Shown: positions 1 through 64,000 of the stretch, in pieces
How positions within the stretch are numbered: the first letter of the stretch is position 1
How the letters are laid out: the number at the start of each line of letters is the position of its first letter
Assembly (NCBI RefSeq): GCF_002214605.1
Contig: NZ_CP015193.1
Span: 1 to 64,000 of the forward strand
From: Thermococcus chitonophagus
Lineage (GTDB): Archaea; Methanobacteriota_B; Thermococci; Thermococcales; Thermococcaceae
DNA: 64,000 nucleotides
Reading direction: 5' to 3'
Position numbers and translations under genes: made by a program
The notes under the pieces: generated by a model
What the model was told of the DNA's origin: nothing
What the model saw: the letters and a program-made list of their open reading frames with translations, nothing else
Databases searched by the model: none

Positions 1-67
1 CAGCCTTAACATAACCCACTGGGGTAGAGTAATAAACACGAAGATCCTCAACCCTAAGCATACTCAT
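1..67 (-). CDS. Partial oligopeptide/oligosaccharide ABC transporter ATPase (N-terminus only)
   Basis: Only the first 22 codons lie in the window; the gene runs off the left edge. The reading starts M-S-M-L-R-V-E-D-L-R-V-Y-Y and continues to G-Y-V-K-A, the usual N-terminus of DppD/OppD-type ATPases ahead of Walker A. The start is 2 bp after the stop of the upstream permease, so it is the next gene of the same operon. A second ATG two codons later is an alternative start. By context it is the ATPase (CbtD position) energising the transporter encoded next to it. Confidence 0.75.
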   Translation of the reverse strand, partial: MSMLRVEDLRVYYSTPVGYVKA

Positions 68-69
68 CC

Positions 70-993
70 TCACTCCCTCCTCAAACGAGGATTAAACACC
101 TCATCCAACCCCGTATTGATGAGGTAAAGCCCAGTGATCAAGATAGCTATGACCAATCCTGGAGGTATCGCCCACCACCAGTAACCGAGGTTTATTGCAT
201 TCCAAAGCACGGCCTGTTGTAGCATAATTCCCAAAGACATTCCCCTAGTTGGCCCCAGACCTATGAAGTCAAGGCCAACTGCAGCTAGAATAGCCCCACC
301 GAATTGGAGGATAAAAACCATAAAGATGTATGAGATCATGTTTGGCATTATTTCCTCAAAGATTATCTTAAAGTCAGATAAGCCTGCCAATTTAGCTAGA
401 TCAACGAATTCTCTTCTTTTGAGGGAGAGTGTTTGAGCTCTTACAGCTCTCGCGGTCCAGGGCCATGCTGTTAGGCCTATGATTACGCTCTCAATCCCAA
501 CTCCTCTGTACGGAAGGTAAGCGGCTATAATTATTAAGAGGGCCATTGTGGGAATTACAAGCATTATGTTGGTTATCATCATCAAGAGCTCATCTATCCA
601 TCCTCCCTTGTAACCCGCAATGAAACCCATTAACAGTCCAATTATGGTAGCTAAACCACCCGCGAATAACCCTATAAAAAGGGAGGATCTCAAACCGTAG
701 ACCAACTGGGCGAATATATCTCTTCCAAAACTGTCAGTTCCCAGGTAATGTTTAACCTTAACAACGCCGTCCGGTGTGTATATCTCCCCAATCTCCCCAG
801 GCTTTAGGGCAGGCAGTGAGGGCTTTGGAGCTATTTTATTCCCAAACTTCACGGGATAATAGCCAAGGTTATCGAATGGTGTCAAGTAGGGACCAACAAT
901 AGCGAAAACTACAAAGAACAAAACTATGAAAATGCCAACCTTAAATTTCCTATTCCTCCACGCGATTCTCAAGGTTTCACCCGTGAACTTCAT
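70..993 (-). CDS. DppC/OppC-type ABC permease (CbtC-like)
   Basis: Inner permease of a peptide/oligosaccharide ABC importer in the cytoplasmic membrane, 307 aa, the family's usual length. It has an N-terminal membrane segment (about 17-37), a periplasm-like loop, the OppC hallmark G-T-D-S-F-G-R-D-I-F near residue 85, then five more membrane segments with the coupling (EAA-like) region near 'AKLAGLSDFKIIFEEIMPN'. The ATG abuts the stop of the partner permease directly (TGA then ATG), indicating translational coupling. The substrate cannot be read from the sequence. In Thermococcales such systems next to beta-glycosidases (cbt genes) take up cellobiose and other beta-linked oligosaccharides, which I infer here. 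Confidence 0.9.
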   Translation of the reverse strand: MKFTGETLRIAWRNRKFKVGIFIVLFFVVFAIVGPYLTPFDNLGYYPVKFGNKIAPKPSLPALKPGEIGEIYTPDGVVKVKHYLGTDSFGRDIFAQLVYGLRSSLFIGLFAGGLATIIGLLMGFIAGYKGGWIDELLMMITNIMLVIPTMALLIIIAAYLPYRGVGIESVIIGLTAWPWTARAVRAQTLSLKRREFVDLAKLAGLSDFKIIFEEIMPNMISYIFMVFILQFGGAILAAVGLDFIGLGPTRGMSLGIMLQQAVLWNAINLGYWWWAIPPGLVIAILITGLYLINTGLDEVFNPRLRRE

Positions 994-1992
994 TCAAGCT
1001 CCCTCCATGTAAGCAGATCTTACTCTGGGATCCACAACCGCGTACAGGAGATCAATTAGGAAGTTGGCAACTAGGACGTTCAATATTATCACCAAAAAGC
1101 ACCCCTGAATCAGGAAGTAGTCTTGGTTAAGTATGCCCTGCATCAGTACGTAACCAATCCCAGGATAAGAGAAGACAACCTGAACTGTAACGTTCCCAGC
1201 CACTATAAGGCCCAACTGCAGTGCCAGACCGGTAATTTGGGGCAACATTGCGTTCTTGAATGCGTGCTTCATTATCAGCCTTTCCGAGGCTCCCAAGCTC
1301 TCCAAGTATCTAGCGTAGTCAGCCTCTATTTCATATATTATCATGTTTCTCATTCCAATAGCCCAACCTCCAAGCTGAACAAGGAATAGGCTGAGAAACG
1401 GGAGGAACCAGTGGTGTAGGTAGTCTTTAATGAAAGTCCAACTAAGGGAGGGAATTATTCCATAGCTGTAAGCACCGGCTATGGGGAACCAACCTAACTT
1501 GACGGAGAATAGATATGCCAATAGGATAGCAAACCAGAAGTAGGGAGATGCTTGAAGGAAGTAAAATATGGGCATCAGATAAGAGTCAAGCTTTCTATTT
1601 TTACCTGCCAAAGCTCCAAGCCAATTACCAACTATCCAACTCGCTACGATGGATGGAACTAAGAGGGCCAAGTCATAGGGTAACGCTTCCTTAATTATTT
1701 GAGCCACAGGCTTTGGATAATAGTAAATGCTTATTCCCAAATCACCATGAAGAACGGCCTTCCAGAAGGTTATGTACTGAACCCATAAGGGCTTATCCAG
1801 TCCAAAAGCCTGCATAAAATAGCTGTGTAAGTATTTAGTTACATCAGGTAACGTGGCAAACCTGGAGAGAAGAACTGCTATCGGATCACCGGGCATTAGA
1901 CGGGGGATTATGAAATCTATCGTTACCGCGAATATGAAAGTTAATATGTATATTATGATTTTCCTTACTAAATATCTCCTGATCCCACTCAT
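994..1992 (-). CDS. DppB/OppB-type ABC permease (CbtB-like)
   Basis: Partner permease of the same importer, 332 aa. Typical DppB order: N-terminal helix (R-K-I-I-I-Y-I-L-T), the family motif 'P-R-L-M-P-G-D-P', an extracytoplasmic stretch, then five membrane helices and the coupling region 'YLESLGASERLIMKHAFKNAMLP'. An AGGAGG ribosome site lies 8 nt before the ATG. It follows the binding-protein gene by 44 bp and precedes CbtC with no gap. Function in oligosaccharide or peptide uptake follows from the family and neighbours; the substrate is an inference. Confidence 0.9.
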   Translation of the reverse strand: MSGIRRYLVRKIIIYILTFIFAVTIDFIIPRLMPGDPIAVLLSRFATLPDVTKYLHSYFMQAFGLDKPLWVQYITFWKAVLHGDLGISIYYYPKPVAQIIKEALPYDLALLVPSIVASWIVGNWLGALAGKNRKLDSYLMPIFYFLQASPYFWFAILLAYLFSVKLGWFPIAGAYSYGIIPSLSWTFIKDYLHHWFLPFLSLFLVQLGGWAIGMRNMIIYEIEADYARYLESLGASERLIMKHAFKNAMLPQITGLALQLGLIVAGNVTVQVVFSYPGIGYVLMQGILNQDYFLIQGCFLVIILNVLVANFLIDLLYAVVDPRVRSAYMEGA

Positions 1993-2036
1993 CCTTAAGT
2001 CCTCCTTGAAGTTAGTAGAATTAAAAGAAAAGAAAA

Positions 2037-3935
2037 TTATTTCCGCCTTCTCAGGAAGAGTGGAATAGCAGCAAGCCCTATTATAGCTGCTGGACCACAG
2101 ATGCCTCCTTCAGTTGCTGTCGTAGTTGGTGACGATTGTGATTGTGTGGTTGTTGGGGTTTCAGTTATCTTCTCTGTCTCAGTCTTGACCACGGTTTCCG
2201 TAACAACTACCGTCTGGGTCTTCTCCTTAACGGTCTCAGTAGACTTCTGCGCTGGCTTGATTCCGAGCAAGGTCTTTAATCCACCCATCTGCCAGTAGCC
2301 CTGCCAGGTTATTGGGAATGCATATGGATTGTGCTCGGTTGGCCAGTTGGTCCAGTATTGAGTGCTAGCCTCGAACCATGCACCGTTGTAGACGAGCGGG
2401 ATATAGGGTAGATCCTTGAGGAATATCTCCTGGAGTTCATGATAGTATTGGAGCTTCTTGTTCTCGTCTTTCTCTATGTTAATCAGGTGTAGTAACTCAG
2501 CGACTTTCTCATTCTTGTACCTACCCCAGTTTCCTGAATAAGTTGGCTTTCCAATTGGGGTAACTCCTGGATACAGGAGCCAGTTGAACCATTGCCATGG
2601 TGTTGCATAGACTTGGCTTCCGAAGTTGTTTATTGCCATCTCAAACGTTCCCTTAGTTAGATCCTCATAGTACTTGCTAAAGTCCGGGAACTTGGGCTCA
2701 ACCCTAATTCCAACTAATCCTAGTTGCTCACTTATTATCCTCGCCATCTCCATCCAGTCAGTCCATCCATACGGCACGATGATAGTCAACTTAAGGGGCT
2801 TTCCGTCTGGGAACTCCCTGTATCCATCTCCATTCACATCCTTGAATCTCAACTTATCAAGAATCTCATTGGCCTTCTTGGGATCATAAGTGAAACCGTA
2901 TTTCTCAACTGCTTCCTTGTAGTAGATCTTCTTGAATGCAGGATATTGGATTAACAACCCTGTAGGGTCTGCAGGCGTCACCTGATTTTGGGAAGCTCTG
3001 GCCGCTATCTCCTTTGGGTTAATTGCATAAGCTATAGCTCTTCTAAACTCTGGGTTGTTAAGTGGGGGTTTTTGATTATTAAGGAATAGAAACGCTGTAT
3101 TAGCAGGCAAGTGGTAGGGGGCTTTGTCAAACCATGTCACAATTCCATACTTACTCTTAACATCAGGAACTCCCGGAATGAAGAAGTTGCTCCAGTCCAA
3201 ATCTCCTTTCACAAGCATTGATAGTGCTAGGTTATTACTGTAAACTATTACATAGACTATATACTTGGGAGCAGGTTTTCCAAAGTACTTTATACCCCAC
3301 CACTTGTCATTCCTAATGAAAATTGCCCTCATCTGATCTCTCTTGTAAAGCTTATACATTCCCGATCCAACTGGATTATCGGTATTCGCATAGTTTACCG
3401 GGTCTTTTATATTCTTCCAGATGTGTTCCGGCACTATAGGAATGTTATATAACCAGTACTTCCACTCTTCATAGTGGGGTTCCTTGAATATAAATTGCAC
3501 AGTTCTATTGTCAATTACCTTCACTTCGCCAAGCCAGCTCCATATTGGAGAAAAGCTAATTCCTGGATATTTTTTAGCGAGTTCAAAGGTAAATTTAACG
3601 TCCTCAGCTGTTAGGGGCTTTCCATCTTGCCAAGTTAGGCCTTCTCTAAGCTTTATCTCGTAAACTGTATCATTTACCCACTTTCCACTCTCAGCTAGCC
3701 AAGGTTCAAGTTTGTCCCTTAATGGATCATATATGAACAGCGTTTCATAAATCAATCCTATTGTACCTGTAACTGCGGCCCAACTTACAAGTGGATTGAA
3801 GTTATTTGGCTGGCTCCAAAGTCCTCCTCCCACATATAGAGTCTCCGTTCTAGGAAGTTCCTCTTGGGCCATAACAGGCCCCAATAGGCTAATCAAGACG
3901 ACTAAACCCAGGACTATAGACAGGGTTCTCTTCAT
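2037..3935 (-). CDS. cbtA: Extracellular solute-binding protein (family 5, CbtA-like) with CGP-CTERM anchor
   Basis: Binding protein that captures substrate outside the cell and delivers it to the adjacent permeases; 632 aa from the chosen start. An ATG 27 nt further upstream gives an implausible N-terminus (M-C-G-M-W-R-W-Q-C), whereas the ATG at 3935 has GGAGGTGG 6 nt before it and begins a clean signal peptide (M-K-R-T-L-S-I-V-L-G-L ending V-M-A-Q). An SBP_bac_5 domain fills about 30-550. A Thr/Ser-rich spacer (about 575-610) follows, then G-G-I-C-G-P-A-A plus a hydrophobic helix and R-R-R-K: a CGP-CTERM anchor. Its divergent neighbour is a beta-mannosidase-like enzyme, supporting a beta-oligosaccharide ligand. 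The name cbtA is by analogy. Confidence 0.85.
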   Translation of the reverse strand: MKRTLSIVLGLVVLISLLGPVMAQEELPRTETLYVGGGLWSQPNNFNPLVSWAAVTGTIGLIYETLFIYDPLRDKLEPWLAESGKWVNDTVYEIKLREGLTWQDGKPLTAEDVKFTFELAKKYPGISFSPIWSWLGEVKVIDNRTVQFIFKEPHYEEWKYWLYNIPIVPEHIWKNIKDPVNYANTDNPVGSGMYKLYKRDQMRAIFIRNDKWWGIKYFGKPAPKYIVYVIVYSNNLALSMLVKGDLDWSNFFIPGVPDVKSKYGIVTWFDKAPYHLPANTAFLFLNNQKPPLNNPEFRRAIAYAINPKEIAARASQNQVTPADPTGLLIQYPAFKKIYYKEAVEKYGFTYDPKKANEILDKLRFKDVNGDGYREFPDGKPLKLTIIVPYGWTDWMEMARIISEQLGLVGIRVEPKFPDFSKYYEDLTKGTFEMAINNFGSQVYATPWQWFNWLLYPGVTPIGKPTYSGNWGRYKNEKVAELLHLINIEKDENKKLQYYHELQEIFLKDLPYIPLVYNGAWFEASTQYWTNWPTEHNPYAFPITWQGYWQMGGLKTLLGIKPAQKSTETVKEKTQTVVVTETVVKTETEKITETPTTTQSQSSPTTTATEGGICGPAAIIGLAAIPLFLRRRK

Positions 3936-4122
3936 GCATTGCCACCTCCACATTCCACACACCCAATAATATAAACAGAGTCACCAATTATAAAATAGCC
4001 CCTCCTACTTATAAGCTTTGTCCTAGATTATAAAGTTGGGAAATTAATTATAAATTTCCGGAAGTTTTATAAAATATGGATACGAATTATAAAGTAGAGA
4101 AAAACCAAGGAGGGATTTAGAG
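3936..4122. promoter_or_regulatory. Divergent promoter region between cbtA-like and beta-mannosidase genes
   Basis: This AT-rich 187-bp gap serves both directions. Four copies of ATTATAAA lie on the + strand at about 3988, 4028, 4049 and 4087, plus TTTTATAAAAT near 4065 and an inverted TATA (TTTTATAATT read on the minus strand) near 3986-3996. The TATA near 4065-4075 is best placed for the beta-mannosidase; the one near 3990 for cbtA. The extra copies may be alternative promoters or regulator sites. No perfect TrmBL1-type operator (TATCAC-N5-GTGATA) was seen. Confidence 0.6.
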
Positions 4123-5658
4123 TTGCTTCCAGAGAACTTTCTCTGGGGAGTTTCACAGTCCGGATTCCAGTTTGAAATGGGGGACAGACTGAGGAGGCAC
4201 ATTGATCCAAACACAGATTGGTGGTACTGGGTAAGAGATGAATATAATATCAAAAAAGGACTAGTAAGTGGGGATCTTCCCGAAGACGGTATAAATTCAT
4301 ATGAATTATATGAGAGAGACCAAGAAATTGCAAAGGATTTAGGGCTCAACACATATAGGATCGGAATTGAATGGAGCAGAGTATTTCCATGGCCAACGAC
4401 TTTTGTCGACGTGGAGTATGAAATTGATGAGTCTTACGGGTTGGTAAAGGATGTGAAGATTTCTAAAGACGCATTAGAAAAACTTGATGAAATCGCTAAC
4501 CAAAGGGAAATAATATATTATAGGAACCTAATAAATTCCCTAAGAAAGAGGGGTTTTAAGGTAATACTAAACCTAAATCATTTTACCCTCCCAATATGGC
4601 TTCATGATCCTATCGAATCTAGAGAAAAAGCCCTGACCAATAAGAGAAACGGATGGGTAAGCGAAAGGAGTGTTATAGAGTTTGCAAAATTTGCCGCGTA
4701 TTTAGCATATAAATTCGGAGACATAGTAGACATGTGGAGCACATTTAATGAACCTATGGTGGTCGTCGAGTTGGGGTATTTAGCCCCATACTCAGGATTC
4801 CCCCCGGGAGTCATGAATCCAGAAGCAGCAAAGTTAGTTATGCTACATATGATAAACGCCCATGCTTTAGCATATAGGATGATAAAGAAATTTGACAGAA
4901 AAAAAGCTGATCCAGAATCAAAAGAACCAGCTGAAATAGGAATTATATACAATAACATCGGCGTCACATATCCGTTTAATCCGAAAGACTCAAAGGATCT
5001 ACAAGCATCCGATAATGCCAATTTCTTCCACAGTGGGCTATTCTTAACGGCTATCCACAGGGGAAAATTAAATATCGAATTTGACGGAGAGACATTTGTT
5101 TACCTTCCATATTTAAAGGGCAATGATTGGCTGGGAGTGAATTATTATACAAGAGAAGTCGTTAAATACCAAGATCCCATGTTTCCAAGTATCCCTCTCA
5201 TAAGCTTCAAGGGCGTTCCAGATTATGGATACGGATGTAGACCAGGAACGACGTCAAAGGACGGTAATCCTGTTAGTGACATTGGATGGGAGGTATATCC
5301 CAAAGGCATGTACGACTCTATAGTAGCTGCCAATGAATATGGAGTTCCTGTATACGTAACAGAAAACGGAATAGCAGATTCAAAAGATGTATTAAGGCCC
5401 TATTACATCGCATCTCACATTGAAGCCATGGAAGAGGCTTACGAAAATGGTTATGACGTGAGAGGATACTTACACTGGGCATTAACCGATAATTACGAAT
5501 GGGCCTTAGGGTTCAGAATGAGGTTTGGCTTGTACGAAGTAAACTTGATAACCAAAGAGAGAAAACCCAGGAAAAAGAGTGTAAGAGTATTCAGAGAGAT
5601 AGTTATTAATAATGGGCTAACAAGCAACATCAGGAAAGAGATCTTAGAGGAGGGGTAG
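4123..5658 (+). CDS. bmnA: GH1 beta-glycosidase, beta-mannosidase type
   Basis: Intracellular retaining glycoside hydrolase of family 1, 511 aa, hydrolysing terminal beta-linked mannose or glucose from imported oligosaccharides. The acid/base Glu is in F-N-E-P (E210), the nucleophile Glu in T-E-N-G (E414); 'FLWGVSQSGFQFE' at residues 6-18 and the aglycone-site W near the C-terminus are typical of hyperthermophilic GH1 enzymes. The start is TTG with AAGGAGGGA at 4107-4115. I recognise it as the counterpart of P. furiosus BmnA; the sequence seems clearly diverged from what I remember of that enzyme. The divergent cbt-like transporter fits import followed by cytoplasmic hydrolysis. Glucosidase versus mannosidase preference cannot be settled by eye. 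Confidence 0.85.
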   Translation: MLPENFLWGVSQSGFQFEMGDRLRRHIDPNTDWWYWVRDEYNIKKGLVSGDLPEDGINSYELYERDQEIAKDLGLNTYRIGIEWSRVFPWPTTFVDVEYEIDESYGLVKDVKISKDALEKLDEIANQREIIYYRNLINSLRKRGFKVILNLNHFTLPIWLHDPIESREKALTNKRNGWVSERSVIEFAKFAAYLAYKFGDIVDMWSTFNEPMVVVELGYLAPYSGFPPGVMNPEAAKLVMLHMINAHALAYRMIKKFDRKKADPESKEPAEIGIIYNNIGVTYPFNPKDSKDLQASDNANFFHSGLFLTAIHRGKLNIEFDGETFVYLPYLKGNDWLGVNYYTREVVKYQDPMFPSIPLISFKGVPDYGYGCRPGTTSKDGNPVSDIGWEVYPKGMYDSIVAANEYGVPVYVTENGIADSKDVLRPYYIASHIEAMEEAYENGYDVRGYLHWALTDNYEWALGFRMRFGLYEVNLITKERKPRKKSVRVFREIVINNGLTSNIRKEILEEG

Positions 5659-5672
5659 GGAGGTGTAAATAA

Positions 5673-5942
5673 GTGAAAACAATTGCCGTTGATGAAGAAA
5701 CATGGGAAGCAATAAAAAAACTAAAAGCAAAACTCGACGCAAAATCATACAGTGAAGTTTTAAAGAAGCTAATTGAAGTATGGCATTTGGTAGAATTGGA
5801 TATGAAAGCAGAAAAAGTAGCATTAGACGAAGATGAAGCAGACTTAGTTCTTTCTATCCTCAAAGACAGAGAGAAGTACTATTCGCTCAAAACAAAAGGA
5901 GGAACATATAATGAAAAGACTACCTCAAAGAATAGCATTTGA
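5673..5942 (+). CDS. VapB-type antitoxin
   Basis: An 89-aa protein starting at GTG with GGGAGGTG upstream. The N-terminus M-K-T-I-A-V-D-E-E-T-W-E-A-I-K-K-L-K followed by 'SYSEVLKKLIE' is the archaeal VapB pattern: a beta strand plus two helices for DNA binding. The charged C-terminal half would wrap the toxin. It overlaps the next gene by 32 nt and lies 14 bp after the beta-mannosidase stop, so it may be co-transcribed with it. It is predicted to neutralise the PIN-like partner and repress the pair. Confidence 0.75.
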   Translation: MKTIAVDEETWEAIKKLKAKLDAKSYSEVLKKLIEVWHLVELDMKAEKVALDEDEADLVLSILKDREKYYSLKTKGGTYNEKTTSKNSI

Positions 5943-6387
5943 CCCTCCTTCCTTTATCCAAATAACAAAAAAGCAAAATAAAGAATTGTTAGAATTCATC
6001 TTAGCAGAATTTGATGTTTATATTCCAATCCCCACTCTCCACGCATACTTACTGGCCAAGGCCTTTAAAGAAACGGAACTAAAAAGGGAGATAGAGGAAT
6101 TAAGGGAAGTCTTTCACATTATAGATATAGATGACAAAATAATTGAACAACTTGCTGAACTTGATGCCGCATTAATTAAAGAAGGCATTTTCATGAAATT
6201 TGATGACCTTTTGGTTGGTGTTTCTGCCATAGTCACTAATTCACTCCTAGTTGTAAGTATGGAGCCAGCAAAATTTTATCCATTACGAAAATATGGACTA
6301 GATATAATAGGATTTGAAAAATTCCTAGAAGAAGTTAGTACCTTAGCAAGAGAAGAAGCAAAGAAAGAGAAAATTTTGATCTCCTGA
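5911..6387 (+). CDS. VapC-like PIN-domain protein with incomplete active site
   Basis: 158 aa; ATG preceded by GGAGGAAC inside the end of the antitoxin gene. The fold signature of a PIN ribonuclease can be traced: first Asp candidate in I-A-F-D-P-P-S-F-I (D11), a central helical region, Asp in 'AELDAALIKEG', and 'MKFDDLLVGVSAIVTNSLLVVSMEP'. The usual Glu after the second strand is absent ('PIPTLHAYLL') and the usual T-x-D-x-D-F near the end is replaced by S-M-E-P-A-K-F. It could be a weak or altered nuclease. Pairing with the VapB-like gene supports the toxin assignment; activity is uncertain. Confidence 0.65.
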   Translation: MKRLPQRIAFDPPSFIQITKKQNKELLEFILAEFDVYIPIPTLHAYLLAKAFKETELKREIEELREVFHIIDIDDKIIEQLAELDAALIKEGIFMKFDDLLVGVSAIVTNSLLVVSMEPAKFYPLRKYGLDIIGFEKFLEEVSTLAREEAKKEKILIS

Positions 6388-6437
6388 TTAATCGTGCTAA
6401 TGACAATGCCAGATTCGAAAACATTTTAAGGCCATTG

Positions 6438-6470
6438 ACATACCCCCGAAGGGGTTTCGCCATGAGGAGG
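6438..6470 (+). promoter_or_regulatory. Leader with small hairpin and ribosome site before winged-helix gene
   Basis: CCCC-GAA-GGGG can form a 4-bp hairpin at about 6443-6453 and is followed by GAGGAGG at 6464-6470. A TATA-like ATTTTAA lies near 6422-6428. The ribosome site is 8 nt before a TTG at 6479, but that TTG is out of frame with the winged-helix gene and its frame stops quickly. Confidence 0.4.
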
Positions 6471-6507
6471 GATCGACTTTGCTAAACTTCCAAGATCTGC
6501 TATTCTA

Positions 6508-6726
6508 GTGTTGCAAGCATTAGAGAAACCTATGTCTTCTAAGGAATTAGCAAAAGCAACTAATCTTTCTGAAAGGACGGTTCGATATGCTCTAAAGGTT
6601 TTGAAGGATTCAGGCATTATCAGAGAAATATACCTTCTTGAAGACGCCAGAAAGAGGTTGTACACAGTTAACCCAGGGTTCAAGCTAGAGCAGGGACAAG
6701 ACGGTATCGAAATTAGTGCACTCTAG
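6508..6726 (+). CDS. Small winged-helix transcriptional regulator
   Basis: About 72 aa from GTG 6508; the helix-turn-helix is plain: 'MSSKELAKATNLSERTVRYALKVLKDSGIIRE' then a wing 'RKRLYTVN'. The frame is open back to 6466 and encodes G-I-D-F-A-K-L-P-R-S-A-I-L-V before the GTG, which looks like true protein, so the real start may be an ATC at 6472 or a lost ATG. The GAGGAGG at 6464 favours a start further upstream than 6508. It overlaps the convergent YkgJ-type gene by 42 bp. Likely a dimeric DNA-binding repressor; target unknown. Confidence 0.7.
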   Translation: MLQALEKPMSSKELAKATNLSERTVRYALKVLKDSGIIREIYLLEDARKRLYTVNPGFKLEQGQDGIEISAL

Positions 6727-7185
6727 CTCTTCCTCAAATTTTATGCCCAGTTTAAGAATCTCTTCAGGAGTTATTATTCCATCCCCATCCTCAACATTTA
6801 TTCCTGGGCAATTCTCGTCGTAATAGAGCCAGTACTTAACACCGTTGAACTCTATTGGTTTTTCACCTTCAACACCAAGGGGCCTCCTAGACACCATAAA
6901 TGGATAGATCCTGCAGATGAGAGGTCTGTGTGGGTGAACTTTGCACTTACCCGTCTCGGGATCGTGGAAGATACAGCCAAGATCCCACTCCCTAACCGAA
7001 AGGACAAACTTCACCTTCCCGTTCTCTATTGAGAATGTTAAGAATTCCTGGGGATCGTAGCCGGCTTTAACTAGCCTTTCGATGTCTTTGTACGTTAGGT
7101 AGACATGCCTACCCCTGCAACATTCAAGGCAGAAAAGACACTTGAACTTAACAGGCTTAAGGAATGGCTTAGGCTTGAACCTCAA
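6685..7185 (-). CDS. YkgJ-family (UPF0153) cysteine-cluster protein
   Basis: 166 aa, with the family's Cys pattern: K-C-L-F-C-L-E-C-C near the N-terminus, then C near residue 71, C-K-V-H-P-H-R-P-L-I-C-R-I-Y-P-F around 80-95 and a later N-C-P-G-I. These residues bind Zn or an Fe-S cluster in this family; the reaction is unknown. The start is TTG, overlapping the stop of the upstream gene (TTGA), so it is translated in one operon with the 101-aa protein and elp3. Confidence 0.75.
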   Translation of the reverse strand: MRFKPKPFLKPVKFKCLFCLECCRGRHVYLTYKDIERLVKAGYDPQEFLTFSIENGKVKFVLSVREWDLGCIFHDPETGKCKVHPHRPLICRIYPFMVSRRPLGVEGEKPIEFNGVKYWLYYDENCPGINVEDGDGIITPEEILKLGIKFEEELECTNFDTVLSLL

Positions 7186-7487
7186 GCTCTGTCCTCCTTA
7201 GCCTTTTCTTGAGCAACTATTATCAATCCCTGCCCCAGGAGAAACATCGCATAGCCGAACTCATTTCTCTCCTTGTACTTCGAATCTATCATCTCCATTA
7301 TCCTGCTAACGCTGTCAAGCTTTCCCTCCAAGAGAAGGAGAATCTGCTTTGTTACGAACATCTTTATTTCTTTAGCCTTCCATTCTGGGATTCCAATGGC
7401 TTCATTAACCGTTTCACTATCATGCTTGAACTCCATACCGAGCACCACTTGAGGTTCGTTCCTGGGTTTATCACCTTTTCTAGTCAA
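7182..7487 (-). CDS. Small conserved-looking protein of unknown function
   Basis: 101 aa, mainly helical and charged, no signal peptide or membrane segment. I do not recognise the family. The start TTG overlaps the elp3 stop by 4 nt and its own stop overlaps the next start by 4 nt, so it sits inside a tightly coupled elp3 - unknown - YkgJ operon. The central part 'AKEIKMFVTKQILLLLEGKLDSVSRIMEMID' is amphipathic and may mediate dimerisation or protein contacts. Confidence 0.6.
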   Translation of the reverse strand: MTRKGDKPRNEPQVVLGMEFKHDSETVNEAIGIPEWKAKEIKMFVTKQILLLLEGKLDSVSRIMEMIDSKYKERNEFGYAMFLLGQGLIIVAQEKAKEDRA

Positions 7488-9253
7488 GTGTTAAGGTGGG
7501 CATCAAACTTATCGCTCTTTCCGTAGTCTGCGTAAGCCCTGTCGAGCCTCTTGCTTACGTAAGGCCCATCCTTCCTGTAGCCGAATCTACGGTAGTACTC
7601 CCTAACCCCAACTCCGCTTATCACGAGAATCTTCTTCGCATCGAACTCCTCCCTCGCTATCCTTTCAGCCTCAGCCAACAGCTCCCTGCCGTAGCCCCTG
7701 TGCTGCCACTCGTACTTAGGCTTCTCCCCGATTGGGACCAAAGGACCATAAACATGGAGCTCCCTTACTATAGCTGAAGGACAGCAGTTTATCTCCTTCC
7801 TGTGAGCTTTTTCGCTTGGAATCCTCAAACGGAGGAAGCCAATGAGGATGTCGTTCTTTACGTCCTCAAAGCTGAGGAATATCTCCGTTCCGCCTGCAGC
7901 CTCGTAATCTTCCCTCAGCAGCTTGATATGTTCGACTTCAGGAATCTTACCGAACTTCTGCATCTGATGCCCAACCTCCCTGAACCTTATCTCCCTCGGC
8001 CTTATTCCCCTCCTGATTAGTTCCTCAAAGACGAGTTGCCCAAGGTTGGAGTGCTTAACCCCCGCAACTATCAGGTGAGCGGGAATGTCCCTCTGGATCC
8101 TCATAACCCTGACCCACTTCGGGAAGATCTTATAGGCCTCAACCAATAGCTCAAGGGCTTCCTGGGTTGTGTATGGCCTGTAGAGGCCAGCTTTGTACCA
8201 AGCGTATAAGGGGGCATCCCTAGTCACTAGGGTGGGATATATTTTGAGCATATCAGGCCTGAACCTTGGATCCTCAAAGATAGTTTTGAAGGTATACAGA
8301 TCCCTCTCGAAGTTGCTCCCAGGAAGGCCGGGCATTATGTGGTAGTTAATCTTCAGCCCGGCATCCCTCAACAGCTGCGTGGCCTTAACTATCTCATCGA
8401 CCCCATGACCCCTCCTCGTCCTCTCGTGAATGAAGTTGAATATAGTCTGCACTCCAAGCTCAACCCTCGTCGTTCCAAAGGACAGCATTCTGTCTATCTG
8501 CCTCTCGAAGGCCCAATCCGGCCTAGTTTCAATAGTCAAGCCAACCATCCTAACCTTAGCCTTCTCATTCTTTCTCTGTTCATCTTCAAGATAGTAGTAA
8601 GGCTTCCTGTGAGTCCTCTCCCAGGCCTTCTTAAACTTTGGATCCTCCTCAAATACGGACTTATCGTTTTGAAGGATGAGCCTTACAAGCTTCTCCTCAA
8701 GGTTCTCTATGTCCTTAAAGTAGGTAAAGTCGTTCATCGCCTTAAAGGCGCACTTAATGAACCATTCCTGATAATCCAAATCAACGGCAGGGAAAGTGCC
8801 TCCCTGGATTATCACCTCAACCTTATCAATTGGATGACCAATATCGTGGAGCTGCTTTAGCCTCGCCATCATTATTATGTATGGATGATACCCGTACTGA
8901 GCGGCCCTCAAGGCAGAAGGCTCCTTTCCAGTGTAGCTCTGGGGAGAACCAATGGAAGGACCCCCAGGGCAGTAGATACACCGACCATGAGGACATGGGA
9001 AAGGCTTCGTCATCATGGCAACTACGGCAACCCCGCTGATAGTTCTAGTGGGCTTCTTCTTTAAAAGATCTCTAAACTCCTCCCTTCTATCTTTAGGAAG
9101 CGCTCTCCAGATTTCAGAGTTCCTGGGTAAGCGTGGAAGATGATACTTCCTAGAGACCTCTATCTTGAGCTTGTTCAACTCCTCCCTATCCTTAATCTCG
9201 CCATTAAGGAGAGCCCTCACGATCTCCTCTACAGCCTTCTCAAACTCACCCAT
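7484..9253 (-). CDS. elp3: Elp3 radical SAM / acetyltransferase, tRNA wobble uridine modification
   Basis: 589 aa with both Elp3 domains. The radical SAM part (about 80-370) has P-C-P-H-G-R-C-I-Y-C-P-G-G (CX4CX2C) for the [4Fe-4S] cluster; the GNAT domain (about 440-580) has 'YGRELLAEAERIA'. Archaeal Elp3 alone makes the carboxymethyl group at C5 of U34 in tRNA using acetyl-CoA and SAM. ATG start with AGAGGTG before it. It leads an operon with two small genes. Length and motifs match the family. Confidence 0.95.
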   Translation of the reverse strand: MGEFEKAVEEIVRALLNGEIKDREELNKLKIEVSRKYHLPRLPRNSEIWRALPKDRREEFRDLLKKKPTRTISGVAVVAMMTKPFPCPHGRCIYCPGGPSIGSPQSYTGKEPSALRAAQYGYHPYIIMMARLKQLHDIGHPIDKVEVIIQGGTFPAVDLDYQEWFIKCAFKAMNDFTYFKDIENLEEKLVRLILQNDKSVFEEDPKFKKAWERTHRKPYYYLEDEQRKNEKAKVRMVGLTIETRPDWAFERQIDRMLSFGTTRVELGVQTIFNFIHERTRRGHGVDEIVKATQLLRDAGLKINYHIMPGLPGSNFERDLYTFKTIFEDPRFRPDMLKIYPTLVTRDAPLYAWYKAGLYRPYTTQEALELLVEAYKIFPKWVRVMRIQRDIPAHLIVAGVKHSNLGQLVFEELIRRGIRPREIRFREVGHQMQKFGKIPEVEHIKLLREDYEAAGGTEIFLSFEDVKNDILIGFLRLRIPSEKAHRKEINCCPSAIVRELHVYGPLVPIGEKPKYEWQHRGYGRELLAEAERIAREEFDAKKILVISGVGVREYYRRFGYRKDGPYVSKRLDRAYADYGKSDKFDAHLNT

Positions 9254-9353
9254 TGGAACACCTCTCAGCCCAAGTTAAGCATTAGCTTTAAAGTGTTTGT
9301 CTTACAACAAAAAGTTTAAAGTAGAATAACTTATCAGACTCTGAGGGATATCA

Positions 9354-9995
9354 ATGAAGATGAAGATACTCGTTATATTATTTATGTTAGTTGTAGGGGT
9401 TGGTGGGTGCATCTCAACCGGAACTTTAACTGTAACACATCATTCACCTGAAAACACTACTACACAGCAGCCAACGACTACCAAGCTCGAGAAAGTCTGG
9501 GTGTATGTGAATAAATCCGAATATAATGCAACTATTCTGGTTCCGGTAAATATTGCAAAAGAAGTTGAAGAACTACTAGACAATATAACGATTGAACAGA
9601 TAGACATCTCCGCAAAGGAGGAAGGTAGTGGAGCTGGATTCAGAGTGTATATATTGAAATTCCCCGAGGTTCCCGAGTCTATAAAGTTACGAGTAGATTT
9701 CAGCCCAGTACTCAATGGTACAATTGTAACATCAAACACTATCTCTTCGATTAGCATTGTTTACAGCGGAAAAGTTTACTCCGGAAATATTACGATAAAA
9801 AAGCCATTAAGGATAACTAAAGCAGATTATCAAATTAAATTTAGCGAAATAAAGAACAGGACAAGGCTAGGGACTATTTTCACGTTAGGGATTACAATTG
9901 AAGTCTTCGTTGAGAAAACAGGGGAGAATGAGTGGAAGATATTCGCAGTGTGGAACAACGAAACCGTCGGGGGAATATACTATTCACGTGGATAG
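9354..9995 (+). CDS. Predicted lipoprotein of unknown function
   Basis: 213 aa. The N-terminus M-K-M-K-I-L-V-I-L-F-M-L with a hydrophobic run ends in V-G-G-C (Cys19), a lipobox, followed by a Thr-rich spacer. The rest is beta-rich and lacks cysteines, consistent with an extracytoplasmic lipid-anchored domain. Several N-x-T/S sequons are present. It has its own promoter (TTTAAAGT near 9312) and converges with the SDR gene, overlapping its end by 12 bp. Function not recognised. Confidence 0.7.
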   Translation: MKMKILVILFMLVVGVGGCISTGTLTVTHHSPENTTTQQPTTTKLEKVWVYVNKSEYNATILVPVNIAKEVEELLDNITIEQIDISAKEEGSGAGFRVYILKFPEVPESIKLRVDFSPVLNGTIVTSNTISSISIVYSGKVYSGNITIKKPLRITKADYQIKFSEIKNRTRLGTIFTLGITIEVFVEKTGENEWKIFAVWNNETVGGIYYSRG

Positions 9996-10775
9996 GAACC
10001 CACCGTCAACTGGAATTATTGCCCCATTGACGTAGCTAGCTAAATCGCTCGCGAGGAACAGGATAACCCTAGCTACCTCATCGGGATCACCAAACCTCCC
10101 CATTGGAAGTCTCGCATTGAAGTTGAAGGAGATCGCGATCTTCTCCATGTCAAACTTCATTATCGCCTCTTTCTTCAGTCTTTTTACTCCCTCGGTTTCG
10201 ATTCCTCCCGGGACAACGACGTTCGCCCTTATCTTCTTTCCATATTCTCGAGCTATTGCCCTTGTTAGTGCCACAACGCCGAGCTTTGAGGCATCGTAGT
10301 GAACCAAACCCTTGGCAAACGGGAGGAACGCCTCTATGGAGCTGACGTTTATTATCACTCCTCCGCGCTCCTTCCTCCTTTTCACGAAGTGCTGACACAT
10401 CCAGAAGACTGAGTCAAGGTTTATTGCCATTACTTTCCTGTAAAAAGCTTCATCAACCTCGAGGAAGTCCTTGAACCAGTAAACTCCCGCGTTATTCACG
10501 AGGACATCTGGCTCCCTGCCTTTAAGCTGCTCCCAGAGTAAGTCTATCTCAGGTTTCTTTGAGAGGTCGACCCTGAATGTTTCAACATTGACGTTAAATT
10601 TCTCCCGAATTCTCTCCCTGACGAGGTTAAGGCCCTCTTCGTTTATATCAACAAGGTATAGGTCAGCCCCAGCCTCGGCAAACCTGAAGGCAGCTGCTTT
10701 ACCTATTCCCGAGGCTGCACCTGTTATTAGGGCCGTCTTTCCGGAGAGTGAGATGAGCTCATGCAGTGGCTTCAT
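9984..10775 (-). CDS. Short-chain dehydrogenase/reductase (SDR)
   Basis: 263 aa from ATG 10775, with an upstream GGTGAT. A TTG at 10793 would extend it by six codons but overlaps a TATA-like TTATATATTG, so it is unlikely. Classical SDR motifs: T-G-A-A-S-G-I-G (cofactor loop), N-N-A-G, catalytic Ser in N-V-S-S-I and Y-D-A-S-K (Tyr and Lys), and the C-terminal 'YVNGAIIPVDGG'. Asp after the second strand ('LYLVDINEEG') suggests NAD(H) preference. Substrate, probably an alcohol, sugar or polyol, cannot be told. Confidence 0.85.
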   Translation of the reverse strand: MKPLHELISLSGKTALITGAASGIGKAAAFRFAEAGADLYLVDINEEGLNLVRERIREKFNVNVETFRVDLSKKPEIDLLWEQLKGREPDVLVNNAGVYWFKDFLEVDEAFYRKVMAINLDSVFWMCQHFVKRRKERGGVIINVSSIEAFLPFAKGLVHYDASKLGVVALTRAIAREYGKKIRANVVVPGGIETEGVKRLKKEAIMKFDMEKIAISFNFNARLPMGRFGDPDEVARVILFLASDLASYVNGAIIPVDGGFLST

Positions 10776-10811
10776 AGGATCACCTAACCTCAATATATAA
10801 TAGGGCGTGAA

Positions 10812-11131
10812 TCATCTAAATATTATCGGTTGAGCTAAAGGGTTAGGCATAGGGCCAATTTCACCAAGTTCTCCAAGAACTATATCCTTATGAAGCGTAG
10901 CTATTTTGGTGAGGCGAACAAATGATGGAACTTTTAAGCCAGTTAAACTAAATTCAGGGTGAGATCTTGAAATTAAAACATCAGTTTTAGGATTGTACTT
11001 TTCTATTCGGGAGGAGATAAACGCAACCATCACATCTCATTTGCATCTTCAAATAACACAAGTGCTGGGCGAAGTTTGGTTCCCTTTAAACTCGTAAACG
11101 GGAATCTAACGAGAACTATTTTTCCCTTCAT
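10812..11131 (-). pseudogene. MazF/PemK-type toxin, frameshifted
   Basis: The first part reads from ATG 11131: M-K-G-K-I-V-L-V-R-F-P-F-T-S and on to R-P-A-L-V-L-F-E-D-A-N-E-M, then TGA at 11032-11030. The next frame, entered there, continues V-M-V-A-F-I-S-S-R and ends 'LTKIATLHKDIVLGELGEIG', the standard MazF C-terminal half. Restoring one G (GAGATG to GAGGATG) near 11035 gives an unbroken MazF of about 107 aa. So a single-base loss splits the mRNA interferase gene. The antitoxin gene upstream is intact and overlaps the toxin start by 26 nt. Confidence 0.8.
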
Positions 11132-11342
11132 AGTATCTAACCTTCAAATCTTTTTCAGAGTATATGTCCGGCTCATCACTAAAAAACTCTTCTAAGGAGT
11201 CCTCCGATAGCTTCATTAGTGAGTAAATTTCCTCTTGCTCTAGTAGCTCTTCAAGCATTTTCTCAACAACTTCTAATCTTCGCTCAATTCTCGCTAAACT
11301 TTCTCTAATAACCTTAATCTCTTCGCTTATTCTAATTCCCAC
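11106..11342 (-). CDS. Antitoxin partner of the MazF-like toxin
   Basis: 78 aa, GTG start, helical and strongly charged ('VIRESLARIERRLEVVEKMLEELLEQEE' is a coiled coil), ending in an acidic tail. No clear DNA-binding motif. Position directly upstream of and overlapping the MazF-like gene identifies it as the probable antitoxin. A TATA-like TTTTTATATT (minus strand) lies near 11370-11380. I do not recognise the family by sequence alone. Confidence 0.6.
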   Translation of the reverse strand: MGIRISEEIKVIRESLARIERRLEVVEKMLEELLEQEEIYSLMKLSEDSLEEFFSDEPDIYSEKDLKVRYYEGKNSSR

Positions 11343-11442
11343 TCTGTGTTACTTAAAGTTCAGAAATATAAAAACCTTAGGCTCCAAAGATAAGTAAATA
11401 AGTCTTACTATGGATGAGCTAAGAACCGGGAGCTATCGCTAC

Positions 11443-12225
11443 CTAAGTTTTCCTCAGGTAGTATTCTATTACTTCCCTCTGAATCACTGGAATAAAGGAT
11501 ATCTTCACCATGAGGCCTTTCAAGCCTCCCTCCTCATAAACAAGAATCGACTCTTGGGAATCCCTAATAAACAGACCCTTTACTATGTACCTCTCCTTTG
11601 TGGAGAACAAAGCCCTTGCAACGGCTTCCATAAAGTCCCTGGGTTCACCTTCGAGGATCTTCGATAGAGGGATGAAGTACACCTTCCCCAGCTCATTTAG
11701 ATGACTTTCATAACACCTAGTCTTAGTGATGAACAGAATAATCGGGGTTATCCCTCTGCTTTTTGCATTTTCAAAGGCCTTCCTAAACTTCAAAGCCAGC
11801 TTTAGATCCATAAACGCCGCCACGAACTCCCTCTCAGCCCTACTTGCAAGCTCCTCAACACGATTTTTAACGCTCCATTCTCCCTGAAGGTACCATACCG
11901 GCAACCATTCCTCTTGTCTCTCCCTCTGGTAACTCTTGAGCATTATTATGACCTCTTCCGCCGATCGAATGTATTCATCCCTTAGTGTTGCTATAACTTT
12001 CTCGGGATCAACTGCCCTAAAATACGTTGGACTTCCCTCGCTAATTTCAACGAATCCCTTTCTGTGCAACTCCTTAAGGACGTCATAGACCCTAGGCCTC
12101 GGAACTCCGCTCTCCTTCGCAATGTCGCTCGCCTTTGCTGGCCCGATGATTACTAAAGTCGCATAAACTCTCGCTTCATACTCCTTAAGCCCAAGCCTAA
12201 TCAACTTCGCAATTATGTCCTCCAT
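11443..12225 (-). CDS. TrmB-family transcriptional regulator
   Basis: 260 aa. The N-terminal winged helix is of TrmB type: 'LIRLGLKEYEARVYATLVIIGPAKASDIAKESGVPRPRVYDVLKELHRKGFVE'. A coiled linker follows (about 75-110), then a C-terminal sensor domain resembling the phospholipase D-like fold of this family. Start chosen at ATG 12225, 6 nt after GGGGTGG; an ATG five codons upstream is less well placed. It is divergent from an ABC exporter and a 7-bp inverted repeat lies between them, so it probably controls that exporter and itself. Confidence 0.85.
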   Translation of the reverse strand: MEDIIAKLIRLGLKEYEARVYATLVIIGPAKASDIAKESGVPRPRVYDVLKELHRKGFVEISEGSPTYFRAVDPEKVIATLRDEYIRSAEEVIIMLKSYQRERQEEWLPVWYLQGEWSVKNRVEELASRAEREFVAAFMDLKLALKFRKAFENAKSRGITPIILFITKTRCYESHLNELGKVYFIPLSKILEGEPRDFMEAVARALFSTKERYIVKGLFIRDSQESILVYEEGGLKGLMVKISFIPVIQREVIEYYLRKT

Positions 12226-12249
12226 ACTCAGCCACCCCATTTTAAAATC

Positions 12250-12285
12250 TGTAACTCGCTAAGTTACAACATACTTATATTAATT
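12250..12285. promoter_or_regulatory. Divergent promoter with TGTAACT-N5-AGTTACA operator
   Basis: A perfect 7-bp inverted repeat TGTAACT / AGTTACA with a 5-bp centre occupies 12250-12268. Directly beside it, ACTTATATTA at about 12273-12282 can act as TATA for the ABC ATPase gene, and its reverse complement (TAATATAAGT) as TATA for the regulator. Placement beside the shared TATA box suggests repression of the regulator gene and control of the exporter. Operator identity is an inference from symmetry and position. Confidence 0.65.
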
Positions 12286-12314
12286 TCCCAGCGAGAATTT
12301 CCCAGGTGATCCCA

Positions 12315-13028
12315 ATGACCGCCCTTGCTGTTAAAGGGCTCAGAAAGAGGTACGGAAGCTTTGAAGCCGTCAGAGGGATATCTTTCAAGGTAGAAAAAGG
12401 CGAAATATTCGGCCTCATTGGACCCAATGGTGCTGGTAAAACAACAACTATCAAGCTTATTGTGGGCCTGCTAAGGCCGGATGGAGGTGAAGTTAAGTTA
12501 CTTGGGAGAGAAATGCCCAATAAAGACGTTCTCAGGAGAGTTGGATACATGCCACAGGAGTTGGCCCTCTACATGAACTTGACCGTAGAGGAGAACCTCG
12601 AATTCTATTCCCGACTTTATGGCCTTTCAAAAAGGGAGTTTAATCAAAGAAAAGACTGGACGCTAAAGTTTGTTGGTCTCGATAAATTCAAGGATAGAAT
12701 AGTTAGAGAGCTCAGCGGGGGAATGCAGAGGAGGGTATCTCTAGCGTGTGCCCTGATACATGAGCCAGAATTCCTAATATTAGACGAACCAACGGTGGGA
12801 GTTGATCCAAATCTAAGGGCTAATTTCTGGGGGTACTTCCGCCAGCTGACCGAAAGCGGGGCCTCTATCCTCATAACCACACACTACATGGACGAAGCAG
12901 TGAACTGCGACCGCATCGCGGTCATGATGAAAGGCAAAATCGTCACAATAGCAAGTCCCCAGGAGATCATGGAAAAAACAGAATCAAGAACACTTGAGGA
13001 GGCAATTCTAAAGCTCACTAGGTGGTGA
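12315..13028 (+). CDS. ABC-2 type exporter ATPase
   Basis: 237 aa from ATG 12315 (AGGTGAT 4-5 nt before it; a GTG three codons earlier lies in that ribosome site). Walker A G-P-N-G-A-G-K-T-T, Q-loop 'YMPQE', signature L-S-G-G-M-Q-R-R, Walker B L-I-L-D-E-P, and His in 'LITTHYMDEA'. This is the NatA/DrrA-type cytoplasmic ATPase, 4 bp ahead of its permease gene. The likely substrates are drugs, ions or lipids, not determinable here. Because the permease gene is frameshifted, the exporter may not work. Confidence 0.9.
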   Translation: MTALAVKGLRKRYGSFEAVRGISFKVEKGEIFGLIGPNGAGKTTTIKLIVGLLRPDGGEVKLLGREMPNKDVLRRVGYMPQELALYMNLTVEENLEFYSRLYGLSKREFNQRKDWTLKFVGLDKFKDRIVRELSGGMQRRVSLACALIHEPEFLILDEPTVGVDPNLRANFWGYFRQLTESGASILITTHYMDEAVNCDRIAVMMKGKIVTIASPQEIMEKTESRTLEEAILKLTRW

Positions 13029-13032
13029 TTTT

Positions 13033-14086
13033 ATGGATTGGAGCAGGATTCTTGCTGTATCAAAGAGAAGCCTGCTGGAGTTAAAGCATGACAAGAGAAC
13101 CCTTATGTACGCATTAGTTACGCCCATGGTGCTCATGATTTTATTTGGCATAGCATTTGGTGGCCATGTGCATGATGTTAAGGTAATAATCGTGAACGAA
13201 GATGGTACCTTTGCTTCCAAGGTTATAGCGAACCTAGATAAGGATACGTTCTCAATCTCCCAGGGAACTAGCCTCGAGGAGGCATTAGATAAGCTGAAAA
13301 ATGGAGAGTGCTGGGCAGTTCTATACTTCCCAAAGGACATGCAAACAGGTATATTTAGACAGAAGTAATACGAACATAGCAGATGCGATAATTTCGGGAA
13401 TAAACCAGGCTCTCTTGAAAGCCCTCCGGGAAGAAGGGTTTAAAGCTCCAATCCAAGTTAACTACATACCCGTGTACGGTAAAAACGCGAAGTTCATGGA
13501 TACTTTCCTTCCTGGGGTGATGTCGCTGGCAATATTCCTAATTTCCACTGTACTCTCCCTTCTGTCATTTATAAGCGAAAGAAATGTTGGAACTCTTGAC
13601 AGGGCTTTAGCCACTCCACTAAGGGAGGAAGAGATTGTCATTGGCTACTCCCTCGCATCTGGAGTCATTGGAATAGTGCAGGCCGTGATAATGCTCGCAA
13701 TAGCGGTCTTCGGTTTTGAAGTGCACATAGAGGGCAGCCTCGCTTTGGCCTTCATACTAATCTCACTCCTAGCGGTCGTTGGCGTAAACTTGGGGATACT
13801 GCTCTCGAACTTAGCCCAGAGTGAAGCACAAGCGATACAATTTGTTCCAATGATAGTCGTTCCTACATTCCTCCTTTCAGGCATATTCTGGCCAATAGAA
13901 GCAATTCCAAAGTACATCAGACCGCTTTCCTATCTTCTGCCCCCAACGTATGCAGTAAAAGCTCTGAGGTCGATCATGATCCGCGGTTGGGGCCTGTCCA
14001 AGGTGCTTAATGATGTAATCGCCCTGCTTGGTTTTGGTGTCCTCTTCCTCAGCTTAGCTATCCTCAACATGAAGCGTAGGTATTAG
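13033..14086 (+). pseudogene. ABC-2 type permease, frameshifted
   Basis: Two overlapping frames make up one ABC-2 permease. The first (from ATG 13033) has the N-terminal helix and the start of the large extracytoplasmic domain, ending '...YFPKDMQTGIFRQK' at TAA 13366. The second frame is used from about 13350: V-Y-L-D-R-S-N-T-N-I-A-D, a conserved stretch of this family, then five or six membrane helices to 14086. The shift is +1, so one extra base, or loss of two or more, near 13345-13352. Either a decayed gene, a sequence error, or (least likely) recoding. Confidence 0.75.
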
Positions 14087-14514
14087 CTTCTCTTCCCTCC
14101 AAATATTTCAGCAAGCTCAAGGCCCCAGGAATAAGCTTCCTTAATCGTCCTGGGGTTTTCCTTTCTTACCCATCCCCTAAAGATCCTCTCATCAATGACA
14201 TCGCCCTTAATCCCTCTCTTAACGAGATTGAGGTACCTAAGCTCCGCGTACCTCTTCCCCAAAATTCCAAAGAGATCGGCCATACAAACCACGAACACGG
14301 CAATGACTTTTCCCTTCAGCCCATCGTTCCTCCGAACGAACTCTAAGACTTCAGGCAGAGGCTTTTCGTAGTATATTGGAGTTCCAAGGACTATAAAATC
14401 CTCTATCTCCTCCGGCCATTCCTCCCTGAGGTTGAAAGCCTCATCCCCCAGGCCTTCGGCAATGGCCTCAGCTATCTTCTTAGTGGATCCCCTTCTAGTT
14501 GAATACACTATCAT
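14083..14514 (-). CDS. Flavodoxin-domain protein
   Basis: 143 aa. The N-terminus M-I-V-Y-S-T-R-R-G-S-T-K-K-I-A-E is the FMN phosphate-binding loop of flavodoxins; 'FIVLGTPIYYEKPLPE' is the second FMN contact. It resembles the flavodoxin branch that includes HemG-type proteins. It likely moves electrons in the cytoplasm, and the redox genes further along fit that, but the partner is unknown. It converges on the ABC permease gene with a 4-bp overlap. Confidence 0.75.
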   Translation of the reverse strand: MIVYSTRRGSTKKIAEAIAEGLGDEAFNLREEWPEEIEDFIVLGTPIYYEKPLPEVLEFVRRNDGLKGKVIAVFVVCMADLFGILGKRYAELRYLNLVKRGIKGDVIDERIFRGWVRKENPRTIKEAYSWGLELAEIFGGKRS

Positions 14515-14576
14515 TGACCATAGATGTGCGTGGGAAGTCTTAAAGGTTCCTGAAGATACTTATTGTGGTGGTGGTC

Positions 14577-15746
14577 ATGAAGTTCTACATAGCCAGCGAG
14601 GAGGATATAAAGGCTGGGAAAACCACAGATGTGTACTTCATAAGAACCAAAAAAATCCTGGAGGCAAAGAACATCCACAAGAAAGTTTTGGCTGATGTAA
14701 CAACCACTTCCCTTCCGAAGAACTGGAAGTGGGGAGTTCTCGTTGGAGTTGAGGAGGTTGCAAAGCTCCTTGAAGGGTTGCCCGTAAACGTCTATGCTAT
14801 GCCCGAAGGGACGATATTCCATCCATATGAGCCCGTTCTCCAGATCGAGGGCTACTATGAGGACTTCGGAATTTACGAGACGGCATTATTGGGGATGCTG
14901 AGTCAGGCAAGCGGCATTGCGACTGCTGCTTTAAGGATTAAGATTGCCGCAAAGTTCAAGCCCGTCTACTCCTTCGGGATTAGGCATATGCACCCAGCAA
15001 TAGCCCCAATGATAGATAGGGCAGCGTTCATAGGCGGTTGCGATGGTGTCTCTGGCGTTTTAGGAGCTGAAATGATTGGGGAAAAGGCAGTTGGAACTAT
15101 GCCTCATGCCCTCATAATCACGGTAGGAGATCAAGTGAAAGCGTGGAAATACTTTGACGAGGTTATAGAGGAGGAAGTCCCCAGGATAGCCCTAGTCGAT
15201 ACCTTCTACGATGAGAAGGTTGAAGCTGTAATGGCCGCTGAAGCTCTAGGGAAAAGGTTGTTTGCAGTAAGGCTCGACACCCCAAGCTCAAGAAGAGGCA
15301 ACTTCAGGAAGATAATAGAGGAGGTAAGATGGGAGCTCAATGTTAGGGGCTACGATTGGGTCAAGATATTCATCTCGGGCGGACTCGATGAAGAGAAGAT
15401 AAAGGAGATAGTTGATGTCGCTGACGCATTTGGGGTTGGAGGGGCAATTGCAAGCGCAAAGCCAATCGACTTTGCCTTGGATATAGTGGAGGTCGAAGGA
15501 AAACCAATGACAAAGAGAGGCAAGCTGAGCGGAAGAAAGCAGGTTTACCGCTGTGAGAACGGCCACTATCACGTTGTTCCGGCAAACAAGAAGCTTGAGA
15601 AGTGCCCTGTATGTGGGGCAGAAGTTGAACCTTTACTTAAACCGATAATTGAGAACGGTGAAATTGTAGCAGAATTTCCAAAGGCTAGAGAAATTAGGGA
15701 ATACGTGCTAGAACAGGCCAAAAAGTTCAACCTAACAATAGAATAG
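14577..15746 (+). CDS. pncB: Nicotinate phosphoribosyltransferase
   Basis: 389 aa from ATG 14577, with GGTGGTGGT just before it. It converts nicotinate plus PRPP to nicotinate mononucleotide in NAD salvage. Family features: 'YSFGIRHMHPAIAPMIDRAAFIGGCDGVSGVLGAE', active-site 'GTMPHALI', phosphate-binding 'FISGGLDEEKIKE' and 'VGGAIASAKP'. A C-terminal zinc ribbon is visible (C-E-N-G-H ... K-C-P-V-C-G), typical of the short archaeal type. Next to ferredoxin and Nfn-type genes, it fits pyridine nucleotide metabolism. Confidence 0.9.
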   Translation: MKFYIASEEDIKAGKTTDVYFIRTKKILEAKNIHKKVLADVTTTSLPKNWKWGVLVGVEEVAKLLEGLPVNVYAMPEGTIFHPYEPVLQIEGYYEDFGIYETALLGMLSQASGIATAALRIKIAAKFKPVYSFGIRHMHPAIAPMIDRAAFIGGCDGVSGVLGAEMIGEKAVGTMPHALIITVGDQVKAWKYFDEVIEEEVPRIALVDTFYDEKVEAVMAAEALGKRLFAVRLDTPSSRRGNFRKIIEEVRWELNVRGYDWVKIFISGGLDEEKIKEIVDVADAFGVGGAIASAKPIDFALDIVEVEGKPMTKRGKLSGRKQVYRCENGHYHVVPANKKLEKCPVCGAEVEPLLKPIIENGEIVAEFPKAREIREYVLEQAKKFNLTIE

Positions 15747-15757
15747 AGAAAAGAAAA

Positions 15758-15976
<219 letters not shown>

Positions 15977-16113
15977 CTAACGTAAGCCCAGGTAAATATA
16001 AACCTTTCGTAAGCTTTTCGAATTTTCCTGCCAATTTTTATCTAAAACAAAAAGTTAAAATCCGCAAGTTGGAAATTAGGAAAGCCTAAGATAGCTAAAT
16101 TGAAGAAGAAGAA

Positions 16114-17543
<1,430 letters not shown>

Positions 17544-18416
17544 TCACATCACCCCCTTAGCTTTAAGCTCTTCTAGATATCTCTCCAGAGCAATCTGCTC
17601 CATTCTAGAGTAGAAACCAACTCTGTGTATCAGCTCATCCCAATCAACCTGGTAGGCATCGAACTCGGGCCCATCAACACAGGCAAACTTAACTTCTCCC
17701 CCAACCCTCACCCTACAGGCACCGCACATCCCAGTTCCATCAACCATTATCGGATGCAGATCAACCCTCATTGGAATTCCAAACTCCCTAACGACTCCAA
17801 ATACGGCTTTTTGATCTCCCGGAGGGCCAACCATAAAGACTAGATCCCAGTCTTCGTTCTCTAATAACTCTCTGACTTTCTCAACTAATCTCTTGGTCAA
17901 ATATCTCATGTTCACCTTAAAGTCAAACCTTGGATCGAGTTTAACAGGTTCAACTATGTGTCTCGAAACGGCCTTCTCAAGGTAATCCTGGAGCATGACC
18001 ATAGGCTCAAAGGTTACGTGGAGTGTCGTAACGTCGTTCCCAATTTCCTGCCAAGCCTTTGCGATTGGATACACTTCAACTATCCCTGTATAAGCTCCTA
18101 TAGCTAAAACTTTCCCAAACTTTTCCATAGGAGCAGGATTGCCAAGGGGTCCAGCGACATTGAGCAGAGAATCACCTTCGCTGAGCTCAAGAGCCATTCT
18201 CATAGTGGTTTTTCCTCTCGTGAAAACGACTAAAACTATCCAGCCCTCATCCCTGTCCCACATTACGGGAGTTAGTGGAATTCTCTCACCGTTTTGAAAA
18301 GCCCTAACAATAACGAACTGCCCAGGCTGAACTTTCTTAGCAACGTGAGGTGCATATATCTTATACCAAGTATTCCTCATCGCGATCTCTCTCTTTTCAA
18401 GGATCTTGTACACCAT
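17544..18416 (-). CDS. NfnA/Xfn-type small subunit (ferredoxin-NAD(P) reductase-like)
   Basis: 290 aa from ATG 18416, with GGAGGTG just upstream (a GTG two codons earlier overlaps it). FAD/NAD(P) reductase fold: 'PGQFVIVRA' and 'GPLGNP', 'VLAIGAYTGIVEVYPIA', then a C-terminal [2Fe-2S] site 'GMCGACRVRVGGEVKFACVDGPEFD'. It pairs with the large subunit just after it; its TGA abuts the partner's TTG. In Thermococcales such complexes (NfnI, Xfn) exchange electrons between ferredoxin and NAD(P) by flavin bifurcation. Which paralogue this is I cannot fix. Confidence 0.9.
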   Translation of the reverse strand: MVYKILEKREIAMRNTWYKIYAPHVAKKVQPGQFVIVRAFQNGERIPLTPVMWDRDEGWIVLVVFTRGKTTMRMALELSEGDSLLNVAGPLGNPAPMEKFGKVLAIGAYTGIVEVYPIAKAWQEIGNDVTTLHVTFEPMVMLQDYLEKAVSRHIVEPVKLDPRFDFKVNMRYLTKRLVEKVRELLENEDWDLVFMVGPPGDQKAVFGVVREFGIPMRVDLHPIMVDGTGMCGACRVRVGGEVKFACVDGPEFDAYQVDWDELIHRVGFYSRMEQIALERYLEELKAKGVM

Positions 18417-18422
18417 GAACAC

Positions 18423-18638
18423 CTCCGTTCAGATGAACATTTTTGAACATTACATTAGGTTCTGTACATTTTGTGTTTATAAAATTATTGTGAACCAAAA
18501 GTTATATCCCCTTTAAATTTCCCCACAATGCTTAAGGTTTAGTTAACCATGCTAATGAATATTAAGTAAAAATGCTTAACAATAATTGGGCAACAATGAT
18601 CCAAAAGAGACTTAAATAGTGCATTTAGAGTAAGGGCG
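18423..18638. promoter_or_regulatory. Divergent promoter region of nfn-type genes and mtaB-like gene
   Basis: 216 bp without a gene. GTTCA-GA-TGAAC, a 5-bp inverted repeat, is at 18427-18438 in the leader of the small-subunit gene, followed by another GAACATT. A TATA on the minus strand (ATTTTATAAAC) lies near 18474-18486. On the plus strand GTTATATCCCC near 18501 and ACTTAAATAG near 18611 are TATA candidates. The GTTC/GAAC element recalls SurR half-sites (GTTn3AAC) but the spacing is not right. Confidence 0.4.
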
Positions 18639-19916
18639 ATGGCTAGAGTTTATATTGAAAACTATGGGTGCGCGAGGAATAGAGCAGATGGAGAGATGAT
18701 GGCGGCTTTACTGTACCTAGCGGGTCACGAGTTAGTTAACACTCCTGAAGATGCCGAGATAGTTGTGGTAAATAGCTGCGCCGTTAAGGATCCAACAGAG
18801 AGGAAGATAGCAAGGAAAATTAAGGAGCTTATAGATGCAGGAAAAAAAGTCATAGTAACTGGATGCCTTCCCCACGTTAATCCAGATGTAATCGACGAAA
18901 GGGTGTCCGCAATTTTAGGGGTAAAAAGCATAGACAGAATTACGCAGGCAGTTGAGTACGCTTTAAGGGGAGAAAAGCTAATAAGTGTGCCCGACTGGAG
19001 GAAAAGAAACTTAGACAAGCTCGATTTTCCAAGGCTATCCCCAAGAGGAGTCCACTTCATAGTTCCCATAGCTGAAGGATGCTTGAACGCCTGTACTTAC
19101 TGCGCCACTAGGCTCGCTAGAGGAGTTCTGAAGAGCTATGCTCCAGAAAAGGTAGTGGAGTGGGTCAAATGGGCCCTCAGACAGGGGTACAAGGAGATTT
19201 GGCTTTCGGCAGAGGACACCGGATGTTACGGTTTCGACATAGGAATTAACTTAGCCAAACTTTTGGACGAGATAACGGCAATAGAGGGAGAGTTCAGGAT
19301 AAGAGTTGGAATGATGAACCCGAACCATGTGATAAAGTTCCTAGACGAACTTATAGATTCCTACAGTGATGAGAAGGTGTACAAGTTCCTTCACCTACCA
19401 GTGCAAAGTGGTGATAATGAGATTCTCAGGAGAATGGGAAGAACATATACCGTTGAAGAGTTCGAAGAGATAGTGAAGACCTTCAGAAGAGCATTTCCAG
19501 ATTTGAACCTCCACACAGACATAATAGTGGGCTTCCCAGGTGAAAGCGATGAGGCCTTTCAGAGAAGCGTTGAGTTAATAAAGAGAATAAGGCCCGACAA
19601 GGTTAATGTCTCTAGATACTCCCCCAGGCCCGGCACGATAGCCGCAAGATGGAAGCAACTCCCAGGATGGCTCGTCAAAGAAAGGTCGAGGATTATGCAT
19701 AGGATAAGGCTACAGATAAGCTATGAAATCAACAGAGAATATATTGGAAAGAGAGTCAAGGTCTTAGTCCACGGGGAGGGGAAGAAAGGCAACGTCGATG
19801 CCGTAACCATGAACTATAAGCACATCATCCTTCCCCAGGGAGAAGAAGGCGAATTTGCAGAGGCTAAAGTCAAAGGAGCCACATCAACTTATCTTCTTGG
19901 CGAGATAGTAAGCTAA
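18639..19916 (+). CDS. mtaB: tRNA (N6-threonylcarbamoyladenosine37-C2) methylthiotransferase, MtaB/CDKAL1 type
   Basis: 425 aa radical SAM methylthiotransferase acting on t6A37 of ANN-decoding tRNAs to give ms2t6A. The N-terminal UPF0004 domain has three cysteines (N-Y-G-C, N-S-C-A, T-G-C-L) for the auxiliary cluster; the radical SAM site is C-L-N-A-C-T-Y-C (CX3CX2C) near 150; a TRAM domain closes the protein (about 365-425). Start ATG 18639. Full length for the archaeal e-MtaB group; bacterial MiaB is less likely in archaea. Confidence 0.9.
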   Translation: MARVYIENYGCARNRADGEMMAALLYLAGHELVNTPEDAEIVVVNSCAVKDPTERKIARKIKELIDAGKKVIVTGCLPHVNPDVIDERVSAILGVKSIDRITQAVEYALRGEKLISVPDWRKRNLDKLDFPRLSPRGVHFIVPIAEGCLNACTYCATRLARGVLKSYAPEKVVEWVKWALRQGYKEIWLSAEDTGCYGFDIGINLAKLLDEITAIEGEFRIRVGMMNPNHVIKFLDELIDSYSDEKVYKFLHLPVQSGDNEILRRMGRTYTVEEFEEIVKTFRRAFPDLNLHTDIIVGFPGESDEAFQRSVELIKRIRPDKVNVSRYSPRPGTIAARWKQLPGWLVKERSRIMHRIRLQISYEINREYIGKRVKVLVHGEGKKGNVDAVTMNYKHIILPQGEEGEFAEAKVKGATSTYLLGEIVS

Positions 19917-19957
19917 GATTTTTAATAACTTATTCCAAGTTTATTCTGGTGGTGAGA

Positions 19958-20422
19958 ATGGGTAAGAGGCTTCAAGCTCACAACATCAGGATAAGAACGT
20001 TTATCCACGCGACTGAGGATCCAGAAAAAGTGCTCGAGGCCCTTGAAACGCTGTTCCCAGAAGATATATCCGCTAAGGATATTGACTTTGAGGTAATTGA
20101 GACTGAGGGCTATTTCGGCAATCCGATCTTGGTTGTTGATGCAGAGTTGAGGCACTCGAGGAACATAAGAAAGTTCCTTGAAAACCTAAGGAAAATGCTC
20201 AGTGAGGAAGACAGAAGATACCTCTGGGAGCATGCAGAGGAGAAAGTCGACGACACTGGGACATTCTATATAAGGTTCGATAAGCAGAAAGCTTACTTAG
20301 GAGAGGCTAAGGTAAGTGAGGGAGAAGATGTTATCCACGTGAGAATTAAGGTCAAGGCATTCCCAATGAAAAAGGAAAGCGTCGTTAAAGCAGTTAGAGA
20401 GTGGCTGGAGGGTGAGGAGTGA
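19958..20422 (+). CDS. RNA-binding protein of the COG1325 exosome-linked family
   Basis: 154 aa from ATG 19958, which follows GGTGGTGAGA. The N-terminus '[28 protein letters not shown]' is typical of the archaeal COG1325 (DUF54) family, conserved small RNA-binding proteins encoded with RNase P and exosome genes. It overlaps the RNase P gene by 4 nt (GTGA), supporting a joint role in RNA processing. No catalytic motif is visible; the molecular role is inferred from family and neighbours. Confidence 0.8.
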
Positions 20423-21042
20423 ATTGGATCGAGATGGATGTTAGGAGTGAGGAGGCGTTTAAGCTAGCGAGCGAATGGTTTGATAAAGTTGTGTACTCGT
20501 ACGAGATCCCACCAGGAAGTCTTGACAAGCATGTATTAAGGGAAAATAGAGAGAGGTATGGGAAAGTCGCAATAGCCTTAATAAACCCAAAGCCAAGCAT
20601 GGTTAAAGAAGTTCTACAAAGGTTCAGACAGAGCTACTTAATCTACGTTGAATCCAGCGACCTAAGAGTTGTTAGATATTCCATTGAGAGAGGAGTTGAC
20701 GCCATTATAAGTCCCTGGGCAGGAAGGAAAGATCAGGGTATAGATCATGTGCTCGCAAGATTGATGGCCAGAAAAAATGTTGCCCTGGGGTTCTCGCTAA
20801 GACCCCTATTATATGCAGACCCATATACAAGGGCAAACTTACTGAGATTTATGAGAAAAGCTTGGGAGCTTGCTGAAAAATATAAGATTATGAGATTTAT
20901 AACCTCCTCAGCAAAAACCAAATGGGAAGTTAGAGAACCAAAAGATCTCATGAGTTTGGGGGTTATCCTCGGTATGGAAATGCCCCAAGCGAAAGCATGC
21001 CTTTCTGCTTATCCCGAACTTCTTCTAAAAAGGCTTAAATAA
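20419..21042 (+). CDS. rnp3: Ribonuclease P protein component 3 (Rpp30)
   Basis: 207 aa, GTG start overlapping the previous stop. Archaeal Rpp30 with a TIM-barrel-like fold: '[12 protein letters not shown]', '[36 protein letters not shown]' and '[12 protein letters not shown]' are diagnostic. It is a protein subunit of RNase P, which removes tRNA 5' leaders, and pairs with Pop5 (not in this window). Length agrees with the family (about 210 aa). Confidence 0.93.
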
Positions 21043-21087
21043 GATTAGGGTAATACAATTCAAGCTAAAGTAAGGGAGGGTGGAGGG

Positions 21088-22269
21088 TTGGACATAGACC
21101 TCCTTATGTCAACTCCAGAAGAGCTCGAAAGGGAAGGATATCAAAGGATAAAGGAAGGTAAAATTAAAGACGGCGTTAAAATGCTCGTAAGAGCAGCAAA
21201 GGGATATGAAGAGAAAAGAGATATTCAGAAAGCTGCAAGCTTATACAAAGAGGCAGGGGCTTTACTAAGGGACAAATTAGGATTATATGAGCAGGCAAAA
21301 CCTTTGATGTTAAGGGCAGCTTATTTATACTTAAAAGTTATAGAGGGAGAAATAGATAAGCCTGAAGTAAATTTAGAAAGGTTAACGAATTCTTGTCTAA
21401 ATGTTATAGAGGCATTTACATTTCTCGGTGATCAGGAACATGTGAGAAAGTATGCTGAAGAATTTGCCAAAATGTACGAAGATTTAGGTTCGAACTACGA
21501 AGAAGCAGGTGAGATTGAGTCTGCTATAGTAGCTTATGAGTCCGCTTATAGATACTACGATTTACTCAACAACAAAGAGGGCGTAGAGAGAATAGCTGGC
21601 AGATTAGTAGAAATCTACGGAAAAATCGCAGAAGATGCCATAGAAAATGAGATGTATGAAGAGAGCGCAGAAGCTTTTGAGAGAGTTGCAAACTACATAA
21701 AGACGATATTTGGATATGATGAGAGATACAGAGAGCTCATGGAAACTGCAGGGAAACACTATGAGAAGGCTAGCAAGTTAGCGTATGCTGAAGGAGACCT
21801 AGAAACCATGACAAGGTTACTGCTAAAGGCACAATATGCATACCTTCTCGCGAGAAACTTTAACAGGGCTAATCTAATCGGTGTTAACCTAATAAAAATG
21901 CTGAACCAAGTAATCGAGAACTACAGGAGCTCGGGAAGATTTGATGTTGTTGGAGACAAGCTAATAGAGCTCGCCGAAGCCTTAGTAGGATTGGGAAAAT
22001 TTGAAAATGCTATGAAGATTTACAGAGAAGCCCTAGAGGAGACGGGTGGAAGGATAGATATAAGAGCAAGAATAAGGATAAGCACGATAAAATACATAGC
22101 TGCGAAGGAAATGAGCTTAGACTTATTGAGAGTACTAGACGCAATAGACTTCCTGATGAAACATGCAAAATTCCTCGATGCTATGGAATTAGCCGAGGAA
22201 GCAATAAGAAAATATGAAGAGGGTGAAAAGATTCTAAAGTTTATGTATCAGGCAGAAGGTGTCAGGTAA
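21088..22269 (+). CDS. Tetratricopeptide-like repeat protein
   Basis: 393 aa, entirely helical, made of TPR/SNAP-like helix pairs, such as 'EELEREGYQRIKEGKIKDGVKMLVRAAKGYEE', 'AASLYKEAGALL' and 'AIVAYESAYRYYDLL', with later copies near 220-260 and 290-330. No signal peptide. TTG start after GGGAGGGTGGAGGG. Such proteins are scaffolds for protein complexes; the partner is unknown. It ends 8 bp inside the convergent glycosyltransferase gene. Confidence 0.7.
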   Translation: MDIDLLMSTPEELEREGYQRIKEGKIKDGVKMLVRAAKGYEEKRDIQKAASLYKEAGALLRDKLGLYEQAKPLMLRAAYLYLKVIEGEIDKPEVNLERLTNSCLNVIEAFTFLGDQEHVRKYAEEFAKMYEDLGSNYEEAGEIESAIVAYESAYRYYDLLNNKEGVERIAGRLVEIYGKIAEDAIENEMYEESAEAFERVANYIKTIFGYDERYRELMETAGKHYEKASKLAYAEGDLETMTRLLLKAQYAYLLARNFNRANLIGVNLIKMLNQVIENYRSSGRFDVVGDKLIELAEALVGLGKFENAMKIYREALEETGGRIDIRARIRISTIKYIAAKEMSLDLLRVLDAIDFLMKHAKFLDAMELAEEAIRKYEEGEKILKFMYQAEGVR

Positions 22270-23410
22270 ACCACTTCTCGATAAGATACTCTTTCTCCTT
22301 TAGGAATACCTTAGCCCTCTCTCTAATCAGCCTTTCAGCTTCCATAGTTGTCATATCTCTAGTCCTTATCACGAAGTCAGCTGTCTTCGCAAAGTAAAGC
22401 GGTATCAGGGGTTCAGCATTCTTTATAATACCCTTCTTGTAGGCCACAGCCCCATCAAACAGCACCCTCGCCCATAAATCATCGGGGAATTCAAATGTCT
22501 CAAGGGCCTTCACCACGGCCTCAAAGGTGTCACGAGCCAGAGCTTTTGAAAGCACCTGCTTTTCCTTTTCAAACAGCTCTCTTGCTCTCTCCTTTAGCAG
22601 TTCAAGTGTTACTTTGACTTCCTCAGGCTCCCCTTTAACTTCCTCCCCCCAGGTTTCCACAGGCCTTATTTCTTTAACGTCCTTCCACACATCTTCATAC
22701 TTCTTCATCAGCATAAATAGCGTGCCAACAACCTGATTAAACATTGGACCAAGAGATGCCGCCGGATCTTTCGGGTTGTGTATCTTCATTCCAAGGCTTA
22801 CCTGAACGACCTTCCTCTTGTTAGCGATAGCCGTCGTCGTGAGGAAGATGTCAACTCCAAACCTAGCAACATCAGTCATCCATACCTCTTCATCCTCGAG
22901 GTACAGATCTATCATCTTGGCACTTATACCGAAGTCCCCACCAATGGGCTGCCTTATGTCATACCCATACAGAGAGGTAGTCATTGGATAAGCGATGTTA
23001 TTGGTTATTGTACCATCCCATTTGTGCCTCAAATACAGAGGTGCGACGAAGTCGTAGCCCTTTTCAATTGGCTCGGCGAACTTGTATATCCATTCAGGGG
23101 TTATGCTCCTCAAGTCACTGTCTACAAACACTACAGCATCAGCGTCCCTTTCCCTGGCAAACTCCATGATCTCTTTCATTGCACTACCCTTCCCTGGGAT
23201 TGGCCACTTGTACACGAAGCTGTGAACCTCAACCCCCTCCGGAACCTTAGTTGAGAGAACAACATCTCTCGTTCCATCAGTACTACCACCATCGGCATTG
23301 ACTATAATTCCTCCTCCAAAGTACTTCTTGAGACCTTCGGCAGCCTGTCTTACCACAAATCCTATCGTGTCAGCGTTGTTGTAGCTTGGAATTCCAACGA
23401 CGACTTTCAT
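22262..23410 (-). CDS. GT-A fold glycosyltransferase (GT2/GT78/GT81-like)
   Basis: 382 aa. 'VVVGIPSYNNADTIGFVVRQ' and 'VNADGGSTDGTRD' are the nucleotide-sugar binding start; 'VVFVDSDLRSITPEWI' carries the metal-binding D-S-D. 'PGKGSAMKEIMEFA' matches the pattern seen in glucosylglycerate- and mannosylglycerate-type synthases. The helical C-terminal third (about 250-382) is also seen in that group. A role in compatible-solute or glycolipid synthesis is possible but not proven. No membrane segment. ATG start 10 nt after GGAGGTGAG. Confidence 0.7.
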   Translation of the reverse strand: MKVVVGIPSYNNADTIGFVVRQAAEGLKKYFGGGIIVNADGGSTDGTRDVVLSTKVPEGVEVHSFVYKWPIPGKGSAMKEIMEFARERDADAVVFVDSDLRSITPEWIYKFAEPIEKGYDFVAPLYLRHKWDGTITNNIAYPMTTSLYGYDIRQPIGGDFGISAKMIDLYLEDEEVWMTDVARFGVDIFLTTTAIANKRKVVQVSLGMKIHNPKDPAASLGPMFNQVVGTLFMLMKKYEDVWKDVKEIRPVETWGEEVKGEPEEVKVTLELLKERARELFEKEKQVLSKALARDTFEAVVKALETFEFPDDLWARVLFDGAVAYKKGIIKNAEPLIPLYFAKTADFVIRTRDMTTMEAERLIRERAKVFLKEKEYLIEKWFT

Positions 23411-23606
23411 GACTTCTCACCTCCATGAGATTTAAAACTCCCCAATTTTTAAAACTTTTAGTAACTAAACCGGCCGTTAGGATAAGCTAAAACTAGTTGA
23501 GCTTATTATGACCATTTAAGAGTGAAATACCTCCCTAATTAACATTTAGAAATCACCGTCACTTTTTTAGTCCCAAACTTTCCTAAATAGTTATAGGTGA
23601 GTGAAC

Positions 23607-24632
23607 ATGCCAGAGAGACTCAAAGTTGGCGTAATAGGCTGTGGAAACATCTTCAATTTAGCCCACAAGCCAGCGCTGAAAGCCATGAGAAAAACGATAA
23701 AGGTAGTAGCGGTAATGGATATAAATGAGGAGGCAGCAAAGAAAGCAGGAAAAGAGCTTAACGCTAAAGTCTTCACAAACCTAGATGAGTTCCTAGAGCA
23801 GGATATGGATGTCGTCGAAATACTAACCCCAACCTACACTCACGCAGAGCTTACAATAAAAGCTCTGAAGGCGGGCAAACACGTGATAGTTGAGAAGCCA
23901 ATAGCCCTTACCATCGAAGAGGCAGGAAAGATGATAAAAGAGGCAGAGCAACAGGGACTTAAGCTCTTCGTCGGCCACGTAAGGAGGTTCGACAAGAGAT
24001 GGAGACAGATTAAAGAAGTAATAAAGTCTAGGAACATTCTCCCGATGCAGATTAGAAAGACAGAGGTACAACATTTACCATTCCCAGCCGACTATTGGTA
24101 CTGGGACGAGAGCAAGAGCGGCGGAGTTGTTATAGACCTCGGTGTTCACGTGACAGACTTCTTGAGGTGGTTCTTCGAGAGCGAGCCCGTTGAAGTGTTT
24201 GCAATAGGAAAAGCGATAAGGGGAGAGGCAAGGGTTAACAAGACTTATGACCACGTTGTCATGTTCATAAAGTTCGAAGGAGACAAAACGGGAATAGCTG
24301 AGGTAAGCTGGAGCTATCCACTACCGGCCAAATATGGCGTCTTCTACCACCACCTCGACATAATAGGAAAGAATGGAAGGATAAGGTACACCCCACTGGA
24401 CACTCCAGTAGTGGGAGTAGTGAAGAGCACCTTTGAGATGCCAAGATTCTCTCCAATGCTGTCTACATTCCCAGAGGCATTTGAAGCCGAACTCAGACAC
24501 TTCTTTGAGTGCATCAAGAGCGACTGTGAGCCTGTTGTTACCGCTAGAGATGCTTTAATAGCCCTATATATAGCAGAAAAGGCTAGGGAGAGCATTAGAA
24601 AGGGAGAGCCCGTCAAGCTGGAGGTGATGTGA
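23607..24632 (+). CDS. Gfo/Idh/MocA-family oxidoreductase (first of two)
   Basis: 341 aa from ATG 23607 (GGTGAG upstream). Rossmann start 'KVGVIGCGNIFNLAHKPAL', the family E-K-P motif in 'HVIVEKPIALTIEEA', and the catalytic-region 'GGVVIDLGVHVTDFLRWFF' with His. It would oxidise or epimerise a sugar or nucleotide sugar using NAD(P). It shares clear similarity with the next gene (E-K-P-I-A-L-T, S-G-G, V-F/Y), so they arose by duplication and may form a heteromer. Substrate unknown. Confidence 0.85.
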   Translation: MPERLKVGVIGCGNIFNLAHKPALKAMRKTIKVVAVMDINEEAAKKAGKELNAKVFTNLDEFLEQDMDVVEILTPTYTHAELTIKALKAGKHVIVEKPIALTIEEAGKMIKEAEQQGLKLFVGHVRRFDKRWRQIKEVIKSRNILPMQIRKTEVQHLPFPADYWYWDESKSGGVVIDLGVHVTDFLRWFFESEPVEVFAIGKAIRGEARVNKTYDHVVMFIKFEGDKTGIAEVSWSYPLPAKYGVFYHHLDIIGKNGRIRYTPLDTPVVGVVKSTFEMPRFSPMLSTFPEAFEAELRHFFECIKSDCEPVVTARDALIALYIAEKARESIRKGEPVKLEVM

Positions 24633-24633
24633 T

Positions 24634-27670
<3,037 letters not shown>

Positions 27671-27761
27671 TTATAGTATTATGCCTCGGTTGGGAGAAGT
27701 AGTCATGAAAACACTCGGCGAGTTCGTTCAATGAAGCTCTAACCTCCCAAAGAAGGCCTTC

Positions 27762-27839
27762 TGGGGCCGGGGCCGGGATTTGAACCCGGGCTAGGGGATC
27801 CACAGTCCCCTGTGCTAACCAGGCTACACCACCCCGGCC
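27762..27839 (-). tRNA. tRNA-His (anticodon GTG)
   Basis: Cloverleaf read on the minus strand: acceptor GCCGGGG / CCCCGGC, anticodon stem GGGGA / TCCCC with loop CTGTGGA (anticodon GTG at 27803-27801), T stem CCGGG / CCCGG with loop TTCAAAT. A G precedes position 1 and pairs with the C discriminator, the tRNA-His identity mark (G-1:C73). The 3' CCA appears encoded (27764-27762). A TATA (CTTTATAAAT) lies about 25-35 bp upstream. Confidence 0.95.
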
Positions 27840-27863
27840 ACTCAATCGAGAGCTTTTGGAATA

Positions 27864-27876
27864 GATTTATAAAGTT
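27864..27876 (-). promoter_or_regulatory. TATA box of the tRNA-His gene
   Basis: CTTTATAAAT on the minus strand lies about 25-37 bp before the tRNA 5' end, the standard archaeal spacing. Confidence 0.6.
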
Positions 27877-27911
27877 TTCGCCAGAATTAATTAAAGAAGG
27901 GTGATTATTCT

Positions 27912-28526
27912 ATGAAAGCCAAACGCGAGGCGTTAATAAGCCTATTTCAGGCAATGGAGAAAAGAGAAGTTGATGGAGACATTATTGACTTACTTCTTCT
28001 AATTAATTCAATAAAGGGGATTTACACAACATCCTCCTGTTCGGGAAGAATCGGCATATTAGAGGAGCCAGCGCTCGGAGCGAAACCCCTTTCTAGATGG
28101 CTTATAAAAGTTCACAGGCCCTTGAAGTTTGAAGAGGCCAAAGAAGCTTTAAAGAAGGCCAAAAGTGGGATAATATTCCTGAAGAGCCAGCCTCCAATAT
28201 TTCATGTGGTTGCGGAAGATGAAGAGAAAGCTAAACTAGTCCACGAGGTCGGCCTTTCGAGCGGTTTTAAGTACACAACTTTCAAGGCCATATCCTCTAG
28301 GTACCTCGTTGAAATTAATGGGACTGAATACCTTACCGTTCCCCTGGGGAAGGATGGAAAGGTTCTCGTTACTGATGAATACTTGAAGTTTGCAATAGAC
28401 ATTGGAAATCAAATGTTGGAAAGGAGTAAGTCAAGGCTCCCCAGGCTTTACAAGAACTTTGAAAGGTTGAAAGAGGAGCTGGGAGAGGATCCACTCTTCA
28501 AAAATCTGAGTATTGGGAAGTCTTAG
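27912..28526 (+). CDS. taw3: tRNA(Phe) wybutosine-pathway N4-methyltransferase Taw3
   Basis: 204 aa of the TYW3/Taw3 family, which methylates N4 of a wyosine precursor at G37 of tRNA-Phe. Diagnostic residues: 'INSIKGIYTTSSCSGRI' (S-x-S-S-C-x-G-R), 'LIKVHRP', 'GFKYTTFKAISSRYLVEING'. The ATG follows GGGTGATTATT. Its last 29 bp overlap the convergent radical SAM gene. Confidence 0.92.
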   Translation: MKAKREALISLFQAMEKREVDGDIIDLLLLINSIKGIYTTSSCSGRIGILEEPALGAKPLSRWLIKVHRPLKFEEAKEALKKAKSGIIFLKSQPPIFHVVAEDEEKAKLVHEVGLSSGFKYTTFKAISSRYLVEINGTEYLTVPLGKDGKVLVTDEYLKFAIDIGNQMLERSKSRLPRLYKNFERLKEELGEDPLFKNLSIGKS

Positions 28527-29529
28527 CCTTAACCAGTTGCCAGTCAAGTATTCCTTCATTTACTATGTACCTCCATTTTTCCAGACAATCGGTGGGAAGG
28601 TCTTCTAGGTGTTTAAGGTCTTGAGTCGCCGAAAACTTCCTTATCGCCCTGTCAAAGGTTCTATCGTTACCACAACCGTTATGAGGACCTCTAGTTGATC
28701 CAGCCCCTACAGGGTCCGACAAGAATCTCTTCCTGGGGAATCTCTTTTTTGCCCACTTGAGAACTTCAACAACGCTCCAAAGCCAGGGAGGCCTGTATTC
28801 CCCTTTTTCCCATATCAGTTCATAAAGCGTTCCCCGTTGAATGTTCGTTATGTTTATCGAGAACGTGTCCGTGTAAGGCTCGGCCCTCTCTATGCTGTAC
28901 TTTGCATCCTCAATTGCATCCCTCTCAGAAAGGAAGATGGGCTTCAAAAGTAGGTATGTCTTAACCCTAGCTCCGGCATCGTGGATTATCTCACTAGCCC
29001 TCACGAACTGCTCAAATGTGTTCCCCTTGTTTATCGATACCTCCGCTATATCATCGTTAGCAGTTTCAAGCCCCAGGGCAACTTCAAACCATTTCCCCTT
29101 AACAATCTCTGCAAGCTCTTCAACCCATTCCTTTTTTATTATCTCGCTCCTTGTTTCGACAACTACTTCGTAAACGTTCTCAAGCTTTGCTATCTCCTCG
29201 AATATCCTACGCCTGGTTTCCCTCCTAACCTCAGCTGAATCAAAGAATGAGCCTGAAGTGAAAATCCTAACAGCAAACCTTCCCTCCCTACCCTTTATCT
29301 TAGAGAGAGCCTCAAGGAAATAGTTCAAAATTTTTTCTTGAGACGTGTTCCTGGGGGATTGAGCAGGGTAGGAGCACATGTAACATGCTTTCCCAATTCT
29401 GTATCTGTAACACCCAATTGTGGGAAGTATAACGTAGAGCACCTTCCCAGGTTCTCCTGCAACGTTGTCTTCTCCAATCCAGTACATGAACCTGTCATAA
29501 ACACCCGATCTTAAAAGCATTATTGACAT
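28498..29529 (-). CDS. Archaeosine synthase radical SAM subunit RaSEA-like
   Basis: 343 aa from ATG 29529; the frame is open much further upstream, but that part is low-complexity and unlike a protein, and a TTTAAAAC TATA lies just before the chosen start, suggesting a leaderless message. 'LPTIGCYRYRIGKACYMCSYPA' carries the cysteines (CX8CX2C) as in the COG1244 (TIGR01210) family; 'VALGLETANDDI' is the radical SAM E-T-x-N region. RaSEA works with ArcS to convert preQ0-lysine at tRNA G15 to archaeosine. No ArcS gene is in the window. Another radical SAM role is possible. Confidence 0.75.
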   Translation of the reverse strand: MSIMLLRSGVYDRFMYWIGEDNVAGEPGKVLYVILPTIGCYRYRIGKACYMCSYPAQSPRNTSQEKILNYFLEALSKIKGREGRFAVRIFTSGSFFDSAEVRRETRRRIFEEIAKLENVYEVVVETRSEIIKKEWVEELAEIVKGKWFEVALGLETANDDIAEVSINKGNTFEQFVRASEIIHDAGARVKTYLLLKPIFLSERDAIEDAKYSIERAEPYTDTFSINITNIQRGTLYELIWEKGEYRPPWLWSVVEVLKWAKKRFPRKRFLSDPVGAGSTRGPHNGCGNDRTFDRAIRKFSATQDLKHLEDLPTDCLEKWRYIVNEGILDWQLVKAKTSQYSDF

Positions 29530-29600
29530 GCTAAGTGTAAGCAAAGGTTTTAAACAAAAGCGCTGAAGAACTTTTTTGATGATTGACGTACGAGTAAGAA

Positions 29601-29621
29601 CTTTTACTGGAACAGTAAAAG
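29601..29621. repeat. 9-bp inverted repeat CTTTTACTG-GAA-CAGTAAAAG
   Basis: Perfect 9-bp arms with a 3-bp centre, in the 191-bp gap between the divergent RaSEA-like and nhaC-like genes. It could be an operator or an RNA hairpin; no T-run follows on either strand immediately, so a terminator is less likely. Confidence 0.6.
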
Positions 29622-29720
29622 CAACGATGTCTTTACATTTTTTAACAACTGGAGGAGGGATCCCAGGAAAAGAACCCGAAGTTAAAATACCTTGCCGAAA
29701 ATTTTTAGGAGGTGGCATTG

Positions 29721-31236
29721 ATGGGTGACTTTGGGATTTTATCTCTATTGCCCCCATTAGTTGCTATAGGACTGGCAATATGGACGAAGAGAGTCGTGTT
29801 TGCTCTGTTTGCAGGTGTTTGGACAGGGGGATGGATGGTATCTAATTGGAATCCCATAGGAGGTCTCGTACAAACATTTGATTGGATTGTTAAGAACGCA
29901 ACTGATAGCTGGAATGCTACAATACTGATATTTGATTTCCTAATTGGTGCGGGCGTTGGATTAATATACAAGTCGGGCGGAGTCCATGCAGTAGCAAATG
30001 CCCTAACTAAGAGAATAAAGACTAGCAGAGATGCAACACTCCTTGGATGGCTCCTTGGAGTACTAGTGTTCTTTGATGACTACACAAACACAATAATAGT
30101 CGGAAACACTATGAGACCAATAACTGACAAGATGAGAGTTTCAAGAGAAATGCTCGCTTACATCGACGATTCAACTGCAGCACCAGTTGCAGGAATAGCC
30201 ATTGTCTCAACATGGATTGGATATGAACTTGGACTGATAGGAGACGCATTCAAGAAGCTTAACATTGATATGGGACCATATTATGCATGGCTCCACAGTG
30301 TCCCATATAGATTCTATTCAATCTTCGCAATAATCCTTGTGTTTATCGTAGCTTACACCCAGAGACACTATGGAGCAATGTTAAAGGCCGAAATGAGAGC
30401 TAGAACAACAGGAAAAGTAGTTAGGGATGGAGCAAAACCTCTAATGGCCACTGAAACTGATCTTGGTCAGCCCATAACGGAGAGAGGAAGTGTTCACTTC
30501 TTCGTATGGCCTATTTTGAGCCTTGTGTTTGTAACGCTATTTGGCCTTTACTACACGGGCAAATCTGCATGTGAAGGCACCTGTGGAGTGATGGACATAC
30601 TGGGAAACGCTGATTCAGCAACCTCCCTGCTATGGGGTTCTGCAGCGATGGTTCTCGTCGCACTGGCATTAGTTCTCTTCACAAAGACCATGACAGTTGA
30701 ACAAGCTGAGAGTGCAATAATACAGGGAATGAAGCAAATGATGATGGCTAATGTCATCCTGATTCTTGCATGGAGCATCAAGAGCGCAACTGACGCTGTC
30801 GGTACTGCAGATTATGTTGTTGGTCTAGCAGAAAGTGCAAAAGTTCCCGCAGGGTTAATTCCAATGATAATATTCTTGACAGCGATGTTCATCTCATTTA
30901 CAACAGGAACTAGTTGGGGAACCTTTGGAATACTAATGCCTATTGCGAGACCACTGCTCACCGATAAGCGATACGACAATCATGAGCTCAATGTTCTCGG
31001 GCTCGGATCATATTGACCACGTCACAACGCAAATACCATATGCAGTGACGGCCTCTTCAGTTGGTCTAGTACTCTACATTCTCTTTGCTGCAGGCATTAG
31101 AAGTCCAGTAATACTCCTTCCAATAGGCTTTGTCCTCCTTGTCCTAGCCTGGTACTTCCTCAGCGAGTGGTACGGCAAGAAGTACGGCATTCCCCACGGA
31201 AGGGTTCCAATATATCCAACGGAAATTTCGGAGTGA
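29721..31236 (+). pseudogene. nhaC: NhaC-family Na+/H+ antiporter, disrupted by internal deletion and frameshift
   Basis: ATG 29721 follows AGGAGGTGG. The first frame gives about 408 residues of an NhaC-type polytopic membrane protein ('FDDYTNTIIVGNTMRPITDK', 'TGTSWGTFGILMPIA'), then leaves the family and stops at 31016. The other frame carries the C-terminus from 30946: R-D-H-C-S-P-I-S-D-T-T-I-M-S-S ... 'DHIDHVTTQIPYA' to 31236. Intact homologues have some tens of residues between M-P-I-A and G-D-H-C-S-P, absent here. So a segment not a multiple of three is missing near 30946. Probably non-functional, or two fragments. Confidence 0.8.
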
Positions 31237-31278
31237 ACTTTTAAGTTTCCCTTTTCTATTTATCCTTAGGTGCAAATC

Positions 31279-31896
31279 ATGGGATTGCTTGAGGATAAGG
31301 CACTAGTCGAAGCTGCACTTTTCGTTGCCGGGAGGCCTCTAAGCGTTAAGGAGCTATCAAAAGCCCTCGGCATTAAATCCCTAGACTACCTTGAAAAGCT
31401 CATTGAACTTATAGCGAGTGAATACGCGGAAAGAAAGAGCGCAATAGAAGTCGTTAAGGTTGCAGGAGATAAGTGGGTCATGCAGGTAAAGCAGGAGTAT
31501 TCGCAGAGGGTCATACACTTAATGCCCAAGCCAGAACTCAGGGCTGGAGAGCTGAAAACCCTCGCACTAATTGCATATCTTCAACCAGTAGAGCAGAGCA
31601 AGATAATCAAGCTGAGGGGAAGTCAGGCTTATGAACACATAAGAAAGCTCCTCGAAATGGGCCTAATATACGCCGAACCCTACGAGAGGACAAAGCTTCT
31701 TGGGACTACAGAAAAATTCGCCGAACTCTATGGATTCCCAGAAAACGACCCCAAAATAATCCGAGAAGCCTTCAAGAAGGTTATTCACGCGGAATACGAG
31801 GATCTCGTTAAGAAGCTGGAAGAAACTGAGGGCCGAGAGAAGGATTCTACTACCAATTCTAGTACCACAGGCGAAAGTATTAAAAACCCCACTTAA
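31279..31896 (+). CDS. scpB: Segregation and condensation protein B (ScpB)
   Basis: 205 aa from ATG 31279 (AGGTG 6 nt before). Kleisin-complex winged-helix protein: 'LVEAALFVAGRPLSVKELSKAL' and second winged helix 'KTLALIAYLQPVEQSKIIKLRGSQAYEHIRKLLEMGLI' are typical. It would act with ScpA and SMC in chromosome folding. A disordered Ser/Thr tail ends the protein. Its position just before the three RPA genes suggests a DNA maintenance cluster. Confidence 0.9.
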   Translation: MGLLEDKALVEAALFVAGRPLSVKELSKALGIKSLDYLEKLIELIASEYAERKSAIEVVKVAGDKWVMQVKQEYSQRVIHLMPKPELRAGELKTLALIAYLQPVEQSKIIKLRGSQAYEHIRKLLEMGLIYAEPYERTKLLGTTEKFAELYGFPENDPKIIREAFKKVIHAEYEDLVKKLEETEGREKDSTTNSSTTGESIKNPT

Positions 31897-31921
31897 TTAA
31901 ATTATTGGAAAGGTGGTTATT

Positions 31922-32998
31922 ATGGTGGTGCTGACGAAAGAGAAGATCGTCGAGATCATCGAGAGGAAAACCGGAATGAGTAGAGAGGAAATTGAAGAAG
32001 AGATCAGGAAGATCATGGAAGAGGATCCTCTATTAAGCGAACAGGGAGCTGCAGCACTGCTAGCGGAAAGATTGGGGGTTGAGCTAATAGAAAAAGAAGA
32101 GGAGAGCCTCATGAAGATATCAGATCTTTACCCAGGAATGGATCCCAGGGAGGTAAACGTAGTAGGGAGAGTCCTAAAGAAGTATCCCCCCAGGGAGTAC
32201 ACCAAGAAGGACGGCTCAGTTGGAAGGGTTGCCAGTTTGATAATATACGACGACAGCGGAAGAGCAAGAGTAGTCCTGTGGGATTCAAAAGTCCTAGAGT
32301 ACTACAACAAGATAGAGGTCGGAGACATAATAAAGGTTCTCGATGCTCAGGTAAGAGAAAGCCTCTCTGGACTTCCAGAGCTACACATAAACTTTAGGGC
32401 AAGGGTTATCCTCAATCCAGAGGACCCCAGAGTTGATTCAATCCCGCCACTCGAGGAAGTGAGAATTGCCACGTACACGAGAAAGAAGATCAAAGATGTG
32501 GAAGCAGGAGACAGGTTCATAGAGCTTAGAGGGACAATAGCCAAAGTCTACAGGGTTCTAGTTTATGATGCATGCCCCGAGTGCAAGAGAAAAGTCGACT
32601 ACGATCCAGGAACAGAAACGTGGATATGCCCAGAGCACGGAGAAGTTGAGCCAATAAAGATCACGATTCTTGACTTTGGTCTCGATGATGGAACTGGCTA
32701 CATAAGGGTCACTCTCTTCGGTGACGATGCCGAAGAGCTACTGGGTGTCAGCCCAGAGGAAATTAGCGAGAAGATAAGGGAAATGGAAAGCATGGGAATG
32801 ACGATAAAAGAGGCAGCGAGAAAGTTAGCTGAGGAAGAGTTCTACAGGATAATAGGAAAGGAGATAGTGGTCAGAGGGAATGTGATAGAGGACAGGTTTC
32901 TGGGCTTAATTCTGAGGGCATCCTCCTGGGAGGACGTTGACTACAGGAGGGAAATAGAGAGGGTTAAGAGAGAGCTTGAAGAGCTGGGGGTGATGTAA
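31922..32998 (+). CDS. rpa41: Replication protein A 41-kDa subunit (RPA41)
   Basis: 358 aa from ATG 31922 (GTG three codons before lies in the ribosome site). Single-stranded DNA binding subunit of the archaeal heterotrimeric RPA. N-terminal helical domain (1-60), OB fold (about 65-170), a second OB region with a zinc finger 'CPECKRKVDYDPGTETWICPEH' (about 215-237) and 'DFGLDDGTGYIRVTLFGD'. Followed 1 bp later by RPA14. Confidence 0.95.
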   Translation: MVVLTKEKIVEIIERKTGMSREEIEEEIRKIMEEDPLLSEQGAAALLAERLGVELIEKEEESLMKISDLYPGMDPREVNVVGRVLKKYPPREYTKKDGSVGRVASLIIYDDSGRARVVLWDSKVLEYYNKIEVGDIIKVLDAQVRESLSGLPELHINFRARVILNPEDPRVDSIPPLEEVRIATYTRKKIKDVEAGDRFIELRGTIAKVYRVLVYDACPECKRKVDYDPGTETWICPEHGEVEPIKITILDFGLDDGTGYIRVTLFGDDAEELLGVSPEEISEKIREMESMGMTIKEAARKLAEEEFYRIIGKEIVVRGNVIEDRFLGLILRASSWEDVDYRREIERVKRELEELGVM

Positions 32999-32999
32999 A

Positions 33000-33362
33000 A
33001 TGGAGCAGCCAGTGAGAAGGAGAAAACCTGCTGTAGAGAGAAGGATAAGCGAGATTCGAGAAGATGACACTAGAGTTTCGCTCATCGGCAGGGTAATTAA
33101 GGTCGACAAGATGGAGTACATGTTCTGGCTTGACGATGGGACTGGGGTTGCTATAATTGAGAGCGAAGGAGAGCTGCCAAGGGTAGGCCAAGTTGTCAGA
33201 GTTATAGGGAGGATAATAAGGAACGAAGAGGGCATGCACATCTACGGTGAGATAATTCAAGACTTTAGCGATGCAGACTTAGAGGCCTTAGAAGAGATTA
33301 TGGAGTTAGAGAGGAAAGTTCTGCCGAAGTTAGAAAGAGAGCTTATGTGGTGGTCAGAATGA
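33000..33362 (+). CDS. rpa14: Replication protein A 14-kDa subunit (RPA14)
   Basis: 120 aa, a single OB fold: 'TRVSLIGRVIKVDKMEYMFWLDDGTGVAIIES' and 'VGQVVRVIGRIIRNEEGMHIYGEIIQD'. ATG one base after the RPA41 stop. Its stop overlaps the RPA32 start by 4 nt. Forms the trimerisation core with RPA32. Confidence 0.95.
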   Translation: MEQPVRRRKPAVERRISEIREDDTRVSLIGRVIKVDKMEYMFWLDDGTGVAIIESEGELPRVGQVVRVIGRIIRNEEGMHIYGEIIQDFSDADLEALEEIMELERKVLPKLERELMWWSE

Positions 33363-34171
33363 AGAAGAGAATGCCTGCTACTCGCGTTTATATTAAGGAC
33401 ATCCTGGAGGGATACTTCGTTAAGAGCGAGGGTGACTTTGAACCAAACTACCTGATAACCAAGGATGCAAGAAAAATATACAGGGCAAAAATCGTGGGAA
33501 CAGTGGTTAGGGAGCCCCTTATAGCTGAAGACGAGACCTACGGCAAGTTCCAGATAGATGACGGAACTGGGGTAATCTGGGTTCTTGGATTCAGAGATGA
33601 TACAAAGTTCGCCAAGCTCGTGAAGAAGGGTGACCTAGTGCAGGTGATAGGAAAGATAGCGGAGTGGAGAGATGACAAGCAGATACTTGTCGAGGGGGTG
33701 GCCAAAGTCCACCCGAACATGTGGATACTTCACCGCTACGAAACGCTCAAGGAAAAGGTCGAGCACATAAAGAAGGCCAAGATAGCCCTAGAGATATACA
33801 ACCAGTATGGGATCACTGCAAAGTCAAAGGTAATAGCCAAGAACAAGGGAATAGATGAGGAGCTACTTGAGACAATAGACGAGCTTTACGGCATAATGAT
33901 GGAGCAGAGAGCAATGGAGGAGCCAGTTGAAGAGCTACTCGAGGAGGAAGTTACCGAAGAGGAGATAAAAGAGGACAATGAGCTCTTAGAAGAAGTCAAG
34001 GAAGAGATACTCAAGATACTAAGACAGAAGAAAATTGCAGTATCACGGAAGTATTTGATGAAGAAACTTGGAAGCAAGTACGACGAGGAGGTCATAGAGG
34101 ACGCGATAGCGGAATTGCTGATCGATGGAGAGATATACGAACCAGAAACAGGGTACTACAAGTTGCTTTAG
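33359..34171 (+). CDS. rpa32: Replication protein A 32-kDa subunit (RPA32)
   Basis: 270 aa from ATG 33359, overlapping RPA14 (ATGA). OB fold at about 40-140 ('GKFQIDDGTGVIWVLGF', 'LVQVIGKIAEWRDDKQILVEGVAKV'), an acidic linker near 180-215 and a C-terminal winged helix (about 220-270) for protein contacts, as in eukaryotic RPA32. Third gene of the RPA operon. Confidence 0.95.
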   Translation: MKKRMPATRVYIKDILEGYFVKSEGDFEPNYLITKDARKIYRAKIVGTVVREPLIAEDETYGKFQIDDGTGVIWVLGFRDDTKFAKLVKKGDLVQVIGKIAEWRDDKQILVEGVAKVHPNMWILHRYETLKEKVEHIKKAKIALEIYNQYGITAKSKVIAKNKGIDEELLETIDELYGIMMEQRAMEEPVEELLEEEVTEEEIKEDNELLEEVKEEILKILRQKKIAVSRKYLMKKLGSKYDEEVIEDAIAELLIDGEIYEPETGYYKLL

Positions 34172-34216
34172 AAAACGTTAAGTAGAAGGAAGCACGAAAG
34201 ATAAAGGGTGAATGTA

Positions 34217-34870
34217 ATGGAGGAGAGCCAAGGAATGCAACTTGTCAATAAGTTCGTTATCTCCCTTCCCGAGGGGAAAATCCTCGGGTACGTCACCGAT
34301 ATAAACGTTGAAGTAACTGGGGATCAATACGTCTTCATATTTAAGATGAAAGCCCTCGAAAATATATCGAGGGGAGAGTTCCATTCAGGGATGTTCTCAT
34401 CAGAGAAGAAGATAAAGGTCAAGCCTTCCGATATAGTCAATGTTGGCCCTGACGTGATAATCCTTGGAGATGGCAAGGTTCCTCCCTTAAGGGAAATAGA
34501 GAGATTGGCCCAGATAGCCGAAGAATATAATAATATTGTCAAGGAGCTTGAAAAGAAGGAAGAGGAAATTAGGAAACTAAAATCAGAAAAAGAACAACTT
34601 GAGAGAGAACTAGAGGAGCTTAAGAGGAAGCTCAGAAGACTTGAAGTTCTCGAAGATGACTTTGATCACCTTAAAGAGCAATTACTCAAGCAGGAAGGAC
34701 AACTAGAGATGGCTAGGGAGTATATCAAACTACTTGAGGGAATAAGGCATGACATAGACAATATAAAGGCCAACGTTGAAACTTTGATCTCAGGATATCT
34801 AGAGGATGTAATGAGGAGAATAGTCAATGATGAGTTGAATGCAAGAGGGTTAAAGAAGACGCCAATCTAA
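34217..34870 (+). CDS. PRC-barrel-like domain fused to a long coiled coil
   Basis: 217 aa from ATG 34217. Residues about 10-95 form a beta-barrel with two repeats resembling PRC-barrels ('GKILGYVTDINVEV', 'VKPSDIVNVGPDVIILGD'). Residues about 100-170 are a strong heptad coiled coil ('VKELEKKEEEIRKLKSEKEQL...'), followed by a helical end. No signal or membrane segment. It lies 45 bp after RPA32, so it may be in the RPA operon. I do not know the function; a structural or DNA-maintenance partner is suggested by context. Convergent with Sec61-beta, 4-bp overlap. Confidence 0.7.
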   Translation: MEESQGMQLVNKFVISLPEGKILGYVTDINVEVTGDQYVFIFKMKALENISRGEFHSGMFSSEKKIKVKPSDIVNVGPDVIILGDGKVPPLREIERLAQIAEEYNNIVKELEKKEEEIRKLKSEKEQLERELEELKRKLRRLEVLEDDFDHLKEQLLKQEGQLEMAREYIKLLEGIRHDIDNIKANVETLISGYLEDVMRRIVNDELNARGLKKTPI

Positions 34871-35037
34871 CCGAATATCCTGGGACCAACCACGTGAAGA
34901 AGGATTTCGATCATGATGAACACTAGCACTAGAACTATTGCGCCCTTTGGACTTATTTTTACTGCCCTTGTGTCCTCGTCAAAGAACCTCATTAAACCTG
35001 CTCCCGTTGGTGGCAGAGTTGTCTTCTCCTTGGCCAT
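34867..35037 (-). CDS. secG: Preprotein translocase subunit Sec61-beta (SecG)
   Basis: 56 aa from ATG 35037, with AGGTGAG upstream. Sequence M-A-K-E-K-T-T-L-P-P-T-G-A-G-L-M-R-F-F-D-E-D then one C-terminal membrane helix (about 33-52) ending H-V-V-G-P-R-I-F-G: a standard archaeal Sec61-beta tail-anchored subunit of the SecYE translocon. An upstream ATG nine codons earlier would overlap the ribosome site. It shares a symmetric TATA (TTATATAAAAA) with the divergent H/ACA RNA. Confidence 0.93.
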   Translation of the reverse strand: MAKEKTTLPPTGAGLMRFFDEDTRAVKISPKGAIVLVLVFIMIEILLHVVGPRIFG

Positions 35038-35065
35038 GCTCTCACCTAGCCTCAAGCTAGTCAAA

Positions 35066-35078
35066 GTTATATAAAAAT
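35066..35078. promoter_or_regulatory. Shared TATA box between Sec61-beta and the H/ACA RNA
   Basis: TTATATAAAAA reads as a TATA box on both strands. On the plus strand it predicts a start near 35096, exactly the base of the RNA stem; on the minus strand it predicts a start near 35045, shortly before Sec61-beta. Confidence 0.6.
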
Positions 35079-35095
35079 CTTGCTAATTTTATTCC

Positions 35096-35171
35096 GCCCG
35101 GGGCAACCGCGGGGGAGGAGCTGAAGGATTAACCGAGCGATGACTCCCCTTCGCTCCCCCCGGGCACATGA
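35096..35171 (+). ncRNA. H/ACA box guide RNA with K-turn
   Basis: A GC-rich hairpin in an AT-rich gap. GCCCGGGG (35096-35103) pairs perfectly with CCCCGGGC (35158-35165), followed at once by ACA (35166-35168). Inside, GGGGAG (35112-35117) pairs with CTCCCC (35144-35149), leaving an internal loop of 104-111 (+35000) and 150-157 as the pseudouridylation pocket; it lies 15-16 nt from ACA as required. The upper part has CTGA (35121-35124) and GATGA (35139-35143), a K-turn/K-loop for L7Ae. A TATA lies 25 bp upstream and T-runs follow at 35177-35190. Predicted target pattern: AGCGAA-U-N-GCGG. The target is not confirmed. Confidence 0.82.
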
Positions 35172-35304
35172 AATCACTTTTCTTTTTTCAAAAATTTTTC
35201 TTTCCAAATTAGTAAGAAACAGTGTATCAATTATCAACATGATTGGGCCACTCTCAAGGACATTTATTTAACTTTAACTTTTAAAATATTTTATCATACT
35301 AGAA

Positions 35305-35340
35305 CTACATATGTAGAAAATAAAAAGTTATAAGTAGTTA
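35305..35340 (+). promoter_or_regulatory. Palindrome and TATA before the secreted-protein/ABC operon
   Basis: CTACATATGTAG at 35305-35316 is a perfect 12-bp palindrome. It is followed by AAAAAGTTATAAGTAG (about 35322-35337), a BRE/TATA candidate that would start transcription near 35358-35362, just before the first gene at 35369. The rest of the gap from 35171 to 35304 is AT-rich without other structure that I see. The palindrome is a likely operator for this operon. Confidence 0.5.
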
Positions 35341-35368
35341 GGTTGTATAATATTAAGGTGACTAAAAA

Positions 35369-35896
35369 ATGAATACTAAAACCAAATTACTACTCATAAT
35401 AATACTTGTGTTTGGAAGTATAGTCCCAATGAATTTCGTCATGGGATATGCACCTGTATCAGTTGCCATTCTAGGAAAATGGATCGATACGGCAGATGGT
35501 GTAACCTCTGCCAATATAGAGCTTACAGCCAGGTACGGGAGTGCGTACCTTACTTTCAAGGTGGTCATATCTGGAAAATATGGAGTCACCGCTGGAGCAG
35601 CATCAGGGTACAGTATAGCTCACCTTTCCAATGGAAAAGTAGCCGTTAGTCCAAAGTATCTCCTCCAAGTAAAAGCCAAAGAACTTGATGGACTTGAAAA
35701 GGATGTCAGATACTACAAGACATACTACTGGAAGAAAAAGGTCATGGAAAAAACTGACTATGGATACAGAGTCAATGCTGTAGCATATGTAAAAGTCGTC
35801 AGAAAAATTATACACAGCATCTGGAAAGACTACACAGAAGTGGTAATCTACAACCCCAATGTGGATGTTGGTGGCAGAGTTTATATTCATGAATAG
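35369..35896 (+). CDS. Secreted protein of unknown function, first gene of an ABC operon
   Basis: 175 aa. A signal peptide (K-T-K-L-L-L-I-I-I-L-V-F-G-S-I-V-P-M-N-F-V-M-G, cleavage near residue 26) is followed by a beta-rich, Cys-free mature domain of about 150 residues with a Gly/Ala-rich turn ('GVTAGAASGYS') and a basic, aromatic stretch ('VRYYKTYYWKKKVMEK'). No C-terminal anchor. I recognise no family. It leads a five-gene operon with two membrane proteins, a permease and an ATPase. It might be an exported effector or antimicrobial protein or an envelope component; this is inference. Confidence 0.65.
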   Translation: MNTKTKLLLIIILVFGSIVPMNFVMGYAPVSVAILGKWIDTADGVTSANIELTARYGSAYLTFKVVISGKYGVTAGAASGYSIAHLSNGKVAVSPKYLLQVKAKELDGLEKDVRYYKTYYWKKKVMEKTDYGYRVNAVAYVKVVRKIIHSIWKDYTEVVIYNPNVDVGGRVYIHE

Positions 35897-35907
35897 GGGG
35901 GATATTA

Positions 35908-36726
35908 TTGAAAAGAGCTGCGCTCGTCTTATTATTCTTTTTCTCAATCCTGATCATGGATAGTGTAATCGCTAATGAGGACTGCAGAATAACTGGATCT
36001 GTTTCAATAATTCCATTACGCCAAGTTGACTTGGATACCTATGAGACTGTTCCATATATAACTCCCAGAGGAGCTGGAAACACGAGATATGTAGGAGATA
36101 TTAAAATATTAAACTGCCAAGACCTAGGAAAGTCCGTAAACGTTTCTGTAGAGCTCTTCATAAGGGATTTTTCTGGATTTAACTTAACACAGAAAAAGTT
36201 TATAATTAACTTTATTGTGGACAGGGAGACTAATACCTTCAAGCTTAACAATACAAGGGTCCTATTTCCATTCTATATATTTGGGAATGGAAAGTTAGAA
36301 TTCAGGCCCTTCCACATTTTTGAGTTCCTTAAGGTTGAGAGAATGGAAAGAGCAGATGTATACCTAACAAATACCACCAAGATAGCAATTCCCAAACCAA
36401 TTGACATTATGTCAACTAGAGAGTTTACATATATTTTCTGTTACGGAACTCTCCTCCCATCAAGTAACACAACCTGTGATAGTCCAGTCAAGATAAAATA
36501 TGCAAACCTTCTAACAAAGCCACCATATGTCGTGGGTAGTGAGTTGCTTTATCCTAAAGACCCGTTTGGGATATATGAAGGGCCAGTTTTACTTGGGTTC
36601 GAAATCCAGCCTTCAGATGAAATCTTGAAATTTCTGGAAAGTGATACTTCGGAAAATGAAAGTGTGTTGTTAGGTCTTATTGTGTTACTTGGGGTAGGGC
36701 TCTTTATAGTAGCCAAGTCGAGGTGA
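35908..36726 (+). CDS. Membrane-anchored extracellular protein of unknown function
   Basis: 272 aa, TTG start after GGGGGGAT. A signal peptide (residues 1-22) leads a large outer domain with about six N-x-S/T glycosylation sites (N-V-S, N-L-T, N-N-T, N-T-T twice, N-E-S) and four cysteines that could form disulfides. A single C-terminal membrane helix (about 250-268) ends S-R. The topology is outside domain with a short inside tail. Next to the secreted protein and the ABC genes, it may be a receptor, processing or immunity factor. No family recognised. Confidence 0.65.
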   Translation: MKRAALVLLFFFSILIMDSVIANEDCRITGSVSIIPLRQVDLDTYETVPYITPRGAGNTRYVGDIKILNCQDLGKSVNVSVELFIRDFSGFNLTQKKFIINFIVDRETNTFKLNNTRVLFPFYIFGNGKLEFRPFHIFEFLKVERMERADVYLTNTTKIAIPKPIDIMSTREFTYIFCYGTLLPSSNTTCDSPVKIKYANLLTKPPYVVGSELLYPKDPFGIYEGPVLLGFEIQPSDEILKFLESDTSENESVLLGLIVLLGVGLFIVAKSR

Positions 36727-36731
36727 TAAAT

Positions 36732-37529
36732 ATGAAGCATGTAAGTCTAGAAATTAGTTCAAGCACTGGAATAATTGTCCTAATAATTTTAGCTCCTTCC
36801 TTACTCCTGTATCTCTCTTGGACTGCGTTTATTGACCTTAATCTTTCAGGAACAGGAATTGGTGGAGCTAAACTTTTGAAAACTGTCCCTCTAGCTGACG
36901 TTGAAGAAACCCTTGCTCAATTCGAGACTTCTCTAGCTCCATTTATTCAGGATGTCTCCACAGAGCAAGTGAAAGCATTTAACAGAGGAGTTAGAACGTC
37001 TCTCATAGGAGCTTTCCTTGTAACATCTGTTTTGACTGCACTAACTTTCGGGAAAGCATTGTCAACGGGCACAATAATTTACGATATAGGGCTAGTAAGA
37101 GACAAGAAGAAGGTGTTCTTTCATAGGATAGCTCCACTTATATTGTACTCTTTCTTTCTATCCTCTATACTGACCATAGGGCTCGCAGCGATATTTCCCC
37201 TTACGGGAGTTAAAGCCCTGAAGTCTAATCTTGTGCTCTTGCTTTTGGTAATGGCCCTCTCCTCTCTTTGGGGAGTTTTCCTTTCTGCAACATTGAGTGC
37301 TACATCTAGGGAGTATGCGTATTCGATTCTAGTGTCTTTTTTAGTAGCTAGTATCTTCCTTACGTCAGAGAACGTTGGTGACCTTGTTTTCCCCTTCTTC
37401 AGACTACTCGCTTGGTCATCAACCTCAGGACAAATACCCCTCGGAAAATGGGGATTAATTGGGACGACTTTGTTTGCAGTGTCTCCAGCTTTGTCCTTAA
37501 AAGCATTTGAAAGGGGGGATTACTATTGA
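36732..37529 (+). CDS. ABC-2-like membrane permease of the secreted-protein operon
   Basis: 265 aa from ATG 36732 (GAGGTGAT upstream). Six membrane segments: one at about 11-30, then after an outer loop rich in acidic residues, five more from about 95 onward. 'GTIIYDIGLVRDKKKVFFHR' between helices 2 and 3 resembles the cytoplasmic coupling region of ABC-2 permeases. It pairs with the ATPase at the end of the operon. It is strongly diverged from familiar families. Confidence 0.65.
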   Translation: MKHVSLEISSSTGIIVLIILAPSLLLYLSWTAFIDLNLSGTGIGGAKLLKTVPLADVEETLAQFETSLAPFIQDVSTEQVKAFNRGVRTSLIGAFLVTSVLTALTFGKALSTGTIIYDIGLVRDKKKVFFHRIAPLILYSFFLSSILTIGLAAIFPLTGVKALKSNLVLLLLVMALSSLWGVFLSATLSATSREYAYSILVSFLVASIFLTSENVGDLVFPFFRLLAWSSTSGQIPLGKWGLIGTTLFAVSPALSLKAFERGDYY

Positions 37530-37936
37530 AAATGAGCATTAAAAAAGCTTTCTTGATATCAACTATACTCTTCATACTGGCGCTATCAAGTCTCTTTTAC
37601 CATGCATCTAACAAAATCGTGGAAGTACAATTTCTTACTTTTAACGACGAAAATCAAAATCTTTACTCCGTTTGCATGGAAGAAGTTATTCTTCCTTTCG
37701 CCGGAAAGTACAGAATAGAGGGGACTAATGTTACAGTCTTTACCGCAGAAGGCAGATTTAATAAGAATTTCAGCACAAGTATTCGTGCCGTCGGAGTAGT
37801 AGCAGTCATAAAGAATAAGGGAAAAACCGCCATCATGCTGAAACCTGAAATAGAGTTTCCGCTGTTCTACGTGATATTAGTATTAATTGCAGGAGGGGGG
37901 ACGACATATGCTCTTAGAGTGTTCAAACTTGAGTAA
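37526..37936 (+). CDS. Small two-helix membrane protein of the operon
   Basis: 136 aa; TTG 37526 or ATG 37532 as start. An N-terminal membrane helix (about 8-26), a short outer domain (about 30-108) with two glycosylation sites and one Cys, and a C-terminal helix (about 112-128). Overlaps the permease by 4 nt and the ATPase by 29 nt, so it is a coupled member of the transporter. Function unknown; possibly an accessory subunit. Confidence 0.6.
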   Translation: MKMSIKKAFLISTILFILALSSLFYHASNKIVEVQFLTFNDENQNLYSVCMEEVILPFAGKYRIEGTNVTVFTAEGRFNKNFSTSIRAVGVVAVIKNKGKTAIMLKPEIEFPLFYVILVLIAGGGTTYALRVFKLE

Positions 37937-38681
37937 ATCATATGGAAAAATCAAAGCCCTTGACAACGTCAGTTTTACCCTCGAGAAAGGCCTTTCATAT
38001 ATACTTGGCCCCAACGGAAGTGGAAAAACAACTTTTATCAAGATAGTCAGCAATATAGTACCTCCTGACTCAGGAGAGATAAAGATACTTAAAAAACACT
38101 ATCTTAATCTCAAGCCCAACGATATATCTTTTTCTTATGAAAAAACTGTGTTCCCATCTTCAGTCAGGATCATTGACTACCTCCGCACGATTGGAGAATT
38201 TCGGGGAAATGATAACACAGATGAAATTCTCTCACTATTTGACTTAGAAGGCGTCAAAACAAAGAAATTTAGAGAACTTTCTCAAGGATACAAAAGGAGA
38301 TTTCTAGTAGCTAGTGCCTTTGTTGGCTTTCCGAAAGTGGTTTTTCTTGACGAACCTTTCAGCAATATAGATATAATCGCAAAGAAGAAAATGATGGAAA
38401 CATTTCTCGAACTAAAGAAGAAAATTAACATAATCATTGTATCTCACGTTTTCACTAGCATAGACAAAGTCGACAGCATTGTAGTTTTACACAATGGCAA
38501 AGTGATAAAAAACTTGATGAAAAAAGAATTGAAAAACATAAGTGGGTTTAGAGTAGTATTTGAAGATGGAACAGTTGTCATAAATAACATAGGAGAGATA
38601 AACAGGCTTATCTCCCAAGGTAAAAGAATATTGTCAATTGAGCCATTATCACTTGAAAAATGGTTAGCTGAGCAGTTTTAA
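37908..38681 (+). CDS. ABC transporter ATPase of the secreted-protein operon
   Basis: 257 aa from ATG 37908 (GGAGGGGGG before it). Walker A G-P-N-G-S-G-K-T-T, signature L-S-Q-G-Y-K-R-R, Walker B V-F-L-D-E-P, His in 'IIVSHVF'. The usual Q-loop glutamine is not obvious ('NDISFSYEK'), a departure seen in some exporters. A C-terminal extension (about 205-257) follows the nucleotide-binding domain. Export, immunity or efflux are all possible. The gene overlaps the small membrane protein by 29 nt. Confidence 0.88.
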   Translation: MLLECSNLSKSYGKIKALDNVSFTLEKGLSYILGPNGSGKTTFIKIVSNIVPPDSGEIKILKKHYLNLKPNDISFSYEKTVFPSSVRIIDYLRTIGEFRGNDNTDEILSLFDLEGVKTKKFRELSQGYKRRFLVASAFVGFPKVVFLDEPFSNIDIIAKKKMMETFLELKKKINIIIVSHVFTSIDKVDSIVVLHNGKVIKNLMKKELKNISGFRVVFEDGTVVINNIGEINRLISQGKRILSIEPLSLEKWLAEQF

Positions 38682-38689
38682 ATAAAATG

Positions 38690-40960
38690 CTAGCCCTCTT
38701 CCCTGTATGGTGCCGTAATAACTTTTCTAATTTCCCTCGCTATCTTTTCTCCTATTCCATCGACTTTCATCAATTCAGCCTCACTCGCAGTAAAAACTCT
38801 CTCAACGGTACCAAAATGCCTAAGCAACCTTTTCGCTAGTGTGGCTGAAACATGGGGTAGCCCTTCAACTATGAGCCTCTGCCTCTCGGCCAACGTTAAT
38901 GCCTTTTTCTCGCTCCTTATCCTTACCTCCTTCTCTTTCTCCTCCTGCTCTCTCTTTGCTATCAGGAATATGTATTGAGCTGTTTCCTCCGGATTAGAGG
39001 AGAATATTACCGGAACCCCAAAGTCAACTGTTACAGCAGCAATTGCACCCCTTATCGCATTTGGATGAACGTTCCTTATCCCATAGAGCTGGCCCTCAAC
39101 AATCACTATGGGTCTGGGGTAGGCCTCTTTAAGCCTCTTAACTTGATCGAATAGCCTGCCGTCTATGATAGACTGAATAAAATCATTAGCCGACTTCCTC
39201 TCTATCGCGACGTCCTCACTAACTATATAATCCCCAACATCCAGAGTTTTGAACTCAAGCTTCACCCCTAAAGTTTTCAGCCTCTTCACTACCTCACTCC
39301 TCAACTCTCTACTATCAACCACGACCTTAATCCCTCTCCTCTCTTCCTTAACTTTCTCCCCTCTGGTCTCTCCGCGAGAGAGCCATGCTTCAAGCCCTTT
39401 CTTTTCGCTCCTCTGGACGAACGTTTCGAGGGAGGTTTGCTTCTGCCTCTTTATCATCTGGCTTACCTTCTTTATAGTCTCCTGCATAACCTTCTCCTTC
39501 TGCCTTGAGCTCCAGTAGTAGGCTTCATCCCTCGTCCCTTTGGCCATTAAGATTACTACCCTACCTGGCCTGTGCCTTCCAGTCCTTCCTCTTCTCTGTA
39601 TGCTCCTTATTGCAGAAGGAACGGGCTCGTAAAACACCACAAGGTCAACCTCAGGAACATCAAGTCCTTCCTCACCCACGCTCGTTGCAACTAAAACGTT
39701 GAACTCCCCCCTTGCAAAGGCGTCAAGAACTAGCTTTTGCTCCCTCTGGCTCATTCCCCTATCGTTTTCCTTGCTTGCTTGGCCCACAAACCTCTTCACT
39801 TTAAGGCCTTCCCTGCTTAACTCCTCCACAAGCTTCTTTGCTGTCTCCCTGTAGTTCGTGAAGACTATTATCTTTGAATTTAACTTTTTCTCAATCTGCT
39901 CATTTATTAGCTCTTTAAGCTTGTCAATTTTTGGATGATCGAGTCCAAGCTCCCTAGCTTGGACGAGCAGGCTTATTGCTTTCTTCATTCTTTTATCGGA
40001 AAACAGCTCTTTGCTAGCTTTCGTCGATCCCGACCTCGCCTCTTCATAGAGCTTCTTAAGGTAAGCCCTTAGTGCCGATAAACCCTGGGTTTCCAACAGC
40101 TCTATGGCATGATGGAGCTTTAAGGCCATTGCATGGAACAGAAGGTACTTCCTTAAATCGTGATTGCCCTTGGCCATTTCCTCGTTTATTATCTGCCCAG
40201 CCCTCAGAATCTCCTTTTTAGGTATATCGGGAGAGGATGAATCTATAAGGGCAGCCTCAGCCAAGGGTTTTAGAGCATCCTTAAGCATTTCTCTTAACAG
40301 CTTCCTAACTTCCTTATATAGCTCAGGGAGATCAACCCTAATCCACTCAAACTTTATCCCCTGGACGTAAGGCTTAACATCGGGAGAGCTTTCCGAACGG
40401 TACTCAACATGCTCTATTCCTAGATTGTTCAGGACTTCCATAATTTTCTCAGGAGTGCTCCCAGGGGAAGCAGTTAACCCTATAACAAGAGGATTTCTAG
40501 CCTGCTCCCTGTATTCCTTGGCTATATAAACATAGGCATAGTTGCCCACTGCCCTGTGGGCTTCATCGAATACCAACAGAACTACATCCTCCAGACTTAT
40601 CCTTCCAACGAGGAGGTCGTTTTCAATAGTTTGCGGAGTTGCCACTATTACTTTGGCCCTAGCCCAAGCCCTCTGCCTCTCGCTTGGACTTATCTCACCC
40701 GTAAGGGCAACTATCTTATCATGGGGCAGGTTGAAGAACTTCCTGAACGTTTCAGCATGCTGAAGGACGAGTGGCTTAGTTGGAGCCAGCATTAGAACCT
40801 TGCCACCGTACTTGCTTAGCCTGTAGTCGGCGATCATCATCGCTATTATGGTCTTACCTAAACCCGTGGGAAGGACTATTAGGCAGTTCCGCTCCTTACA
40901 TTTTGCGTATATGACCTCCTGATAGAGCCTCGGTTGGAGTAGTTCCTTTTTCAGGTACAT
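38690..40960 (-). CDS. hef: Hef: archaeal fork-structure helicase/nuclease
   Basis: 756 aa. SF2 helicase domains (about 1-480) with Walker A 'LPTGLGKT', D-E-A-H box 'LLVFDEAHRA' and motif VI 'QRRGRTGRHRPG'; ERCC4-type nuclease (about 540-680) with V-A-I-E-R-K-S-A-N-D; C-terminal tandem helix-hairpin-helix ('LPHVSATLAKRLLRHFG', 'KVDGIGEKIAREIRKV'). Hef processes stalled replication forks (XPF/FANCM homologue). Starts 4 bp after the phosphatase stop, so probably in its operon. Confidence 0.96.
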   Translation of the reverse strand: MYLKKELLQPRLYQEVIYAKCKERNCLIVLPTGLGKTIIAMMIADYRLSKYGGKVLMLAPTKPLVLQHAETFRKFFNLPHDKIVALTGEISPSERQRAWARAKVIVATPQTIENDLLVGRISLEDVVLLVFDEAHRAVGNYAYVYIAKEYREQARNPLVIGLTASPGSTPEKIMEVLNNLGIEHVEYRSESSPDVKPYVQGIKFEWIRVDLPELYKEVRKLLREMLKDALKPLAEAALIDSSSPDIPKKEILRAGQIINEEMAKGNHDLRKYLLFHAMALKLHHAIELLETQGLSALRAYLKKLYEEARSGSTKASKELFSDKRMKKAISLLVQARELGLDHPKIDKLKELINEQIEKKLNSKIIVFTNYRETAKKLVEELSREGLKVKRFVGQASKENDRGMSQREQKLVLDAFARGEFNVLVATSVGEEGLDVPEVDLVVFYEPVPSAIRSIQRRGRTGRHRPGRVVILMAKGTRDEAYYWSSRQKEKVMQETIKKVSQMIKRQKQTSLETFVQRSEKKGLEAWLSRGETRGEKVKEERRGIKVVVDSRELRSEVVKRLKTLGVKLEFKTLDVGDYIVSEDVAIERKSANDFIQSIIDGRLFDQVKRLKEAYPRPIVIVEGQLYGIRNVHPNAIRGAIAAVTVDFGVPVIFSSNPEETAQYIFLIAKREQEEKEKEVRIRSEKKALTLAERQRLIVEGLPHVSATLAKRLLRHFGTVERVFTASEAELMKVDGIGEKIAREIRKVITAPYREEG

Positions 40961-40964
40961 CCTA

Positions 40965-41729
40965 TCACTTCTTCAGTACTGTAAGAACGGTGTTTAATAA
41001 GTCCTCACTATTGACCGCTATCACCTCAAGCTTTTCCGTTGCGCTGAAAGAAACCTCTATGTCCCTACCCTCAGAGTCCTTAACTAACGCTCCAGCTTCC
41101 CTTGCTATTATGGCCCCAGCAGCTATATCGGTTGGCCTGACGTATTTCCTTATGTCTATAACCCCATCTAAAGCCCCCATCGCTAAGTATGCTAGCTCAA
41201 GGGCTATAGCCCCTAAAGTTCTCGTTCTCTTCACCTTGTTCACGAGTTCTATTCCTCTACCTCTAGTGTAGAAGCTTATTGCGGGCTTTTCCTTTGGTTC
41301 CCTAACCCTAATTTTTCTGCCGTTTAGATATGCACCTTCCCCAGGGATGCCCTCAAATAACCTGTCCATTACGGGCTCATATATGAAGGCATATATTGGT
41401 TCTTTTCCCTTGAATATCGCAACGCTTACTGCAAAGAAGGGTATCCCTGCTATAAAGTTATAAGATCCATCAAGTGGATCAACTAAAACAGTATATTCAC
41501 TTCCTTGATCAATAACGCCTATCTCTTCACTAACTATATTAACTCCTAACTTTCTGAGCTTCGCGAGTATTGAGTCTTCAGCAACCTTGTCTATCAACTT
41601 AGTCTCATCCCCACTAGGACTTATTGCAATGGTCTTAGATGCCCTAGGATCTCCAAACAGGGGCATTACATTAGCTTCAACTTCATGAATTATATCAATA
41701 GCAACTTTTCTCCACCACTTCACGTTCAT
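40965..41729 (-). CDS. suhB: Bifunctional inositol monophosphatase / fructose-1,6-bisphosphatase (class IV)
   Basis: 254 aa. Metal sites: Glu in 'VSEEIG', 'VDPLDGSYNF' (D-P-L-D-G), and Asp in 'RPTDIAAGAIIAREAG'. Archaeal proteins of this family hydrolyse both myo-inositol phosphate (for di-myo-inositol phosphate osmolyte) and fructose bisphosphate. ATG start 2 bp after the DUF63 gene stop; operon with DUF63 and hef. Confidence 0.9.
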   Translation of the reverse strand: MNVKWWRKVAIDIIHEVEANVMPLFGDPRASKTIAISPSGDETKLIDKVAEDSILAKLRKLGVNIVSEEIGVIDQGSEYTVLVDPLDGSYNFIAGIPFFAVSVAIFKGKEPIYAFIYEPVMDRLFEGIPGEGAYLNGRKIRVREPKEKPAISFYTRGRGIELVNKVKRTRTLGAIALELAYLAMGALDGVIDIRKYVRPTDIAAGAIIAREAGALVKDSEGRDIEVSFSATEKLEVIAVNSEDLLNTVLTVLKK

Positions 41730-41731
41730 AA

Positions 41732-42535
41732 CTAAGCCCCCAAGAGCATTCTCAACAGATTCCTAGTTCCTGGAGCAAAGCCCAGGATGAATATCACCAT
41801 CCTAATGAAATCTAACAGTTCTCTATCTTCTCCTTCCTCTTCAAGTTTTTTCATTATCCAAAGGGCAAGATATAGGACTGTGAATTTAAGCAGGTACATC
41901 ACGGCGGCCGTTCCGGTTAGGCCTATCAAAAGCCTAGGCAAAACATGCTGCTCCCAATAACCCATGAAGTCTACTCCAACGAAGGTTGTCGTTGCATCGT
42001 AGAAGTGAACGTAAAAGAGGTAAGAGTTCTCCCTGACTATCGACAGTTTCTTTGTCATCAGGTAAATTGCAAGCTCGGCCAGTATCAAGAAGGGAATGAA
42101 ATACTTCAAAACGGTAAAGTTGAAGTGCATCTTTTCAAGATTCGCCCCCATAGCCGCAAAATCTACCATAACGAGGCCCCAGCCAAACCAAAGAAACACG
42201 CCTCTCCAGTCCTTAAAGAACTTCTTGGATATTATCAGGGCAGGGAATGCTATGGAGAACACCAAAAAGTATATCCCTGGGGAGACCGTTATGTAAGTCC
42301 TGGGATAAACGCCAGCATCAGTTAAAGCCCTCGTGAATGCCCCAAACACCATGTAGGGGATTAAAGCCCTAAAGAAAGCCTTGTCTATTTTTATTTTCAT
42401 CTTTTTGAGAACCTTGTACACAATGAGCGTTGCTATTCCCAGGATTATTGCATAAACGAGAGTGTTAACAGGGTTATAACCGGTATTATATTTTATCGGA
42501 TTTACGAAGTATTTTTCAAAGAACTCTTTTAGCAT
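41732..42535 (-). CDS. DUF63-family polytopic membrane protein
   Basis: 267 aa with about seven membrane helices ('LVYAIILGIATLIVYKVL', 'YMVFGAFTRALTDAGVYP', 'LTVSPGIYFLVFSIAF' and later ones). The motif 'GAFTRALTDAGVYPRTYI' marks archaeal DUF63, whose function is unknown. First gene of the DUF63 - phosphatase - hef operon. A TATA-like CATAAATCTTTTTAA (minus) lies at about 42560-42580, inside the EF-2 3' end. Confidence 0.8.
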   Translation of the reverse strand: MLKEFFEKYFVNPIKYNTGYNPVNTLVYAIILGIATLIVYKVLKKMKIKIDKAFFRALIPYMVFGAFTRALTDAGVYPRTYITVSPGIYFLVFSIAFPALIISKKFFKDWRGVFLWFGWGLVMVDFAAMGANLEKMHFNFTVLKYFIPFLILAELAIYLMTKKLSIVRENSYLFYVHFYDATTTFVGVDFMGYWEQHVLPRLLIGLTGTAAVMYLLKFTVLYLALWIMKKLEEEGEDRELLDFIRMVIFILGFAPGTRNLLRMLLGA

Positions 42536-42586
42536 TCGACCACCAATAGGAAGGAGATAAGAGAATTAAAAAGATTTATGAAGGAA

Positions 42587-44785
42587 TCAGAACATTGGAC
42601 AGACATCCTTCTCTGTTGGAGGCTCTGGATTGAGGCCCTTCCTCTGCCTGATCTGTCTTATGATCTGCTGGGCAAGCTCGTTAGGCACCTTCTTGAATCC
42701 AGCATGCTCAGTGCTCCATAATGCTCTACCGCTCGTTGCGCTCCTTATTGCGCCAGCAAATCCAAACATCTCAGCTACTGGGGCCTCTGCGATGATCGTC
42801 ATGACCTCTCCTTCCTGCCTCATGTCAACGAGCTGACCTCTCCTCTGGCTGATCTCCCTGCTAACGGCACCCATGTACTCATATGGAATGTTTATGATGA
42901 CTTTCTGGTAGGGCTCGTAGAGGACTGGACCGGCCTTCATCATTGCACAGTGAATTGCTGTCCTTATAGCCGGGTAGATCTGGGCCGGACCTCTGTGGAC
43001 GTTGTCCTCGTGAACCTGGGCATCGAGCAGCCTAACGATGACCTTCATTACTGGCTCCCTAGCGAGTGGGCCCTCATCCATGGCCTGGTGGAATCCATCT
43101 ATTAGGAGATCCATAACCTCGTTAAGGTACTGGATACCCTTGGTGTTGTCGAGGAACATGTTACCGTTGTAAACGTCAACGATACCCCTCGCGATCTCAT
43201 AGTCCATACCGAGCTCAGCCAACTTCTTGGCAACTTCCTTCGGGTTCTTGATCCTGCCCTCCGGGATGATTCCCTCCTTGATTGCATTGTAGATCTCATC
43301 GGGCATTGGTTCAACCACGATGTAGAACCTGTTGTGCTTGTTTGGTGACTTACCTTCAACCATTGGACTTGGCTTAGTTATGCTCTCCCTGTAAACTACA
43401 ATTGGCTCTGAGACCTCTATGTCAATTCCCCAGTCCCTCTTGAGCTTGTGGAGCTTGACCTCGAGGTGGAGCTCACCCATACCGCTGAGGAGGTGCTGGC
43501 CAGTCTCCTCGTCGATCTTAACGTGGAGCGTTGGGTCTTCCTTAGCCAACTGCCTCAAAGCTTCAATGAGCCTTGGAAGATCCTTAACGTTCTTAGCCTC
43601 AATTGCAACGGTAACTACAGGTTCGCTGACGTAGTGAAGTGCCTCGAATGGTTCAATTGGCTCCTGAGCTACAGTCTCACCGGCCATTGCATCCCTCAAA
43701 CCTGTAACCGCAACGATGTTCCCTGCAGGAACTGCATCCATGTTGATCCTCTCTGGACCCATGTAGATACCGACCTGCTGGATCCTAGCCTTCCTCTTGC
43801 TGTTGATTAGGTAAACCTCCATACCGCTCTTCACGGTTCCGCTCCAGACTCTACCCGTTGCAACCTCTCCAGCATGCTTGTCAATGATAATCTTGGTAAC
43901 AACCATGACCATCTTACCCTTCGGATCACAGTTGAGCATCGCTTGACCAATTTCGCTGTTAATGTCTCCCTGCCAGAGGTGCGGAATTCTGTACTTCTGG
44001 GCCTCAATTGGGTTTGGCAAGTGCCTAACGACCATATCGAGAACCACAACGTGGAGCGGGGCCTTCTGCCTCAGGGTCTTGTTATCTCCCTTTAGCGTGA
44101 GGTCAATTATCTCGTTGAACTTAACCCCAGTCCTCTGCATGAATGGAACGCTCAGAGCCCAGTTATAGTATGCTGAACCAAAGGCAACGCTACCATCCTC
44201 AACCTTAACCATCCACTTCTTCTTGTATTCTTCAGGAGCGTATCTCTGGATAAGCCTGTTAACGTCCATGATTATCTTTGAAAACCTCTCCATCATCTGC
44301 TGTGGAGTGAGCTTAAGCTCCTTGATCAACCTGTCAACCTTGTTAATGAATAGAACTGGCTTGACGTACTCCCTCAATGCTTGCCTTACAACGGTTTCAG
44401 TCTGAGGCATGACCCCTTCAACCGCATCAACTACAATGATAACTCCGTCGATTGCTCTCATTGCTCTCGTAACGTCACCACCGAAGTCAACGTGTCCTGG
44501 GGTATCAATGAGGTTAATCAGATAATCCTTGCCCTCATAGTTGTGAACCATTGAGACGTTTGCCGCGTTAATGGTAATACCCCTAGCCTGCTCCTGCTCG
44601 TCGAAGTCGAGAACGAGCTGCTTTCCTGCGAGCTCCTCACTGATCATTCCAGCTCCAGCCAGGAGGTTATCGCTCAGTGTGGTTTTACCATGGTCAATGT
44701 GAGCGGCTATACCAATATTTCTAATCCTTTCAGGCTGGAGCATGAGCTCCTTAATCTTTGCGATCATTTCCTCTCTCCTACCCAT
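42587..44785 (-). CDS. fusA: Elongation factor 2
   Basis: 732 aa from ATG 44785, after GGTGGTGG. Translocase GTPase of the ribosome: G1 [10 protein letters not shown]3 D-T-P-G-H-V-D-F, G4 N-K-V-D, and the diphthamide loop '[18 protein letters not shown]' with the modified His near residue 600. Full archaeal length. Own promoter GCTTTATAACC (minus) near 44833-44843. Confidence 0.98.
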
Positions 44786-44883
44786 TTCCACCACCCTCGA
44801 TGAGCTTGCTCGGGTTTACTTAAAAGGTAGGGTTATAAAGCTTTTCCCAACTGTTAAAAGCTTTTTAGTTTTATGCCGACGCC

Positions 44884-44915
44884 ATGCCATAGGCTGGATC
44901 AAATGTCTATGGCAT
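44884..44915. repeat. 9-bp inverted repeat at the end of pcc1
   Basis: ATGCCATAG (44884-44892) and CTATGGCAT (44907-44915) can form a stem with a 14-nt loop, spanning the pcc1 stop codon. On the minus strand a T-rich stretch follows about 10 nt later (AAAACTAAAAAGC), so it may affect termination or read-through to EF-2. Confidence 0.4.
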
Positions 44916-45147
44916 CCATCGCAACTTTAATCCACCGCAAGTAAGAGTTTACGGTTCCGCGCATGGCAGAAGAGTCAGTTGCTTTTATGTCAATAACGAT
45001 CTTTTTTCCCTCAAGCTCAAACTTTATCTCGCTTCTCCTGTAGGGGACGCTCAAATGCTCGTAAAGAACGGCTTCATAAACAACCTTTGCAACCTCTTCA
45101 GAAGAAAACTCAATCACGATCCTTCCTCTTACCCTCTTTGCCTTCAC
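44899..45147 (-). CDS. pcc1: KEOPS complex subunit Pcc1
   Basis: 82 aa from GTG 45147, placed 5 nt after AGGAGG; an ATG ten codons upstream would give a Gly-rich tail lacking a ribosome site. Small alpha/beta protein: 'RGRIVIEFSSEEVAKVVYEAVLYEH' and 'DSSAMRGTVNSYLRWIKVAMD' are the Pcc1 hallmarks. Pcc1 dimerises and binds Kae1 in the complex that makes t6A37 in tRNA. It overlaps the Brix gene by 38 nt. Confidence 0.9.
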   Translation of the reverse strand: MKAKRVRGRIVIEFSSEEVAKVVYEAVLYEHLSVPYRRSEIKFELEGKKIVIDIKATDSSAMRGTVNSYLRWIKVAMDAIDI

Positions 45148-45781
45148 TTTCCCTCCTCCTAGGAACTTTAATCCCAAGAGCCTCCTTATAATCCCATCTT
45201 CTCCCGTCCTCCATTATCCATATCTTAACGTTGATTAATGGGCCGACCGGCCTGTCCTTCGTAACGTCAAGCCTGTAGAAGTTTATCGACATTCCCCTTG
45301 GATGCCTCTCTATAACGGCGAGAACATCCGTGTTGTAGCGGTCGGCTATCGAGATTAAACTTTTATCTCCTCTAGGGACGAACTTTCCAGTTGTGAGCTC
45401 AGCAAAAACTTGGGCAAAGGCCAAATGATCTAAACCAACTCTCTTAGCCGTTGTAACGATGAGTGGCATGTCCTCCCTTATCGGATTCAAACCCTTAAAC
45501 CCCATCTCCCTCTGAAGCTTTATGCCATGGAGGTATAGATAGCCAAGATAACCCCAGTCTTCAGGATCAACCTTAATGAACGTCATCTTCAATGGATTGC
45601 CCTTCCAAACGTTGAGAATTAGCAACCTCTCATAACCCCTATCGTAAGCCTCCATTAAAAGCTCCTGGATTGTCTTTTTCCCTCTAGTTATGTATAGAGA
45701 ATTAGGGAAAACTCTCTCCAGGTCATGACCAAAGCTCCTGGTTCTCCTCGTAGGTCTGTGTGATGTGGTGATAAGCATCAT
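45110..45781 (-). CDS. Brix-domain ribosome biogenesis protein (Imp4-like)
   Basis: 223 aa. 'LITTSHRPTRRTRSFGHDLERVFPNSLYITRGKKTIQELL' is the archaeal Brix/Imp4 start (sigma70-like motif); a basic tail 'RRRESEGKEGKRKDRD' ends it. Such proteins bind pre-rRNA. Two adjacent ATGs (45781, 45778) may serve as start. Part of the eL43 - Rpo12 - Brix - Pcc1 order common in archaea. Confidence 0.9.
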   Translation of the reverse strand: MMLITTSHRPTRRTRSFGHDLERVFPNSLYITRGKKTIQELLMEAYDRGYERLLILNVWKGNPLKMTFIKVDPEDWGYLGYLYLHGIKLQREMGFKGLNPIREDMPLIVTTAKRVGLDHLAFAQVFAELTTGKFVPRGDKSLISIADRYNTDVLAVIERHPRGMSINFYRLDVTKDRPVGPLINVKIWIMEDGRRWDYKEALGIKVPRRRESEGKEGKRKDRD

Positions 45782-45825
45782 AGCTAATCCCTTCGAAGTT
45801 AAAGAGAAGAGGTTAAAAAGCTTAG

Positions 45826-45975
45826 CTAGATAGCCTTTACCCTTCTCGGAACCTTGGGCCTTGGCTTGTAAAGTATCTTGCTACCGCAGTAAGGGCAACG
45901 AAGGTCCCTAGTGATGGATAGATCGAGCTTTACCTCCTTTCCACACTTAGCACACCTGTATATAGCCTCAACCAT
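45826..45975 (-). CDS. rpo12: RNA polymerase subunit Rpo12 (RpoP)
   Basis: 49 aa, below the usual ORF size cut-off. Translation on the minus strand starts M-V-E-A-I-Y-R-C-A-K-C-G-K-E-V and continues with L-R-C-P-Y-C-G-S-K-I-L-Y-K-P-R-P, ending R-V-K-A-I. The two C-x-x-C pairs bind one zinc. Sequence and length match archaeal Rpo12 (eukaryotic Rpb12/ABC10-alpha). It starts 6 bp after the eL43 stop and is followed by the Brix gene. Confidence 0.95.
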   Translation of the reverse strand: MVEAIYRCAKCGKEVKLDLSITRDLRCPYCGSKILYKPRPKVPRRVKAI

Positions 45976-45981
45976 GAGGCA

Positions 45982-46233
45982 TCACTCTGTTACTCTCTTC
46001 GCAACCTTACCAGCTGGGGTAACCGGAAGGTAAGCTCCTCCGGCAAAGATAGCTCCACACTTCTTGCACTGCCATATTCCAGTGCTAATTCTCTTCACTG
46101 CCCTTCTTCCACAGACTGGACAGACATGTTTCTGCCTCATCTTTGCCTCTACTGCCGCAACCCTTCTCCTGATCTTGAGACCATACCTAGGCCCGAACCT
46201 TCCAGCTGAACCTACCTTTTTGGTGCCGCTCAT
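45982..46233 (-). CDS. rpl37ae: Ribosomal protein eL43 (L37Ae)
   Basis: 83 aa from ATG 46233 (GGGTGATG upstream). Starts [18 protein letters not shown]; zinc finger C-P-V-C-G ... C-K-K-C-G. Large ribosomal subunit protein; first gene of the eL43 - rpo12 - Brix - pcc1 operon. Confidence 0.97.
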
Positions 46234-46290
46234 GAGCATCACCCCATTATCGTGAGCTGAAGGGTGTAGGGGGAGTAGGCTTTATAAAGT

Positions 46291-46641
46291 TTAAGCATCC
46301 CTCGTGACCACTATCTTCACTCCTTCGAATTCTGCAATCACGTCACCAACCCTAACCGGTGCCTTCACCTTAATCCCTGCCAAGAATTTCATGAGCTCAG
46401 GAATCTTGTCCTTTGGTACTGGCTTCTCTGTTTTAACGCTGACCGTAGGCAGTCTTCCTCCTTCCACAGGAATAACGCTCATCACAATCCTTTTGGGGTT
46501 AGTAACTTCTTCAATGGCCCATTCTTTTCCCCTGGGGCAGGTATAGCCTTTTACATTCTTGACCTCACCATTTTCAACTTCAACCTCAATCGTACAACTT
46601 AAGGGACAGACTATACACGTGAAACGGTAAACCTTACTCAT
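46291..46641 (-). CDS. DUF1667-family Fe-S/zinc protein, partner of the glycerol 3-phosphate oxidoreductase
   Basis: 116 aa. N-terminal 'FTCIVCPLSCTIEVEVENGEVKNVKGYTCPRG' has C-x-x-C, then C and a later C-P-R-G, as in the domain that binds Fe-S in molybdopterin-type enzymes. The family (COG3862) is co-encoded with GlpA-like and NADH oxidase-like genes. The start overlaps the upstream gene by 8 nt. In Thermococcus a similar trio forms a G3P dehydrogenase/NADH oxidase complex, which I infer here. Confidence 0.85.
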   Translation of the reverse strand: MSKVYRFTCIVCPLSCTIEVEVENGEVKNVKGYTCPRGKEWAIEEVTNPKRIVMSVIPVEGGRLPTVSVKTEKPVPKDKIPELMKFLAGIKVKAPVRVGDVIAEFEGVKIVVTRDA

Positions 46642-47875
46642 GCTTTACCACCTTCATAGTTATCTTATCCTCAGCCTTCGATATTTCTTTAGCCCTTAGC
46701 TTAATTCTAAGCATCTCCGCAGGTTTTACTACTGGAAGCTTGATCTTTTTGCCTATTTCAACAAATTCAACTACTACATCCTCCATCGGCCTTGCAACCC
46801 TAGCGTATATCCATACATCCCTCTCACCGCTTAGATAGTGGGGGGCAAGTAGCCTAATGTTCTCTCCTTTCACAAGCCTTATCCACCTTTTACTTGGGAT
46901 TCCCCCGTTTTCTATGAACTCCTTAGCACCTTCAGCGGCCAACTCTCCTTGCTCCGCAACGTAATCCACTAGATCGTTTATGAGGAGAGCATTTCCAGCC
47001 ACGAAGATCCCAGGAACTGAAGTCTCCAGCCTGTCATTGACGATAGGCCCGCCAGTCGAGGGATCAATTACAACACCAATTTCAGTTAGAAGCTTGACGT
47101 TCGGTATTAACCCGGCAGAAATTACCAGTGTGTCGGCCTCTATCCAAAATTCCGTTCCTGAGATTTCCCTTAAGTTTTCATCGACCTTAACAACCTTGAT
47201 CTTTTCAACCCTACCCCTTCCCCTGACTTCAACGACCTTGTGACTTAAATAGAGAGGTATGTTGAAGTCTTTTAGGATCATTATGTTTCTGGCCAAACCC
47301 CCAGGATAAGGCATCAGCTCTATAACGGCCTTTACCTTCGCCCCTTCTAGCGAAAACCTCCTCGCCATTATCAATCCGACATCGCCAGACCCAACTATCA
47401 CTATCTCCTTACCCGGCATTATGCCGTAGATGTCCATTAAAGTCTGAGCCTCTCCGGCCGTGTAAATCCCAGCAACCCTGTCCCCAACGATTCCTATCTC
47501 AAAAGCGTGCCTCTCTCTAGCTCCTGCAGTGTATATTATCGTTTTCGTTGAAACTTTTTGAACTCCTTCCGGGGATGTAAAGACGACAAACTTCTCTAAG
47601 TCAGAGTAGTTTATTATCTCAAGAACCCTCGCAGATGTCTTTACTTCAACTCCATCCAGCTTATTCATTAACCTGTAAGCGAATTCAGGCCCTGTAAGTT
47701 CCTCTTTGAAGTAGTGAATTCCAAAGCCAGGATGAATACACTGCAGAAGTATTCCACCAAGGTAATCATTGTCATCGAGTAGGAGAACCTTCAACCCGAG
47801 TTCCTTCGCCCTTATTGTAGCGGCCATTCCAGCGGGGCCTCCACCGATAACAACTACATCATACACTTCACTCAC
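46634..47875 (-). CDS. FAD/NAD(P)-dependent oxidoreductase (NADH oxidase-like) of the glycerol operon
   Basis: 413 aa. FAD site 'VVVIGGGPAGMAATIRAKELGLKVLLLDDN', NAD site 'IVIVGSGDVGLIMARR', 'GIFVAGNAL' near 295. This is a two-dinucleotide-binding flavoprotein related to sarcosine oxidase alpha and archaeal Nox. It would pass electrons from the GlpA-like subunit to an acceptor. Overlaps both neighbours by 8 nt, so it is a co-translated complex subunit. Confidence 0.88.
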   Translation of the reverse strand: MSEVYDVVVIGGGPAGMAATIRAKELGLKVLLLDDNDYLGGILLQCIHPGFGIHYFKEELTGPEFAYRLMNKLDGVEVKTSARVLEIINYSDLEKFVVFTSPEGVQKVSTKTIIYTAGARERHAFEIGIVGDRVAGIYTAGEAQTLMDIYGIMPGKEIVIVGSGDVGLIMARRFSLEGAKVKAVIELMPYPGGLARNIMILKDFNIPLYLSHKVVEVRGRGRVEKIKVVKVDENLREISGTEFWIEADTLVISAGLIPNVKLLTEIGVVIDPSTGGPIVNDRLETSVPGIFVAGNALLINDLVDYVAEQGELAAEGAKEFIENGGIPSKRWIRLVKGENIRLLAPHYLSGERDVWIYARVARPMEDVVVEFVEIGKKIKLPVVKPAEMLRIKLRAKEISKAEDKITMKVVKHE

Positions 47876-49355
47876 CCCTTACGAGAACCTTAACATCCCC
47901 AATTCCTATCTCACTCCCCTTACCTTTCAGAGTGACTTCCCATGGGGAAACCCCATACTCTCTGGCAAGTATCTGAATTATCCTAGGCCTACAGAACGAA
48001 CCCTGGCAGGTTCCAGTCGTTGCTTTGGTTCTAAACTTTACTGAATCTATGCTTGGAGTTTTGACCCCTATGAACTTCATCCTCTCTACGGCCTCAAGGA
48101 TGTCTCCCTCACTGACCTTGTTACACCTACACACGATCTTTCCGTAAGCAGGATTCCTCTTCACGAGCTCGTTCACTTTCTCATAGCTTAAGGCAAAGAA
48201 GTGGGTAATCTCCCTTCTGTAGGGGTTCCACTTTTTCTTCTCAACTAGCTCAATCCCAAGATCTCTCTGAATTATCTCAGCAACTTCGTAAGCTATTGCA
48301 GGGGCGCTCGTTAGGCCAGGAGAGCGAATTCCAGCGACGTTTATGAAGCCCCAGACTTCCCCTTCAGCCTTTATTATGAAATCTCCACCCGTAGGCTCTG
48401 GTCTTAGACCTGCGAAGGTTCTTATTACCTTGCTCCTAGGAGGTAGCTGAGGCCAGAGCTTCTTCGCTCCCTTCCAGACCTCTTCAAGGCCTTCTCTCGT
48501 CGTTGCGGTATTCTCCTTCTCTTCGGGGGGCAAATCCTGGGCATTCGGCCCTATCATTAGATGTCCAGAAATTTCTGTCGTGACAACGATCCCCTTGCTT
48601 ATTGGGGTCGGCGTCGGAAAGAGAACTCTTTTCGGCCCAGGAATTCCTTCGTCAAATATCCAGTATTCACCCTTCCTGGGGTGAATTTCAAAGTAGTCTA
48701 CGCCAGCCATCCTCGCGATTTCATCGGCATAAAGGCCGGCAGCATTGATTATTATATCAGCCTCTACGAAGCCATTATTGGTCTCTACACCCCTAACCTC
48801 TCCGTTCTCAACCTTTATTCCCCTAACTTCAGTTTCTAAATGAGTCTTAACACCGTTAGCTACAGCATTCTCCACGATCGCTATTACAGCAGGAATTGGA
48901 CCTATCTGTCCAACTATCGGAACCCACAAGGCGCCAAGGGCCTCCCTAGTTAACCCAGGCTCAAGTTTAAAGAGCTCATCCTTGTCAACAATTCTCATTT
49001 CCGGAACTCCATTTCTGATTCCCCTCTCCAAGAGAACTTCGAGCTCCTTGAAATCTTCATCCTTTAAGGCAACTATCAATGCCCCATTCCAGACATGAGG
49101 GATCTCAAGTTCTTTAACCCACTGATGCCAAAGCCTATTCCCCCTAATGCAAAGCTTGGCTCTCATTGGGTATTTGTCGGGATCATCATCGTAGCCTCCA
49201 TGGATTATTGCAGTGTTGGCCTTGCTAACTCCCCAACCCACATCTGGGTTCTTGTCTATTAGATGAACCTCGAGGTTCTCGTACTTGCTCAGAACTCTAG
49301 CAATGCTCGCTCCGGTAATTCCGGCCCCAATAATTGCGACCTTTACCTTGTCCAT
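47868..49355 (-). CDS. glpA: GlpA-type glycerol 3-phosphate dehydrogenase
   Basis: 495 aa. FAD-dependent DAO fold: 'KVAIIGAGITGASIARVLSKYENLEVHLIDKN', then the substrate domain and a C-terminal BFD-like [2Fe-2S] module 'GKIVCRCNKVSEGDILEAVER ... TGTCQGSFCRPRI'. It oxidises glycerol 3-phosphate to dihydroxyacetone phosphate, which TIM then uses. ATG abuts the glpK stop. Together with the two following genes it probably forms one complex. Confidence 0.9.
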   Translation of the reverse strand: MDKVKVAIIGAGITGASIARVLSKYENLEVHLIDKNPDVGWGVSKANTAIIHGGYDDDPDKYPMRAKLCIRGNRLWHQWVKELEIPHVWNGALIVALKDEDFKELEVLLERGIRNGVPEMRIVDKDELFKLEPGLTREALGALWVPIVGQIGPIPAVIAIVENAVANGVKTHLETEVRGIKVENGEVRGVETNNGFVEADIIINAAGLYADEIARMAGVDYFEIHPRKGEYWIFDEGIPGPKRVLFPTPTPISKGIVVTTEISGHLMIGPNAQDLPPEEKENTATTREGLEEVWKGAKKLWPQLPPRSKVIRTFAGLRPEPTGGDFIIKAEGEVWGFINVAGIRSPGLTSAPAIAYEVAEIIQRDLGIELVEKKKWNPYRREITHFFALSYEKVNELVKRNPAYGKIVCRCNKVSEGDILEAVERMKFIGVKTPSIDSVKFRTKATTGTCQGSFCRPRIIQILAREYGVSPWEVTLKGKGSEIGIGDVKVLVRGE

Positions 49356-50834
49356 TCACAACACCTCATCAACTATCTTTGCCCATCCTAAAGCCCTCTT
49401 TACGGCCTCTTTCCATCCTCTATAGAGCTTTTCCCTAGTTTTTTCGTCTAGTTTGGGCTCAAAAACCCTCTCAACTTTCCAAAGTTCAGCTATCTCCTTC
49501 AAATCGTTCCAGAAGTCCACAGCCAAACCGGCAAGGTACGCTGCACCTAAGGCGGTAGTTTCCTTAACTACCGGCCTCACAACCCTCCTCCCTAGAATAT
49601 CTGCCTGGAACTGCATCAAGAAGTTGTTAGCCGTAGCTCCTCCATCTACTCTTAACTCCCTAACTTCAACAAGCTTTTCCATTTCCTCTATGACGTCCCT
49701 CGTTAAGTAGGCTATAGCTTCAAGTGTTGCCCTCGCAAGGTGTTCCCTTCCAGTCCCTCTCGTTATCCCAATTATCAGGCCTCTAGCAAACTGATCCCAG
49801 TAGGGGGCACCAAGCCCTACAAAGGCTGGAACGAAGTAAACTCCCTCATTGCTATCAAGCTTTTTAGCTAACTCCTCAGTCTCCGAGGCATGCTCAATTA
49901 TTTTTATTCCATCTCTCAGCCACTGAACGGCTGCCCCTGTTATGAATATGCTTCCCTCCAAGGCGTAGGTTACCTCCCCCTTAAGGCCCCAGGCTATAGT
50001 CGTTAGAAGGTTTTTAGAGTAGAGTAACTTTTTCCCAGTGTTTACGAGTATGAAATTCCCAGTTCCGTAAGTTGCTTTCACCATTCCTTCTTCGAATGCA
50101 GCCTGCCCAAATAAAGCAGCCTGCTGATCCCCAGCATCCCCGCTAACCGGAATTTCACGCCCCAGGAGCTTGGTGTAGCCATAAACTTCACTAGAATCTT
50201 TAACTTTGGGCAGAATATCCTGGGGAATTTTAAATATCTCAAGCAACTCCTCGTCCCACTCCAGCTTCTTAATATTGAAGAGCATGGTTCTTGAAGCGTT
50301 GGAGTAATCCGTTACATGCTCACCAGTCAGCTTGTATATGAGGAACGTATCGACGGTTCCAAAGTACACCTCTCCCCTTTCAGCCTTCTCTCTAAGACCA
50401 GGAACGTTATCAAGCAACCACCTTATTTTACTCGCGGAAAAGTATGCATCGGGAACTAAACCTGTCTTTTCTTTTATCAGATCTCCGTACTCCCTCTTTA
50501 TTTCTTCAATCATTTCAGCTGTTCTTCTGCACTGCCAAACTATGGCGTTATAAACGGGTTTTCCATTCTTATCCCAGATTATTGTGGTTTCCCTTTGATT
50601 TGTGATTCCTATTGCAACGATATCCTGAGGGGAAAGCTTGGCCTTTTCTATCGCAACCTTAATGGCCCTAACCTGAGCTTCCCATATCTCTTCTGGATTA
50701 TGTTCGACCCAACCAGGCTTTGGGTAATATTGGGAAAACTCAAACTGACCTAAGCCCAGAATATTACTCTCCCTATCGAACAGAATAGCCCTAGCTGATG
50801 TTGTTCCCTCGTCTAAGGCGAGAACCGCCTTCAT
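49356..50834 (-). CDS. glpK: Glycerol kinase
   Basis: 492 aa of the FGGY family. '[17 protein letters not shown]' (phosphate loop), '[30 protein letters not shown]' and '[15 protein letters not shown]' are diagnostic. It phosphorylates glycerol with ATP. First gene of the glpK - glpA - oxidoreductase - DUF1667 operon, all minus strand with overlaps or no gaps. Confidence 0.97.
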
Positions 50835-50866
50835 GACACCACCTATTTTATTCCGGTATAACTCCT

Positions 50867-51538
50867 TTATAACTTTCTCTTAATTAACAGCGTCAGCGAG
50901 AGAACTACAGCTCCAAGTATGAACGAATCTTTAGCTGTATCCCTCCACATCTCAGGCCAATAGTACACCTTAGGGCTGACAAATAGCCGCACATAGGTGT
51001 AGTTTTCGCACAATCTCTCGCAAGCTTCTTTCTTAGCTTGAAGCGACTTAAGGGAATTGAGATCCCTCTCGTAATAATACCTACAGCACCCAGGAACCTC
51101 TGAAAGGTGCTCTTCTAGGAGCTTAATCTCCTTAGTGTAGTTGATCTCCTCACACCCAAGTCTATCAAACTCAAAGCCTACATTGAGATCTTTCAACTTA
51201 CTTATATCCTCATCATTATTAATTATCCCCTCAACAACTACTGGCCCAGGAGGTCCCCCAGATATTGTAAAGTTCACTAAGGAGGAATTTATGACAGATA
51301 TTAGTGCCCTGTAGTTTTCTTTTGTTATGGCAATATCAGCAGGTAAAGCATTGCAAGTCCTGTGAACATTCCCCTTCCCTCCAAGAGAAACAAGATTATT
51401 TATCAGTTCTTTACCCTCCCTATATTCACTCCTAGCCTTCCAGTAGGGATAGAGGAAGTGCACCGATATCAGGAGGAGTACCACAAAAACTATTACCATC
51501 TTTTTCTCATACTTTATAGACAAGGCAATTAACGCCAA
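50867..51538 (-). CDS. Membrane-anchored protein of unknown function
   Basis: 223 aa. A membrane helix near residues 14-30, an outer domain with five or so N-x-S/T sites and six cysteines ('GCCRYYY', 'CERLCENYT'), and a C-terminal helix near 205-218. No family recognised. It overlaps the upstream frameshifted gene by about 10 nt and lies between glpK and GDPD, perhaps part of the same region by chance. Confidence 0.6.
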
Positions 51539-52009
51539 GGAGAGACTCCAGAATACCGTATAGGCAGATTTAGGTCTTTAACTGGGACTTCCCTGGGGAT
51601 TGCATATAACCAAAATACGTACGTTGGGTTTTCGACAAGATTAGAACAATTCTTACAGCCTCTAATCTCCATCAAAAACTTTCTATATTCTTCAATTCCA
51701 GGCTTAGTGAAGTAGACCATACATCCTCTAAGCTGTTCTAAATCTTCTGGATATCTTGTATATACGATTCCAAAAAAGAAAGTTACCCTGAGAACTAACG
51801 TCATAGCTTTCAAGCTTGTTTAGTTCCTTAACAAAGTATTCAAAATCGGAGAAAAGGCATACCCCCGCCCCACCATCTATTGAGGTGCTTGGCCTTGTTC
51901 CTTTGCTTTCAATGTACTCCGGAAGGCGAGAGGGAGCTGTAGCCGGGAAGAAGATTCCAAAGATAAGGAGCAACAATGCAAACCAAACTAATACATCTTC
52001 AAACTTCAT
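51529..52009 (-). pseudogene. Short membrane-anchored protein, frameshifted in a T-run
   Basis: The first frame (ATG 52009) has an N-terminal membrane helix ('VWFALLLLIFGIFFP') and reads to '...SYDVSSQGNFLFW', stopping soon after. The second frame continues 'FFFGIVYTRYPEDLEQLRGCMVYFTKPG' to 51529. On the minus strand the join is at TTTCTTTTTTGG (about 51774-51785): removing one T gives N-F-L-F-G-I-V-Y-T-R-Y and a protein of about 160 aa. Function unknown. A homopolymer slip is likely, natural or technical. Confidence 0.65.
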
Positions 52010-52039
52010 GAAATTAAATTGCAGAGGAACTTTATAAAA

Positions 52040-52786
52040 TTATCTTAATCCCAATTTCTTGAGGTAATTAATCATATTCTCAACATCGTTAGCTATGACG
52101 ACCTCAAAGAGGCCTTTCATCTTGGCAAGGTTATCGTTCTGGTAGAATAGCTCATCGTTTTCAGTCCACAAGACAACTTTAAGGCCTAACGAGCGGGCCC
52201 ACTTTATTGCTTCTACCGTTCTCTTGAAGCCTATTATTGGAATCGCCTCCATAGGAACGTTTACAGACCATAGATTGAGCTCCTCTTTTAGCTGAGGTAT
52301 CTTTGGGACTATCTCCTCATTGTCTATGAGTAACCCCATTGTAGTTTCACTATCCAGCTCTCTGTACCTCTTTAGGGCCTCTACCTCAAATGAGGACACC
52401 ATAAACCTTTCAGGATTGTTTTTTCGTATTACCTCATAAACCTTCTCAACGGCATCAACATCCTTAATTTCCACGTTAATTAAGGCATCTTTTGGCAGGG
52501 CTTTAACGGCCTCTTCCAGCGTTGGAATTCTCTGCCCCATCCCCAAATCTGCCTTCTTCAGCTCTTCAATCGTCATGTCCTTCTGTCTTCCCCTCATATT
52601 GCTCGTCCTGTCTATGGTTTCATCATGCATGATTATTGCTTCACCGTCCTTGGTTAGCCACACGTCAAATTCTACACCATCCGCCCCACTCTCTATTGCC
52701 TTCTGGAAGGCTAGTAGGGTGTTCTCTGGGTACTTACCAATCCAGCCCCTATGGCCTAGGACTATAACCTTCTCCCTCTCCCACAT
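52040..52786 (-). CDS. ugpQ: Glycerophosphodiester phosphodiesterase
   Basis: 248 aa. '[53 protein letters not shown]' holds the catalytic His pair and metal-binding Glu/Asp of GDPD. It releases glycerol 3-phosphate from glycerophosphodiesters, which the glp genes 3 kb away can oxidise. No signal peptide, so cytoplasmic. Divergent from the MFS genes. Confidence 0.93.
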
Positions 52787-52857
52787 AATACTTCCCTAAT
52801 ATAACGACTGCACCCAAAGGTTAAACCTATTTCTTTGAAAGAGCTTAGATGTTGACG

Positions 52858-52893
52858 ATTGTCCAACAATTTTCGAGACAATTTTTATAAACA
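52858..52893 (+). promoter_or_regulatory. Promoter with ATTGT-CCA-ACAAT palindrome before the MFS operon
   Basis: ATTGTCCAACAAT at 52858-52870 is a 5+5 bp inverted repeat; it lies just upstream of a TATA (AATTTTTATAAAC at about 52880-52892) for the MFS gene, with start near 52915. Suggests a repressor or activator site. Confidence 0.45.
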
Positions 52894-52941
52894 TTGATGA
52901 ACATATTTAGTCACCCTGACAAATTCTCTGGAGGTGGAGAG

Positions 52942-54273
52942 ATGAGTCAAGGAAAGTTCAAGTACTCAATGATATTTCTCCTCGGCTTCGGATTCTTCGG
53001 AATAAGCATAATATGGGCCTTATACAACGCGTATGTTCCAATATTCCTTCAGGACACGTTCCACCTTAGCAAAACTGTTACAGGCTTTATAATGACCATA
53101 GACAACCTCTTCGCAGTCCTACTCCTGCCGTTCCTTGGAGCCTTAAGTGACATGACGCGAACGAGACTTGGAAGGAGAAAACCCTACATTCTCTTGGGAG
53201 CTCCCTCAGCTGCCTTAATGTTCGCCCTAATACCCGTCGCTAGAAGATACGAGAACTTAGCTCTCTTCATGGGAACGATAATCTTCATGAACTTCTTCAT
53301 GGCCCTCTTCAGGTCACCAGTAATTGCCTTCATGCCAGACATAACGCCCAGCGAGAAGAGAAGTCAGGCAAATGGAATAATAAACTTCATGGGCGGTTTA
53401 GGGGCACTTCTCGCGTATTTTGGTGGTAAAGTCTTGTATGATATGAATTACGCCTATCCCTTCTATTTCGGAGCATTGATAATGCTGATAGCAAATCTTT
53501 TGGTTGTGATATTCGTCCCCGAGCCGGAACAATACAGAGTTCCTGGGGCAAAGCTTGATATCAGGAAGATACTAAGAGAAACGACAAAGAAGAGCTTCGG
53601 GGAGCTCAAGGAGAACCTAAAGGATGTCTTCGCGAGTAAAGAGAAGAGCCTCCTAGCGATACTGCTTGCGATATTTTTCTGGTTCATAGCCTTTAACTCC
53701 CTAGAAACTTTCTTCACAAGCTACGCTAAGTACCATCTAGGCATAGAGGAGAGCACTGGAGCGTTCATGCTCGGAGTGTTCAGCCTGAGCTTTATGCTCT
53801 TCGCGATTCCGGCAGGATTCATTGGAGCAAGGTTGGGGAGGAGGAGAACAATAAGCCTGGGCCTCCTGATAACCACCGCAATAGTCTTGGTGGCCTTTTA
53901 CATAGGAGAAACTTCAAAGCCTGCAAGTAGCTCCCTGAGCGATCCAGTAGTTATGAGCTTCATGGGCCTCTTCTTTGTTGGGGGGATTGGATGGGCTATG
54001 ATAAACGTCAACTCCCTCCCCATGGTCGTTGACATGACAACGGAAGAGAAGCTCGGTGGTTATACTGGGTTATACTACTTCTTCAGCCAAGCTGCAAACT
54101 TAGTTGCTCCCCCGCTTTCAGGAGCATTCATAGACATCGCAGGCTACAAGACTTTACTACCATTTGCCGCGGTATTCTTCTTGCTGGCCTTGATAACGAT
54201 GAGGTTCGTGAGAAGGGGTGACATCGTGAAGACCAAGCTTGAGGCTCACGAATACATTCCCGATTTAGACTGA
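52942..54273 (+). CDS. MFS transporter (GPH/SLC45-like), first of two
   Basis: 443 aa from ATG 52942, which has GGAGGTGG upstream; an ATG 16 codons earlier lies near the expected transcript start. Twelve membrane helices. MFS loop motif 'GALSDMTRTRLGRRKPYILLGA' between helices 2 and 3 is the glycoside-pentoside-hexuronide type. Followed 10 bp later by a related MFS gene. Substrate could be a sugar, a polyol or a glycerol ester given the GDPD and hydrolase neighbours. Confidence 0.85.
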   Translation: MSQGKFKYSMIFLLGFGFFGISIIWALYNAYVPIFLQDTFHLSKTVTGFIMTIDNLFAVLLLPFLGALSDMTRTRLGRRKPYILLGAPSAALMFALIPVARRYENLALFMGTIIFMNFFMALFRSPVIAFMPDITPSEKRSQANGIINFMGGLGALLAYFGGKVLYDMNYAYPFYFGALIMLIANLLVVIFVPEPEQYRVPGAKLDIRKILRETTKKSFGELKENLKDVFASKEKSLLAILLAIFFWFIAFNSLETFFTSYAKYHLGIEESTGAFMLGVFSLSFMLFAIPAGFIGARLGRRRTISLGLLITTAIVLVAFYIGETSKPASSSLSDPVVMSFMGLFFVGGIGWAMINVNSLPMVVDMTTEEKLGGYTGLYYFFSQAANLVAPPLSGAFIDIAGYKTLLPFAAVFFLLALITMRFVRRGDIVKTKLEAHEYIPDLD

Positions 54274-54283
54274 GGTGGTAAGA

Positions 54284-55573
54284 ATGAAGAAGTTCAGCTG
54301 GAAGGTAGTCTTGGGATTGGCTCTATTGGGGTTCAGCAGGAGCGTTGGATGGGCCCTCAACAAAGGACTTTCATTCCCGCTCCTCACAAGCTACTCAAGA
54401 TCTGCATTCATCAAAGGAACGATACTCGCAAGCGAGGGAATAATCGGCTTAATTATTCCGCCACTCCTTGGGTACTATAGCGACACTCTGAAATCAAGAT
54501 ACGGAAGGAGAAGGCCATTCATCATGGCAGGAGGCCTATTGGCGGGCATAGCTGCCTTGATGATCTACACAGCGTACTCTTTTGGTGTCCCACTTGCAGG
54601 ATTCGCCCTAACCCTCGCCTTCTTCTACCTCTCAATGCACCTCTACACGGCACAGTTCAGGGCATTAATGCCCGATACAATTGAAAGCGGGCAGAGAGGA
54701 AAGGCAAGTGGTGTAATAACGCTCTTTGAGTGGGCAGGGAATTTATTCCTCTTCGGCCTCGCGGGTTACCTAATTGCCAAAGCAGTAGCAGTAACAGGAG
54801 GAGAAGGGATAAAGGCGCTAGCCCAAACCCCATACCTCAAGATACCGTTCATAATAACCGCGATATTCTTAATAGGCGCCGCGTTATTCGTGTACTTCAT
54901 CATTAGAGAACCAAAAGCCCCTGAAATTGAAGAAAACGAGGGATTATTCGAGTATCTCAAAAGCATAGTTGAGAACAGGGACTTCCTTAAGTTCTACGCG
55001 GCCCAAACGCTGTGGTGGATGAGCTTCGAGTTCATAGCTATATTCCTCTACGGAATACTTGCGTACATCCTCTACGGCTCAGCGAGCGAGGCAAACGTCA
55101 AGGCGGTAACGTCCCTTGGGTTAATGTTAATGGCCCTCTTCAACGTAACAGTCCTAATAGGAGCGCTCCCAGGGGGAATAATCTACGACAAGCTTGGGAG
55201 GAGGCTTAGCATAATCTTAGGAGGAATCATCTTTGCTCTACCCCAGCTGTGGGGCTGGTTCATAAGCTCGAGGACTGAGATAATAATAGCCCTAGCCATT
55301 GCTGGAATTGGATGGGGCATTTTAATGGCAGCATCCTACCCCGTCATAGGAGATCTATTGACTAAGTTCGAAAGGGAGGCTTTCACAGGGAGATATTATG
55401 GCTTCTTCGAGGCCACAAGGTCACTACCAGTTCTCCTTGCCGGAGTCATTGGAGGGGCTATAGTTGACTTAGCAGGAGAGAACTACAGAATACTGTTCCC
55501 AATTGGAGCCTTACTAGTGTTAATGGCAATGCCTATGATCTGGATGATGAAGAACTTGGAGGTGGAAAAATGA
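54284..55573 (+). CDS. MFS transporter (GPH/SLC45-like), second of two
   Basis: 429 aa from ATG 54284 (GAGGTGG upstream). Twelve helices; 'LLGYYSDTLKSRYGRRRPFIMAGGL' corresponds to the same loop motif as its neighbour, so the two are paralogues. Its stop overlaps the hydrolase start by 4 nt (ATGA). The two carriers may form a pair or serve different substrates. Confidence 0.85.
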   Translation: MKKFSWKVVLGLALLGFSRSVGWALNKGLSFPLLTSYSRSAFIKGTILASEGIIGLIIPPLLGYYSDTLKSRYGRRRPFIMAGGLLAGIAALMIYTAYSFGVPLAGFALTLAFFYLSMHLYTAQFRALMPDTIESGQRGKASGVITLFEWAGNLFLFGLAGYLIAKAVAVTGGEGIKALAQTPYLKIPFIITAIFLIGAALFVYFIIREPKAPEIEENEGLFEYLKSIVENRDFLKFYAAQTLWWMSFEFIAIFLYGILAYILYGSASEANVKAVTSLGLMLMALFNVTVLIGALPGGIIYDKLGRRLSIILGGIIFALPQLWGWFISSRTEIIIALAIAGIGWGILMAASYPVIGDLLTKFEREAFTGRYYGFFEATRSLPVLLAGVIGGAIVDLAGENYRILFPIGALLVLMAMPMIWMMKNLEVEK

Positions 55574-56424
55574 TAGTTGCAATAATTCTGTTTATCATCT
55601 TCGCACTTTTGGCATTTTCAGCGTTCGTGGGCTATAAGATGGTCACCCCTCCGAGGCAGAAAGGCCAGTGGACACCCAAAGATTTCGGCTACGAGTACGA
55701 TGAGGTGACTATAGAGACGAGAGATGGACTTAAGCTCAAGGGCTGGTGGATCAATCAGGAAGGGGATAGAACGGTAATCCTGCTCCACGGCTATACGGCA
55801 AGCAAGTGGAATGAAACTTACATAAAACCCGCCCTAAAGTTCCTCCTTGATGCCGGCTTCAACGTTCTCCTCTTCGATTTCAGGGCGCACGGAGAGAGCG
55901 AAGGTAACAGAACAACCGTTGGAGATAAGGAGCTCATAGACTTAATTTCAGCCGTTGATTGGCTTGAGAGGAAGGGGGTAAAGAGGGTTGGAGTCGTTGG
56001 ATTTTCAATGGGTGCAATAGTTACGATAAGGGGACTTGGTGAAGATGAGAGGATAGCGTGCGGTGTTGCAGACAGTCCACCAATATACATGGATAAGACG
56101 GGAGCCAGAGGATTGAAGTACTTTGCAAACCTACCCGAATTCCTTTATCCCCTGGTAAAGCCATTCACCCTCATTTTCAGTGGAGGTAGGGTTGTGAACG
56201 TCATAGAGTACGCAGATAGGATCAGGAAGCCACTTCTGCTAATAGCGGGCAAAAAGGATCCGCTCGTGAAAGTCGAGGAAGTCAAGGAGTTTTACGAGAG
56301 AAACAAGAGGATTAACGAAAGGGTTGAACTGTGGATCACGGAAGCTCCACACGTGAGGACTATAGTAGAAAATCCAGAGGGGTGGAAGGAGAGAGTTATG
56401 GACTTCTTAAACAGGCATTTTTAA
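55570..56424 (+). CDS. Membrane-anchored alpha/beta hydrolase
   Basis: 284 aa. N-terminal membrane helix (about 2-22), then a hydrolase domain with oxyanion 'HGYTASKW', nucleophile G-F-S-M-G-A (Ser), Asp in 'GKKDPLV' and His in 'APHVRT'. Carboxylesterase/monoacylglycerol-lipase type of this COG1073-like family. Coupled to the second MFS gene. It may hydrolyse esters during or before transport; inference. Confidence 0.85.
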   Translation: MIVAIILFIIFALLAFSAFVGYKMVTPPRQKGQWTPKDFGYEYDEVTIETRDGLKLKGWWINQEGDRTVILLHGYTASKWNETYIKPALKFLLDAGFNVLLFDFRAHGESEGNRTTVGDKELIDLISAVDWLERKGVKRVGVVGFSMGAIVTIRGLGEDERIACGVADSPPIYMDKTGARGLKYFANLPEFLYPLVKPFTLIFSGGRVVNVIEYADRIRKPLLLIAGKKDPLVKVEEVKEFYERNKRINERVELWITEAPHVRTIVENPEGWKERVMDFLNRHF

Positions 56425-56436
56425 ATTTTTCAATTT

Positions 56437-56862
56437 TTAAGGGACAACATCAAATCCATGTATTCTAAAGTCATTATCAAACGTAAATGCTTTCCTGAGC
56501 TTTAAACGTTCCATAATGGCAAAACTTAGTGAGTCAACAATGTCAATACCTTTCTGATCAAGATACCTAAAGAATATCTCCCAAGCCCTTTCCCAGTCTT
56601 CTTCAGTTTCCTTCTCGAAATGTATAAACTTGCTCGAGATCAAAGCTTGATAATGCTCCATCGCAACAGTCTTATTATAATGTTTGGACAAACCATTAAG
56701 ATATTCAGCAAGAACAGGTCTTGATAGAACAAAGATGCTTCCACTTCTTACTGCATTTTCAAAGTAATTAATGGCCTTCTCGTGATTTTCATCCCTGCTA
56801 TTGAAAAGGGCTATTATGGCACTTGTGTCTAGATAAACAATGTCTGGCTTTATTCTGGCCAT
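56437..56862 (-). CDS. vapC: VapC toxin, PIN-domain ribonuclease
   Basis: 141 aa with a complete PIN active site: Asp in 'VYLDTSAIIALF', Glu in 'VLAEYLNGL', Asp in 'GIDIVDSLSFAIMERL' and 'FTFDNDFRIHGF'. Sequence-specific RNase typical of archaeal VapC. Its start overlaps vapB by 13 nt. Unlike the pair at 5.7-6.4 kb this one looks fully functional. Confidence 0.9.
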   Translation of the reverse strand: MARIKPDIVYLDTSAIIALFNSRDENHEKAINYFENAVRSGSIFVLSRPVLAEYLNGLSKHYNKTVAMEHYQALISSKFIHFEKETEEDWERAWEIFFRYLDQKGIDIVDSLSFAIMERLKLRKAFTFDNDFRIHGFDVVP

Positions 56863-57107
56863 TCAACAAGCCCCCAAGTCTCATCTTGACTTGCATGTGG
56901 ATCTAACTTCCCTTTACCAATAATTTTCCAGATCGGATCCTTTTTTATGTCATCCTCGAGCTTCTCGCTTTCTAACTCAACATATCTTTTTAGAGCCTCT
57001 CTCATAACTTCTTTTAATGACATTCTCTTTCTCAATGCAATTATTCTTAACATGTTATAAAGATTTTCATCTACTTCTGTTTGTACATGTTTAGTTATAC
57101 CTTCCAT
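56850..57107 (-). CDS. vapB: VapB antitoxin
   Basis: 85 aa. A ribbon-helix-helix N-terminus ('TEVDENLYNMLRIIALRKRMSLKEVMREALKRYVE') for DNA binding and a C-terminal toxin-binding tail ('DPHASQDETWGLVEWPE'). Minus-strand TATA (TTATATATATG) near 57140. Predicted to inhibit VapC and repress the operon. Confidence 0.88.
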   Translation of the reverse strand: MEGITKHVQTEVDENLYNMLRIIALRKRMSLKEVMREALKRYVELESEKLEDDIKKDPIWKIIGKGKLDPHASQDETWGLVEWPE

Positions 57108-57203
57108 GCAACATCACCCATTGCCTCCTATTCATGTTCATATATATAAGCCCTATTGTCCATTTTTGTCTCTGTTCAATCTGATCTAATTTTACTACCC
57201 CCA

Positions 57204-57222
57204 TGGCTAACAAAGTTAGCCA
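57204..57222. repeat. 8-bp inverted repeat TGGCTAAC-AAA-GTTAGCCA
   Basis: Perfect 8-bp arms with a 3-nt loop in the gap between the ABC permease stop (57241, minus) and vapB. It may be the 3' hairpin of the permease mRNA or an operator. No strong T-run follows on the minus strand. Confidence 0.5.
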
Positions 57223-57240
57223 CTCCCAACCGCAGAAATA

Positions 57241-58416
57241 TTAGGCAAGTCTCCCTATCCTCCACCTGTAGCTAGCAAGCGCAATCGCGAGCATCATTAA
57301 TGCCCCCAAGGCAACTATCAACACCTCTACCCTAACCTCGCTCAAACTTAAGTGATAGATCTCAAGCTTCCTCAGCGCCTTTAAAGCTGCCCCCAGGGGG
57401 AAGTACTTAGCTATAGGTCTTGCCCAGGAAGGGAGTAAAGAGTCTGGAACAACGACGGCAGCGAAGAACAGGAGGGGCATTGATATTAAATTCACAACGG
57501 CATTAGTGGTCTTTATGCTACCCGTGAGCATGCCTATAGCCAATCCCAAGGACATTGAAAATATCGAGGCAAGGATTACTACAATCCAACCTAACGGAGA
57601 CGGAAAGAACTTGACATGGAAGGCCAAAAAGGCAAACGCAAGGCCCGTGAATATGCTAACCAAGATTATCACGAACGTTGCACTCATCTTACCAATCAAA
57701 AAGTCCCAGGGCGATGCTGGAGAAGAGGCTATCCTCCTGAGGGTTCCCTTCTCGATTTCCTCCAAGACTGAGGAGGATATCATGAGCATCGTGGCGAAGA
57801 GGAACTGAATTCCTATGAAGCTTGTAACGTAGAATTCCATTGGAGTTACCTTTGTCCCCTCAACTGTCTTCTCTTCCACGGTTATTGGCTTAGCGAAGCC
57901 AAGGATATATGGGAGGGCGTTCCTGGGAACGTACTTTCCTACTATACTCAGCCTCTCCTCCTGAAGCTTTGAGCTCAACTCCGTGAAGAAGCCAGTTATG
58001 GCCCCCTTAACAATCTGATAAGTTTGAGGGTCGCTTTTATCGTAGTACACCTCGATATAAGCAGGATAACCCTTCGTCAAGTTTACGGTGAAGCCTTTAG
58101 GAAACACCAAAAAAGCATCTACCTTTCCCTTCTTCAAAGCGTTAATCCCATCTTCCCAGCCCGGATAATGGTAAATCGTGAACATCCTCTCCCCATTTAT
58201 CTCAACGCTCTCCATAGCGTGAATAATCCAAGAGACATTTTCCTGAGAGTAGTAGCCAACCTTAACGTTCAGCGTTGGATTTTCATTTCCCCATATCTCC
58301 CCAAGGATCAGTAGCCAGAGAATTGGGAATATAAAGACCCAGAATATTGCCATCTTTTCCCGGGAGAACTCCTTTATCTCCTTGATGAATATACCTTTTA
58401 TCGCCCTGAACTTCAT
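57241..58416 (-). CDS. ABC-2 type permease
   Basis: 391 aa. N-terminal helix (about 25-40), a large outer domain (about 45-180) with the family's 'YIEVYYDKSDPQTYQIVKGAI', and five C-terminal helices; coupling segment 'EIEKGTLRRIASSPASPWDFLIGKM'. Membrane part of an exporter, possibly of drugs or ions (NatB/YhaP-like). Overlaps its ATPase by 4 nt. Confidence 0.9.
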   Translation of the reverse strand: MKFRAIKGIFIKEIKEFSREKMAIFWVFIFPILWLLILGEIWGNENPTLNVKVGYYSQENVSWIIHAMESVEINGERMFTIYHYPGWEDGINALKKGKVDAFLVFPKGFTVNLTKGYPAYIEVYYDKSDPQTYQIVKGAITGFFTELSSKLQEERLSIVGKYVPRNALPYILGFAKPITVEEKTVEGTKVTPMEFYVTSFIGIQFLFATMLMISSSVLEEIEKGTLRRIASSPASPWDFLIGKMSATFVIILVSIFTGLAFAFLAFHVKFFPSPLGWIVVILASIFSMSLGLAIGMLTGSIKTTNAVVNLISMPLLFFAAVVVPDSLLPSWARPIAKYFPLGAALKALRKLEIYHLSLSEVRVEVLIVALGALMMLAIALASYRWRIGRLA

Positions 58417-59294
58417 TCCAACCCCCTCCCAGTGAGCTTCAGGAAAACGTCCTCCAATGTAGGCTCCTCTACCCTCACAAGCCTAATCTCACTCCCACTC
58501 TTTAGGAGAGCATCTACAATCCTGGGTAACTCCTTCCTGGGATCCTCCACAGGTACTCTAACGTAATTTTCCCTCACAAGAACGTTACCACCGAGGCTCT
58601 CAGCCCCTACTATGGTTCCTTCGATGTGGATTACGCTGGACTGACCCGCTAGTTTTTTGAGCTCATCAACAGTGCCAACAGCAATTACTCTGCCTTCATT
58701 CATTATGGCGACCCTATCAGCGAGGGTCTCGGCTTCCTCCATGTAGTGAGTTGCAAGAATTATTGTCTTGCCTTCCTCCTTCAGCTCCCTTATTATCCTC
58801 CAAAGCTCCCTCCTCGAGGGAACATCCAAACCTGTGGAAGGCTCGTCGAGTATTATTATCCTCGGATCATGGAGGAGCATCACCGCAATGCTAAGCCTCT
58901 TCCTAAATCCCCCGCTCAGCTCCTTAACCTTCTTCTTCCTCGGCAGATCAAATCTTTCAATTACTTCATTAACTCTCCCAACTGGTGCGTCGAATAAATC
59001 AGCGTAAAACTTGAGGTTCTCTTCAACCGTTAGAAGATTGTACAGTATATCCTCCTGGGGAACGTAGCCGATGAACCTCAAAACTTTTCGCGAAAGCTTC
59101 CTCCCAAATACTTTGACTTCGCCAGAATCGTAGGAAAGACCCTCGGCAATTATCCTGAGGAGTGTAGTTTTCCCAGCACCGTTAGGGCCTAGAAGGGCAA
59201 AAATCTCATTTTCCCTGATCCTGAGTGTTACTCCCCTGAGAGCTTCAAAGTCTCCATATCTTTTTAGCAAATTGATAACCTCTAGAGCGTACAT
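58413..59294 (-). CDS. ABC-2 type exporter ATPase
   Basis: 293 aa. Walker A G-P-N-G-A-G-K-T-T, signature L-S-G-G-F-R-K-R, Walker B I-I-L-D-E-P, His in 'ILATHYMEEA', and a C-terminal regulatory part. Second ABC-2 exporter in the window, unlike the first one intact. Divergent from the deacetylase gene by 62 bp. Confidence 0.93.
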   Translation of the reverse strand: MYALEVINLLKRYGDFEALRGVTLRIRENEIFALLGPNGAGKTTLLRIIAEGLSYDSGEVKVFGRKLSRKVLRFIGYVPQEDILYNLLTVEENLKFYADLFDAPVGRVNEVIERFDLPRKKKVKELSGGFRKRLSIAVMLLHDPRIIILDEPSTGLDVPSRRELWRIIRELKEEGKTIILATHYMEEAETLADRVAIMNEGRVIAVGTVDELKKLAGQSSVIHIEGTIVGAESLGGNVLVRENYVRVPVEDPRKELPRIVDALLKSGSEIRLVRVEEPTLEDVFLKLTGRGLE

Positions 59295-59356
59295 GTTAGT
59301 TAGTTAAACCCGAGGCTTAAAAGGAGTGATGAATTTCTGGAGTACAGAGTGGGAGC

Positions 59357-60088
59357 ATGAAGAAGGTTATCCCGCTAATACTTATCGGACTCTTAATTGC
59401 ATCCCTCATTAGGCTCACCTATTCTCCTTGCCAAAGCAGATACACGGGAAGCTTCATGATCATCGTCCACGACGTTAGCCCTGTGTATACTTCAGATATT
59501 CGAAAGATAGTAGATGTATTGAAAGATCTCGGCTACCAAAACTCAACTATGCTTTTTATAATACCGAACCACGCTGGAAACCACCCGATAAGCAGGGATA
59601 AAAACTTCGCCAAGTTAATACGCGAGCTTGAAAAGGAGGGCTTTAAGGTCGGAATTCACGGCTACACACATTCAAGGGATGAGTTCAACTGCAACTCCTC
59701 TGTTGCAGAGGCCAAAATAGAGGAGGCGATTGGAGAAATGCATAAAGCCAACATATCCTTCGAGAAAGTGTTTATCCCGCCAGAGTATTCTATATCCCAA
59801 GACGCCCTAAAGGTTCTCCTCAAGAACAACTTCACGGTCATCCTGAAGGATAAAATTTACTATCCGAACGGAAGCTGTGCCAAAATTGCAAACAGGGAGT
59901 ACACATGGTACGCGAGCAACTGGAGCCTTGGAATTAGGCTTTTTATTGCAAAACTGGACTACAGGCTCCACTCGAGTAACTTCGTCCTATCGATCCATCC
60001 CAAGGCCGTGAACTATGGATGCGGAATGGAATTTTTGAGAAAATTCCTCAAATGGCTAAAGCTCAACGTCCAGAAAGCTAATTCCTAA
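59357..60088 (+). CDS. Secreted or anchored polysaccharide deacetylase-like protein (DUF2334)
   Basis: 243 aa. N-terminal signal/membrane helix (about 3-22). Deacetylase motifs: 'IVHDVSP' (H-D), 'HGYTHSRDEF' (H-x-x-x-H), 'VFIPPEYSISQ', and 'LSIHPKA' with the last His. This is the DUF2334 branch of the NodB-like superfamily. It may trim envelope or extracellular glycans. Overlaps the convergent PAP2 gene by 33 bp. Confidence 0.8.
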   Translation: MKKVIPLILIGLLIASLIRLTYSPCQSRYTGSFMIIVHDVSPVYTSDIRKIVDVLKDLGYQNSTMLFIIPNHAGNHPISRDKNFAKLIRELEKEGFKVGIHGYTHSRDEFNCNSSVAEAKIEEAIGEMHKANISFEKVFIPPEYSISQDALKVLLKNNFTVILKDKIYYPNGSCAKIANREYTWYASNWSLGIRLFIAKLDYRLHSSNFVLSIHPKAVNYGCGMEFLRKFLKWLKLNVQKANS

Positions 60089-60655
60089 CTTCCCCACTAT
60101 TCTCCTATAGAGTGGAAGCCAGGTGTCTTGGGTTACCTTTACCACGTTATAGATCCATTGGGCTAATAATAAGCTAAAGATAACGTCACTAAACCAGTGG
60201 ACGTGGAGGAGAAGCCTCGTAAGGGCAACGCCAATTGCATACGCCCATGCAATTATCCCAATTTTCTTCCAGCGGTTAGAGGAATATACAGCTATAATTC
60301 CCCCCCTGAACGCGTGTCCAGAAGGGAAGGAAAACCCTCCATGTCCCCTGGGCCTTGGCTCATTTAGTGCAACCTTTAGGATTCCAACAATTGCCAAGCC
60401 CAAAAATGCGGAGAGAAGAAAGACAAGGGTCTCCCTAGAGAGTTTTCCATGCTCCTTAACGTCCAAATAGATAGCAAAGAGGGCAAAAGCAGAAAAGAAT
60501 AGATTACCGCCAAGGGCAGTTAAGATCGTGAGCACCCTAGGACTTGGAGAAGGCAAGAGGAAGTCAATTCTCTCGTTAATCCCCCTTAATAGGCCAAGAA
60601 CCTGGAGTATGAAAATTAAGGCAAGGAGAAATGAGCTTGCCAAGATTTTCCTCAT
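60056..60655 (-). CDS. PAP2-family membrane phosphatase
   Basis: 199 aa from ATG 60655. PAP2 motifs: K-V-A-L-N-E-P-R-P-R (KX6RP), P-S-G-H-A-F-R, and 'RLLLHVHWFSD'; five or six membrane helices. Dephosphorylates a lipid pyrophosphate or phosphate such as polyprenyl-PP. The frame is open to 60718, but that stretch coincides with the C' and D parts of a guide RNA; the ATG at 60655 has no ribosome site and may be leaderless. Confidence 0.8.
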   Translation of the reverse strand: MRKILASSFLLALIFILQVLGLLRGINERIDFLLPSPSPRVLTILTALGGNLFFSAFALFAIYLDVKEHGKLSRETLVFLLSAFLGLAIVGILKVALNEPRPRGHGGFSFPSGHAFRGGIIAVYSSNRWKKIGIIAWAYAIGVALTRLLLHVHWFSDVIFSLLLAQWIYNVVKVTQDTWLPLYRRIVGKLGISFLDVEL

Positions 60656-60690
60656 GGACGTAAGGATGCATGAAGAAATAAAAATGTTTT

Positions 60691-60750
60691 TGAGCTCAGC
60701 TAACCCTCTTCTCATCACCGGTCAGAGTGGCTAACGGTCATCATGGGCCA
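60691..60750 (-). ncRNA. C/D box guide RNA (minus strand)
   Basis: Read on the minus strand: C box ATGATGA (60744-60738), 12-nt guide CCGTTAGCCACT, D' box CTGA (60725-60722), spacer CCG, C' box GTGATGA (60718-60712), 12-nt guide GAAGAGGGTTAG, D box CTGA (60699-60696). Both guide spacers are 12 nt, the archaeal standard. The terminal stem is weak. A TATA-like TTTTTAAC lies about 25 bp upstream. Predicted targets by the N+5 rule: G in AGUGGCUAACGG and C in CUAACCCUCUUC. It overlaps the open frame before PAP2. Confidence 0.82.
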
Positions 60751-60780
60751 AAGCTAAATAAAATGGGAGAGTTAAAAAGG

Positions 60781-60840
60781 TTGAGGATGATGAGCGTTTA
60801 CCGGTCTGAGCCGTGATGATATCGGCACTGTCTGACTCAA
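60781..60840 (+). ncRNA. C/D box guide RNA (plus strand)
   Basis: C box ATGATGA (60787-60793), 12-nt guide GCGTTTACCGGT, D' box CTGA (60806-60809), 3-nt spacer, C' box GTGATGA (60813-60819), 12-nt guide TATCGGCACTGT, D box CTGA (60832-60835). The ends TTGAG and CTCAA pair as a 5-bp terminal stem. A TATA (CTAAATAAAAT) lies near 60754-60763, about 25 bp upstream. Predicted 2'-O-methylation sites: G in ACCGGUAAACGC and U in ACAGUGCCGAUA. The last 4 nt overlap the gcvPB stop on the other strand. Confidence 0.88.
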
Positions 60841-62345
60841 TAGTCAACTTCCCCTTTCTCCTTCAGCTCCCTGTACATTCTCCAGGTAATTATCGGCTTC
60901 TTTGCAGCTAGGACATCGTCAACCCTTCTTACAGCGGTGTTGTGTGGAGCTGACTTCACTATTTCGGGGTTGGTGTAAGCCTCTTCGCTAATCTTCTTAA
61001 GCGCCTCAACATATGCATCGAGCTCTTCCTTGGTTGCGGTCTCCGTGGGCTCTATCATCAATGCTTCATGCACTATAAGCGGGAAGTATATCGTCGGAGC
61101 GTGCATTCCAAAGTCCAGCAACCTCTTAGCTACGTCCAAGGCTTTAACTCCCGTCTCTTTCCTCATGGGCTCAGCCGAGAATACAACTTCGTGCTTCCTC
61201 AGCTCCTTGTGAGGCAGCTCATAGCCCCTAGTTCCCTTAAGCTTCTGGGTGAGGTAGTTCGCGTTAAGCACGGCAACTTCGCTTACCTCCTTAAGTCCAT
61301 CCCTGCCCATTATCTTGAGGTACGTTAAAGCCCTAACTAACACTGCAAAGTTCCCGAACAGCTCCTTTACCTTCCCTATGCTCTTTGGAACGTTGTAGTC
61401 AAGGTAATACATGTCCTTCTCCTCGTCATAGCTAACGAGGGGCACTGGCAGGTAGTCTTTTAGGAAATCCTTAACTCCCACTGGCCCTGCCCCAGGACCG
61501 CCACCGCCGTGAGGCGTTGAAAACGTCTTGTGGAGGTTCAAGTGGACTATATCAAAGCCCATGTCACCGGGCCTTATCTTACCAAGGACTGCGTTTAAGT
61601 TAGCTCCATCGTAATAAAGCAGGCCCCCAGCCTTGTGGACTATCTTTGCAATCTCCAGTATCTCATCCTCGAATATTCCCAGGGTGTTGGGGTTAGTGAG
61701 CATTAAACCAGCGGTTCTCTCACTAACGGCATTCTCTAGCGCCTCAAGATCAACTGTTCCGCTTTCATTGGAGGGGATCTCAATGACCTTAAATCCGGCC
61801 ATTGCTGCTGATGCGGGATTAGTTCCATGGGCTGAATCTGGAACAAGCATTTCAGTCCTCTGAGTCTCTCCCCTGTCCAAGTGATAGGCCTTAATAATCA
61901 TCACACCGGTGAACTCTCCATTTGCACCCGCAGCTGGCTGGAGGGTGAAGCGATCCATTCCCGTTATTTCCTTCAACCACTGCTCAAGCTCCCATATTAT
62001 CTTAAGGGCCCCCTGGACGGTCCTTTCGTCCTGATATGGATGGATGAAGCTGACCTTCGGATGATTCGCTAATTCTTCATTTATCTTTGGATTGTACTTC
62101 ATGGTACACGAACCCAAGGGATAGATGCCAGAGTCAACACCGTAATTCATCTCGCTCAACCTTGTATAGTGCTTAACTACCTCAGGCTCGCTAACCTCGG
62201 GTAGGTTTAGAGGGCTCTTCCTCTTGAGTTTCTCGGGAATTTCAACCTCAACGTCTTCAATTGGCTTTGGCAGAGTGTAGCCAACTCTCCCAGGATGAGA
62301 TAGCTCAAAGATGAGGGGCTCATCCCACTTTGCTTGGCGGAACAT
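60837..62345 (-). CDS. gcvPB: Glycine dehydrogenase (decarboxylating) subunit 2
   Basis: 502 aa, PLP-bearing half of the split P-protein. PLP Lys lies in '[19 protein letters not shown]'. With subunit 1 it decarboxylates glycine and loads the aminomethyl group on the H-protein. ATG abuts the gcvPA stop. A typical two-gene form in archaea and some bacteria. H, T and L proteins are not in this window. Confidence 0.97.
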
Positions 62346-63692
62346 TCAAACCACCTCCCTGAGAGCCTCGATTAGAGCATCTACCCATTCCTTCCTCGTC
62401 GTTTCAGTGGCCGCGAAGAGAGCTGCTTCCCCAAGCTCCGGGAAGTGAGGCTTTACGTAGTAGCCTCCGTGGATGTTCTTGCTTAATAAGTGCTCGTGGA
62501 TCTCTTTGTAGGGCTTCTCGAAGCGAACCAGAACATCCTTGAAGTTCACACCGTCGAAGGGCAACTCAGCGACTTCCTTAAGCCTCTTCTTCAAGTAGGT
62601 AGTGTTCTTCAGTATAACCTCGCCGAGCTCCCTAATCCCTCTCGGCCCAAGAGTGGCTATGTGGATTGCAGCTGCAACGGCAACCAATGCTTCATTGGAG
62701 CAGATGTTCGACGTAGCTTTAGCCCTCCTTATGTGCTGTTCTCTCGTTTGTAATGTCATGACAAATGCCCTCTTTCCTTCGGCATCTTTGGTCATTCCTA
62801 TCAGCCTGCCGGGCATCTGCCTAATTAACTTAGGATCATTCCTAACTGCAAATATTCCCGCCCTGGGTCCGCCAAAGTTCATTGGATTTCCAAAGTAAGA
62901 GGCTTCACCAACAACAATATCTGCCCCAAGCTCTCCAGGGGCCTCGACTATTCCGAGTAGGGTTGGATCAACACCAACTACAAAGTAAGCCCCTGCATCG
63001 TGAGCTATCTCACCAACGGCTTGTATCTCCTCCTCGAGGAGGCCAAAGAAGTTCGGCATCTCAATGTAAACACCTGCAGCATCCTTAACTTTCTCCTTTA
63101 AGTCCTCCAAGTCGATCTGTCCCCTCTCATTCCAATTAACTGTCACAATTTCAACCCCTGGGCCCTTACCGTATGTTTTTAGGACTTGCATCCTCTCCGG
63201 GTGGGTGTGCTTTGGGACAACGAACTTCTTCCTCTTGCCCCTATGGAGCCTCACCGTCATTAAGGCGGCTTCAGCCATTGCACTTCCCCAATCGTACATC
63301 GAGGCATTAACTACTGGAAGCCCTACGAGCTCGGCTATTAAGCTTTGATACTCAAACAGGGCCTGAAGCATTCCTTGGCTTATCTCCGCCTGATAGGGTG
63401 TATAAGATGTTAGGAACTCGCTTCTCTCAATTAGGTATTTCACATGAGCCGGAATGTAGTGGAAGTAAGTTCCTGCCCCCAAGAAGGAGGGCATCTCCAG
63501 GACGGTTTTATTCCTCTCCAGGATTTCGTTCATCTCTAAGAATACTTCGTATTCACTCTTGCCCTCTGGGAGGTTCAACTCTTTTATGAAGCCCTTAGGG
63601 ACGTCTGCAAAAAGTTCTTCTATGGATGAAAAGCCAATTTCCTTGAGCATCTCCTCTTTATGGGCAGAATTGGGGATATAGTGCTTTGCCAT
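62346..63692 (-). CDS. gcvPA: Glycine dehydrogenase (decarboxylating) subunit 1
   Basis: 448 aa, N-terminal half of the split P-protein. '[28 protein letters not shown]', '[40 protein letters not shown]' and '[12 protein letters not shown]' are characteristic. Upstream minus-strand TATA (TATATATTTC) near 63723-63733. Confidence 0.97.
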
Positions 63693-63748
63693 TGTAATCC
63701 CCTCAAAGAATTTAACGTCTATGAAATATATACCTTTCTCAAAATTCC

Positions 63749-64000
63749 TTAGCGGAGGTTCAACTCTTTTTCCAGCCTTTCAACGACATCAAGCAAACTC
63801 CAAAGATCCCTAATTACATGAAGGTGAGGAATTAATGCCAAAATGTCATTACTCACGAACTTTGCGGTATATGGAAAGTACATCCAAACGTACTCAGTTT
63901 TCTCATCTCCTCTTCCTATGAAGCGCCAAGGCTTATCATCAACCCATACAAATAATTCATCGCCATATTTTTCCCTGACCATTAAGAAAGCTTCACACAA
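63749..64000 (-). CDS. Partial gene of unknown function (C-terminal part)
   Basis: The frame is open to the right edge, giving 83 residues: soluble, aromatic-rich ('[28 protein letters not shown]') with a helical end ('[20 protein letters not shown]'). No family recognised and the true start is outside. It is separated from gcvPA by 56 bp. Confidence 0.5.

Follow-up and report, generated by a model that had tools for sequence, protein, structure and literature searches.

Hairpin architecture and family membership

Listed in Table 1 are the features found at a single locus of the window, the 64,000-nucleotide stretch of the Thermococcus chitonophagus genome under analysis. A hairpin-forming RNA on the forward strand is preceded by a divergently oriented gene for the translocon subunit Sec61-beta, the start codon of which lies 58 bp from the RNA. 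On the downstream side of the hairpin, between 35369 and 37529, two proteins were tested and showed no Pfam match. Elsewhere in the window are two C/D-box guide RNAs, sR12 and sR34 (Rfam), at 60785-60836 (+) and 60694-60748 (-), which are divergent and ~36 bp apart.

Table 1 Features of the guide RNA locus, with positions in the window
Feature	Position	Strand	Evidence or remark
Sec61-beta translocon subunit, 56 aa, divergent neighbor	34867..35037	-	PF03911, E 1.1e-14; tblastn in 9/9 genus members
BRE-TATA of guide RNA, GTCAAAGTTATATAA	35060..35074	+	at expected -36, matrix p 1.2e-3 per position; family-wide profile
BRE-TATA of Sec61-beta, AGCAAGATTTTTATA	35070..35084	-	begins 47 nt ahead of ATG; matrix p 2.7e-4 per position
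H/ACA guide RNA Pab160 (RF02796), from base stem through ACA box	35096..35168	+	Rfam score and compensating changes in 40 distinct relatives
5' guide strand CAACCG	35104..35109	+	AACCG pairs with 16S 912-916
Upper stem to K-turn	35110..35151	+	from C.U mismatch (35110/35151) and invariant G-U (35111/35150)
K-turn and apical stem GCU/AGC	35118..35143	+	GA 35118-35119 with GA 35142-35143, bulge GAU 35139-35141
3' guide strand CGCUCC	35152..35157	+	pairs with 16S 904-909
ACA box	35166..35168	+	14 nt below upper stem
T-rich run, probable termination region of guide RNA	35178..35188	+	sequence

The elements of the hairpin were read letter by letter from the window sequence. The base stem of 8 bp is formed by GCCCGGGG (35096-35103) and CCCCGGGC (35158-35165), and the two strands of the upper stem run from 35110 to 35117 and from 35144 to 35151. 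Encountered on the 5' side, from the outside inward, are the base stem, CAACCG, the strand CGGGGGAG, GA, GCU, and the apical loop. Beyond the loop follow AGC, the bulge GAU, GA, the strand CUCCCCUU, CGCUCC, the second strand of the base stem, and ACA. The 6-nt 3' guide and the 8-nt stem strand together account for the distance between the upper stem and the ACA, which is 14 nt in 39 of 40 distinct related sequences and 15 nt in the other; the H/ACA rule, as given in PMC4652768, calls for 14-15 nt. The K-turn displays the required tandem GA/GA and 3-nt bulge and is positioned above the pocket. Note that the upper stem comprises 10 layers if the pocket-side C.U mismatch is counted and 9 pairs otherwise. 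A 9-pair constraint is noted for the Pf9-derived RNA in 2RFK (PMC4652768).

Much of the initial annotation of this region agrees with the above description. The feature does lie inside 35066-35195, and the 8-bp base stem, the ACA that follows it, and the subsequent T-runs were all found where they had been placed. The TATA assigned to a position ~25 bp before the stem is the palindromic TTATATAA at 35067-35074, the center of which is ~26 nt ahead of the stem. The K-turn is present as well, but the CTGA named as one of its strands is not the strand that forms the sheared pairs. Likewise, a pocket exists at the proper distance from the ACA, but its boundaries had been misread, and hence its target. 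A bacterial-style promoter and terminator scan, which is ill suited to archaea, revealed no hairpin-type terminator.

The hairpin matches Rfam family RF02796 (Pab160) with a score of 61.9 bits, the curated gathering cut-off of that covariance model being 47.4 bits. The E-value is 2.7e-8 for the 64 kb searched, and the match spans the whole model (positions 1-68 of 68). The fold z-score of the hairpin is -3.1, with 3 of 200 shuffles folding equally well. The hairpin is the already described Pab160/Pf9 single-hairpin archaeal H/ACA guide RNA and an ordinary member of that family. Its original designation as a K-turn-containing H/ACA guide of the archaeal single-hairpin kind was correct, as judged by the Rfam match and by the conservation among relatives.

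In the literature, Pab160 is described as a functional homolog of Pf9 that has been probed with L7Ae (PMC3726423), and Pa160 as the Pf9 ortholog and one of the experimentally tested guides (PMC4652768). The window RNA has in common with Pab160/Pf9 of Pyrococcus the whole-model match, the pocket letters, the K-turn, the ACA, and the single hairpin. It differs from the Pab160 consensus in letters of the base stem and of the apical loop, and its 5' loop is one base shorter than in most Pab160 relatives. According to these two papers, Pab91, Pab21, and Pab105 display the architecture and presumed protein set of the window RNA. Their guide strands and targets presumably differ from its own.

Conservation of the RNA across relatives

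A Pab160 match is present in 85 of the 115 genomes of the phylum, all of them belonging to one taxonomic family, that of the window itself. Nine of the 30 phylum genomes without a match fall in the same family, and seven of these nine are less than 90% complete. Outside of the phylum, no Pab160 match was found in 300, 151, and 23 genomes from the phyla of G060, G059, and G058, respectively. The sole named control genome with a match was that of Methanocaldococcus jannaschii, which was matched in every one of these searches, as compared with the 474 matchless genomes of those three phyla.

For the analysis of conservation, the locus was fetched from 60 of the 85 genomes, which yielded 40 distinct RNAs. 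Seven of the eight base-stem pairs are standard in all 40, and the outermost pair is standard in 39. In the upper stem, six of the eight pairs are standard in every sequence; the pair beside the K-turn is standard in 25 and that beside the pocket in two. Closing the pocket are a G-U pair that never varies and, next to it, a mismatch that is C.U or U.C in 38 of the 40. Both partners of a pair have changed in places; base-stem pairs 5 and 6 and upper-stem pair 4, for example, switch from G-C to C-G. No variation, on the other hand, is seen in the ACA or in the 3' guide CGCUCC in any of the 40 sequences. The 5' guide ends in AACCG in 39 and in GACCG in one, the latter still able to pair via G-U. 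At the K-turn, when read in a fixed register, the 3' GA occurs in 40 and the 5' GA in 35 of the distinct sequences. On the evidence of this alignment, the combination of constant unpaired letters with changing, still-paired stems is what is expected of a guide RNA.

The nine family genomes lacking a Rfam match were also searched with a custom model, and in eight there was again no match. That found in the ninth (E 0.4) was rejected, the guide letters being absent. A loose pattern search returned mostly chance matches, and its reversed-pattern controls were commoner than the pattern itself. In one genome, G078, which is a single contig and 99% complete, the 16S target is intact and Pab160 was undetected with either the Rfam or the custom model. 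There the guide has possibly been lost or has strongly diverged.

Promoters of the guide RNA and of Sec61-beta

The region upstream of the guide was profiled with 59 distinct sequences from 60 genomes, numbered relative to the first stem base. The profile peaks with A at -33 to -31 (the BRE) and with T/A at -28 to -23 (the TATA); A is also prominent at -10 and -3. According to a matrix built from 34 distinct promoter 15-mers of genomes outside the genus, seven of the nine genus members have the guide promoter at -36, give or take 1 nt, the exceptions being G005 at -39 and G007 at -65, a probable miss. As read from these letters, a predicted BRE-TATA lies at a nearly fixed distance from the guide whatever its neighbor.

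All nine members of the genus carry Sec61-beta divergently upstream of the guide; in the 51 genomes outside the genus, no Sec61-beta was detected within 1.5 kb of the guide. A gene for a Hef-like helicase is situated near the guide in 41 of the 60 genomes, convergently downstream in 27 (one of these a weak match at 33%) and upstream on the same strand in 14. In four genus members the Hef-like gene is convergent and close downstream, and none was found within 1.5 kb of the guide in G000, G003, or G006.

The same matrix predicts a Sec61-beta promoter 45 to 50 nt before the ATG in eight of the nine genus members and 38 nt before it in G005. In the window, the cores of the predicted guide and Sec61-beta promoters overlap by 3 bp, with predicted start sites ~50 bp apart. 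To this extent the shared TATA of the initial annotation exists in this genome. It does not stand as a conserved coupling, for the 3-bp overlap occurs in four of the nine genus members (G000, G003, G006, and G008), and the core centers are separated by 8 to 20 bp in G001, G002, G004, and G005. The offset in G007 rests on a probable promoter miss.

Bidirectional use of a TATA has already been described in P. furiosus, with start sites measured 49 bp apart at one promoter (PMC6640164). The BRE-TATA-BRE promoters reported there resemble the arrangement predicted for the window, in which one TATA would serve both strands with a start spacing of ~50 bp. Unlike those promoters, the pair in the window consists of a guide RNA and an annotated-type protein gene, and its start sites are predicted only. 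A literature search revealed no report of a divergent guide-Sec61-beta promoter pair.

The overlap could be taken to mean that transcription of the guide and of Sec61-beta are mutually exclusive, and that a coupling of ribosome modification to translocon supply has been selected. The TATA core common to both promoter hits in the four genomes named above and the constant presence of Sec61-beta as the divergent neighbor within the genus would fit such a scheme. Against it stand the separated cores in four other genus members, the retention of the guide promoter where Sec61-beta is not adjacent, and the behavior of P. furiosus, in which bidirectional TATA transcription is common and is assumed to yield mostly non-functional RNA (PMC6640164). 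We regard selected coupling as very improbable. Not even within the genus has the sharing been retained, and we therefore do not read it as selected co-regulation. Because the guide retains its own promoter in genomes with no nearby Sec61-beta, and because some genus members have separate promoters for the two genes, the suggestion that the TATA links guide RNA and translocon expression is unsupported. The overlap on one palindromic TATA, in this species and its close relatives, most likely results incidentally from the close packing of divergent genes. We give very little credence to the idea that, within one lineage of the genus, both promoters have come together on one palindromic TATA able to serve only one direction at a time. 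If true, the cell would trade a guide for 16S rRNA modification against a translocon subunit.

Predicted target in 16S rRNA and proposed function

The register of the pocket was set by counting ten stacked layers downward from the K-turn, after PMC4652768. This count moves the edge of the pocket and thus leads to the register GGAGCG-U-G-CGGUU, a bipartite site with 11 Watson-Crick pairs in which the modified base is U910 of the 16S rRNA (our own numbering, from the first base of the 16S Rfam match). Of 25 registers obtained by sliding, the best hit was the U910 site, and the runner-up registers reached 10 pairs elsewhere. When the twelve pocket letters were shuffled and the same register was kept, 11 pairs were attained in 21 of 2000 trials, with G-U allowed. 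By complementarity alone, such a match would thus turn up in ~1% of cases for any one register; the remaining support comes from the published family and from conservation. In the 1.96 Mb genome, the 13-nt target site is found at one place only, 16S U910, and thus no tRNA gene contains an uninterrupted copy.

An 18-nt target pattern with at most two mismatches is present in 52 of the 61 family genomes, 51 of which retain an unaltered 13-nt core. In the remaining one of the 52, G019, which is 78% complete, the guide was also undetected. Given that the target site is invariant across relatives, there is no compensatory guide-target change to see. Pf9 of P. furiosus is presumed by us to target 16S U910. 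The window RNA very likely directs the conversion of 16S U910 to pseudouridine.

The target first proposed, AGCGAA-U-N-GCGG, was wrong, for its motif, AGCGAAUNGCGG, is absent from both the 16S and 23S rRNAs. The lack of any compatible uridine, which would have told against the initial annotation, is therefore not what was observed, since the correct register leads to 16S U910. It is very improbable that the guide functions in the earlier register, or on an mRNA or a tRNA, instead of on U910. Additional targets such as leuS have been predicted for Pa160 (PMC4652768), but the earlier motif occurs in neither rRNA and U910 is the only exact genomic match of the other register.

The central portion of the target, GCG-U-GCG, is nearly self-complementary, which allows pairing between the two guide strands. 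Indeed, the predicted free fold pairs C35108 with G35153 and G35109 with C35152, thereby closing its own pocket. As described in PMC3726423, the s2 pocket strand is changed or opened by L7Ae binding in Pab160 and not in Pab91. A self-closed pocket may explain this difference.

The notion that the hairpin is merely a terminator or an intergenic mRNA structure, for which its GC-rich character and the T-runs that follow could be cited, is negligible in view of the Rfam match, the invariant unpaired pocket and ACA, the promoter of its own, and neighboring genes that differ between genera. We favor, with a probability of roughly 93%, the explanation that the RNA is a Pab160/Pf9 guide with its own BRE/TATA and that Cbf5 acts on 16S U910. 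The guide RNA would be transcribed from this BRE/TATA with a start at or beside 35096. L7Ae would bind the K-turn, and Cbf5-Nop10-Gar1 the stem and the ACA. CGCUCC and AACCG would then pair with GGAGCG-U-G-CGGUU of the 16S rRNA, and Cbf5 would convert U910 of the paired site to pseudouridine. Directly supported here are the family membership, the architecture, the unique complementary site, and the conservation; transcription, particle assembly, and modification in this organism are what we infer.

The guide promoter is conserved independently of its neighbors, and a TATA common to divergent archaeal genes is, by itself, not evidence of co-regulation. For the annotation of this genome, the gain is a known guide RNA that now carries the correct pocket register and a specific predicted target.
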